DNA from: Dehalococcoidia bacterium
GTDB taxonomy: Bacteria > Chloroflexota > Dehalococcoidia > Lucifugimonadales > UBA1127
Assembly: GCA_029936935.1 (NCBI GenBank)
Contig: JAPYRQ010000017.1
Location: 1-37,451, forward strand
Direction: 5' to 3'
Length of the DNA: 37,451 nt
A model generated the notes under the pieces. The model did no database searches. It worked only from the letters and a program-made list of their open reading frames with translations, and was not told the origin of the DNA. Of this stretch, positions 1 through 37,451 are shown in pieces. Both the position numbers and the translations under genes were made by a program. The stretch's first letter is position 1. The number at the start of each line of letters is the position of its first letter.

Positions 1-84
1 CAGGTAGACCACCTGTTTAGAGGACGGGGGTGTACGGCGGGTAACCGCTTTAGCTGACCGTTCCTCATCGGCCGAGGCCTTCCC
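1..84 (+). rRNA. rrl: 23S rRNA, 3' end (partial)
   Basis: The stretch GGTAACCGCTTTAGCTGACC followed by GGCCGAGGCC resembles the conserved 3' terminus of bacterial 23S rRNA (GGTAACC..AGCTGACCGG..GGCCGAGG). The gene is cut by the left edge of the window. The exact 3' end is uncertain by several bases because the 5' half of the terminal helix is not in view. A 5S gene follows 100 bases later, as in a normal rRNA operon. Confidence 0.85.
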
Positions 85-142
85 CACTCCAAGGCTTGGT
101 GCTTCTCCTTAAAAACGGCTTTTACTAACTTGCTCTTTTCCT

Positions 143-160
143 GTCCTGATTCGTCAGGAC
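143..160 (+). other. UUCG-capped hairpin in the 23S-5S spacer
   Basis: GTCCTGA-TTCG-TCAGGAC is a perfect 7-bp stem with a UUCG tetraloop, a very stable RNA hairpin. It lies in the spacer between 23S and 5S. It is not followed by a T-run (TGTGCG follows), so it is probably an RNA processing or folding element rather than a terminator. The role is inferred from position only. Confidence 0.5.
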
Positions 161-183
161 TGTGCGTACCATATGTGAAGTAT

Positions 184-305
184 TCCCCGGGTGACTAGAG
201 CGAGGTGGTCCCACCCGTTCCCATTCCGAACACGGAAGTGAAACGCCTCAGCGCCAACGATACTGCCCTCGGGAGGGGGTGGGAAAATCGGCCGTTGCCC
301 GGGGG
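184..305 (+). rRNA. rrf: 5S ribosomal RNA
   Basis: The block contains the conserved CCATTCCGAACACGGAAGT loop B/C core and the GGGAGGGGGTGGGAAA region. The ends pair as the 5S terminal helix I: CCCCGGG at 185-191 with CCCGGGG at 298-304. The length of about 120 nt is normal. It follows the 23S end on the same strand. A T-rich stretch (TTCTTTTG) directly follows and may help end transcription. Confidence 0.95.
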
Positions 306-411
306 CTTCTTTTGTCTGGCATTCCTCATTTATTTCCCCTTCTCTACCAATCCATCTCTTCCTCTTCTGCGTATTTGGGGGTAAACCCTCATGGAATACG
401 CGTCACTGACC

Positions 412-441
412 TTTACAGCCTCTAGAAGCCCATCCTATAAT
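412..441 (+). promoter_or_regulatory. Sigma70-type promoter for the S1 gene
   Basis: TTTACA (412-417) and a perfect TATAAT (436-441) are separated by 18 bases, giving a predicted start near 448 and a 5' leader of about 30 nt before the TTG start at 480. It is the only convincing promoter between the rRNA operon and the S1 gene. The rest of 306-479 is pyrimidine-rich spacer in which I see no gene. Confidence 0.75.
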
Positions 442-479
442 GACCTCAGGTCGCGTATCCAGGAAAGCGGTAGGTTACT

Positions 480-1595
480 TTGGTTTCTTCTCCGCAAGAG
501 CAGCCCCCTGAAACGCTGACCATGGGTGAGCTTCTGGAGATGTCTGGCGGTTGGAAAGATCTCCACCGGGGCGAAGTGGTCGATGGCGTAGTTATGCGCG
601 TGGATCAAGAGGGTATCCTAGTAAACGTTGGTGGCAAATCAGAAGGTATAATCCCCTCTAGAGAAGCCCGGAGTCTCACCTCAGAAGCCTTACTAGCTTT
701 AGAAATTGGTTCCTCCATTACTGCTTACGTCCTGAAGACTGAGCAGGAAGAGGGGATAGCAGTACTCTCTCTGGATAGAGCCCGTAGCGAGACCGGTTGG
801 GCTGTACTGGAGAAAGCGTTAGCTGATGATTCTCTTGTGACGGGAACCATCGTAGATCACAATCACGGCGGTGTAGTTGTTGATGTAGAGGGTGTTCAAG
901 CGTTTGTGCCTCTATCCCACCTTTTACCATCTACAAGACAGCAAAAAGAACAACAAGAGGCTGGAGTGAATACTCCGCCATTTGAACCCCAGCAATACAA
1001 GGTTCTGGAGGTTGACCGTAGAGGCAGGAGAGCCATCCTCTCAGAACGGTTGGCCTGGCAAGACTGGCGAGAAGAGCAAAAAACCAAGCTCATGCAGGAA
1101 CTGGTTGAAGGGGAGACTCGGAAGGGTAAAGTCAGCGGGATGGCCAAGTTCGGTGTTTTCGTAGATCTTGGCGGCGCTGATGGCCTGATCCACACCTCTG
1201 AACTCTCCTGGCAAACGGTGACAAACCCGGAGGAATTCGTCCACATAGGTGACGAACTTGATGTGATGGTGTTAAATGTAGACCAGGAGAAAGAACGTAT
1301 CTCCTTAAGTCTACGGAGGCTCAATACGGAGCCTTGGACTACAATCACAGAAGCGTTTGAGATAGGACAGATAGTAACTGGTACAATAACCCGGTTGACA
1401 ACGTTCGGTGCATTTGCTCAGATTGAAGGGGGCATTGAAGGCCTCATCCATATTTCTGAGTTGAGCGACAAGCGCATTACACATCCGAAAGAAGCGGTGC
1501 AAGAGGGAGAGGTTCTAGAACTCAAGATTCTGAACCTTGACCCAGAGAAACACCGGCTAGGACTTAGCAGACGGCGGGTGGTGGAGGAAATGTAG
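480..1595 (+). CDS. rpsA: S1 RNA-binding domain protein, 30S ribosomal protein S1-like
   Basis: This 371-residue protein is built of four S1 (OB-fold) domains at about residues 32-98, 114-185, 212-279 and 297-367. Each carries the G-x-V motif pattern, for example GKVSGMAKFGVFVDLGG and LIHISELSD. S1 helps the 30S subunit bind mRNA. Four domains suit the shorter S1 versions of Gram-positive and Chloroflexota lineages; E. coli S1 has six. The TTG at 480 is chosen because AGGAAAGCGGTAGG lies just upstream; an ATG at 522 has a weaker site but would still keep all four domains. The gene has its own promoter. clpC starts about 70 bases downstream without an evident promoter, so the two may be co-transcribed. 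A general S1-domain RNA-binding role rather than true ribosomal S1 cannot be excluded. Confidence 0.85.
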   Translation: MVSSPQEQPPETLTMGELLEMSGGWKDLHRGEVVDGVVMRVDQEGILVNVGGKSEGIIPSREARSLTSEALLALEIGSSITAYVLKTEQEEGIAVLSLDRARSETGWAVLEKALADDSLVTGTIVDHNHGGVVVDVEGVQAFVPLSHLLPSTRQQKEQQEAGVNTPPFEPQQYKVLEVDRRGRRAILSERLAWQDWREEQKTKLMQELVEGETRKGKVSGMAKFGVFVDLGGADGLIHTSELSWQTVTNPEEFVHIGDELDVMVLNVDQEKERISLSLRRLNTEPWTTITEAFEIGQIVTGTITRLTTFGAFAQIEGGIEGLIHISELSDKRITHPKEAVQEGEVLELKILNLDPEKHRLGLSRRRVVEEM

Positions 1596-1663
1596 GTCTG
1601 CGCCTCTATAGCGCAAAGCGCGCGAGGGGCCTGCCCAAAAAACTGCTTAGTTAGGGGATGGCT

Positions 1664-4192
1664 ATGGCTAGTAGGTTTGAGAAGTTCTCAGAACGGGCCC
1701 GCAGGGTTCTCTCCTTGTCCCAAGAAGAGGCGCTCCGGTTCAACCATAACTACATTGGCACGGAGCACATCCTTTTGGGGCTTGTCAGGGAGACGGAGGG
1801 CGTAGCTGCGCGTGTGCTTAGTAACTTAGGTATTGAGCTCAGCAAAGTGCGTTCCGCGGTAGAGTTCATCATCGGCAGAGGCGAAAAACCTGTTTCCGGC
1901 GAGAACATCGGCTTGACCCCCAGGGCCAAGCGTGTCATTGAGCTCGCTGTAGACGAAGCTCGCAGGATGAGCCACCACTACATCGGCACAGAGCATCTCC
2001 TCATCGGTCTCATGCGTGAGGGTGAGGGCGTTGCCGCAGGCGTGCTTGAGAGCCTAGGCGTCACTTTGGACAAGGTTAGAGCGGAAACGCAACGACTGTT
2101 GAGCCAGAGCCTGACTCCCGGTCAGCAGGGACAGGGATCCGGACGTGGGGCAACCGCTGCCAGCACAACACGGACACCCATCCTGGACCAACTCGGCGTA
2201 GACCTGACAGCGCTATCCCGCACCAGCAAGCTTGACCCGGTATGGGGTAGGCAGAAGGAACTCGCGAGGGCTATCCAGATTCTCTCCCGTAGAACAAAGA
2301 ACAACCCTGTGCTCATGGGTGAGCCCGGTGTTGGTAAGACCGCAATCGTTGAGGCACTTGCCCAAAAGATTGTAGCCGGTGACGTGCCAGAGACCTTGAT
2401 AGACAAGCGGTTGGTCACCCTGGACATGGGTGCCCTAGTAGCGGGAACCAAATATCGCGGTGAGTTTGAAGAGCGCCTGAAGAAGGTGCTTGAAGAGATC
2501 AAGGCTGCAGGCAACTGCGTCCTCTTCATTGACGAAATGCACACGTTGGTTGGCGCAGGTGCCGCTGAAGGCGCCGTAGACGCTGCCAACATCCTCAAGC
2601 CCGCCCTTGCCCGTGGAGAGATCAGGGTTATCGGCGCAACTACCCTGGACGACTATCGCAAGTACGTTGAACGGGATTCCGCGCTAGAGCGTCGGTTCCA
2701 GCCGGTGCTTGTTGAAGAGCCGACCGAGGAAGAGACTGCTGAGATTCTTCGACACGTGAAGGGTCGTTACGAAGAGCATCACAAGCTGATCATCAGTGAA
2801 GAAGCGGTTGTGGCAGCTGCAAGGCTGGCTGCACGCTTCATTCCGGATCGATTCCTGCCTGACAAGGCTATCGACTTGATCGACGAGGCCTCGTCGCGCG
2901 TACGTATCCTCCACAGCACTATGCCGCTCTCTGTAAAAGAGGCGATGAAGGTTCTGGAGAGCGTGCGCGGTGAGAAGGAAGAGGCCCTGTCCGATCAGCA
3001 GTACGAGTATGCTGCTGAACTGCGCGAGCGTGAGCTTACTCTTGCCGGCAAAGTGGAGAACCTTGAGGGCGAGTGGCAGGAAACCAAAGAGAACGAGCAG
3101 CCCACGGTGACCGCTGACGATGTTGCAGAGGTTGTGGGCATGTGGACCGGGATACCGGTGACCCGTTTGCAGACCAAGGAAACTGAGCGACTCCTTCACA
3201 TGGAAGAGCATCTCCACAACCGCATCATTGGCCAGGAAGAGGCTATCGTGGCGGTCTCCAAGGCTGTGCGTCGTGCACGATCCGGTCTCAAGGACCCCAG
3301 GCGGCCTGTGGGCGTGTTCACGTTCCTTGGGCCCACGGGTGTTGGTAAGACCGAGTTGGCCAGAGCGCTCGCTGAGTTCATGTTCGGATCTGACGATGCG
3401 TTAATCCGGTTGGACATGTCAGAGTTCATGGAGCGGCACACTGTGGCCCGCCTGGTTGGTGCACCTCCTGGGTACATAGGCTACGACGATGGTGGTCAGC
3501 TGACGGAGGCAATCCGTAGGAAGCCCCACTCAGTCATCCTGTTGGACGAGATTGAAAAGGCTCACCCGGATGTGTACAACATCCTTCTGCAGATCTTTGA
3601 CGATGGTCATTTGACCGACGCCAAGGGCAGGAAGGTGGACTTCCGCAACGCTGTCGTCATCATGACCAGTAACCTGGGTTCAGACCTGATTAAGCGTGAT
3701 ACCCGTCTTGGGTTCGCCGCCAAGCAAGATGACGGCAAGACGTTTGAACAGGACTACGCACGGATGCAGGAAAAGGTCATGGATGAGGTGAAGAAGTTCT
3801 TCCGGCCAGAGTTCCTGAACCGCATCGACGCCTCCGTGGTGTTCCATGCCCTGGATCAGAAGCACATCATTGAGATTGTTGATCTGATGCTGGACCAGGT
3901 ACAAAACGAGGTGAAGGACCAGGAGATGACCATGGTGGTCACCCAGGCCGCCAAGCAGAAGCTTGCAGAGGAAGGGTACGACCCACATCTGGGTGCTCGA
4001 CCGCTGCGCAGGGTTATTCAGAGTAAGATTGAAGACAAGCTCTCCGAGGAGATTCTGTCTGGCAAGTACGTCATAGGCGACAGGATTATCCTGGATGTAG
4101 ACGACAATGGAGATATTGTCAGCAGTCCAGACCTTACACCTGCGGAACCAGCTGAGCCGCCGGAACCGGCTGAAACCGCGACTGCTACCTAG
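1664..4192 (+). CDS. clpC: ATP-dependent Clp protease ATPase subunit ClpC
   Basis: ClpC is a Hsp100/AAA+ unfoldase that feeds proteins to the ClpP peptidase. In order: two Clp_N repeats (residues about 1-150, beginning with the typical [13 protein letters not shown]), AAA+ domain 1 with Walker [10 protein letters not shown] (about 219) and Walker B VLFIDE (about 285), a short middle region with a UVR-like segment (about 445-472), AAA+ domain 2 with Walker [10 protein letters not shown] (about 556), and a ClpB_D2-small C-terminal domain. The short middle region separates it from ClpB. The tail is Pro/Glu-rich ([11 protein letters not shown]). I prefer ATG 1664 over ATG 1658 because AGGGG sits 6 bases before 1664. 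No ctsR, mcsA or mcsB is adjacent, unlike in Firmicutes. A strong terminator follows. Confidence 0.97.
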
Positions 4193-4213
4193 TCGGTCAC
4201 AGATAAGAGCTTA

Positions 4214-4253
4214 AAAAGAAGAGGCCCTCTCCTAGGAGAGGGCCTCTTCTTTT
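4214..4253. terminator. Bidirectional intrinsic terminator (40-nt perfect palindrome)
   Basis: The sequence is a perfect palindrome centred on CCTAGG, with arms AAAAGAAGAGGCCCTCTCCT and its complement. Transcribed rightward, the GC-rich stem ends in TCTTCTTTTG after clpC. Transcribed leftward it ends in TTCTTTTTAAG and would stop transcripts from lgt, which ends at 4431. It lies 21 bases after the clpC stop. Confidence 0.92.
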
Positions 4254-4291
4254 GTTATGAGTCCTGTGGTGCATTGAGGCTGTTGTCCCGT

Positions 4292-4319
4292 GTCTGTGCC
4301 CCTGCAGTGGCGCACAGAC
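4292..4319. other. Hairpin in the clpC-lgt intergenic region
   Basis: GTCTGTGC (4292-4299) and GCACAGAC (4312-4319) form a perfect 8-bp stem with a 12-nt loop, 40 bases beyond the palindromic terminator and in the trailer of lgt. There is no T-run on either side, so it is not a standard terminator. The rest of the gap 4193-4430 holds no gene that I can support. Confidence 0.4.
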
Positions 4320-4430
4320 GGTGCCATGTGTAGTTGCCTCGAAGACATGGCTGGCATGGCACACCCAAATACATGACAGAGAACTATAAAGGGAGGACAA
4401 AGAAGGAGTTAAAGAGATGGGATAGGGACG

Positions 4431-5291
4431 CTAGCTTTGCCTTCTACGTACCGCTCTGGCTTCCTTACGCATCTCAAGGGGTTCGGGAGAGCCGAAATTA
4501 CCGAACTTCCCTTTGATTGCTAGGATTGGCACCGTCCCCATCAACACGAGTATCGAAACGACCTGGGCCTCGTTCAATCCAAGGAACCACGTGTCATAGT
4601 CGTGCATGATGAGGATGAATACGCGTCCGAAGGCGTACATGGCAAGAGAAGCGGCAAACACCATGCCGTCAGGTCGTATAAGCTTCGGCAACACCCAGAG
4701 CGCCAACGCGACGATGGCCACGTCCAGCATTGCCTCGTACACCACAGCGGGGTGACTCCCTCCTACCAGACCTGTAATCGGATCTAAGTGCGCCTGGTAG
4801 CTGACGCTGCTGGGGTGGGTCCACGCAAAGGCCCAGGGAAGGTCTGTGGCGTCCGCCAGGTGCTCTCCGTTGATGATGTCGCCAATGCGACCGATAGCCA
4901 TGGCCAACAACAACCCCGGAGCGGTGATGTCAGCGAGTCGCCCGCGCACAATGCCGGCCCTTGAGGCGTAAATCCAAGCACCGGCCAAACCACCTAGCAC
5001 TCCACCCCAGACCGCGATACCGCCGTTCCACACCTGGATGATTTTTTCAGGGTTGTCCCAGTAGAAGGAAGTCTCGTCTATGACGTGGAGCAACCTTGCC
5101 CCGATTACTCCGCCTAGAATGCCCCAGGTGGCTACAGCGTACACATCGTCGGTGGAAATCCCGTGTTTTGGTGCAAGTCTGGCCGTCAGGAGCACCGCGA
5201 CAATCACAGCAATGAAGCTCAGGAAGCCATGCCAACTAAGGACAAAGCTACCGGAATCGATGATGTTCGGGCCGATGCCAATCTCAATCAT
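4431..5291 (-). CDS. lgt: Prolipoprotein diacylglyceryl transferase
   Basis: Lgt transfers diacylglycerol from phosphatidylglycerol to the lipobox cysteine of prolipoproteins in the cytoplasmic membrane. The 286-residue protein has about seven hydrophobic segments, an N-terminal WHG motif in the first membrane helix (LSWHGFLSF, about residue 20), and the family signature in the form AIGRIGDIINGE (consensus GRxGNFxNxE; here N is replaced by D). The C-terminal part carries the conserved GRVFI region. It is the last gene of the minus-strand cluster: its start lies 24 bases after the sdhE stop, so it is probably transcribed with sdhABE although functionally unrelated. The bidirectional terminator at 4214-4253 ends it. 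Confidence 0.95.
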   Translation of the reverse strand: MIEIGIGPNIIDSGSFVLSWHGFLSFIAVIVAVLLTARLAPKHGISTDDVYAVATWGILGGVIGARLLHVIDETSFYWDNPEKIIQVWNGGIAVWGGVLGGLAGAWIYASRAGIVRGRLADITAPGLLLAMAIGRIGDIINGEHLADATDLPWAFAWTHPSSVSYQAHLDPITGLVGGSHPAVVYEAMLDVAIVALALWVLPKLIRPDGMVFAASLAMYAFGRVFILIMHDYDTWFLGLNEAQVVSILVLMGTVPILAIKGKFGNFGSPEPLEMRKEARAVRRRQS

Positions 5292-5315
5292 TGCGTTATG
5301 CCGCTTTCGCGCGCC

Positions 5316-6197
5316 TTATACTCGGACGCCCATCTTCATGGCGACGTCAAAGGCGGAGATGATGTGCTTGTTCAAACCCAGGGAAGGGCCATCCATGCCC
5401 AATGCTGCACCAATGACCTGCGGAAGGTGCAGGATAGGCACGTTAATCTGTTTGCCCATCTGTTTGGCTGCCTTGGCCTGGAACCCGTCCAGGTTCAAGT
5501 GACAGAGGGGGCAGGGAGTGACCATGGCATCGGCACCCAGATCCTGGGCTTCACCGGTGTGTTTTGCCACCATGGCCAGGGAGTTCTTCTCGTTGATAGT
5601 GAGGATGGGGAAGCCGCAGCAGCGTGTCTTGCCATCATTATCTACCGCAGTGGCACCCAGGGCTTTGATTACAAGCTCCAAAGCCACTTTACGCTGGGGA
5701 TGTTCGTCGTACTCCAATGCAGCGGAGGGACGGACAATATAGCAGCCATAGAAAGGTGCCAGGAACACGCCGTCCAGTGATCGCACGGCAAGGGACTTGA
5801 TCTTGTCGAGGCCGATGTCCTCAACCATGATCCACAACATGTGCTTCACTTCTATGCCACCGGTGTACTCAAGGCCCTCTGTGGCAAGTATCTCGTTAAT
5901 CTCCGCTCGGTACTCTTCGTCCTCAAGCTTCACCTTTGCCTGGGCCATCACACCTTGACAGGTGCTGCAGATGGTCATGATGGGTAGACCCATGCGCTGG
6001 GCCAGGGCGAAGTTGCGAGCGTTGAGGGTATCGCCGAGAAGAGGGTTGCTCTCCTGAAGCGCGCCCGCGCCCGTGCAGGACCACCCTTCGATCTCCTCCA
6101 GCTCAATGCCGATCTTCTCAGCGACGGCTACTGTGGACTGGTAAAGCTCCGGAGCACCGCCCCGGGAGACACAACCAGGAAAGAATGTAAATTTCAC
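5316..6197 (-). CDS. sdhE: SdhE-type CCG-domain subunit of class-E succinate dehydrogenase / fumarate reductase
   Basis: The 293-residue protein has two CCG domains, like HdrB of heterodisulfide reductase and SdhE/MfrE of class-E succinate:quinone reductases. In those enzymes this subunit takes the place of the usual membrane anchors and passes electrons to quinone. Domain 1 ligands are C9, C41, C77 and C80, but the second Cys of the pair at 41-42 is Thr (GWSCTGAG). Domain 2 is complete: FYGC (about 152), CCGF (about 193-194), CPLC (about 230-233). There is no membrane helix. GTG at 6197 is the start, with GGAGG 5 bases upstream. It lies 30 bases after sdhB. The class-E subunit call is firm from context; the reaction direction and quinone type are inferred. 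Confidence 0.85.
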   Translation of the reverse strand: MKFTFFPGCVSRGGAPELYQSTVAVAEKIGIELEEIEGWSCTGAGALQESNPLLGDTLNARNFALAQRMGLPIMTICSTCQGVMAQAKVKLEDEEYRAEINEILATEGLEYTGGIEVKHMLWIMVEDIGLDKIKSLAVRSLDGVFLAPFYGCYIVRPSAALEYDEHPQRKVALELVIKALGATAVDNDGKTRCCGFPILTINEKNSLAMVAKHTGEAQDLGADAMVTPCPLCHLNLDGFQAKAAKQMGKQINVPILHLPQVIGAALGMDGPSLGLNKHIISAFDVAMKMGVRV

Positions 6198-6227
6198 CTT
6201 GACCTCCTTGAACGATATGGAGAGCGC

Positions 6228-7214
6228 CTACTTGGCTGCTTTCCTTTTGTTTGCGCTGATTCGAGCTGCGATACGGCGTATCTGACCCACGCCGGGGACG
6301 GCAGGATGGAGCAGCGGTGGCATCTTGCGCCGGAACGCTGCATTCATTGCTACCGGAACTAGGCCCAGCATCTTGGGTATGTTGAACAACCCAAGGGTCT
6401 TGATCACCAGCTTGGTTTCATCCAACCGGCCACTATGGGAAATGATGTCTTCAAACACCTGCGAGTGGCGATACCCATACGCGGCGCCGTCGTAGGAGCC
6501 GGTAGGTATTTTGGCCTCCATGGCCTTCTCTCGCAGCGCCATGATGCGCTCCATGGGCGCAACACCCTTGGGGCAGGCAGTTACGCACTCACCACAACGT
6601 GTGCAGTCCCACATGCCGCCATAGGCGTTGTACATGCGGAGTCGCTTGTCGTCCTCGACGTCGCGGGTATCGGCAACAAAGCGATATGCCTTGGCCAACG
6701 CCGCCGGGCCCAGGAAGTTCTTATCCACTTCCAGAACCGTGCAGTCAGAGACGCAGGCGCCACACATGATGCATCCCATCACATCGACGAGGTGGAGCAT
6801 GACATCGTTTGGTGCCAGATACTCCGCTTCAGGTTCAGGAAGAGAAGGCTGCATGTAGGGTTCCACCGCGCGAATCTTATCCCAGAAGGGGTTCAGGTCA
6901 ACCACCAGGTCTTTGATTACCGGCAGGTTGCCTGCGGGCTCAATGGAGACTGAGTCGTCTTCAGAAAGGTGCTCACTCACGTGAGTCTTGCACGCCAGGA
7001 CAGCGTGGCCGTTCACTCGAACAGCGCAGGAACCACAGATGGAAGCCCGGCAGGAGCAGCGCAGCGCCAGGGAACCATCAATCTCCTCACGCACCTTGAT
7101 GAGGGTGTCCAGGACGGTGAAGTTCTCATCAACCTCAACCTGATACTCCTGGTTGTATGACTTGGGTGCTTCTTCGTCCGGGTTGAACCGCCGGACGTTG
7201 ACGTTTGCCTGCAT
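6228..7214 (-). CDS. sdhB: Succinate dehydrogenase / fumarate reductase iron-sulfur subunit
   Basis: SdhB carries electrons from the flavoprotein to the quinone-reactive subunit. The N-terminal ferredoxin domain shows the [2Fe-2S] motif CSCRASICGSC followed by a distal Cys (VLAC). The C-terminal half shows two CxxCxxCxxxC motifs, CIMCGACVSDC and CTRCGECVTACP. Ordinary SdhB has a [3Fe-4S] motif (C-x5-C-x3-CP) in the last position; here a full four-Cys [4Fe-4S] motif is present, which is the hallmark of class-E enzymes and agrees with the sdhE neighbour. At 328 residues it is longer than E. coli SdhB (about 240), with a basic C-terminal tail (NKRKAAK). Its ATG overlaps the sdhA stop by one base (TAATG), suggesting coupled translation. 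Confidence 0.93.
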   Translation of the reverse strand: MQANVNVRRFNPDEEAPKSYNQEYQVEVDENFTVLDTLIKVREEIDGSLALRCSCRASICGSCAVRVNGHAVLACKTHVSEHLSEDDSVSIEPAGNLPVIKDLVVDLNPFWDKIRAVEPYMQPSLPEPEAEYLAPNDVMLHLVDVMGCIMCGACVSDCTVLEVDKNFLGPAALAKAYRFVADTRDVEDDKRLRMYNAYGGMWDCTRCGECVTACPKGVAPMERIMALREKAMEAKIPTGSYDGAAYGYRHSQVFEDIISHSGRLDETKLVIKTLGLFNIPKMLGLVPVAMNAAFRRKMPPLLHPAVPGVGQIRRIAARISANKRKAAK

Positions 7215-8920
7215 TAGTACTTCCTCTCCTCAGGCTGCCACTGCGTAACCACGATAGGCATGTATTCCTTGGTGACCTCATCCCCTGCGCCCTTGCGAAG
7301 GAGGATGTGCTTCATCCAGTTCTCGTCGTCCCGGGTCGTGTAGTCCGTGCGACTGTGCGCGCCGCGGCTTTCCTTGCGCTCTATGCCTCCAATGGCGATG
7401 GCTTCAGCGCAGTCCAGCATGCAGCCTAGTTCCATGGCGAAGATGAGGTTGGTGTTGAAGGATTTGCCCTTATCCTGAACGACGACCTTTTTGTACCGCT
7501 CCCTCATACCCTGAACGGCAGTTAGTGCCTCTTGCATATCGTCTTCCGTGCGATAGACTCCCAGGCCCTTGTCCATGGCTACTGCCATGTCCATCCTGAG
7601 CTTGGCTACAAGGTCTCCGCTGTCATCGTTGTCCAGGAAGCCCTGCATCTTGGCCTTTTCACTGTTCACCCAATCGCTCTCAGAGAAGTCCAAGTGGTTG
7701 TTCTTGTTGGCGTATTCCATGGCTCCTATGGCGCTCCGTCGACCGAAGATGACGGTGTCCAGCAAGGAGTTTGCTCCCAGCCTGTTGCCGCCGTGGACGC
7801 TGACGCATGCAGTCTCTCCCGCTGCAAACAGTCCCTCTACGCCCTTCCAGCCACCACTTGGGTCCCAGCATCGGCCATCGATATCTGTCTTGATGCCGCC
7901 CATCTGATAGTGGACGCCGGGCCTAATCGGCACGGGGTCCTTGGTGATATCTACGCCTACAAGGTCCATAGAGACCTCATGGATGTAGGAAAGTCTTTCC
8001 ATGATTTTGGCTGCGCCAAGGTGGCGGCAGTCCAGCAACACGCATCCATCTATACCAAAGCCAGCCTCGATCTCCGTGGTCTCTGCACGGGACACCACGT
8101 CACGGGAGGCCAGCTCCATCATGTTAGGCGCGTACTTTTCCATGAACCGCTCACCCTTGTTGTTGATGAGAAATGCGCCTTCGCCTCGTGCGCCCTCTGT
8201 GAGCAGGACGCCGGAGCCCTTCAGCGTGGTGGGATGGTACTGAACCATCTCCATGTCCATGAGTGGTGCACCGGCACGATAGGCCAGGGACATTCCGTCG
8301 CCGGAGCAGATAAGCGCGTTGGTGGATGGCTCAAAGACGCGACCCGAGCCGCCTGTGGCCAGGATAGTGGCCTTGGCTTGGATGGCATGGACCTCGCCGG
8401 TCCGCATCTCCATGGCAACGACGCCCCCGCAGCGGTTGCCGTCCATAATCAGGTTCGTTGCGTACCACTCGTCGTAGACGCGGACGTTGTACTTCAGAAT
8501 CTGTTCAAACATCACGTGGAGGATAGCCTGGCCGGTGATGTCGGCCACGAAGAACGTGCGGGCTTTCCGCTGGCCGCCGAAGGCACGTGTGCCAAGATGT
8601 CCCTCTTCGTCGCGGTTGAAGATGACACCCATGTGCTCCAGGTTAATCAGCTCCTGACCGGCCTCCCTGCACATGACCTCGATAGCGTCCTGGTCACCCA
8701 GGAAGTCGCTACCTTTTACGGTGTCGTAAGCGTGATCCGTCCAGTCGTCACCGCGATCCGTGAGGGCGGCGTTGATACCACCTTGGGCGGCGTTGGAGTG
8801 GCTGCGGACGGGATAGACCTTGGATAACATGGCAACGTTGGCTCCGGATTTAGCCGCTTCCAGGGCGGCGCGCATGCCGGCCAGGCCAGCTCCGAGTACC
8901 AAGACATCATGGGAGTACAA
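7214..8920 (-). CDS. sdhA: Succinate dehydrogenase / fumarate reductase flavoprotein subunit
   Basis: SdhA oxidises succinate to fumarate, or the reverse, on a covalent FAD. The N-terminal dinucleotide fold is VLVLGAGLAGMRAA. The histidine that anchors FAD is in SHSNAAQGGINA. The catalytic region includes LLTEGARGEGAFL and the later HYQMGGIKTD and HGGNRLGANSLLD motifs. The C-terminal domain is present (GAHSRTDYTTRD). The ORF track starts at GTG 8941, but TTG 8920 has GGAAGAAGGG placed 7 bases upstream and gives the usual short N-terminus (MYSHDVLVLGAG), so I chose it. It is the first gene of sdhA-sdhB-sdhE-lgt, with a promoter about 130 bases upstream. Confidence 0.95.
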   Translation of the reverse strand: MYSHDVLVLGAGLAGMRAALEAAKSGANVAMLSKVYPVRSHSNAAQGGINAALTDRGDDWTDHAYDTVKGSDFLGDQDAIEVMCREAGQELINLEHMGVIFNRDEEGHLGTRAFGGQRKARTFFVADITGQAILHVMFEQILKYNVRVYDEWYATNLIMDGNRCGGVVAMEMRTGEVHAIQAKATILATGGSGRVFEPSTNALICSGDGMSLAYRAGAPLMDMEMVQYHPTTLKGSGVLLTEGARGEGAFLINNKGERFMEKYAPNMMELASRDVVSRAETTEIEAGFGIDGCVLLDCRHLGAAKIMERLSYIHEVSMDLVGVDITKDPVPIRPGVHYQMGGIKTDIDGRCWDPSGGWKGVEGLFAAGETACVSVHGGNRLGANSLLDTVIFGRRSAIGAMEYANKNNHLDFSESDWVNSEKAKMQGFLDNDDSGDLVAKLRMDMAVAMDKGLGVYRTEDDMQEALTAVQGMRERYKKVVVQDKGKSFNTNLIFAMELGCMLDCAEAIAIGGIERKESRGAHSRTDYTTRDDENWMKHILLRKGAGDEVTKEYMPIVVTQWQPEERKY

Positions 8921-9049
8921 TGCTTTTCCCTTCTTCCTCACACACGCCTAGTGCGGTGTGGGGGCGGCATACGATTTCAGTGTTACTTTGTAGCTACGAT
9001 TTGGGGTGTCAATTACCAGTGCTGAACATAGCATTTTTGAACCCGAGTA

Positions 9050-9078
9050 ACTATACCAAATACAGCTAGGCGTGACAA
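9050..9078 (-). promoter_or_regulatory. Sigma70-type promoter for the sdh operon
   Basis: Read on the minus strand, TTGTCA (9078-9073) and TATAGT (9055-9050) are separated by exactly 17 bases, each matching consensus at five of six positions. The predicted start is near 9043, giving a leader of about 120 nt before sdhA. A perfect TTGACA at 9012-9007 has no good -10 at proper spacing and is less likely. The remaining bases of 8942-9276 hold two repeat copies and no gene that I can support. Confidence 0.65.
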
Positions 9079-9088
9079 CGGCCATCAG

Positions 9089-9109
9089 TGCTAGCCCTGA
9101 ACCCATACC
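9089..9109 (+). repeat. Palindromic repeat family copy (degenerate)
   Basis: TGCTAGCCCTGAACCCATACC matches the right half of the family consensus (GGGCTAGCCCTGGACCCATGCC) found at several other sites in the window. The left palindrome arm is decayed. It lies upstream of the sdh promoter, in the gap between the sdh operon and the Nudix gene. Confidence 0.55.
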
Positions 9110-9247
9110 GAGGCCATTAGGCCTCAATGCAAACCTCGTTCCAATCCAAAAGTGGGTGCTGACCTAATTTCAGGAGAGCCGGGAGACCCAGACAGAAGCG
9201 TTAGATGTCCCCATCCGCCTCATCCTGGAGCAGGAAATAGGCCACCA

Positions 9248-9278
9248 AGGTTAGCCCTGGACCCATGCTGCGGTTGTC
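9248..9278 (+). repeat. Palindromic repeat family copy at the former 3' end of the Nudix gene
   Basis: AGGTTAGCCCTGGACCCATG followed by CTGCGGTTGTC matches the family (TTAACCCTGGACCCATG at 27181; CGGTTACC tail at 22690 and 32633). It overlaps the TGA at 9279-9277 that ends the original, longer Nudix reading frame, repeating the pattern of copies placed at gene ends. Confidence 0.65.
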
Positions 9279-9384
9279 ATGCCCCTACGCCGGCCTCGTT
9301 CTGAAAAAGGAAGTAGGCCATCTGCAGTGCGGACATGCTTTTGGAGTCCTGTATAGTACCATTACGAATGAGGTGCGGGATATC
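9277..9384 (-). pseudogene. Detached C-terminal part of the Nudix hydrolase gene
   Basis: The frame of the Nudix gene continues past its TAA (9387-9385) for 35 sense codons to a TGA at 9277-9279, beginning DIPHLIRNGTIQDSKS. This reads as the family's usual C-terminal helix region (P-W-x-x-I-x-x-LI-x-x-G-x-IQDAKS). With it the protein would be 186 residues, the normal length for ADP-ribose pyrophosphatases. One substitution in a single codon therefore separates this piece from the gene. No start codon or ribosome site suggests separate translation. Confidence 0.8.
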
Positions 9385-9837
9385 TTACCAGGGAACAGGC
9401 ACCACCTCAATGTCCTCATCTTCATCGGCGGGGAGAGGGTCAGGTCTAAGCTCCGTGGCAAAGAAGGCGTACATATATTCCGTGGAGTAGCCGGGGGCCA
9501 TCCGGAAGCCGTCCATGCGGAGCAGCTTGTCCGAAGCGTGTCCGGTCTCCTCACGCAATTCCCGTCGAGCACCGTCTTCCGGTTCTTCGCCCTGTTCCAA
9601 CCTGCCTGCCCGTGCTTCAAGGAGCATGGCCTCTATCGCCCACCGATACTGGCGCACCAACAACACGTTTCCTGCTGCATCTACGGGCACCAGAACCACA
9701 GCGGCGACGTGATCGACGACCTCTCGGACAGCCTCTATCGACCCGGTTTCCATGTCGACACGGGCGGTATCGCGCCTGACACGAAGAAACGCGCCTTCGT
9801 AGACGCGTTCACTCTTGATGAGTTCCTCTTTAGCCAA
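9385..9837 (-). CDS. Nudix hydrolase (ADP-ribose pyrophosphatase type), truncated by in-frame stop
   Basis: The protein is a Nudix hydrolase of the ADP-ribose pyrophosphatase kind, which splits ADP-ribose or related nucleoside diphosphate derivatives. The Nudix box fits exactly: G-RLEQG-E-EPEDGAR-RELREETG. The family-specific downstream motif is present (GFRMAPGYSTEYMYAF). The protein stops after VVPVPW at 150 residues where relatives continue about 35 residues; the missing part is still in frame at 9277-9384. The catalytic box is intact, but the lost C-terminal helix usually packs in the dimer, so activity is doubtful. It starts 11 bases after nadK, with which it shares a nicotinamide-nucleotide theme. 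A real nonsense mutation or a sequencing/assembly error are both possible. Confidence 0.88.
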   Translation of the reverse strand: MAKEELIKSERVYEGAFLRVRRDTARVDMETGSIEAVREVVDHVAAVVLVPVDAAGNVLLVRQYRWAIEAMLLEARAGRLEQGEEPEDGARRELREETGHASDKLLRMDGFRMAPGYSTEYMYAFFATELRPDPLPADEDEDIEVVPVPW

Positions 9838-9848
9838 GGGGTATCTCC

Positions 9849-10727
9849 TTACTCGCTGGGGGTTGTGCCACCGTTTCGCTGTCGGCGGATTGAGCTAAGT
9901 CGACGTGACAATGCGGATGGCAGTGCGTGGGGGGTGCCCTGACGCAGGAACTTCGCCTTGTGGTGCCCTGATTGCACTCGCACCGTATCGCCCGGGGACA
10001 GGTCAAGGTCCATGTAGCCGTCTACGCTGACCATGGCGTCCTGATCGGCTTCCACCTCTATCTCAACTATCGCGCCTGGGTGCAGCACGATCGCAGCACT
10101 GTCAGCAAGCTGAGGCACCACGGGTTGAACCAATAGCGACGTAGACTCTGCGTACAAAATTGGTCCACCAGCACCCAGGGCGTAGCCGGTACTGCCCGTT
10201 GCTGTGGACACGATGACCGCATCTGCGGCGTAGGCAGCAAGCGAGTAATCATCGACGCGCACCTCGACGTAAACCATGCGCGAGGGTTTGGTGCGGCTTA
10301 CCACGGCATCATTCAGGCCGGTGTAGCTCAGGAGTTTGTCGTTGGTCCGGTTGGCTGGGTGTATCTCAGCCTCCAGCATGGTGCGCTCTTCCATCCACCC
10401 CTCGCCGCTGGCAAAGGAGTTGACGCGGGCAACCGCTTCTTCCGCCGGGAGTTCAGCCATGAAGCCTACACGCCCCAGGTTCACACCCACGATGGGGATG
10501 CCAGCGGGAGCCGCAAGCCTAACGGTACGGAGGATTGTGCCATCGCCGCCAATGGTGATGAAGGTGGAGCAACGCTTGGCCATATCGGCATTGGCGTCCA
10601 GCTCCAGGACGGAACACACCCACGGTTTGTGGTTTTTGCTGAGAGCGTCCACAAGGGTCTTGGCGAGGGGTTCAGCCTCTTCAACCCAGGGACTGTAGAT
10701 GACACCGACCTGTTGGTTCTCTGCCAT
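9849..10727 (-). CDS. nadK: NAD kinase
   Basis: NadK phosphorylates NAD+ to NADP+ in the cytosol. The 292-residue protein has the ATP-binding/catalytic GGDGT motif (FITIGGDGTIL, about residue 58), the GRVGF segment, the NAD-binding pair LND (usually NE) at about residue 140, and the second conserved stretch STATGSTGYALGAGGP. The C-terminal tail is longer and basic (LSRRLSSIRRQR). It lies 91 bases after nuoN on the same strand and just before the Nudix gene. Whether it is transcribed with nuo or from its own promoter is unclear; the gap holds an inverted repeat. Confidence 0.95.
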   Translation of the reverse strand: MAENQQVGVIYSPWVEEAEPLAKTLVDALSKNHKPWVCSVLELDANADMAKRCSTFITIGGDGTILRTVRLAAPAGIPIVGVNLGRVGFMAELPAEEAVARVNSFASGEGWMEERTMLEAEIHPANRTNDKLLSYTGLNDAVVSRTKPSRMVYVEVRVDDYSLAAYAADAVIVSTATGSTGYALGAGGPILYAESTSLLVQPVVPQLADSAAIVLHPGAIVEIEVEADQDAMVSVDGYMDLDLSPGDTVRVQSGHHKAKFLRQGTPHALPSALSRRLSSIRRQRNGGTTPSE

Positions 10728-10753
10728 GACGTTCGGAGGCTCCTAGCTAGTGC

Positions 10754-10790
10754 TGATATGCCAGGTAATTGCTATGCACATAGCATATCA
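10754..10790. other. Nested inverted repeats between nuoN and nadK
   Basis: TGATATGC (10754-10761) pairs with GCATATCA (10783-10790) over a 21-nt interior. A second hairpin, GCTATG-CA-CATAGC (10771-10784), overlaps the right arm, so only one of the two structures can be fully formed. The element lies in the nadK leader. No T-run is present, so a terminator is unlikely; an operator or a leader switch is possible but unproven. Confidence 0.4.
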
Positions 10791-10818
10791 CGGTGACCAG
10801 AATGTAGGTGTTGGGGGC

Positions 10819-12336
10819 CTAGAATATCGTTTGGACAGCCCTATTGGCCACTTCAAGCAGCCCCTGGGGCCACACGCCCAACGCAACCACGGCCACCGCA
10901 GTCACCGCCACGGAGATGTCCAACGGAATGACACGGACAGAGCGTTCATCGTCCTTGGGTTCGGCCAGGTACATCACTCGTATCACACGCAGGTAGAAGT
11001 ACGCTGAGACGACGCTGTTCACAGCGCCCAGGGCCACCAACCATGCCAGGTCAGCCTTGATTGCCGCGCCGAACACGAACAGCTTGGCCATGAACCCCAC
11101 GGTTGGTGGGATGCCTGTTAGCGACAGCAGGGCGATGGTGAGCGCCAGCGCCAGCCACGGAGCGCGTTTACCCATGCCTGCGAAGCTATCGATGAGTTCA
11201 CTGCGAGTGCGGTCCATGATTGCGATGACAGCGAAGAAAGCGGCCAGGTTGGTCACTGCATAGGCACCCAGGTAGAAGAGGAGCGTTTCAGAACCCAGGG
11301 AGACGTCGTCCTCCGTCCGAGAGGCCACAGCCGCCAGCCCTACCAGCATGTACCCGGCGTGGGCGATGGTGCTGTAGGCCAGCATCCGTTTGATGTTGGT
11401 CTGCGCGATGGCCACCAGGTTACCGATGGTCATGGAGATTGCGGCTATCACTGCGAAGAGGATAGCCCAATCGACTTCCAGTGGCTGAAAGGCCGTGGAG
11501 AATACACGGATTATGACGGCAAAGCCCGCTGCTTTGCTCGCCACAGACAGGAACGCGGTCACAGGAACGGGTGAGCCCTCATAAACATCGGGTACCCACC
11601 CCTGGAACGGCACCGCTGCGATCTTGAACCCGAAGCCTGCCACCATCAGCACGATGCCCACGGCCAGCAAAGGACCACCGAAATCACCTGCGCCACTTGT
11701 CGCGGCGTTGCCAATTACCACGGCCATCGATTCAAGGTTGGTGCTGCCGGTGAAGGCGAAGGTGAGGGTCATGCCGTAGAGCAGTATTGCCGATGCTATA
11801 GCACCGAGCACTAGGTACTTCAACCCGGCCTCGGACGAGCGGCGGTCGCCACCAAAGGCAGCCAGTGCGACCAGTGGCAGCGTGGACAGTTCTAGGGCAA
11901 CGTAGAGGGTTATCAACTCGGTGCCAGCAGCCATCAGCATCATACCAACGGCGGAGAACATGATCAGGACATGGAACTCGCCTCGACGTTCCGAAAAGCG
12001 CTCAACGTATCCGTAGGAAGACATCAGTACGAGGCCGACGCTGCCGATGAAGATGAACTTGAAGAACAAGGCAAACCGGTCCACCGCGAGGGTCCCGTAG
12101 AGGGTTGGGATGGACACATCCGCCTTCTCGCCCACCTGCGGGTCAAGGAGGCTCCACCAATCGGCAATCTCTCCCCACAGCAGCACGGTGAAGAAGAGCG
12201 GGATAGCCAATCCTACTACCGCTACAGACGGCACCAGTTTCCTGGGGCCATTGAGCGCATCAGCAAGTACCACCATGAACGCCACGGCGGCCAAGCTGAT
12301 TTCCGGCGATAGGAGATAAAGATCGTGGGGGGTCAT
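10819..12336 (-). CDS. nuoN: NADH-quinone oxidoreductase subunit N
   Basis: NuoN is one of three antiporter-like proton-pumping membrane subunits of complex I. The 505-residue protein has about 14 hydrophobic segments and the family core, with the conserved Glu of helix 5 (LYVALELSTLPLVAL), the Lys-bearing segment GLKYLVLGAIASAILLYG, and the loop FKIAAVPFQGWVPDVYEGSP. It is the last nuo gene. The 82-base gap from nuoM carries a CGACAAGCTCAGGG repeat. Confidence 0.96.
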   Translation of the reverse strand: MTPHDLYLLSPEISLAAVAFMVVLADALNGPRKLVPSVAVVGLAIPLFFTVLLWGEIADWWSLLDPQVGEKADVSIPTLYGTLAVDRFALFFKFIFIGSVGLVLMSSYGYVERFSERRGEFHVLIMFSAVGMMLMAAGTELITLYVALELSTLPLVALAAFGGDRRSSEAGLKYLVLGAIASAILLYGMTLTFAFTGSTNLESMAVVIGNAATSGAGDFGGPLLAVGIVLMVAGFGFKIAAVPFQGWVPDVYEGSPVPVTAFLSVASKAAGFAVIIRVFSTAFQPLEVDWAILFAVIAAISMTIGNLVAIAQTNIKRMLAYSTIAHAGYMLVGLAAVASRTEDDVSLGSETLLFYLGAYAVTNLAAFFAVIAIMDRTRSELIDSFAGMGKRAPWLALALTIALLSLTGIPPTVGFMAKLFVFGAAIKADLAWLVALGAVNSVVSAYFYLRVIRVMYLAEPKDDERSVRVIPLDISVAVTAVAVVALGVWPQGLLEVANRAVQTIF

Positions 12337-12362
12337 GCTTCCCCTCGATCATGTACCGGCAC

Positions 12363-12388
12363 GTCCTTCGACAAGCTCAGGGTGGCTG
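12363..12388 (+). repeat. Copy of the CTTCGACAAGCTCAGG dispersed repeat
   Basis: GTCCTTCGACAAGCTCAGGG lies between nuoM and nuoN. CTTCGACAAGCTCAGG is a short repeat known to be scattered through intergenic regions of many bacterial genomes. It shares 14 identical bases (CGACAAGCTCAGGG) with the copy inside trpE at 30115-30146, in the same orientation on the plus strand. Confidence 0.75.
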
Positions 12389-12418
12389 TTCTTTTGTAGT
12401 CGCGGTTCAGGATATTGA

Positions 12419-13891
12419 TCATCCCATCAACCTCGGGAAGAAATCGTTGATGCCAGCTTTGAAGACATCGCTCAGAATAGCAGGGTAGATGCCCACGATG
12501 AGAATGGCTGCGATAAGCAACACCGGGGCAACGGCCTCTACAGCCGAGACATCGGTCAGGTGCGCCCATCGCTCTCGTGGTGGCCCGAACAACGTCCGCT
12601 GGACCATCCACAACACGTAGCCCGCCGCCAGCAGCACGCCTACGGTGGACAGAGCGGTTATGACTCCGTGGGCCGGGAAGGTGCCCAAGAATATCATGAT
12701 CTCTGCCGCAAACCCGGCGGTGCCCGGTAGCCCCAACGCTGCCAGCCCGGCAATCATGAAGGCGATTGCAGCTATGGGCATCCTGGTTGCCAGCCCACCC
12801 AGGTCAGGGATGTGTCTTGTGTGCGCTTTGTCGTAAATCACGCCAACCATGACGAAGAGCAGGCCGGTGATGACGCCGTGGGTGAACATCTGCATAGCCG
12901 CGCCGGTCAGTCCGATAGGCGTCAGGTTGCCAGCCGTTGCGCCAATGGACGCGATGCCCAGCAACACGAACCCCATGTGGCTCACGCTGCTGTTGGCCAC
13001 CAATCGTTTGAGATCGCTCTGTCGGAAGGTCACCATAGCCCCGTAGAGGATGCTGATCACCGCCAGGATAGCCATAGGTATGGCTGCATTCACTGCTACA
13101 TCAGGGAACATGGACACGTTGATGCGGATGAGGCCGTAGCCACCCATCTTTAACAACACGCCGGCCAGCATCACGCTGACTGCCGTCGGTGCATCGGTAT
13201 GCGCGTCCGGAAGCCACGTGTGGACAGGCCAGATGGGCAACTTGATAGCAAATCCAATGAAGAATAAGGCGAACACCAACTGGCTTGGTAATAATAGATC
13301 GCTGAGATCCATCCCTACGAGTTGGGTCATATCGAAGGTGTTCACGGAGAAGAACACCGTAAGCAGTGCCACCAACATGAACGCGCTGCCCGTGAAGGTG
13401 AACAGCAGGAACTTCATCGCCGAATATTCTTTGCGGCCACTGCCCCAAATCGAGATGAGGAAGAACATCGGGATGAGCTCAAGTTCCCAGAAGATGAAGA
13501 AGAGGATGAAGTCCTGAGCAGCAAAGACGCCCATCACTGCCGTCTGCAGCACCAACAACCAGGCGAAGTATTCTTTATGTCGAGTGGCAACGCTCCAGGA
13601 ACTGTAGATAGCCGCCAACCCCAGCAGGCCAGTCAGCAGAATCAGCGGCGCACTCAGTCCGTCAATCGCCAGGTGGTACTGGATGTCCATCAGCGGAACC
13701 CAATCAAACTGTTGGGTAAGCTGGAACCCGGCGGCAGTATGGTCGTATTGAGCGAAGACGATGATGGACAGCACGAACTCGGCGATGCCGATGCCCGCAA
13801 CAAACCACTTCATACCCCTTGGGTTATCCCCAAGGAGCGCAATGATGCCAATAGCACCTGCCAACGGCAAAAAGACGACTGCCGTTAGCAT
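12419..13891 (-). CDS. nuoM: NADH-quinone oxidoreductase subunit M
   Basis: NuoM is the second antiporter-like proton-pumping subunit of complex I. The 490-residue protein is strongly hydrophobic. It has the helix-5 Glu in FFIFWELELIPMFFLI, the conserved Lys/His segment FAIKLPIWPVHTWLPDAHTDAP, and the downstream KMGGYGLIRINVSMFPD and NSSVSHMGFVLLG motifs. Order L-M-N is standard. The gap of 202 bases between it and nuoL carries repeat elements. Confidence 0.96.
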   Translation of the reverse strand: MLTAVVFLPLAGAIGIIALLGDNPRGMKWFVAGIGIAEFVLSIIVFAQYDHTAAGFQLTQQFDWVPLMDIQYHLAIDGLSAPLILLTGLLGLAAIYSSWSVATRHKEYFAWLLVLQTAVMGVFAAQDFILFFIFWELELIPMFFLISIWGSGRKEYSAMKFLLFTFTGSAFMLVALLTVFFSVNTFDMTQLVGMDLSDLLLPSQLVFALFFIGFAIKLPIWPVHTWLPDAHTDAPTAVSVMLAGVLLKMGGYGLIRINVSMFPDVAVNAAIPMAILAVISILYGAMVTFRQSDLKRLVANSSVSHMGFVLLGIASIGATAGNLTPIGLTGAAMQMFTHGVITGLLFVMVGVIYDKAHTRHIPDLGGLATRMPIAAIAFMIAGLAALGLPGTAGFAAEIMIFLGTFPAHGVITALSTVGVLLAAGYVLWMVQRTLFGPPRERWAHLTDVSAVEAVAPVLLIAAILIVGIYPAILSDVFKAGINDFFPRLMG

Positions 13892-13947
13892 CTATTCTGC
13901 CTCTCGAACCTGTTCGTCAAGTTGTAACCTTTCATTTGTCGGGGGCA

Positions 13948-14044
13948 CTCTTTTTAGCCGGGGACACGTCCCCCGGAACCCCATTGGTCCGTTATGCCGG
14001 GAACACATTTCCCAGATCCCTTTGCCAGAGGGGAACCCCTCTGG
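13948..14044 (+). repeat. Multi-hairpin repeat element, copy 1 (nuoL-nuoM gap)
   Basis: The element begins TTTTTAGCCGGGGACACGTC and contains three hairpins: CCGGGGA-CACG-TCCCC (13958-13973), GGGAA-CACAT-TTCCC (13999-14013) and CCAGAGGG-GAAC-CCCTCTGG (14025-14044). The first 35 bases match the copy at 16320-16388 almost exactly (core GGGGACACGTCCCCCGG identical). The second hairpin has the same CACAT loop but different stem bases. Confidence 0.7.
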
Positions 14045-14074
14045 ACTCCCCAAACGAGCTGGGCCCGTAACTTA

Positions 14075-14093
14075 GGTCCAGGGCTAGCCTTGG
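14075..14093 (-). repeat. Palindromic repeat family copy abutting the nuoL stop
   Basis: On the minus strand the sequence reads CCAAGGCTAGCCCTGGACC, matching the family core GGCTAGCCCTGGACC. It begins directly after the nuoL stop codon (14096-14094), like other copies that sit on gene 3' ends. Confidence 0.65.
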
Positions 14094-16100
14094 TTATCGA
14101 ATGAGATATATCAACAGCATGATTACCGCACCAGCGGTGAACACGCTTCCGTATGCCTGAACCTGTCCGTTTTGTATTGCCGCAATCCCGCGGCCGATAT
14201 TGCGCCCAACCCAGCCGATGTTGTCGGACACGCCGTCTACAAACACCCTATCGAACCAGTCCAGCAGGCCAGCGCCGTATCGATAGAAGACCTGACCGAC
14301 GATGAACCTCTCATACAGGTCGTCCATGTAGTACTTGCGCATGGTCAGTTGGTAGAGTGGCTTGAACGTCAAACGCTCAGGAGCAATCTTGCCCGCCGCG
14401 TAGGTGGCCCAGGCCAACCCCACTCCTGTCAGTGCAAGGATGATGGAGAGAATCGCCACCCACCCGATGAACTCAGGCGTCTCCGCGTGACCCAACGGCG
14501 CTACAAGGAACTCGCTAATCCAGTGCTTGGGGATGGTAAACAGCTTGAATGGCGCGTTTGCAACAAACCCAGACACCACCGCCAGCACAGCCAAAGCGCC
14601 CATAGGTAGAATCATCACCAATGGCGATTCAGCCATGTGGGCGTGACCGCCTTCCGCTATTTTCTCTTCTTCGTCGGCGGTCAGCACCATCTCGCTATCA
14701 GGCAATGCAACAGCTTCAGCCTTCTTTTCAACGCCGCCACGGAACTCACCGTGGAAGGTCATGAACAACGCCCGGAAGATATAGAACGCCGTCATGAAGG
14801 CCGCAGCCATCGCGAGGACGAACACCAATCGACTCACGAAGTCACCGTTGTGGAACGCCTCTGCCAGAATCTCGTCCTTGCTCCAGAACCCTGCAAGCGG
14901 GAATATCCCCGCCAGGCTTAACGATGCAACGACAAACATGCCGTAGGTCCAGGGCTGCACCTTGCGGAGGCCACCCATGAATCGCATATCGAAGGTGCCA
15001 ACCACGTGGTTGACACTACCGGCGCCCAGGAAGAGCAGCGCCTTGAAAAACGCATGGTTGAACAGATGGAACACCGCAGCGGTGTACGCGCCGATTCCCA
15101 GGGCCAGCATCATGTAGCCAAGCTGGCTGATGGTGGAGTAGGCCACCACACGCTTGATGTCGTTGCTGGTCATTGCCATCGTCGCGGCAAAGACCGTCGT
15201 GATACCGCCAGTGATGGCCACCAAGTTCATCGCGGATTCAGATCCCTCGAACACCGGGAACATCCTGGCGACCAGGAACACGCCCGCCGCGACCATTGTT
15301 GCCGCATGGATGAGCGCACTGACGGGGGTTGGGCCCTCCATCGCGTCGGGTAACCAGACATGCAACGGGAACTGGGCCGATTTACCCACAGCGCCGGCAA
15401 AGAACCCTATGGCCAACCAGGTAAGCGCCGTTGTGCCGAGCAAGCCAGCTCCGGCAGCTACGTAAATGTCGTTGATATTGAAAGAGTTCAAACCTGAGTT
15501 GCTAAAGACGTCCTGATGGAAGAAGAGGTACAGAATCGCGATGAGGAAACCTAAATCGCCAAGTCGCGTAACCAGGAACGCCTTCATGGCCGCTCGTGCC
15601 GCCGAGGGCCTGTGGTACCAGAACCCGATGAGCAGGTACGACGAGAGGCCTACAAGCTCCCAGAACACGAACATCTGCAGGATGCTGCTAGCGAGTACCA
15701 GTCCCAACATGGAAGCGGTGAAAAGCGACATGTAGGCGTAGTAGCGGGCATATCCGGCATCGCCCTTCATGTATGCCTGGGAATAGACCTGGACTGCCAG
15801 ACTGACACCCGTGACCACCACCAGCATGATGGCTGTCAGGGAGTTCATCAAGATGCCGATGCGTATCTCAAGGTTCCCAACAGTCAGCCATTCATGGGAG
15901 TCATAACCGATAGCCTGATCGTGACCGGTAGTCGACTTCAATGCCCAGAGCGACAGGGCGAAGGCACCGCCGATTGCGCCGATGGTGAGATAACCCGCCA
16001 GCTCACTTCGGTTGTTCAGGAACGGGCGTATCACCAGGGCAATAAGAACAAAGGACGCCATTGGTAGGAAGAAGATAGCCCAGGCAGCTGATTCCCACAT
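14094..16100 (-). CDS. nuoL: NADH-quinone oxidoreductase subunit L
   Basis: NuoL is the distal antiporter-like proton-pumping subunit of complex I and carries the long lateral helix. The 668-residue protein has the conserved helix-5 Glu in FVFWELVGLSSYLLIGFW, the proton-channel loop KSAQFPLHVWLPDAMEGPTP, and SALIHAATMVAAGVFLVAR. A charged loop (ADEEEKIAEGGHAHM, about residue 470) precedes the final helices. The ATG has AGGA 9 bases upstream and lies one base after the stop of the 64-codon gene, indicating translational coupling to that foreign-looking neighbour. Two repeat elements follow its 3' end. Confidence 0.96.
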   Translation of the reverse strand: MWESAAWAIFFLPMASFVLIALVIRPFLNNRSELAGYLTIGAIGGAFALSLWALKSTTGHDQAIGYDSHEWLTVGNLEIRIGILMNSLTAIMLVVVTGVSLAVQVYSQAYMKGDAGYARYYAYMSLFTASMLGLVLASSILQMFVFWELVGLSSYLLIGFWYHRPSAARAAMKAFLVTRLGDLGFLIAILYLFFHQDVFSNSGLNSFNINDIYVAAGAGLLGTTALTWLAIGFFAGAVGKSAQFPLHVWLPDAMEGPTPVSALIHAATMVAAGVFLVARMFPVFEGSESAMNLVAITGGITTVFAATMAMTSNDIKRVVAYSTISQLGYMMLALGIGAYTAAVFHLFNHAFFKALLFLGAGSVNHVVGTFDMRFMGGLRKVQPWTYGMFVVASLSLAGIFPLAGFWSKDEILAEAFHNGDFVSRLVFVLAMAAAFMTAFYIFRALFMTFHGEFRGGVEKKAEAVALPDSEMVLTADEEEKIAEGGHAHMAESPLVMILPMGALAVLAVVSGFVANAPFKLFTIPKHWISEFLVAPLGHAETPEFIGWVAILSIILALTGVGLAWATYAAGKIAPERLTFKPLYQLTMRKYYMDDLYERFIVGQVFYRYGAGLLDWFDRVFVDGVSDNIGWVGRNIGRGIAAIQNGQVQAYGSVFTAGAVIMLLIYLIR

Positions 16101-16101
16101 A

Positions 16102-16296
16102 CTACAGCTTCCTCAGTATCTCTTCGGCCACGTGTTCACGGCCTTTGGGTACGTAGACAATGAATGGAACGGTCTCACTCCAACTCAAGATATCGCCTTC
16201 CGGCAGGATACGGCTGGGCAGACCTTCAGACTCGAAGGTATCCTTCCACATCTCTGCCATCATCAGGCTTGGAACTTTTTTGAACTCAACCCACAT
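16102..16296 (-). CDS. Small DUF2007-like protein between the methyltransferase and nuoL
   Basis: This 64-residue protein begins MWVEFKKVPSLMMAEMWKD and ends in a charged helix (GREHVAEEILRKL). The pattern (MW-x-V/F-x-x-V-x-x-x-x-x-A-x-x-W-K/R plus a short beta-rich centre) resembles the DUF2007 'putative signal transducing' mini-proteins. I judge this by eye only and have not confirmed it. The ORF is supported by AGGA 4 bases before its ATG and by one-base spacing to nuoL. It has no membrane segment and no cysteine. Role unknown; its place inside the nuo operon suggests co-expression with complex I. Confidence 0.65.
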   Translation of the reverse strand: MWVEFKKVPSLMMAEMWKDTFESEGLPSRILPEGDILSWSETVPFIVYVPKGREHVAEEILRKL

Positions 16297-16319
16297 AGTG
16301 TCCTTTTAGCTTGACCGGG

Positions 16320-16388
16320 TCTTTTTTAACTGGGGACACGTCCCCCGGGAGCCCCCTTTGGCCTGCCCTAATTGGAAGCACATCTTCC
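16320..16388 (+). repeat. Multi-hairpin repeat element, copy 2 (downstream of methyltransferase gene)
   Basis: The element begins TTTTTTAACTGGGGACACGT and has two hairpins: GGGGA-CACG-TCCCC (16332-16345) and GGAAG-CACAT-CTTCC (16374-16388). It matches copy 1 at 13948-14013 in order, spacing and loop sequence. The stem bases of hairpin 2 differ in compensating pairs. It lies directly after the inserted methyltransferase gene. Confidence 0.7.
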
Positions 16389-16407
16389 ATCGTCACTTGG
16401 GGCGCTT

Positions 16408-17277
16408 TCATGCAAAATAGCCAGCACAATACAAAATCGCAACACTGACACTCGCCTCGGGGTCATAAACCGTTAGCTCTTCAATTTTCAAACCATGCGA
16501 TTTAAGTTTGACTTGGTAAGAATGGTTAAACGCCATACGTCCCCTTCTAGTTGAACGTTCCGCGTTTTTAAATCTGAATATACTCAGGTCGACCGGCTCA
16601 ATGAATGCCAGGGCTTTTGCACCACAGCTCTCAACTTTTCTAATAAACGTGTCAAGCTCTTCTTCCACGAAGTACTCGGCCGTCCCGCAGGTAAACACCA
16701 AATCTGGGCGCACTTCCTCAAGAATATCGGAAGTCAGGATGTCCGCAGCCATGAACTTCATGTTGGTTTGGGAGCTAAAACGTTCCGTGTTCTGCTCTAA
16801 GGTGTGCTCGTTCAAATCAACACCACAAAGAGTTACAGAGGACTCCACCTTCGGTAGTAAGGCCCAAAGATCTGCGCCTCCGGCACATCCAACCTGGAGT
16901 ATTGAAGTTGCACCCACTGAGGATGCCACAGTTGATATCCAATCCATCTCTCGATTCCGAGCTACCTCTCTTGTATCATGATCCACCCGATCATGGTACA
17001 AATCACACCATGTATCTCCCGCTTCGTGGTTGCCAACAATCCCGGTTCGATTCTTGGGTACATTCAAATAGAACAGAAAGTCTAAGAAAAAAGACCGAAA
17101 GCTTGCTTCAACCAACCCTGTAGGTTTCCCCGACAACAAACGCATCATATATACTTCTTTGCGAAATCCTGCCGCGTACGCTATAGCTCCCGGTGTCCAA
17201 ATAATCAGAACGACCAACGGTTTGACCGTGTACCGTATGATTGGCAAATTCAAAAACGCTCTAACCAATTTCTTCAT
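16408..17277 (-). CDS. Class I SAM-dependent methyltransferase-like protein inserted in the nuo operon
   Basis: The 289-residue protein has a Rossmann-type methyltransferase core in its C-terminal two thirds: motif I ILQVGCAGGADLWALL (about residue 127), motif II CGVDLNEHTLEQN, a motif near MAADILTSDI and motif IV PDLVFTCGTAEYF. The N-terminus is hydrophobic and basic (about 40 residues), perhaps a membrane-associated segment. The substrate is unknown. Lines I counted in the gene are 38-47% GC against about 63% in a nuoL line, and it separates nuoK from nuoL where the operon is normally continuous. Both facts suggest transfer. The ATG has only a weak ribosome site. It resembles methyltransferases of surface-polysaccharide loci in general form, but this is a guess. 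Confidence 0.75.
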   Translation of the reverse strand: MKKLVRAFLNLPIIRYTVKPLVVLIIWTPGAIAYAAGFRKEVYMMRLLSGKPTGLVEASFRSFFLDFLFYLNVPKNRTGIVGNHEAGDTWCDLYHDRVDHDTREVARNREMDWISTVASSVGATSILQVGCAGGADLWALLPKVESSVTLCGVDLNEHTLEQNTERFSSQTNMKFMAADILTSDILEEVRPDLVFTCGTAEYFVEEELDTFIRKVESCGAKALAFIEPVDLSIFRFKNAERSTRRGRMAFNHSYQVKLKSHGLKIEELTVYDPEASVSVAILYCAGYFA

Positions 17278-17312
17278 TAAATCTCATGGATCCAGTACAA
17301 GTTAATTTCTGC

Positions 17313-17648
17313 CTAGTGGTTCATGATGTTGGCTTCGCCGACTTCCACAGACCCCTGGTTTCGATACATGGTGATGACGATTGCCAGCCCAAGAGCTACC
17401 TCGGCGGCAGCGACCGTCACAATGAACAGAGCAAAGACCTGCCCCGTTAGCAACAGGTCCACGTTGTCGGCTGTCAGGCCGAAGGGCGTCGTGTACCGGG
17501 CCACACCCACCACGGCCACGTTGACCGCATTGAACAGAATCTCGATGGACATCAGCACCGCGATGGCGTTACGCCTTGTCAGCGAGCCGTACAGCCCTAT
17601 GGCAAAGAGCACGGCTGAAAGGATGAGGAAGTGTTCCAGTCCTATCAT
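17313..17648 (-). CDS. nuoK: NADH-quinone oxidoreductase subunit K
   Basis: NuoK is a small complex I membrane subunit (MrpC-like) with two essential acidic residues in membrane helices. The 111-residue protein has three helices and the signatures LMSIEILFNAVNVA (conserved Glu) and VAAAEVALGLAIVI (second conserved Glu). Its ATG directly follows the nuoJ stop, with GGGGGAG as a strong ribosome site inside the end of nuoJ. It is the last nuo gene before the inserted methyltransferase gene. Confidence 0.96.
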   Translation of the reverse strand: MIGLEHFLILSAVLFAIGLYGSLTRRNAIAVLMSIEILFNAVNVAVVGVARYTTPFGLTADNVDLLLTGQVFALFIVTVAAAEVALGLAIVITMYRNQGSVEVGEANIMNH

Positions 17649-18191
17649 CTACTCCCCCTTCACCAGTGCGATGGCTCCCACCAACGTTGCCGTCAGCAGC
17701 AGCGCAGCGGCTTCCAGGGGCAGTACGAACTCACGTAGCAGCAGTCCACCGAGCACCGGCGGGCTATCGCTGAATGCCTCTTCTACTCCAGCCTGAACAG
17801 CAGCAGTGAGCATAGCTTCGCCCAACAGGTTCCACTGTGTGTCCAGAACCACGAACGTGATGATTCCAACAAGCACCGCGCCAAGGGCAAAGGCCGGTAT
17901 ACGCAGGCTGTTGGCCTGGCTACCACGCTGGGTGTCACGAATCATCATGATGCCGAAGATCAGCAGGATAGAAACAGCACCGGCGTAGACCAGTATCTGT
18001 ACTACCGCCAGGAACTCTGCATTGAGCATCACGAACAGTCCTGCAATACCCAGGAACGTGCCGATCAACCCCATAGCGGCTTTCACCAGGTCCTGGAGAA
18101 ACACTACCAGCAACGCAGCAGCCACCGTGAGGGTCGCGATGACCCACCAGATGGCGGTGAATATGCCGGACTCTTCAATGCCTCCGGTCAT
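17649..18191 (-). CDS. nuoJ: NADH-quinone oxidoreductase subunit J
   Basis: NuoJ is a complex I membrane subunit. The protein has five hydrophobic segments and the typical AEFLAVVQILVYAGAVSILLIF signature around helix 3. The start at ATG 18191 overlaps the nuoI stop as ATGA and has GGGTGG 7 bases upstream, so it is preferred over ATG 18206 in the ORF track; it gives 180 residues. The C-terminus ends ALVKGE, abutting nuoK. Confidence 0.95.
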   Translation of the reverse strand: MTGGIEESGIFTAIWWVIATLTVAAALLVVFLQDLVKAAMGLIGTFLGIAGLFVMLNAEFLAVVQILVYAGAVSILLIFGIMMIRDTQRGSQANSLRIPAFALGAVLVGIITFVVLDTQWNLLGEAMLTAAVQAGVEEAFSDSPPVLGGLLLREFVLPLEAAALLLTATLVGAIALVKGE

Positions 18192-18748
18192 CGTTTTTCC
18201 ACCCATCGTTTGAGCATATCGTCGTACGTGGGAGCCACCGTGGCCTCACGCCCGGCGTCCTGCCATGAGACTTCTTCACCTGAGGCAGGGTCGTATCCGC
18301 GATCCTGGAGTTGGGGCCTGAACCACGTGGAGGGTCGTTTGGCCGACGCCCTCAACTCATCGACGGTGATGACCAGGTCGGATTTGCGAGGCATCGCGCG
18401 CTCGAAGCCAGTGCCCATGTGCAACGCATCGTAGGGGCATGCCTCGACGCACAAGCCGCAGAACATGCATCGCGCGATTTCAATATCGAAGGTCTCCAGC
18501 TTGTACTTCTCGCCCTCCTGGGTCTGCTCGCCGCTGGGGGAGGTCACGATCTTGATGATGCCCTGGGGGCAGTACTTGGCGCAGCTCGCACAGCCGGTAC
18601 AACGCTCCTCGTACCATACGAAGTCCTCGCCACGGAAGCGGGGGTTCTGCGTCACCCGTTGCTCCGGGTATTGCACCGTCACCGGCTTGCGAGCCAGGTT
18701 GCGCAGCGTGACCATCATGCCTTTTGCTATACCTAATCCGAAGGGCAT
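18188..18748 (-). CDS. nuoI: NADH-quinone oxidoreductase subunit I (2x[4Fe-4S])
   Basis: NuoI is the complex I ferredoxin-like subunit carrying clusters N6a and N6b. Both motifs are complete: CTGCASCAKYCP and CMFCGLCVEACP. ATG 18748 (MPFGLGIAKGM) overlaps the nuoH stop by one base (TGATG) and gives 186 residues. The ORF track's upstream extension to 18880 lies inside nuoH and is rejected. A C-terminal extension (PSTWFRPQLQDRGYD onward) is longer than in E. coli NuoI. Confidence 0.95.
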   Translation of the reverse strand: MPFGLGIAKGMMVTLRNLARKPVTVQYPEQRVTQNPRFRGEDFVWYEERCTGCASCAKYCPQGIIKIVTSPSGEQTQEGEKYKLETFDIEIARCMFCGLCVEACPYDALHMGTGFERAMPRKSDLVITVDELRASAKRPSTWFRPQLQDRGYDPASGEEVSWQDAGREATVAPTYDDMLKRWVEKR

Positions 18749-19956
18749 CAGTTCACCTCCGCAGGTATCTGTACTAGACGTACCGATTCCGTTGGCTTCT
18801 GTCGGTGTCGTCCTCTGGACAGGGTATACCCGGTCAGGCAACCGATGGCCACAGCCCAGTTCACGCCCACCATAATCCATAGCTGGGTATATGTGGGGTC
18901 AGGCCAGGCGACAACCAACGCCGCCGTGACAAACATGTTGATGAGAGCCAACGGGAAGAGCACCTTCCACGCGAAGGCCATCACCTGATCGATGCGCATA
19001 CGTGGGAGCGTTGCCCGTATCCACGTAAAGATGAGCATAAAGAACAGCATCTTTCCAATGAGCCACAACTGCGGGGGCAGAACCTGCTGCCAGTCTGCAG
19101 GGATGAAGGGGTTCTCCCAGCCTCGCAGGAAGAGGGTCGCTAAGATGGCGGACGTGACCACCACCTCGCCAAACTCGGCAAGCTGCAACAACCCGAAACG
19201 CATGCCGCTGAACTCCGTATGGAATCCAGCCGTCAACTCCGATTCCGCTTCCATCAGATCGAAAGGCGAACGGTTCATCTCCGCCGAGGCAGACACGAGG
19301 AACACGAAGAACGCGATGGGCTGCAACAGAATGAAGGGAATCTGCTGTGCCTGAACCACGTCCACAAGGGACATGCTTCCCGCCAGTATCAGGATTCCCG
19401 CCAACGACACAATCATTGGGACTTCATAGCTGATGAGCATGGCCACAGCCCTTGCCGCGCCAAGCAGCGCAAACCTGTTGCCGGAGCCCCAGCCGCCAAG
19501 GAACATGGACACGGTGGCGATGGTGGGAATGCCGACGAGGTAAAGCACACCGATGTTCAGGTCTGCAAGGAACGAGTCCTTCCCGAAAGGAACTACAGCC
19601 ACAACGACCAACATCGATGTGACCATGAGTACGGGCGCAAGGAAGAAGGTAATCTTGTCTGCTGATTCCGGCCTCAGGTCTTCTTTGGTGATGAGCTTCA
19701 GGAGGTCGGCCAGAGGCTGTAGGAGGCCGAAGGGGCCTACGCGGTTAGGGCCAAGTCGCGTCTGGAATCTACCGAGCACTCGACGTTCCATATACGTCCC
19801 AAACGCAGTCAACATCAACACAGCGTTCACCATAATCAAGATGATGGTGAGTCCCGTGCCGAGGTACGCCATCCAACTCAAGCTTTCTGGCAACAAGTCC
19901 AAAAAGATATCGTTGAGGTTGGCGAACAATGCGTTCTTATCGAACGAAGATTCCAC
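18748..19956 (-). CDS. nuoH: NADH-quinone oxidoreductase subunit H
   Basis: NuoH forms much of the quinone-binding cavity of complex I. The 402-residue membrane protein has the signatures YMERRVLGRFQTRLGPNRVG (first loop) and FDLMEAESELTAGFHTEFSG (acidic loop near the quinone site), followed by FFMLIFTWIRATLPRMRIDQ. It starts one base after nuoD. A short C-terminal extension (SRGRHRQKPTESVRLVQ) overlaps the start of nuoI. Confidence 0.97.
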   Translation of the reverse strand: MESSFDKNALFANLNDIFLDLLPESLSWMAYLGTGLTIILIMVNAVLMLTAFGTYMERRVLGRFQTRLGPNRVGPFGLLQPLADLLKLITKEDLRPESADKITFFLAPVLMVTSMLVVVAVVPFGKDSFLADLNIGVLYLVGIPTIATVSMFLGGWGSGNRFALLGAARAVAMLISYEVPMIVSLAGILILAGSMSLVDVVQAQQIPFILLQPIAFFVFLVSASAEMNRSPFDLMEAESELTAGFHTEFSGMRFGLLQLAEFGEVVVTSAILATLFLRGWENPFIPADWQQVLPPQLWLIGKMLFFMLIFTWIRATLPRMRIDQVMAFAWKVLFPLALINMFVTAALVVAWPDPTYTQLWIMVGVNWAVAIGCLTGYTLSRGRHRQKPTESVRLVQIPAEVN

Positions 19957-19957
19957 G

Positions 19958-21139
19958 CTACCTGTCTACCTCCCCCATGTTCACATCAAGGCTTCCAAAG
20001 ATGACCATAAGGTCGGCCACCTTCCAGCCAAGGAGCATCTCCGTCAGTGCCGTCAGGTTGATGAAGGAAGGTGCTCTAATCTTGCATCGGTACGGTGCGA
20101 TTCCGCCGTCGCTCACCAGGTAGAACCCAAGCTCGCCCTTGGACGCTTCCACATGGGCGTAGGCGTCGCCGGGGGGTGGTCGGAAGAAGTAAGGGACTTC
20201 GGAGCGAATAGGGCCGTCCGGTATCTGCTGAACGCATTGCTCGACGATACGCAGGCTCTGGTGAATCTCCATCACCCGAACCAGGAAACGATCGTAGCTG
20301 TCACCGTTGGAGCCTACCGGGATATCGAAATCCATCCGACCGTACACATCGTAGGGGTCTGCCTTACGCAGGTCCCATGCCACGCCAGATGCGCGGAGGT
20401 TGGGGCCACTGATAGAGCTATCGATAGCCAACTCGCGCGGCAATAGGCCGACGCCCTTGGTACGGGCGACAACGATCTCGTTCTCCAGGATCAGTCGTTC
20501 AAGTTCATCAATGTAGTGAGGAAACTCGGATAGCAGTTCCTTCAAAGCAGGCCAGAATTCCGGCGGTGGCTCCTGGGTCACTCCGCCGGGCCGCATGTAA
20601 CTCACGGTCACTCGTGCACCGCAGATCATCTCAAAGAGATCGAGGATGCGCTCACGCTCGCGGAAGCAGTACATGAGCGGCGTACCCATAGCGCCCAGGT
20701 CTTGCAGGAAGAACCCGATGCCCATGAGGTGGCTAGCAACCCGTTGAAGCTCTGCTGTGAGCACTCGGAGGTACTGTGCGCGCTCCGGGACTTCCAGGCC
20801 TGCCAGCTTTTCCGTGGCCATAACGTAGGCCTGGTTATTGATCATGGACGATGTATAGTCGAGTCGATCCGTCAGGGTAACAATCTGGGTGTAGGTGCGT
20901 TCCTCGGCCAGCTTCTCCGTACCGCGATGGAGGTAGCCGAATATCGGCTCAATGTCTTGGATGACCTCACCATCAAGGGTCACACGAATCCGAAACACCC
21001 CGTGTGTGCTGGGGTGCTGGGGTCCAAGGTTGATTGTTATGGACTCTGATGGCAGTGCCACGAACTTCTCCGTTACGCCTATGGTTTGCTGATTGTTTTG
21101 TTCTTGGTTGGCCCTGGAAATCCCACCAACTCGTAGCAA
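19958..21139 (-). CDS. nuoD: NADH-quinone oxidoreductase subunit D (49 kDa)
   Basis: NuoD is the 49-kDa peripheral subunit of complex I that lines the quinone pocket with NuoB. Signatures include INLGPQHPSTHGVFRI (quinone-site loop), YLHRGTEKLAEER and DPYDVYGRMDFDIPVG, and the C-terminal GELGFYLVSDGG with DVNMGEVDR. The TTG at 21139 is the only start between the nuoC stop and the conserved core that gives a full N-terminus. Its ribosome site is poor because a palindrome (21142-21158) fills the space. The start is therefore less certain than the gene. Confidence 0.95.
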   Translation of the reverse strand: MLRVGGISRANQEQNNQQTIGVTEKFVALPSESITINLGPQHPSTHGVFRIRVTLDGEVIQDIEPIFGYLHRGTEKLAEERTYTQIVTLTDRLDYTSSMINNQAYVMATEKLAGLEVPERAQYLRVLTAELQRVASHLMGIGFFLQDLGAMGTPLMYCFRERERILDLFEMICGARVTVSYMRPGGVTQEPPPEFWPALKELLSEFPHYIDELERLILENEIVVARTKGVGLLPRELAIDSSISGPNLRASGVAWDLRKADPYDVYGRMDFDIPVGSNGDSYDRFLVRVMEIHQSLRIVEQCVQQIPDGPIRSEVPYFFRPPPGDAYAHVEASKGELGFYLVSDGGIAPYRCKIRAPSFINLTALTEMLLGWKVADLMVIFGSLDVNMGEVDR

Positions 21140-21141
21140 AT

Positions 21142-21158
21142 AGCCCGCAATGCGGGCT
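21142..21158. other. Palindrome in the nuoC-nuoD junction
   Basis: AGCCCGCAATGCGGGCT is a near-perfect palindrome (8-bp arms, 1 central base) filling the 18 bases between the nuoC stop and the nuoD TTG start. As RNA it would fold into a stem directly where the nuoD ribosome site should be. That could lower nuoD initiation unless ribosomes arrive from nuoC. The role is inferred. Confidence 0.45.
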
Positions 21159-21604
21159 TAGCCGCCGAGATGGTCTTTACGAAGTGGGTGGCCGGGAAAT
21201 CCTTCCCACGTCAATATCCGTTTCATATTGGGATGGCCAGTGAAGCCAATGCCCATGAGATCCCAGACCTCACGCTCCTGCAGGTCTGCTCCCTTCCACA
21301 CATTGATGACCGATGGAAGCTCCACATCGTCCCTGCCGTACAGCGTCGTCTTCAGCACCACGCTGTGGTTGTGGGTCAGTGAGGTCAGGTGGTAGACCAC
21401 CTCGAACGACTCCACATAGTCGACGCCCGTTATCGAAGAGAGATAGTCCATTGCGAGATCAGGGGTGTCCCTCAAATAACGGCAGATGTCGACGATAGAA
21501 TCCGGCTGGACACGTACATCGCCATCACCCCATGAAGTCACCGCGTCTGGAAACGCCCCTTGAAGTTGCTGGCCAACTGCCTCGCCCTGGAGTTGGGTAG
21601 TCAT
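21158..21604 (-). CDS. nuoC: NADH-quinone oxidoreductase subunit C (30 kDa)
   Basis: NuoC is the 30-kDa peripheral subunit of complex I. The 148-residue protein has the family core (DYLSSITGVDYVESFEVVYHL) and the C-terminal signature EREVWDLMGIGFTGHPNMKR followed by GFPGHPLRKD. ATG 21604 ([10 protein letters not shown]) overlaps the nuoB stop as TGATG; the ORF track's 32-residue extension upstream is inside nuoB and is rejected. It is not fused to nuoD as in E. coli. Confidence 0.95.
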   Translation of the reverse strand: MTTQLQGEAVGQQLQGAFPDAVTSWGDGDVRVQPDSIVDICRYLRDTPDLAMDYLSSITGVDYVESFEVVYHLTSLTHNHSVVLKTTLYGRDDVELPSVINVWKGADLQEREVWDLMGIGFTGHPNMKRILTWEGFPGHPLRKDHLGG

Positions 21605-22209
21605 CAGGAACCGGCGGGGCGATGCGCAAGGCTGTACTGCTTGATCTTCTCGTGGAGCTGCATCACTCCGTAGAGCAACGCGTCCGGTCGGGGTGGGCAT
21701 CCGGGCACGTACACATCCACCGGGATGATGCGATTCACGCCGGGAACCACGCTGTACGATTCATAGTAGGGGCCGCCTGCCGTAGCGCATGCGCCCATGG
21801 AGATTACCCACTTGGGTTCTGCCATCTGTTCGTAAATACGTTCAATTGCCGGTGCCATTTTCCAGGTCACTGTGCCTGCCACGATCATCAAATCTGCCTG
21901 GCGAGGTGTTGCGCGGAAGACCTCCATACCGAACCGGGCGATGTCCCATCGCGCCATTGCGCTGGCCATCATCTCGAAAGCACAGCAGGCAAGTCCGAAG
22001 CTGAGGGGCCAGACCGTGGATTTGCGACCCCAGTTAATGATCTCATCAAGGGCGGTGACCATCACGTTGCGTTGAAGCTCGTCCGGCACGTCAATGAGCG
22101 GATCCGGATATTGCTCCGTGTGAGAGGACTTCATGGAACCGATGGTCAGACCTTCAGCCCGGTCCAATTCCCAGGTGGTGTCTCGAAGTGTTTCGCCGTC
22201 CTCTGTCAT
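21604..22209 (-). CDS. nuoB: NADH-quinone oxidoreductase subunit B (PSST, N2 cluster)
   Basis: NuoB binds the terminal iron-sulfur cluster N2 that reduces quinone. Ligands are visible in [10 protein letters not shown] (tandem Cys), [11 protein letters not shown] and [14 protein letters not shown]. The ATG at 22209 is chosen over 22242 because GGAGG lies 5 bases upstream and it starts just after the nuoA stop; this gives 201 residues. The N-terminus (about 45 residues) is longer than in many homologues and has no evident motif. The gene overlaps nuoC by one base. Confidence 0.96.
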
Positions 22210-22211
22210 CC

Positions 22212-22595
22212 CTACCTCCACTCGAACGCACCCTTCCGCCATGCATAGGCCCAGCCAACGCCGAGGATGGCAATGAATCCGAGCATCGTCAGGAGGGCAT
22301 CACCGCCAAGTTCACGGAGAGTGATTGCCCACGGATAGATGAAGATGGCCGTCACATCGAAAACGAGGAAGAGGAGTGCGAACAAGTAGTAACGGAAGTT
22401 GAACTGAACCCAACGACCGCCGATGGTCTCCATGCCGCACTCATAGATGTCTGACTTTACGGGGCTTGGTTTGTGGGGGCGGATGTGGAGCATTTGCGCC
22501 ATGCGGGACATCATCATCATGCTCAGCGGCACGATGACAGCGGCTCCTATGAGCAGGAGCACCAGTCCGTATTGGCGATAGTAGTCGTCCAACAT
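22212..22595 (-). CDS. nuoA: NADH-quinone oxidoreductase subunit A
   Basis: NuoA is a three-helix membrane subunit of complex I and the first gene of the operon. The 127-residue protein shows the signature [20 protein letters not shown], whose Cys loop lies near the quinone entrance, and [21 protein letters not shown] candidate -10 (TATATT, minus strand 22630-22625) lies about 30 bases upstream, with no clear -35. The upstream gap to 22812 also contains a repeat copy. Confidence 0.96.
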
Positions 22596-22655
22596 GCTAA
22601 ATCCACCGCTTTCCTATTGGGCAAAATATAGCATAGGGGCGTGAAAAAAACCACA

Positions 22656-22697
22656 ATCCAGGGCGATGCCCTGGATCCATATGACCTGGCGGTTACC
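22656..22697 (+). repeat. Palindromic repeat family copy upstream of nuoA
   Basis: ATCCAGGGC-GAT-GCCCTGGAT is a perfect hairpin (9-bp arms), followed by CCATATGACCTGGCGGTTACC. The CCAGGG/CCCTGG core and the CTGGCGGTTACC tail match the copies at 32583-32640 and 36037-36111. It lies between nuoA and the divergent unknown gene, so any hairpin effect would touch the nuo promoter region. Confidence 0.65.
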
Positions 22698-22811
22698 ACC
22701 AAGGCTCAGTAATCATCAGTCAGCCAGGCAACGACCATAGCGCATCGACTTTGCCTGATGATAGTGAGACCATAGGTGCCAGTCAGAACAGCTGAAACAG
22801 GGGAGGACGTG

Positions 22812-23189
22812 ATGGAACGTATTGATGCAGACAACCTGGCATTCCTGGTAGCTACCCGGGGCATCGGGAACGACGGTGGGCCGTCTATCGAAGTGCACAC
22901 GCAGGTCGGTGACAAGGATGTCCAGCTGCTCCGGTTCGATTGCTTCCGTGTGCGACCCCACTACCACTACGACCCAAACTCTATGGACGAAGAGCACAAC
23001 CTGGACACCATCCTGATTGAGGACAGCCTGCCCTGGGCGCTTACGCAACTCCGGCACAGGCTTCCACAGATGGTGGAGCATGCAGGCTATCCCGAGGTGG
23101 CAGGAGCTATCCAAAACACCACTGTTACAACGGGATTGGACGAGGTTGAAGCGTTCTTTCAGAAAGAGTCTGCCGTTCAATCTACCTAG
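22812..23189 (+). CDS. Conserved-looking hypothetical protein
   Basis: This 125-residue protein is not recognised with confidence. It is acidic, without signal peptide or membrane segment. It has a His/Tyr-rich centre (FRVRPHYHYDP) followed by acidic residues (MDEEHN), then a helical C-terminal half (LPWALTQLRHRLPQM). The HYHYDP cluster could bind a metal, but that is speculation. ATG 22812 is chosen because GGGAGG lies 5 bases upstream; the GTG at 22776 in the ORF track lacks one. The gene stands alone, divergent from nuoA and convergent with the MFS gene. Confidence 0.7.
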   Translation: MERIDADNLAFLVATRGIGNDGGPSIEVHTQVGDKDVQLLRFDCFRVRPHYHYDPNSMDEEHNLDTILIEDSLPWALTQLRHRLPQMVEHAGYPEVAGAIQNTTVTTGLDEVEAFFQKESAVQST

Positions 23190-23221
23190 TCCCATGTTTG
23201 TCCTGAGCCGTTCAAATACAC

Positions 23222-23235
23222 GCCTGCCGGTAGGC
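23222..23235. other. Inverted repeats between convergent genes (weak terminator candidate)
   Basis: GCCTGCCGGTAGGC folds on itself (one G-T pair) within the 114-base gap between two convergent genes. An outer pair CTAGTCC (23186-23192) and GGACTAG (23254-23260) could close a larger stem. No T-run follows, so a terminator role is weakly supported. The start of the gap also holds TTTGTCCTGAGC, possibly a decayed piece of the CTTCGACAAGCTCAGG repeat on the other strand. Confidence 0.3.
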
Positions 23236-23303
23236 ACAGGGAAAATAGGTGCAGGACTAGTCTTCCATGTTCAGTACCCAATCCGGAGCAAGGGTGGCCG
23301 CAC

Positions 23304-24551
23304 CTAGAGTCTTCTGAGGCCCTTTGCGAACACCAGGCTCACGCCAGCCAGGGCGAATAGCAATCCTCCGTTGAGGGTGAGAGCGACGGAGAGTCCGGCG
23401 ATTCCGGCAATGTAGCCTGCCTGTAGGTTGCCGAAGGGGCCGAAGCCCACTGCCACCTGCCATGCCCCGGCAGCTCGGCCACGTTGCTCGTTGGGCACCA
23501 CAGACTGCATCAACCCCTGGGACAGCACGTCTGTGACTGCCATAGTTGCATTCACAACCACAATGGCTGCAAGCACCATCACAAGGGAATTGGCTTGGCC
23601 AAGCCACACCAATCCAGCGCCAAAGACAAGCAGCGTCACCAGAAACACCAAACCTCTGCGCCGGGTCTCGCCAGCGATTGCCAGTACGACTACCGCTCCC
23701 ATGCCACCTACGGCTCCGACTGACTGGATGAGCCCGAGGCCATCTGCCCCTAGGCCTAACACATCGCGAGCAATGCTGGGCATCAGCGCCATGGTGGAGA
23801 AGCCCAGGATCTCAATCCCGCCGGTCAACAGCACAAGCAACGCCAGCGAAGGGTTTGTCCTTACCTCGACGGCGAACTCCTTCAGGTTGTTCAGTACAGA
23901 CTCTCTTGCAGACGTGACCAGCCTCTCCCTCGATTTGATGAATAAGACAGAGAGCAGCGTTGCCGCGTGGGCAACCGTAATCACGCCGTATGCCGTTGCG
24001 GAGTCTGTAGCATCAAGCACCGCCCCGATTCCAACTGCGCCAGCTATCCCACCGAGTCGCTGGGCCAGTATGTTGATGGACAGCCCACTGACCATGTCCC
24101 GTGCACCGACGATGTCATAGGTCATGCTCTGACGCAGCGTCCTCACCCCCGTCCACCAGGTGCCTAGCAATAGGTTCAGTAGGAGAAGAGGCCAGAGGTC
24201 CAGCCAATCAAGTTGCAGCAGCACAGCCATGACAAGCGTTGTGACGGTCAGCGCTACCACCGTGCCTACAAGCAGGAGCTTCCGATCGAACCTATCGGCA
24301 ACAGCGCCGAAGGGGATACCGAAGATCAGGCTTGGAGCCTGTCGCAGTCCGATTGCGAGGCCGACCATGAACGAGGAGTCGGTGAGTTCAAGTACCAGCC
24401 AGCCGAGGACGACCATCTCGCCCAGGAATGTTATCCCGCCAACGATCGCTGAGGCGCTTAAGGCTCGAAAATCAGGAATCGACAGGGTACGGATCGCACC
24501 GATGCTGTGTGTGCTCGTCTGGCCCTGGTTTGTTGGTTCTTCTTCTTGCAC
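23304..24551 (-). CDS. MFS transporter (EntS/MFS_3-like exporter)
   Basis: This is a major facilitator superfamily permease of about 415 residues with around 12 hydrophobic segments. The loop between helices 2 and 3 has the MFS motif A in the form GIPFGAVADRFDRKLLLVG, and helix 1 begins FRALSASAIVGGITFLGEM. The overall pattern resembles the MFS_3/EntS group of drug or siderophore exporters; the substrate cannot be read from sequence. The GTG at 24551 (VQEEEPTNQG) has AGGA 6 bases upstream and is preferred over the TTG at 24623 in the ORF track, whose extra 24 residues look non-coding. It is divergent from the DUF1989 gene. Confidence 0.85.
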   Translation of the reverse strand: MQEEEPTNQGQTSTHSIGAIRTLSIPDFRALSASAIVGGITFLGEMVVLGWLVLELTDSSFMVGLAIGLRQAPSLIFGIPFGAVADRFDRKLLLVGTVVALTVTTLVMAVLLQLDWLDLWPLLLLNLLLGTWWTGVRTLRQSMTYDIVGARDMVSGLSINILAQRLGGIAGAVGIGAVLDATDSATAYGVITVAHAATLLSVLFIKSRERLVTSARESVLNNLKEFAVEVRTNPSLALLVLLTGGIEILGFSTMALMPSIARDVLGLGADGLGLIQSVGAVGGMGAVVVLAIAGETRRRGLVFLVTLLVFGAGLVWLGQANSLVMVLAAIVVVNATMAVTDVLSQGLMQSVVPNEQRGRAAGAWQVAVGFGPFGNLQAGYIAGIAGLSVALTLNGGLLFALAGVSLVFAKGLRRL

Positions 24552-24660
24552 AGCGGTTCCTAGCAATGAGTGGGTTGGGAAAACGGGGTGACACCATGTA
24601 GGATGTGCCTTTACGGTGCCCAAGGGATACTAGCACATGTGATAGCTACGGGAGGGTGTG

Positions 24661-25296
24661 ATGGCTGAAACAGGACTGGTGCTCAAGGAGACCCTGATAG
24701 CTCAACCTACAACGGGGATCGCCTTTGAAGTGAAGAAGGGGCAAGTGCTCCGCGTAGTGCTTGTCGAAGGGCCACAGGTCGTCGACTTCGATGTGTTCAA
24801 CAGCGACAACCTGAAGGAGCGCTTCAGCTCCTCTGTCACTCGGTCGAACCACGGCGCTCACCTGACGAAGGGCCACACCCTCACCTCCATCCCGCCGTAC
24901 CTGAACCCTATGTTCACCATCATCGACGACACCCTGGCCCACAAGCCAAACCCCAAAGGCGCTATATCCCATGACCTGTTGTTCGGCAGGTGTAACTGGC
25001 GGGTCCGCAAAGAGGCATACAACTCGGACTCCAACGGGTGTCAGGAGAACATTGCGGGGGTCATCGCAAAGTACGGTCTTGAGCCAGAAGACGTGCACGA
25101 CCCGCTCAACATCTTCATGACCACGACGTTGAACGAAGCCGAAAAGCCCATCTTCATAGACCCCGATGCCGTTGCTGGCGATTATCTGGAGCTTCAAGCG
25201 GAGATGAACTGCCTGGTGGCCGCGTCAATATGCCCGGGCCGCTCAAGCGGGCCGGTACCACATATCGTCCACTTTGAGATCTACGAGCGAGCTTAG
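24661..25296 (+). CDS. DUF1989 / urea carboxylase-associated family protein
   Basis: The 211-residue protein matches by eye the DUF1989 family, members of which sit beside urea carboxylase/allophanate hydrolase genes. Typical features: KKGQVLRVVLVEGPQVVDFD near the N-terminus, a conserved Cys in CQENIAGVIAKYGL, and the C-terminal CLVAASICPGRSSG..VHFEIYE with the conserved Cys. The exact reaction is not established. No urea carboxylase gene is visible here. ATG 24661 has GGAGG 5 bases upstream; the GTG three bases earlier is less well spaced. Its stop overlaps that of the convergent PPOX gene. Confidence 0.8.
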   Translation: MAETGLVLKETLIAQPTTGIAFEVKKGQVLRVVLVEGPQVVDFDVFNSDNLKERFSSSVTRSNHGAHLTKGHTLTSIPPYLNPMFTIIDDTLAHKPNPKGAISHDLLFGRCNWRVRKEAYNSDSNGCQENIAGVIAKYGLEPEDVHDPLNIFMTTTLNEAEKPIFIDPDAVAGDYLELQAEMNCLVAASICPGRSSGPVPHIVHFEIYERA

Positions 25297-25706
25297 TCGG
25301 CCTTCCAGGCAATCAACTTGCTGGGAGTCAGTATGAGAAGGACGCTGTCACCTTCTTTTTGGTGATCCTCAACGAAGGCCGTCCCGCTTTCGGGGCCCTT
25401 GTACCGTGTGGCGATAGAGATGGCGGTCTCCTTCATATCGACCTCGCTTGTAATGACGGTGCACTCTGCCGTCACATAACGGTAGGGTCGGTCATCTGAG
25501 GCGACGGACATCGTTGCACGAGGGTCGCCGGAGATGTTCTTGAACCGACGTGTGGAGCGGCCTGTCCAAACAACGAACACACCGTCGCGAAACTCGTACC
25601 AGATTGGCGCCGCCTGTGGTGCGCCGTTCGCTTGCAGCGTGACCATGTGCCCGATGCGCGGCTCGTCGAGAAACTTCTGCATCTCCTGCTCTGACATCTT
25701 GCCCAT
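25293..25706 (-). CDS. PPOX-fold flavin/F420-dependent oxidoreductase family protein
   Basis: The 137-residue protein has the split-barrel fold pattern of pyridoxamine 5'-phosphate oxidase-like proteins: HMVTLQANGAPQAAPIWYEF, then VVWTGRSTRRFKNISGDPRA and TMSVASDDRPYRYV. Small members bind FMN or F420 and reduce varied substrates. ATG 25706 (MGKMSEQEMQ) has GGGAGG 6 bases upstream, so the ORF track's 35-residue extension is rejected. It is convergent with the DUF1989 gene (stop codons share bases at CTTAGT) and divergent from the amidase. Confidence 0.82.
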   Translation of the reverse strand: MGKMSEQEMQKFLDEPRIGHMVTLQANGAPQAAPIWYEFRDGVFVVWTGRSTRRFKNISGDPRATMSVASDDRPYRYVTAECTVITSEVDMKETAISIATRYKGPESGTAFVEDHQKEGDSVLLILTPSKLIAWKAD

Positions 25707-25721
25707 TCCGTGCCTCCCTTG

Positions 25722-25737
25722 TCCCGTTACAACGGGA
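25722..25737. promoter_or_regulatory. Palindrome in the PPOX-amidase divergent spacer
   Basis: TCCCGTTACAACGGGA is a perfect inverted repeat (7-bp arms, 2 central bases) lying 16 bases upstream of the PPOX start and 73 bases before the amidase start. Its place in a 104-base divergent promoter region suggests an operator for both genes. No regulator gene is adjacent, so this is an inference. Confidence 0.4.
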
Positions 25738-25810
25738 GTGTTGCCCTGGTGCGCGGCTCTCTGCAGCATGGTAGCATGCGTCTCCACTGAATACCGCCAA
25801 GGAGAACCCA

Positions 25811-27184
25811 ATGACTACCGGATTAAAACCGCACCAACTCTCAGCCGCACAGGCCGCCGCATTAATACGTTCAGGTGACCTATCACCGGTGATGCTGGTG
25901 GAAGACCTTCTGCGCCGCATCGACGAGCTGGAGCCAATGCTTCAAGCATGGGTGACCGTTGACCGTGAGGGCGCTCTGGCAACGGCTAAGGCTTCTGAGC
26001 TAGAGCTTGAGAAGTCGGGGCCGCGCGGGCCTCTCCACGGCGTTCCTGTTGGTCTGAAGGACATCTTCTATACCGCCGGGCTCAAGACCACCGCGGGATC
26101 ACCGCTCTATGCCGACTTTGTGCCCGAGTATGACGCTACGTCCGTGGCCAAGTTCCGACAGGCAGGGGCAATCGTGCTGGGCAAGACCGTCACTACGGAG
26201 TTCGCGGACGGCGACCCGTCACCCACGTTCAACCCCTGGAACCTGGAACACACACCCGGTGGCTCAAGCAGCGGATCGGGAGCGGCCATCGCTGCGGGCA
26301 TGGTTCCTATCGCCACGGGCTCCCAGACGGTCGGCTCAACACTTCGGCCAGCGGCGTACAACGGCATCGTCGGGCTGAAGCCAACGTTGGGGCTCATCAG
26401 CACCTACGGCGTGGTTCCCGTCAGCTTCTCCACAGACACCGTGGGCATCATGGTACGCACGGTTGAGGACGCAGCCCTGACCCTGGACGCACTGGCAGGC
26501 TACGACTCCAAGAACCCCGCCTTGGTCAACGTGCCCGTGGGTCAGTACCACGCTGCCGTGTACCGCAGGCAGTCACCACCCCGTATCGGTCTACTGAAGG
26601 ACTTTTTCTACGAGCGGGCTGACGAAGAGGTTCGCAGCCACACTGACACAGTTGCACAGAAGCTGGCAGCAGCCGGGGCCATCGTCGAGGAGGTCACGCT
26701 GCCGGAACCGTTCCACAGAGCCGTAGAGGACATCGCCAGCGTGGTCTGGGCAGAGACTGCAGCCTTCCATGAAGAGAGCTACGCCCACCATCGAGAGGAC
26801 TACGGCCCCAACATCGGCAGTCGCATGGACCGCGCATTGGAGTCGTCACCGATTCCGTATATCAAGGCCCAACAGGGTAGGAAACCGCTTCAGGCCGCAA
26901 TGGAACCGATCTTCGCCAAGTACGATGTGCTCTTAAGCCCTTGCACTCCCGGCCCTGCGCCCAAGGACCGCACGACCACCGGGCAGACGTTCTTCCAGGC
27001 TCCGTGGACGTGGATTGCATGCCCAACTATCGGGGTGCCAAGCGGACTGGCAGCGAACGGGATGCCATTGGCCATACAACTGGCTGCAGGGCCGTTTGAC
27101 GAGGAGCGGTTGATTGGCGCGGCGGCGTGGTGCGAACGAGTGCTGGATGTGCATCTGACACCCATGAACCCGAACCAGGGTTAA
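25811..27184 (+). CDS. Amidase signature family hydrolase
   Basis: This 457-residue protein belongs to the amidase signature family (Ser-cisSer-Lys triad). Visible are the Lys in VPVGLKDIFYTAG, the glycine/serine-rich GGSSSGSGAAIAAGM with the cis-Ser, and GSQTVGSTLRPAAYNGIVG, where the nucleophile Ser follows an unusual TVGS (usually TGGS or TAGS). The GatA subunit of Glu-tRNA amidotransferase is a relative, but the absence of gatB/gatC and the C-terminal form suggest a stand-alone amidase; the substrate is unknown. The start has GGAG 8 bases upstream. Its last codons and stop (CAGGGTTAA) lie in a palindromic repeat. Nearness to the DUF1989 gene hints at amide or urea-type nitrogen metabolism. 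Confidence 0.88.
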   Translation: MTTGLKPHQLSAAQAAALIRSGDLSPVMLVEDLLRRIDELEPMLQAWVTVDREGALATAKASELELEKSGPRGPLHGVPVGLKDIFYTAGLKTTAGSPLYADFVPEYDATSVAKFRQAGAIVLGKTVTTEFADGDPSPTFNPWNLEHTPGGSSSGSGAAIAAGMVPIATGSQTVGSTLRPAAYNGIVGLKPTLGLISTYGVVPVSFSTDTVGIMVRTVEDAALTLDALAGYDSKNPALVNVPVGQYHAAVYRRQSPPRIGLLKDFFYERADEEVRSHTDTVAQKLAAAGAIVEEVTLPEPFHRAVEDIASVVWAETAAFHEESYAHHREDYGPNIGSRMDRALESSPIPYIKAQQGRKPLQAAMEPIFAKYDVLLSPCTPGPAPKDRTTTGQTFFQAPWTWIACPTIGVPSGLAANGMPLAIQLAAGPFDEERLIGAAAWCERVLDVHLTPMNPNQG

Positions 27185-27217
27185 CCCTGGACCCATGTTT
27201 ACCAGGGCACGCCCTGG
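27175..27217 (+). repeat. Palindromic repeat family, two adjacent hairpins at the amidase stop
   Basis: CCAGGGTTAACCCTGG (27175-27190) is a perfect 16-nt palindrome containing the amidase TAA stop. It is followed by ACCCATG and a second hairpin CCAGGGC-AC-GCCCTGG (27202-27217). The same doublet arrangement recurs at 32583-32617. The rest of 27185-27287 shows no gene. Confidence 0.75.
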
Positions 27218-27287
27218 ACCCGAGCTTACGGGGTGATGAAGTTGTCAGTCGGGTGAGCAATTAAGGTGGTTGGTTAGGGTCAAAGGT

Positions 27288-27625
27288 TTACTTGGCGGGT
27301 AGCGATAGAGTGAAGCTCAAGCCGCGCTGTAGCCAGCTTTCAAGGTCGTCGTCGGACTCCAGGCCTTCTTGCCCCACGTAGACCATGCCCTTCATGGCTT
27401 TCCCGGTGAAATCCATGGGTCTGGCATGGGGTTGAGCCAGGGCGTCGGCGTGACCCTCAGCGCCAACACGCACTATCATGTCATCCTGCAAAATGCCGCA
27501 GCACATGTTGCCTGCACCATGAAGCATAGCCCGCCGAACATCTTCTTCTCGACGACATCCAACTCATCCTCGCGGGCTTCCAGCAACTCTCGGACGCGAT
27601 GGGCCAGACCTTCGTCGTACGCCAT
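27288..27625 (-). pseudogene. TfoX N-terminal domain gene broken by a one-base frameshift
   Basis: Reading from ATG 27625 gives MAYDEGLAHRVREL then VVEKKMFGGLCFMVQ, the start of a TfoX_N domain protein. The continuation GNMCCGILQDDMIVRVG to WLQRGLSFTLSLPAK is in another frame. The switch occurs near 27508-27514, and the total of 338 nt is one short of a codon multiple, so a single base has been lost (or an assembly error made). Restored, it would encode about 112 residues, the normal size for stand-alone TfoX_N proteins. The ORF track shows only the second part (27288-27527). The first part starts 9 bases after the LON-domain gene ends. Confidence 0.85.
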
Positions 27626-27634
27626 GACTATCTC

Positions 27635-28285
27635 CTAGTTTGCGCTGAACCTTTGGGAGGGGCCTTCACGTCGCACCCGGCGGCGAACGTGCTCTATCGT
27701 CAGATCCAGTATCTCCACCTCGGCGATCAGGCGCTCCTCTGAGGTGTCCATCTCCAACAGGCCCTGCTTCACCATCATGCTGGCTTCCAGGCTCTGAGCA
27801 ACCAGGTATGAGAGTTCAGCCGCCTCGTCCGGGACCTTGACCTCCCGCATCCACTCGTTGCTCATGCCTGCCACGAGTCGAGCGTAGTCAATGTACTTCT
27901 CCCGTAACTCGAGGGCAGCCTGAGAGATACTGGGCTCCTCCGGCTCCAGCAGTTCCACCCTGGCGATGATGTAGGGCCGCTGTTGGATGATGTTCAAAGT
28001 GCGGAATCGCTCCTGTCCCTCTGCTACGAGGATGATCCGACCGTCCGGCGAGTCCTCACGCTGCATCACCTGGGCCACGGTGCCAATATCGTAGGGCGTG
28101 GCAGGCTCACCCACCTCTTTGCCCTCTTTGATCAGCACAACGCCGAATTTGGAATCGTCATTGGTGATATCTGCCATCATCTGCACGTATCGGTCCTCAA
28201 ATATCTGAAGCGGGAGGTTCATACCGGGGAAGAGCACAGTCCCACCAAGGGGGAAGAGGGGGAGTTCACGTTCAATGTTCGGCAT
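27635..28285 (-). CDS. LON substrate-binding domain protein
   Basis: The 216-residue protein is a stand-alone Lon N-terminal (LAN) domain: LPLFPLGGTVLFPGMNLPLQIFEDRY at the start, then KFGVVLIKEG, GTVAQVMQREDSPDGRIIL and the GQERFR motif, with a helical C-terminus. No AAA+ or protease domain follows, so it is not Lon protease itself. Such proteins are common; the function is poorly known and may involve binding unfolded protein. The ATG has AGGA nearby. It is followed at 9 bases by the broken TfoX_N gene. Confidence 0.9.
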   Translation of the reverse strand: MPNIERELPLFPLGGTVLFPGMNLPLQIFEDRYVQMMADITNDDSKFGVVLIKEGKEVGEPATPYDIGTVAQVMQREDSPDGRIILVAEGQERFRTLNIIQQRPYIIARVELLEPEEPSISQAALELREKYIDYARLVAGMSNEWMREVKVPDEAAELSYLVAQSLEASMMVKQGLLEMDTSEERLIAEVEILDLTIEHVRRRVRREGPSQRFSAN

Positions 28286-28366
28286 CGCGTCCTATCTATG
28301 CGTCTGGGCTTTTGAAGATGCGCCAGAGTATACGCGATAGACGTGGTGGGCACCAGCAGGATGAGG

Positions 28367-29044
28367 CTACGAGGGCTGGTCAGCAGGCTTGAAACGGTAC
28401 CCCACGTTCCACACAGTCTCAATGAAGACGTGGTTGGCGTCCTCCACCTTGCTGCGGAGTCGTCGGACATGGACGTCCACGGTGCGGGTGCCGCCGAAGT
28501 ACTCGTAGCCCCACACGCGAGAGAGCAGCTCCTCTCGAGAGAAGACACGCCCGGGGTTGGAGGCCAGCAGCCTCAGCAACTCATACTCCTTGAAGGTGAG
28601 GAGTACTTTGTGGCCGGAGACGGTCACTTCATACCGAGATTGATCAATGACCAGGTCATCGATATGGATGGTCTCAGCCCCCTCGCGACCACGCAGTCGA
28701 CGCAGGAGTTGTTGTACACGCAGCATCAGTTCTGTTGGGTTGGGCGGTTTTAACGCGAAGTCATCGGCGCTGCGAGAGAGGTCGTAGGTGTCCAGTTCCC
28801 GCTGCGTGACCAATGCCATCACCGGGAGGTGGAGGTCTCGACAGCATTGCAGCGCCTCTTCCGTCTCGCTGAGGGAAAAGCTACCGGCATCCAGCAACAC
28901 GATGTCCGGGGTCTGCTCCACCGTCAGGGACGGCAGTTGGCTGGAATCGGTCATGGTTGATGTGGTGAACTCCCCCTTTGGGAAGCACAGCATCAGCGTC
29001 TCCGCTGCACGGTCGTCTCGACTCACCATCAGGACTGTGGGCAC
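28367..29044 (-). CDS. OmpR/PhoB-type response regulator with atypical receiver
   Basis: The C-terminal domain (about residues 125-220) is a typical OmpR/PhoB winged helix: LTFKEYELLRLLASNPGRVF, SREELLSRVWGYEY and RTVDVHVRRLRSKVED. The N-terminal receiver keeps the phospho-acceptor Asp (DIVLLDAG), the Thr (ALVTQRE) and the Lys (ALKPPNP), but the acidic pair after strand 1 is replaced (VLMVSRDD instead of VDDD), so Mg binding and phosphorylation may be altered. GTG 29044 (VPTVLMVSRDD) with GGAG 9 bases upstream gives a normal 225 residues; the longer ORF from 29110 adds a hydrophobic stretch that does not belong to the fold. No histidine kinase gene is adjacent. It is divergent from the trp leader. 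Confidence 0.85.
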   Translation of the reverse strand: MPTVLMVSRDDRAAETLMLCFPKGEFTTSTMTDSSQLPSLTVEQTPDIVLLDAGSFSLSETEEALQCCRDLHLPVMALVTQRELDTYDLSRSADDFALKPPNPTELMLRVQQLLRRLRGREGAETIHIDDLVIDQSRYEVTVSGHKVLLTFKEYELLRLLASNPGRVFSREELLSRVWGYEYFGGTRTVDVHVRRLRSKVEDANHVFIETVWNVGYRFKPADQPS

Positions 29045-29130
29045 AGAAAACAACTCCAGAATCGGTTTCCGTAGAAGCAACAAGTATAGCATGATGGTAT
29101 TCGCATCCACTCATGGCTCTATTCGAAATC

Positions 29131-29160
29131 TTGACAAGCCGTGAAAAAGAGCCTTAGACT
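29131..29160 (+). promoter_or_regulatory. Sigma70-type promoter of the trp operon
   Basis: A perfect TTGACA (29131-29136) is followed 18 bases later by TAGACT (29155-29160), four of six matches to the -10 consensus. The predicted start near 29167 lies just before the T-box stem I, as expected for a riboswitch-controlled transcript. Confidence 0.7.
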
Positions 29161-29174
29161 GAATGCAACATTTA

Positions 29175-29475
29175 CATAAAGGGCGACGGTCTGGAGTAGT
29201 ACGTCCCAAGCGGAGCCACAGAGAGTCGGGAACGGTGGAAACCGACGTTAGCGCAGGGGCTGAATGGACCATTCGGGGCATCCCGATATATCGGGAGAAG
29301 CTCAACGTCACCGGCGGTAGGACACCGCTTCAATGTCCCGGCAGAGAAGACGTCACCGGAAACGGGGCGCACTGCTGAAGAGATTTTGCTGCAGGCTTTT
29401 ATATGAGGCCAAGCAGCAAAAACAAGGGTGGCACCGCGGAGTGACCCCGCCCCTTGCATGGGACGGGGTTTTTTA
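29175..29475 (+). promoter_or_regulatory. T-box riboswitch (tryptophan) with intrinsic terminator
   Basis: The leader has the ordered hallmarks of a T-box: AGTA near 29195-29201, the stem I core AGAGAGTCGG..GGTGGAAACCGAC (29220-29246), a specifier in GAATGGACC (TGG, the Trp codon, at 29265-29267), a strong stem TTTTGCTGC/GCAGCAAAA (29384-29421), and the T-box AAGGGTGGCACCGCGG (29424-29439), which pairs with the tRNA acceptor end. The terminator follows: CCCCGCCCC/GGGACGGGG (29445-29468) and a run of six T. Uncharged tRNA-Trp would stabilise the antiterminator and allow transcription of trpE onward. The class of transcript and the UGG codon agree. Confidence 0.93.
29445..29474 (+). terminator. 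T-box terminator hairpin
   Basis: CCCCGCCCC pairs with GGGACGGGG (one C-A mismatch) around a TTGCAT loop, followed directly by TTTTTT. Its 5' arm lies just after the T-box sequence, so the antiterminator and terminator are mutually exclusive. This is the off-state of the tryptophan leader. Confidence 0.88.
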
Positions 29476-29505
29476 TTGCCTGAAATTAGCGGTATGAGGA
29501 TGATG

Positions 29506-30981
29506 ATGTACACACCAACATTGGAACAGGTCAAGGAGCTGGCGGCAGAGGGCAACCTCATCCCCGTCTATCAGGAGATCAACGCAGACCTTGATACGCC
29601 GGTCACTGCCTACATGAAGGTGGCTAAAGGCCCCTACTCCTTCCTCCTGGAGAGCATTGAGGGGGGTGAGAGGATGGCGCGCTTCAGCATCATTGGGACA
29701 GAGCCGTCAAAGGTGATTCGCACCGGCCCTGGCCAGCCTGACGGAGCTGTAGACCCGCTTCGCCTAATTGAGAAGACGCTGAGTCGATTCAAGCCTGTAG
29801 CCGTCCCGGGCCTCCCACGTTTCCATGGCGGCCAAGTAGGATTTTTGGCTTACGATGCCGTCCACTACTTCGAGCCCCGGGTGCCCGCCCCTGCCAGCAA
29901 CCCGCTGGACCTTCCGGAATCGACGTTCATGCTGGCGGACACGCTGCTGGTGTTCGACCATCTGCGACACAAGATCCAAGTCGTCAGCCACGTCCACGTC
30001 CGGGGCGATATTGAGGCTGCCTACAACAAGGCGACCAAGCGCATCGACAGGTTGGTAAAACGACTGGAACGGCCGTTGAAGCGGCAGAAGCGTGGCCCCG
30101 GGGGGGCTAAAGACGACCCTACGACAAGCTCAGGGCGAACGGAGGTCAGCTACACCTCCAACCGTACCTATGAGGAGTACGACGAGATCGTTCGGAAGTC
30201 GCGAGAGTACATCATCGCAGGCGACATCATCCAGGTGGTTCCATCCCAGCGATTGGCTCGACCGACGGAGGCCTCGCCTCTTGACTTGTACCGTGCATTG
30301 CGGGGGAGCAACCCTTCGCCATACATGTTCTTCCTGGAGCTGGACGACTTCCACATCATCGGCGCTTCGCCGGAGCTGCTCGTACGGGTGGAGGAAGGCC
30401 TGGTGCTGAACTTCCCGTTGGCAGGCACTCGACCTCGCGGCAAGACACCGGAGCAGGACGAAGCGCTGGCGGAGGAACTGAAGAACAACGAGAAGGAAAA
30501 GGCCGAGCACATCATGCTGGTGGACCTGGGCCGCAACGATGTTGGTCGCGTCAGTATCCCCGGTTCCGTGGAAGTTACCGACCTCATGCGCATCGTGAAG
30601 TACTCCCACGTCATGCATCTGGAGTCGGAGATACACGGCCAGCTTCGCCCTGACCGCACCATTTACGACGCCCTGCGCTCGTGCCTCCCGGCTGGGACGC
30701 TGTCCGGCGCGCCCAAAGTCCGTGCGATGGAGATCATCGCTGAGCTTGAAGGCGAAGCTCGAGGCGCGTACGGCGGGGCCGTGGGCTACTTCAGCTTCTC
30801 CGGCAACATGGACACGGCAATCACTATCCGCACCATGATCCTGAAGGACGGGGTGGCGTACATCCAGGCGGGCGGCGGCATTGTGTACGACAGCGAGCCG
30901 GAGGCGGAGTACCAGGAGACGTTCCAGAAGGCCGGGGCACTGCTGAACGCCATCAACCTAGCTGAATCGCAGGGGATGTGA
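29506..30981 (+). CDS. trpE: Anthranilate synthase component I
   Basis: TrpE makes anthranilate from chorismate using ammonia supplied by TrpG. The N-terminal domain has the tryptophan feedback motif LLES-x10-S exactly (LLESIEGGERMARFS). The chorismate-binding domain shows FPLAGTRPRGKTPEQDEAL, DLGRNDVGRVS and LPAGTLSGAPKVRAMEI. ATG 29506 (MYTPTLEQV) is chosen because GAGG lies 6 bases upstream and homologues start this way; the ORF track's GTG at 29428 is inside the T-box. The linker near residues 197-214 (GPGGAKDDPTTSSGRTEV) is encoded by a CGACAAGCTCAGGG repeat and looks inserted. 491 residues. trpG follows after 3 bases. Confidence 0.97.
   Translation: MYTPTLEQVKELAAEGNLIPVYQEINADLDTPVTAYMKVAKGPYSFLLESIEGGERMARFSIIGTEPSKVIRTGPGQPDGAVDPLRLIEKTLSRFKPVAVPGLPRFHGGQVGFLAYDAVHYFEPRVPAPASNPLDLPESTFMLADTLLVFDHLRHKIQVVSHVHVRGDIEAAYNKATKRIDRLVKRLERPLKRQKRGPGGAKDDPTTSSGRTEVSYTSNRTYEEYDEIVRKSREYIIAGDIIQVVPSQRLARPTEASPLDLYRALRGSNPSPYMFFLELDDFHIIGASPELLVRVEEGLVLNFPLAGTRPRGKTPEQDEALAEELKNNEKEKAEHIMLVDLGRNDVGRVSIPGSVEVTDLMRIVKYSHVMHLESEIHGQLRPDRTIYDALRSCLPAGTLSGAPKVRAMEIIAELEGEARGAYGGAVGYFSFSGNMDTAITIRTMILKDGVAYIQAGGGIVYDSEPEAEYQETFQKAGALLNAINLAESQGM
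30115..30146 (+). repeat. Dispersed CGACAAGCTCAGG repeat inside trpE
   Basis: CCCTACGACAAGCTCAGGGC followed by GAACGGAGG matches the widespread CCCTTCGACAAGCTCAGGGCGAACGG repeat, and 14 bases match the copy at 12363-12388. It is read in the trpE frame as DPTTSSGRTEV, in a linker between the two domains, and does not break the frame. Confidence 0.8.
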
Positions 30982-30984
30982 AGA

Positions 30985-31548
30985 ATGATCCTACTGATAG
31001 ACAACTACGATAGCTTTACGTACAACCTGTACCAGTACCTTTGTGAGCTTGGTGCCAAGGTTCAGGTCGAGCGCAACGACCAGATCACGGTGGATGAGAT
31101 AGAGAAGCTCAAGCCAGAAAGGATCGTGGTATCGCCCGGGCCGTGCACTCCCAAGGAGGCAGGCATCTCCGTGGAGGCCATCCTGCGCTTCGGGCCCCGC
31201 ATGCCCGTGCTAGGCGTCTGCTTGGGCCATCAATGCATCGGCGAGGCCTTTGGCGGCACAGTCGGCGGCGCAGGCGAGATCGTCCATGGAAAGACATCAC
31301 CCATCAACCACAACGGCGTTGGCGTGTTGCAGGGGCTACCTGAACCCTTCGAGGCAATCAGGTATCACTCGCTGGTGGTGAATCGAGAGAGCTTGCCCGA
31401 CGACCTAGAGGTCACAGCATGGACCGACAATGGCCTCATCATGGCGTTGAAGCACAAGGGATACCCGATAGAAGGTGTCCAGTTCCATCCAGAGTCAATC
31501 ATGACGGGCGCGGGCAAAGACCTTCTCAAGAATTTTCTGGCGATGTAG
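30985..31548 (+). CDS. trpG: Anthranilate synthase component II (glutamine amidotransferase)
   Basis: TrpG releases ammonia from glutamine for TrpE. This 187-residue class I glutamine amidotransferase has the start [19 protein letters not shown], the oxyanion/Pro-Gly segment [15 protein letters not shown], the nucleophile Cys in [15 protein letters not shown], and the catalytic His and Glu in [11 protein letters not shown]. It is not fused to trpE or trpD. It lies 3 bases after trpE and 29 bases before trpD. Confidence 0.97.
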
Positions 31549-31577
31549 GCTAACCCAGACTAGAACAGGAGAATTAA

Positions 31578-32591
31578 ATGATTCGTGAAGCGATTGGCGC
31601 GGTAGTCGGCGGAGCTTCCTTGACCCTGGAAGAAGCCGCAGGCGTCATGGAAGAGATCATGTCAGGCGAGGCGACTCCGGCTCAAATCGGGGCATATGTC
31701 ACCGCGCTTCGACTTAAAGGCGAGACATCAGAGGAGATCGCCGGGATGGCGCAGGTCATGCGAGCGAACGGTCTTAAAGTGGTGTACCAGGAGCCGTTGG
31801 TGGACATCGTCGGCACTGGGGGAGATAGTCTCAACACCTTCAACATCTCAACAGCATCGGCTCTGGTGCTGGCGGCGTCAGGGGTCAAAGTGGCCAAGCA
31901 CGGTGCTCGAGCGGCATCGAGTGTGGCTGGCGCGGCAGACGTCCTGGAGGCGTGTGGCGTAAAGCTTGAGTTGACGCCGGAAGAGGTGATGCGATGCATC
32001 GATGAGGCGGGTATGGGCTTCATGTACGCCCCTGCCTTCCATCCTGCAATGCGGCACGCTGGCGCGCCTCGACGGGAAATAGGCATCCGTACCTTCTTCA
32101 ACATCCTTGGACCCATGACAAACCCCGCCGGCGCGGAATCGCTGGTGGTGGGGATAGCAGACCCGGCGTTTGGTGAACGGATGGCCCAGGCCTACGGTCA
32201 GCTTGGCTGCAAACACGTCTTGATAGTGCACGGTTCTGACGGTGCTGACGAACTGACACTGACCGGCCCATCGGAAATATGGGAGATGAAGGGTGGAGAA
32301 GTCACCCACTACGAACTCAAGTTGGAAGATGTGGGGCTGGAGCCCTGTGCGCCTGAAGCATTGAAAGGCAGTGTTGCTGAAGAGAACGCGGAGACCATGG
32401 AGCGACTGCTTGATGGGGAGCTAGGCCCGCTGCATCGCGCTGTGGCATTGAACGCCGGTGCAGGTATGTATGTGGCCGGTACGGTAAGCACCTTGAAAGA
32501 AGGTGCTGAAGCTGCTCGGAAGGTACTATCAAGCAAAGCGGCCCTTGCAACCCTCAAGAAGCTGGTAGAAGTAAGCAACCAGCAGGGCTAG
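31578..32591 (+). CDS. trpD: Anthranilate phosphoribosyltransferase
   Basis: TrpD joins anthranilate to PRPP. The 337-residue protein has the glycine-rich PRPP motif VGTGGDSLNTFNISTASAL and the FFNILGPMTNPA motif. One segment is unusual: where most TrpD read KHGNR-x-x-SS-x-x-GSAD, this reads KHGARAASSVAGAADVLEA. The Asn lost here is a conserved substrate-pocket residue in characterised enzymes, and the Ser before Ala-Asp is also Ala. The ATG has AGGAG at good spacing. The last codons and TAG stop (CAGGGCTAG) lie in a palindromic repeat. A gap of 77 bases with repeats separates it from trpC. Confidence 0.94.
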   Translation: MIREAIGAVVGGASLTLEEAAGVMEEIMSGEATPAQIGAYVTALRLKGETSEEIAGMAQVMRANGLKVVYQEPLVDIVGTGGDSLNTFNISTASALVLAASGVKVAKHGARAASSVAGAADVLEACGVKLELTPEEVMRCIDEAGMGFMYAPAFHPAMRHAGAPRREIGIRTFFNILGPMTNPAGAESLVVGIADPAFGERMAQAYGQLGCKHVLIVHGSDGADELTLTGPSEIWEMKGGEVTHYELKLEDVGLEPCAPEALKGSVAEENAETMERLLDGELGPLHRAVALNAGAGMYVAGTVSTLKEGAEAARKVLSSKAALATLKKLVEVSNQQG

Positions 32592-32640
32592 CCCTGGCCC
32601 CCAGGGTTCAACCCTGGACCTAGGCTACCTGACGGTTACC
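32583..32640 (+). repeat. Palindromic repeat family, two hairpins plus tail at the trpD stop
   Basis: CAGGGCTAGCCCTG (32583-32596) is a perfect palindrome containing the trpD TAG stop. A second palindrome, CCAGGGTT-C-AACCCTGG (32601-32617), follows, then GACCTAGGCTACCTGACGGTTACC. The doublet arrangement matches 27175-27217 and the GACGGTTACC tail matches 22688-22697 (GGCGGTTACC). Confidence 0.78.
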
Positions 32641-32668
32641 TAATGATGGCCAACGAGTAGAGGACAAG

Positions 32669-33463
32669 ATGGCAACAATCCTGGATGAAATAATCGAAGC
32701 AAAGAAGTCGGTGCTTGCACAGGCGAAGCTTGACGCGCCGTTGGACGAACTTCAACGACGTATCGCTGAGAGAGCCGCGCCAATAAGCCTTGCTAACGCG
32801 CTGCAGGGCGACGACATCCGACTCATCGCCGAGGTCAAGAAAGCATCGCCGTCGGCTGGCCTGTTGCGAATGGACTTCAATCCCACCGAGCTGGCAGCTA
32901 CGTACGCAGCAAGCGGTGCTGCAGCCGTCTCCTGCCTGACGGATGACCATTTCCAGGGCACGTTGAATCACCTATCTGAAGTGAAGGCCGCGCTGACTCC
33001 CTACGGGGTTCCGGTGTTGCGCAAAGACTTCCTCACAGACCCGTACCAGCTCTTTGAAGCTCGAGCGTACGGCGCGGATGCAGCGTTGCTCATCGTCGCA
33101 TTGCTGTCACCTGACGCGTTGAAGGCGCTGTTGGGCGTGGCCACAGGGTTGCAGCTTGAATGCTTGGTAGAAGTCCACGACGAGGCTGAGCTTGCTACGG
33201 CTCTGGACGCAGGGGCGAAGATCATCGGCATCAACAACCGTGACTTGCACACGTTCAAGACGGACCTGGCCGTGACCGAAGCGTTAGCTCCCAAGGCCCC
33301 CGACGATGTCACGGTAGTCAGCGAGAGCGGCATCAAAGACCGCAGCGACATGGTGCGCCTGCACGAGTTGGGTGCGGATGCAGGGTTGGTAGGCGAGGCC
33401 ATCGTGACGCAAGCCGACCCAGGTGCCAAGGTCCGTGAATTACTCGGCGTGGCAGGAGCTTAA
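32669..33463 (+). CDS. trpC: Indole-3-glycerol phosphate synthase
   Basis: TrpC closes the indole ring, converting carboxyphenylamino-deoxyribulose phosphate to indole-3-glycerol phosphate. The 264-residue TIM barrel has IRLIAEVKKASPSAGLLRMDF (the usual SPSKG is SPSAG), the catalytic Lys in VPVLRKDFLTDPYQ, a Glu in LECLVEVHDEAEL, IIGINNRDLHTF and the phosphate-binding VVSESGIKDRSDM and GLVGEAIV. It is not fused to trpF. The trpF start follows 2 bases after its stop. Confidence 0.96.
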   Translation: MATILDEIIEAKKSVLAQAKLDAPLDELQRRIAERAAPISLANALQGDDIRLIAEVKKASPSAGLLRMDFNPTELAATYAASGAAAVSCLTDDHFQGTLNHLSEVKAALTPYGVPVLRKDFLTDPYQLFEARAYGADAALLIVALLSPDALKALLGVATGLQLECLVEVHDEAELATALDAGAKIIGINNRDLHTFKTDLAVTEALAPKAPDDVTVVSESGIKDRSDMVRLHELGADAGLVGEAIVTQADPGAKVRELLGVAGA

Positions 33464-33465
33464 CG

Positions 33466-34173
33466 ATGACGATAGTGAAGATCTGCGGCATGCGGGAGCT
33501 GTCCCACATGGTCGCAGCCGCCGAAGCAGGCGCAGACATGCTGGGCATGGTGTTCGTGCCAGCCGTTCGACGCTACATCAAACCCGAGGACGCTCGCACC
33601 CTAACCAACGATTTCCGAAGTAAATACCCTACCACTGCTGCCCCCCGGACTGGTGTGGGTCAAGGGCTAGCCCTTGTGGGGTTGTTTGCCGACCAGCCAG
33701 TGGAAGAGGTCAACGAAGTGGCAGCGAGCGTAGGGCTGGACATGGTGCAGCTGTGCGGCGATGAGCAGATCGACTACTGGGGAAAGGTCAACGTACCTCT
33801 CCTGAAGGTCGTACACGTAGTGACTCTGCCCACAGAAAGCCAGACTGCCCGCAACATCGTCATGAAAGACGTACACTTCAGGCTGCAGGAGCTTGGGGAG
33901 TCTGGCCACAGCGCAGTACTTGACCGCCAGTCTGACGTGCAACCCGGCGGTATGGGCGAGACGTTTGACTGGTCAATCGCCCGGGAGATGGCTGACCGTG
34001 GACATCGTTTCCTGCTGGCGGGCGGGCTGAACCCTGAGAACGTAGGAAACGCCATAGAAGCTACGCAGCCCTACGGTGTGGACGTCTCCAGCGGTGTAGA
34101 ATCTGATGGCGTGAAAGACATCGCCAAAATCCAGGCATTCATCGCGACGGCGAAAAGGAACTCCCAAGAATGA
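33466..34173 (+). CDS. trpF: Phosphoribosylanthranilate isomerase
   Basis: TrpF performs the Amadori rearrangement of phosphoribosylanthranilate. The catalytic Cys is in VKICGM and the general acid Asp in DVSSGVE near the C-terminus; DMVQLCGDE and [12 protein letters not shown] are also typical. At 235 residues it is longer than the usual 200-215. The extra length is before LVGLFADQP, where GVGQGLA is encoded by the palindrome CAAGGGCTAGCCCTTG of the dispersed repeat family, inserted in frame. The stop overlaps the trpB start as ATGA. A ribosome site GGAG lies inside the end of trpC. Confidence 0.94.
33659..33680 (+). repeat. Palindromic repeat family copy inside trpF
   Basis: CAAGGGCTAGCCCTTG (33661-33676) is a perfect 16-nt palindrome, preceded by GGGT. 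It differs from the intergenic form CCAGGGCTAGCCCTGG by one compensating pair (A-T for C-G). It is read in frame as QGLAL, in a stretch where TrpF homologues have a variable loop. Confidence 0.75.
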
Positions 34174-35381
34174 CCAACGTAGAAAACTTACCCAACGAAC
34201 ACGGTCGGTTCGGCGCTTTTGGCGGTCGATTCGTACCTGAGACGTTGATGGCAGCCATCGAAGAACTTTGTGTTGCCTACGAAGCTGCACGTGAAGACCC
34301 AAGCTTCCAGGCGGAGTTGGCGGGGTTACTTGCGACGTACGTTGGGCGACCAACGCCGTTGACCTTCGCCGCTAACCTCACCAAGCACTTTGGCGGGGCC
34401 AAGATATACCTGAAGCGCGAGGATCTGGCACACACCGGCGCGCACAAGATCAACCACGCCATAGGGCAGGCATTGCTGGCCAAACGCATGGGCAAGAACC
34501 GCATCATCGCGGAGACAGGCGCGGGACAGCACGGCGTCGCAACGGCAACTGTGTGTGCGCTCATGGGCATGGAATGCATCGTCTACATGGGCACTGAGGA
34601 CATCCGCAGACAGGAGCCCAACGTGTTCCGGATGGAGCTGATGGGCGCAACAGTGGAGCCGGTCACCAGCGGCTCGCGCACTCTGAAGGACGCCATCAAC
34701 GAGTGCATGCGCGATTGGGTGGCTAACGTCCGCACTACCTTCTACCTGCTGGGCTCCGTAGTGGGGCCACATCCCTATCCAATGATGGTTCGCGACTTCC
34801 AATCAGTGGTTGGTCGAGAGGCCAAGGAACAGATACTGGCCGCAGAAGGCAGGCTACCTGACTACGCTGTGGCCTGTGTTGGCGGCGGCAGCAACGCAAT
34901 GGGCCTCTTCTACGACTTCATACCCAACGAGGAAGTGGCACTCATCGGCGTGGAAGCCGGCGGTCACGGCATAGAGACCGGCAAACATGCAGCACCGCTG
35001 TCGGGAGGCCGCCCCGGTGTCCTCCACGGCTCGCACTCGTACCTGTTACAAGACGATGCCGGGCAGGTGTTGGAGACGCACAGTGTCTCCGCAGGGCTGG
35101 ACTACCCCGGCGTTGGCCCAGAGCATTCCTACCTGAAGGACGCGGGTCGGGCCACCTACGTTTCGGCTACTGACGATGAGGCACTTGAAGCGTTCTCGCT
35201 GTTGTCTCGACTCGAAGGGATCATCCCGGCTCTGGAGTCTTCGCACGCGCTGGCCCACTTGAAGGTGCTGGCGCCGGAGGCCGGGCCGGACAAGGTCATC
35301 GTCGTGAACCTGAGTGGTCGCGGCGATAAAGACCTGGCAGAGGTGATTCGGGTACTTGGAGAACGGAGCGAGGTACAATAG
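34170..35381 (+). CDS. trpB: Tryptophan synthase beta subunit
   Basis: TrpB joins indole with serine on PLP. The 403-residue protein is of the TrpB1 type that normally works with TrpA. It begins [19 protein letters not shown], has the PLP Lys in [19 protein letters not shown], the catalytic [12 protein letters not shown], the phosphate-binding GGGSNAMG, and a C-terminal Ser in [10 protein letters not shown]. trpA does not follow; instead a SEC-C mini-protein gene starts 78 bases later. The start overlaps the trpF stop (ATGA). Confidence 0.97.
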
Positions 35382-35458
35382 CCTGGGGTCTGCCCCTCGC
35401 CAGATTCCTCGTCTTCCGCTCGGAACGACATACTAAGAATAAAACCGAGGACAAACAA

Positions 35459-35647
35459 ATGGTCATTGGCAAAGAACGGACAAGTTGGTACAGCGATCAC
35501 CCCTTGGAATGCACCTGCGTAGACTGCGAATCGCGCCGATCAGACAACAGGCGCTTCCAGGAAATGACCCAGGGTCGCAAGGTGGGTCGCAACGAGTCAT
35601 GCCCCTGCGGTAGCGGCAAGAAGTACAAGAAATGCCACGGAGCATAA
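35459..35647 (+). CDS. SEC-C motif mini-protein
   Basis: This 62-residue protein ends in the SEC-C zinc motif [18 protein letters not shown], the metal-binding tail also found on SecA. An additional Cys cluster, [12 protein letters not shown], lies in the N-terminal half and could bind a second metal ion. The ATG has GAGG 8 bases upstream. It lies 78 bases after trpB and 3 bases before the VOC gene, which suggests it belongs to the same transcript. The role is unknown. It is too small to be an enzyme; a metal-dependent binding partner is plausible. Confidence 0.8.
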
Positions 35648-35650
35648 GTA

Positions 35651-36037
35651 ATGCCGACTCCCGCCCTTCGTAAAGTCGATAGCATCATGTACAAGGTCAA
35701 AGACCTGGCCATCTCCGAGGCCTTCTATACCGATGTCATGGGCATGACAAAGGTTTGGGAAGACACCGACCAGGGTATGATGGGCTTCCTTCTCAAGGAC
35801 AGCGATTCTGAGATTGTGCTCCACACTCGGGACGACCTTCCGCCCTTCAGCTACAATTACCTGGTCGATAACGTGCGACAGTTCTGTGACGAGCACCGTC
35901 GCAAGGACTACAAGATCGCCTTTGGCCCCATCAAGGTGCGCTCCGGCAGCTACGCCGTCCTGGTAGACCCCGACGGCAACCGCATCCCCATCATCGATCT
36001 GACGGAGTTCGGTGGCGTCCCTCGCTACGATCGGTAG
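35651..36037 (+). CDS. VOC (glyoxalase/bleomycin resistance/dioxygenase fold) family protein
   Basis: The 128-residue protein has the vicinal-oxygen-chelate pattern: DSIMYKVKDLAISEAFYTDVMGM at the start (first beta-alpha-beta module), then IVLHTR, and YAVLVDPDGNRIPIIDL near the end, where the DPDGN turn is typical. One copy of the double module is present, so it probably dimerises. The usual metal ligands (His/Glu) are not all evident, so the reaction is unknown. Its ATG is 3 bases after the SEC-C stop. A repeat starts at its own stop (TAGGGCTAGCCCTA). Confidence 0.85.
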   Translation: MPTPALRKVDSIMYKVKDLAISEAFYTDVMGMTKVWEDTDQGMMGFLLKDSDSEIVLHTRDDLPPFSYNYLVDNVRQFCDEHRRKDYKIAFGPIKVRSGSYAVLVDPDGNRIPIIDLTEFGGVPRYDR

Positions 36038-36111
36038 GGCTAGCCCTACACCCACATGCCTGCAGTTACCAAAGTCAGGGAATTGCCTGCACCCACATTC
36101 CTGTGGTTACC
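36037..36111 (+). repeat. Palindromic repeat copy and tandem 23-nt repeat
   Basis: TAGGGCTAGCCCTA (36035-36048) is a palindrome including the VOC stop, followed by ACACCCACATGCCTGCAGTTACC (36048-36070) and a related copy GCACCCACATTCCTGTGGTTACC (36089-36111), at a 41-base period. The CCAGGG core is weakened here (TAGGG), but the CTGxxGTTACC tail matches other copies. The rest of 36112-36206 has no gene I can support. Confidence 0.65.
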
Positions 36112-36206
36112 CTAGTGGTCGAAACTATAGACGCCTACGCATTGTGTCCGAAATGTATTAGTATTCGCCACGAATCATGAATATCCATTATGAGTAGCCC
36201 TTGAGC

Positions 36207-37451
36207 ATGCAGACCGCCCAGAGAACAATTGTAGAGTTTGGATTGAATCGACCAAAGTTGGTGGTCATCGGCACTTTGGTGCTCACCCTTCTTCTCACTT
36301 CTTTGATTGCAACAGCAGAGATCAATACAGACCCTGAGAACATGCTCTCGTCAGATCATCCCGTTCGCGTATTGAACCACTCGATACGCGATGACTTCGG
36401 CACGGCTGACATGATCGCGCTAGGCATCATCAACGAGTCGGGTGTGCTGACGGAGGACATCCTCGGCAAGACAGAAGCACTTGTCGGAGAAATAAACAAC
36501 ACCGACGGCGTAGTGCCCGGGGGCGTCATCAGCTTTGCAGCAGCAGGTGCGCCATCGCAGGACGCTGACGCCGTGATGAAGGCTGTCGCCAACAACCCCC
36601 TTCTTGCAGGGAAAGTCATCTCCCCGGACGGCAAAGGCCTGGCGTTGTATATACCCCTTGAAAGCAAGAGCGAGGCCAACGGGGTCTCTTCCGCTATCAA
36701 AGAACTCCTGAATACGTCTGAATATTCGAACCTTGGCGAGACGTACCTGGCGGGCCTGCCCCTTGCAGAGGAGAAGTTTGGGCGGGACATGTTCATCCAA
36801 ATGGCGGTGCTGGCTCCGCTGGCCGGCGGGCTGGTCTTCATTCTGATGTACTACTTCTTCCGCAGGCTGATGATAGTAGTCGCAGCAATGTCTGTAGCAA
36901 TGCTGAGCGTCATGTGGACGATGGGGTTGCTTGCGGGCACAGGTTTCCCGCTCCACATCATGAGCTCCATGATTCCAATCTTCCTGATGCCCATCGCCAT
37001 CCTGGACAGTATCCATATATTGAGCGAGTTCTTTGACCGATATCCGAAGTACAACGACCGTCGCGCCACCCTTAAAGCGGTATACAAGGATCTGTTCAGC
37101 CCTATTACGTACACGACTCTCACAACGGCAGTAGCCTTTTCTTCTTTGGCACTCACACCCATCCCGCCGGTGCAGGTCTTCGGGCTGTTCACTGCGTTCG
37201 GTGTGGCCTCCGCCTGGGCACTGACCATGGTGTTTGTGCCTGCCTTTGTGATGCTCCTGAACGAGGAACGGCTTCAGCAAAGCCTCGCACGGAGCCTGGA
37301 AGACGACAGTCGCGTGCTCAACGGTGGTCTCCGGTGGCTGCGAGGAGTGGCTACTAGTAAGCCATACGTGATACCCATCGTGTTCATCATCCTGGCAGGT
37401 GCCGCTGTCTCGGGCCTGATGCGAATCGAGATCAATGACAACCCCGTGTGC
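36207..37451 (+). CDS. MMPL/RND-type exporter (5' part, cut by window edge)
   Basis: The frame from ATG 36207 stays open to the window end (415 codons) and is absent from the ORF track because it has no stop. It begins MQTAQRTIVEFGLNRPKLVV with one membrane helix, then a large extracytoplasmic domain containing INTDPENMLSSDHPV (the usual N-terminal motif), then a cluster of helices including SSMIPIFLMPIAILDSIHIL and FFDRY, typical of the HAE3/MMPL 'predicted exporter' RND group. These proteins export lipids or hydrophobic compounds. The substrate is unknown. The start lacks a clear ribosome site; TTG 36201 is an alternative. Confidence 0.88.
   Translation, partial: MQTAQRTIVEFGLNRPKLVVIGTLVLTLLLTSLIATAEINTDPENMLSSDHPVRVLNHSIRDDFGTADMIALGIINESGVLTEDILGKTEALVGEINNTDGVVPGGVISFAAAGAPSQDADAVMKAVANNPLLAGKVISPDGKGLALYIPLESKSEANGVSSAIKELLNTSEYSNLGETYLAGLPLAEEKFGRDMFIQMAVLAPLAGGLVFILMYYFFRRLMIVVAAMSVAMLSVMWTMGLLAGTGFPLHIMSSMIPIFLMPIAILDSIHILSEFFDRYPKYNDRRATLKAVYKDLFSPITYTTLTTAVAFSSLALTPIPPVQVFGLFTAFGVASAWALTMVFVPAFVMLLNEERLQQSLARSLEDDSRVLNGGLRWLRGVATSKPYVIPIVFIILAGAAVSGLMRIEINDNPVC

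Follow-up and report, generated by a model that had tools for sequence, protein, structure and literature searches.

A lineage-specific methyltransferase insertion next to a conserved 64-residue protein gene between nuoK and nuoL of a Dehalococcoidia complex I operon

The DNA analysed here is a single contig of 37,451 nucleotides (the window) from a draft genome of a marine, SAR202-type member of the Dehalococcoidia (2.05 Mb in 105 contigs). Between nuoK and nuoL the window contains two open reading frames, encoding proteins of 289 and 64 residues. Both lie on the minus strand exactly as described in an earlier note made from the sequence, and the ORF coordinates agree with its statement that the stop codon of the 64-codon gene is one base from the ATG of nuoL. 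The elements of the junction, in order from nuoK, are:

17313–17648, minus strand: nuoK, the upstream flank (Pfam PF00420, 1.9e-25)
16408–17277, minus strand: inserted, AT-rich gene for a predicted class I SAM-dependent methyltransferase of 289 residues (ORF; Pfam PF13649, 2.1e-8)
16388–17312, no strand: stretch that has no equivalent in G003, the sister genome, and is apparently inserted or replacing other sequence (DNA alignment)
16323–16387, no strand: two hairpin units left over from a palindromic repeat array that G003 carries in the same spacer
16102–16296, minus strand: gene for a 64-residue DUF2007-like protein, a conserved ancestral member of the nuo operon
14094–16100, minus strand: nuoL, the downstream flank (Pfam PF00361, 1.4e-75)
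13930–14066, no strand: more complete repeat of the palindromic family found at 16323–16387, located between nuoL and nuoM

The two genes differ in composition. The methyltransferase coding sequence has a GC content of 46.2% and a GC3 of 47.6%, compared with means of 57.8% (SD 2.4) and 69.0% (SD 5.2) for the 31 other coding sequences of the window, corresponding to z values of −4.9 and −4.1. The contrast with the surrounding nuo genes that had been drawn from hand counts is thus real, although the range of 38–47% given for it sets the upper value slightly low (60-bp lines span 37 to 57%). The 64-codon gene has 50.8% GC but a GC3 of 63%, which is close to its neighbours. Because its GC3 is near the local norm, this gene is not clearly foreign in composition, and the case made from low GC holds for the methyltransferase alone.

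The methyltransferase gene is confined to this genome among those searched. It is absent from all four genus-mates, from 392 further genomes of the class (searched at 1e-8), from 399 further genomes of the phylum (at 1e-6) and from all 80 named nuoK–nuoL loci; among 60 relatives, just two others carry weak local matches, with ~30% identity over fewer than 100 residues. The distance from nuoK to the 64-codon gene tells the same story: it is mostly shorter than 50 bp in 56 genomes, and measures 1019 bp here versus 43, 78, 40 and 215 bp in the genus-mates. These comparisons show that in this genome alone the spacer downstream of nuoK holds a ~925-bp AT-rich segment with a single intact methyltransferase gene. 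They bear out the suggestion of the earlier note that the gene was inserted into the operon, and identify the insertion as recent, lineage-specific and on the operon's sense strand. With a single carrier genome, gain and loss are formally symmetric, and the gene could in principle be an old operon member lost from every sampled relative. We give this reading almost no credence, since every genus-mate, order-mate and class-mate searched would have to have lost the gene, in the face of a foreign composition and of a flanking repeat array, common to the sister genome, that predates the insertion.

Invasion of this spacer is rare. In HRbin23 (Bacterium HR23, G058; L146, L069 500–958) the spacer between nuoK and the DUF2007-like gene contains an unrelated 152-codon ORF, an independent insertion. 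In another relative, G017, the same spacer holds ~1 kb with no recognisable gene.

The edges of the insert are defined by alignment to G003, which matches the window on both flanks at 84–85% DNA identity. The 215-bp spacer of G003 is filled with palindromic units. In the window the array starts at ~16323 and runs through a second hairpin to 16387, after which similarity is absent until the end of nuoK. The 22-nt hairpin block that precedes the left breakpoint agrees with the G003 spacer at 19 of 22 positions, a score reached by none of 2000 shuffles. Since the array is shared with G003 and similarity ends after the second hairpin, the segment at ~16388–17312 is later than the repeats and replaced the rest of the array. 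Misjoining of the segment into the operon during assembly of the metagenome-derived genome (MAG) must be weighed here, given a draft of 105 contigs in which repeats, which can mislead assemblers, adjoin one breakpoint. We consider such an artefact quite improbable: the nuo synteny with the sister on both sides of the insert argues against a contig-end chimera or misassembled join, as two independent misjoins would be needed and the repeat is present on one side only. In the population sampled by the MAG, the insertion could conceivably be a minority strain variant.

The repeats in the two window spacers (13930–14066 and 16323–16387) belong to a dispersed two-hairpin palindromic family of ~55–60 bp with the consensus TATGCCGGGGGCACATCCCCCGGAACCCCTTGCCAGAGGGGAACCCCTCTGGACTCCCC (copies in L076–L105). 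The present genome has 23 matches, its sister 12 and three other members of the genus none. The array was rejected as a known RNA, as it has no Rfam match and the window copies fold no better than shuffled sequences.

The ends of the insert lack a target-site duplication and terminal inverted repeats of at least 7 nt, and no integrase, transposase or recombinase ORF lies within it. A phage search with the methyltransferase gave no matches; a single viral hit (L066) proved spurious, falling in an unrelated 1349-residue structural-type protein. The insert shows none of these marks of a transposon, integron cassette or prophage, and we rejected transposition of the methyltransferase driven by the repeats, for which terminal repeats and target duplication are lacking. 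The gene would have arrived by horizontal transfer, entering a spacer permissive for insertions. It is probably transcribed by read-through of the nuo operon, because it lies on the same strand and no sigma-70-like promoter was found nearby.

By sequence, the 289-residue protein is a class I SAM-dependent methyltransferase of a generic kind, and methyl transfer is its predicted activity. Its methyltransferase-like character, noted earlier from the sequence, is confirmed by matches to Pfam Methyltransf_25 (PF13649; 35.1 bits against a curated cut-off of 27, E = 2.1e-8) and Methyltransf_12 (PF08242; 34.3 bits against 30). Like these families, it has a SAM-binding core with a VGCAGG motif; it differs in having no equivalog-level match, an unplaced subfamily and an N-terminal extension of ~100 residues. 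The N-terminus is hydrophobic, as had been remarked, and borderline as a membrane span (best 19-residue Kyte–Doolittle mean 1.72, residues 20–38). Membrane association could follow from this, and the feature gives no pointer to complex I. A single-sequence structure model had a pLDDT of 33 and was discarded.

An exact-peptide scan of 85k species genomes found no close homologs of the methyltransferase. The sole homolog found in plasmids is WP_260519412 of Aliiroseovarius sp. M344, with 28% identity over 51% of the protein. The two share EYFxEExL and EPVD motifs, but the homolog belongs to another phylum, replicon and context, and the N-terminal region cannot be aligned. Its neighbourhood on the plasmid includes an NRPS/PKS gene, an aminotransferase and IS elements.

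The note had raised the idea that the inserted enzyme modifies complex I or its quinone. Under this reading the methyltransferase was recruited to the operon for such a task, either as an assembly factor or subunit-modifying enzyme in the manner of NDUFAF7/MidA or as a quinone methyltransferase. Its operon position and strand, its hydrophobic N-terminus and a faint UbiE match (PF01209, E = 0.068) are compatible with this. However, the UbiE score of 12.9 bits is below the cut-off of 20.1, that for the NCBIfam model TIGR01934 is far below (12.8 against 158 bits), and the MidA/NDUFAF7 family (Methyltransf_28) gives no match up to E = 1 in Pfam. Another contig of the same genome has a full-length UbiE/MenG-type gene (E = 5.1e-53), as does each of the four genus-mates, and the same operon runs without the methyltransferase in all relatives. 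We regard a role on complex I or quinone as highly improbable. The database search proposed earlier thus places the protein in a generic class I family and outside the quinone and complex I families. As the UbiE/MenG cut-offs are not reached and the genome has its own gene of this type elsewhere, the substrate is most likely unrelated to complex I, and would be a small molecule or glycoconjugate. Of the options raised in the note, a passenger that is neutral for respiration is the best supported: we most likely see here an unremarkable case of horizontal gene acquisition at an uncommon site.

The 64-codon gene has a different history. It is present in 57 of 60 relatives; in all 56 genomes where it shares a contig with nuoK, it follows that gene in the same orientation. 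Of 80 named loci, 79 have nuoK upstream of it and 79 have nuoL downstream; a contig edge and an undetected nuoL account for the exceptions. The arrangement nuoJ–nuoK–X–nuoL recurs in another order-mate and in five further lineages of the class (L186–L191); a weak match at phylum level (L192) is found without nuo neighbours. An identical protein is encoded in the closest named record, a MAG of an uncultured Dehalococcoidia bacterium (CAJWXP010000042.1, isolate ERR599008_bin.23), matching G003, and most of the other relatives are labelled as SAR202 cluster, Dehalococcoidia or Chloroflexi. The gene is therefore an old member of the SAR202/Dehalococcoidia nuo operon, and the ancestral order is shown to be nuoJ, nuoK, the 64-residue DUF2007-like gene and nuoL. 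In the earlier note this mini-gene was grouped with the methyltransferase as part of one insertion. Comparison of the junction in related genomes separates the two: the methyltransferase is private, as expected of an insertion, whereas the mini-gene occupies the same position across the order and in further class lineages, with a GC3 near that of its neighbours, which for this gene is the finding that the note had said would contradict an insertion.

Presence of the gene follows the type of nuo operon. Elsewhere in the genome lies another, divergent nuo operon (L199, G000 contig C70) with no such gene between nuoK and nuoL. The gene is missing from the five operons of this second type that were examined, located in this genome, G003, G005, G043 and G046. 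The last three are the three relatives that lack the 64-residue gene altogether, and they have only the second nuo type.

Selection on the gene acts on its protein product. Between the window and G003 there are eight synonymous and no nonsynonymous codon changes, and in close pairs the amino-acid divergence of the 64-residue protein is usually below that of NuoL. An alignment of 42 sequences has 23 invariant columns across the protein. Over 81 sequences, synonymous sites vary to the same extent as in nuoK and nuoL, so the constraint is at the protein level, and we rejected an additional constraint on the RNA, an idea prompted by the 96% DNA identity to G003 (84% for nuoL). These data bear on the view that the gene survives solely as a leader cistron bringing ribosomes to nuoL, with a protein that has no role of its own. 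The stop and start codons one base apart are consistent with this view, and the last codons include a possible ribosome-binding region for nuoL (GAGG ~10 nt before its ATG). We consider it unlikely, as residues are conserved along the whole protein, synonymous sites are as free as in nuoK and nuoL, and the protein is modelled as a compact, confident fold. The junction would couple translation of the 64-codon gene to that of nuoL.

The family to which the protein belongs is suggested by its relatives. Weak matches to DUF2007 (PF09413, described as a putative prokaryotic signal transducing protein) were obtained for the 64-residue proteins of 12 of 17 relatives, with a best E-value of 4.3e-5; the window's own protein has no DUF2007 match in Pfam. 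AlphaFold, supplied with 42 sequences, predicts a β-α-β-β-α fold with a pLDDT of 95.9. A Foldseek search with this model returned 2HFV, which we take to be the NMR structure of a DUF2007 protein, with a probability of 0.98, a TM-score of 0.68 and E = 0.13, where other ferredoxin-like folds score alike. The weak matches of the relatives and the 2HFV-like predicted fold tentatively place the protein near DUF2007. It differs from that family in being a single domain with a nearly invariant VPxGREHVA[ED]EILRKL tail and in its fixed location between nuoK and nuoL.

From its place, co-occurrence and conservation, our best guess is that the protein is soluble and serves the type-1 complex I in a peripheral accessory or regulatory role. 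Bacterial complex I can have such accessory subunits, as in Thermus, where Nqo15 and Nqo16 are each ~130 residues long. The likeness to these, by description, is in the idea of a small lineage-specific peripheral protein; the present protein has 64 residues and its gene lies inside the operon, between K and L. Our literature search found no link of complex I with DUF2007 or with an inserted methyltransferase. We propose, with somewhat less than even confidence, that throughout SAR202/Dehalococcoidia the 64-residue protein belongs to just one of two complex I types, as an accessory or regulatory subunit that has so far gone undescribed. If so, this would be the first functional setting for the DUF2007 family, giving a family of unknown function a testable role. 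The conserved gene, apparently an unremarked operon member, is of greater interest than the methyltransferase: abundant ocean bacteria keep a tiny, nearly unchanging gene in one of their two complex I operons, which provides a concrete candidate for a complex I partner. Taken jointly, we find it quite probable that the ancestral operon contained the 64-residue gene, that the methyltransferase is a foreign passenger, and that the small protein has an accessory or regulatory function for one complex I type.

A further observation concerns the DNA of the 64-codon gene, which is 96% identical to that of the sister genome (16102–16296 versus L072 4732–4926), compared with 84–85% for nuoL and nuoK. 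This pattern is not general among other pairs, and possibly reflects local recombination or chance.
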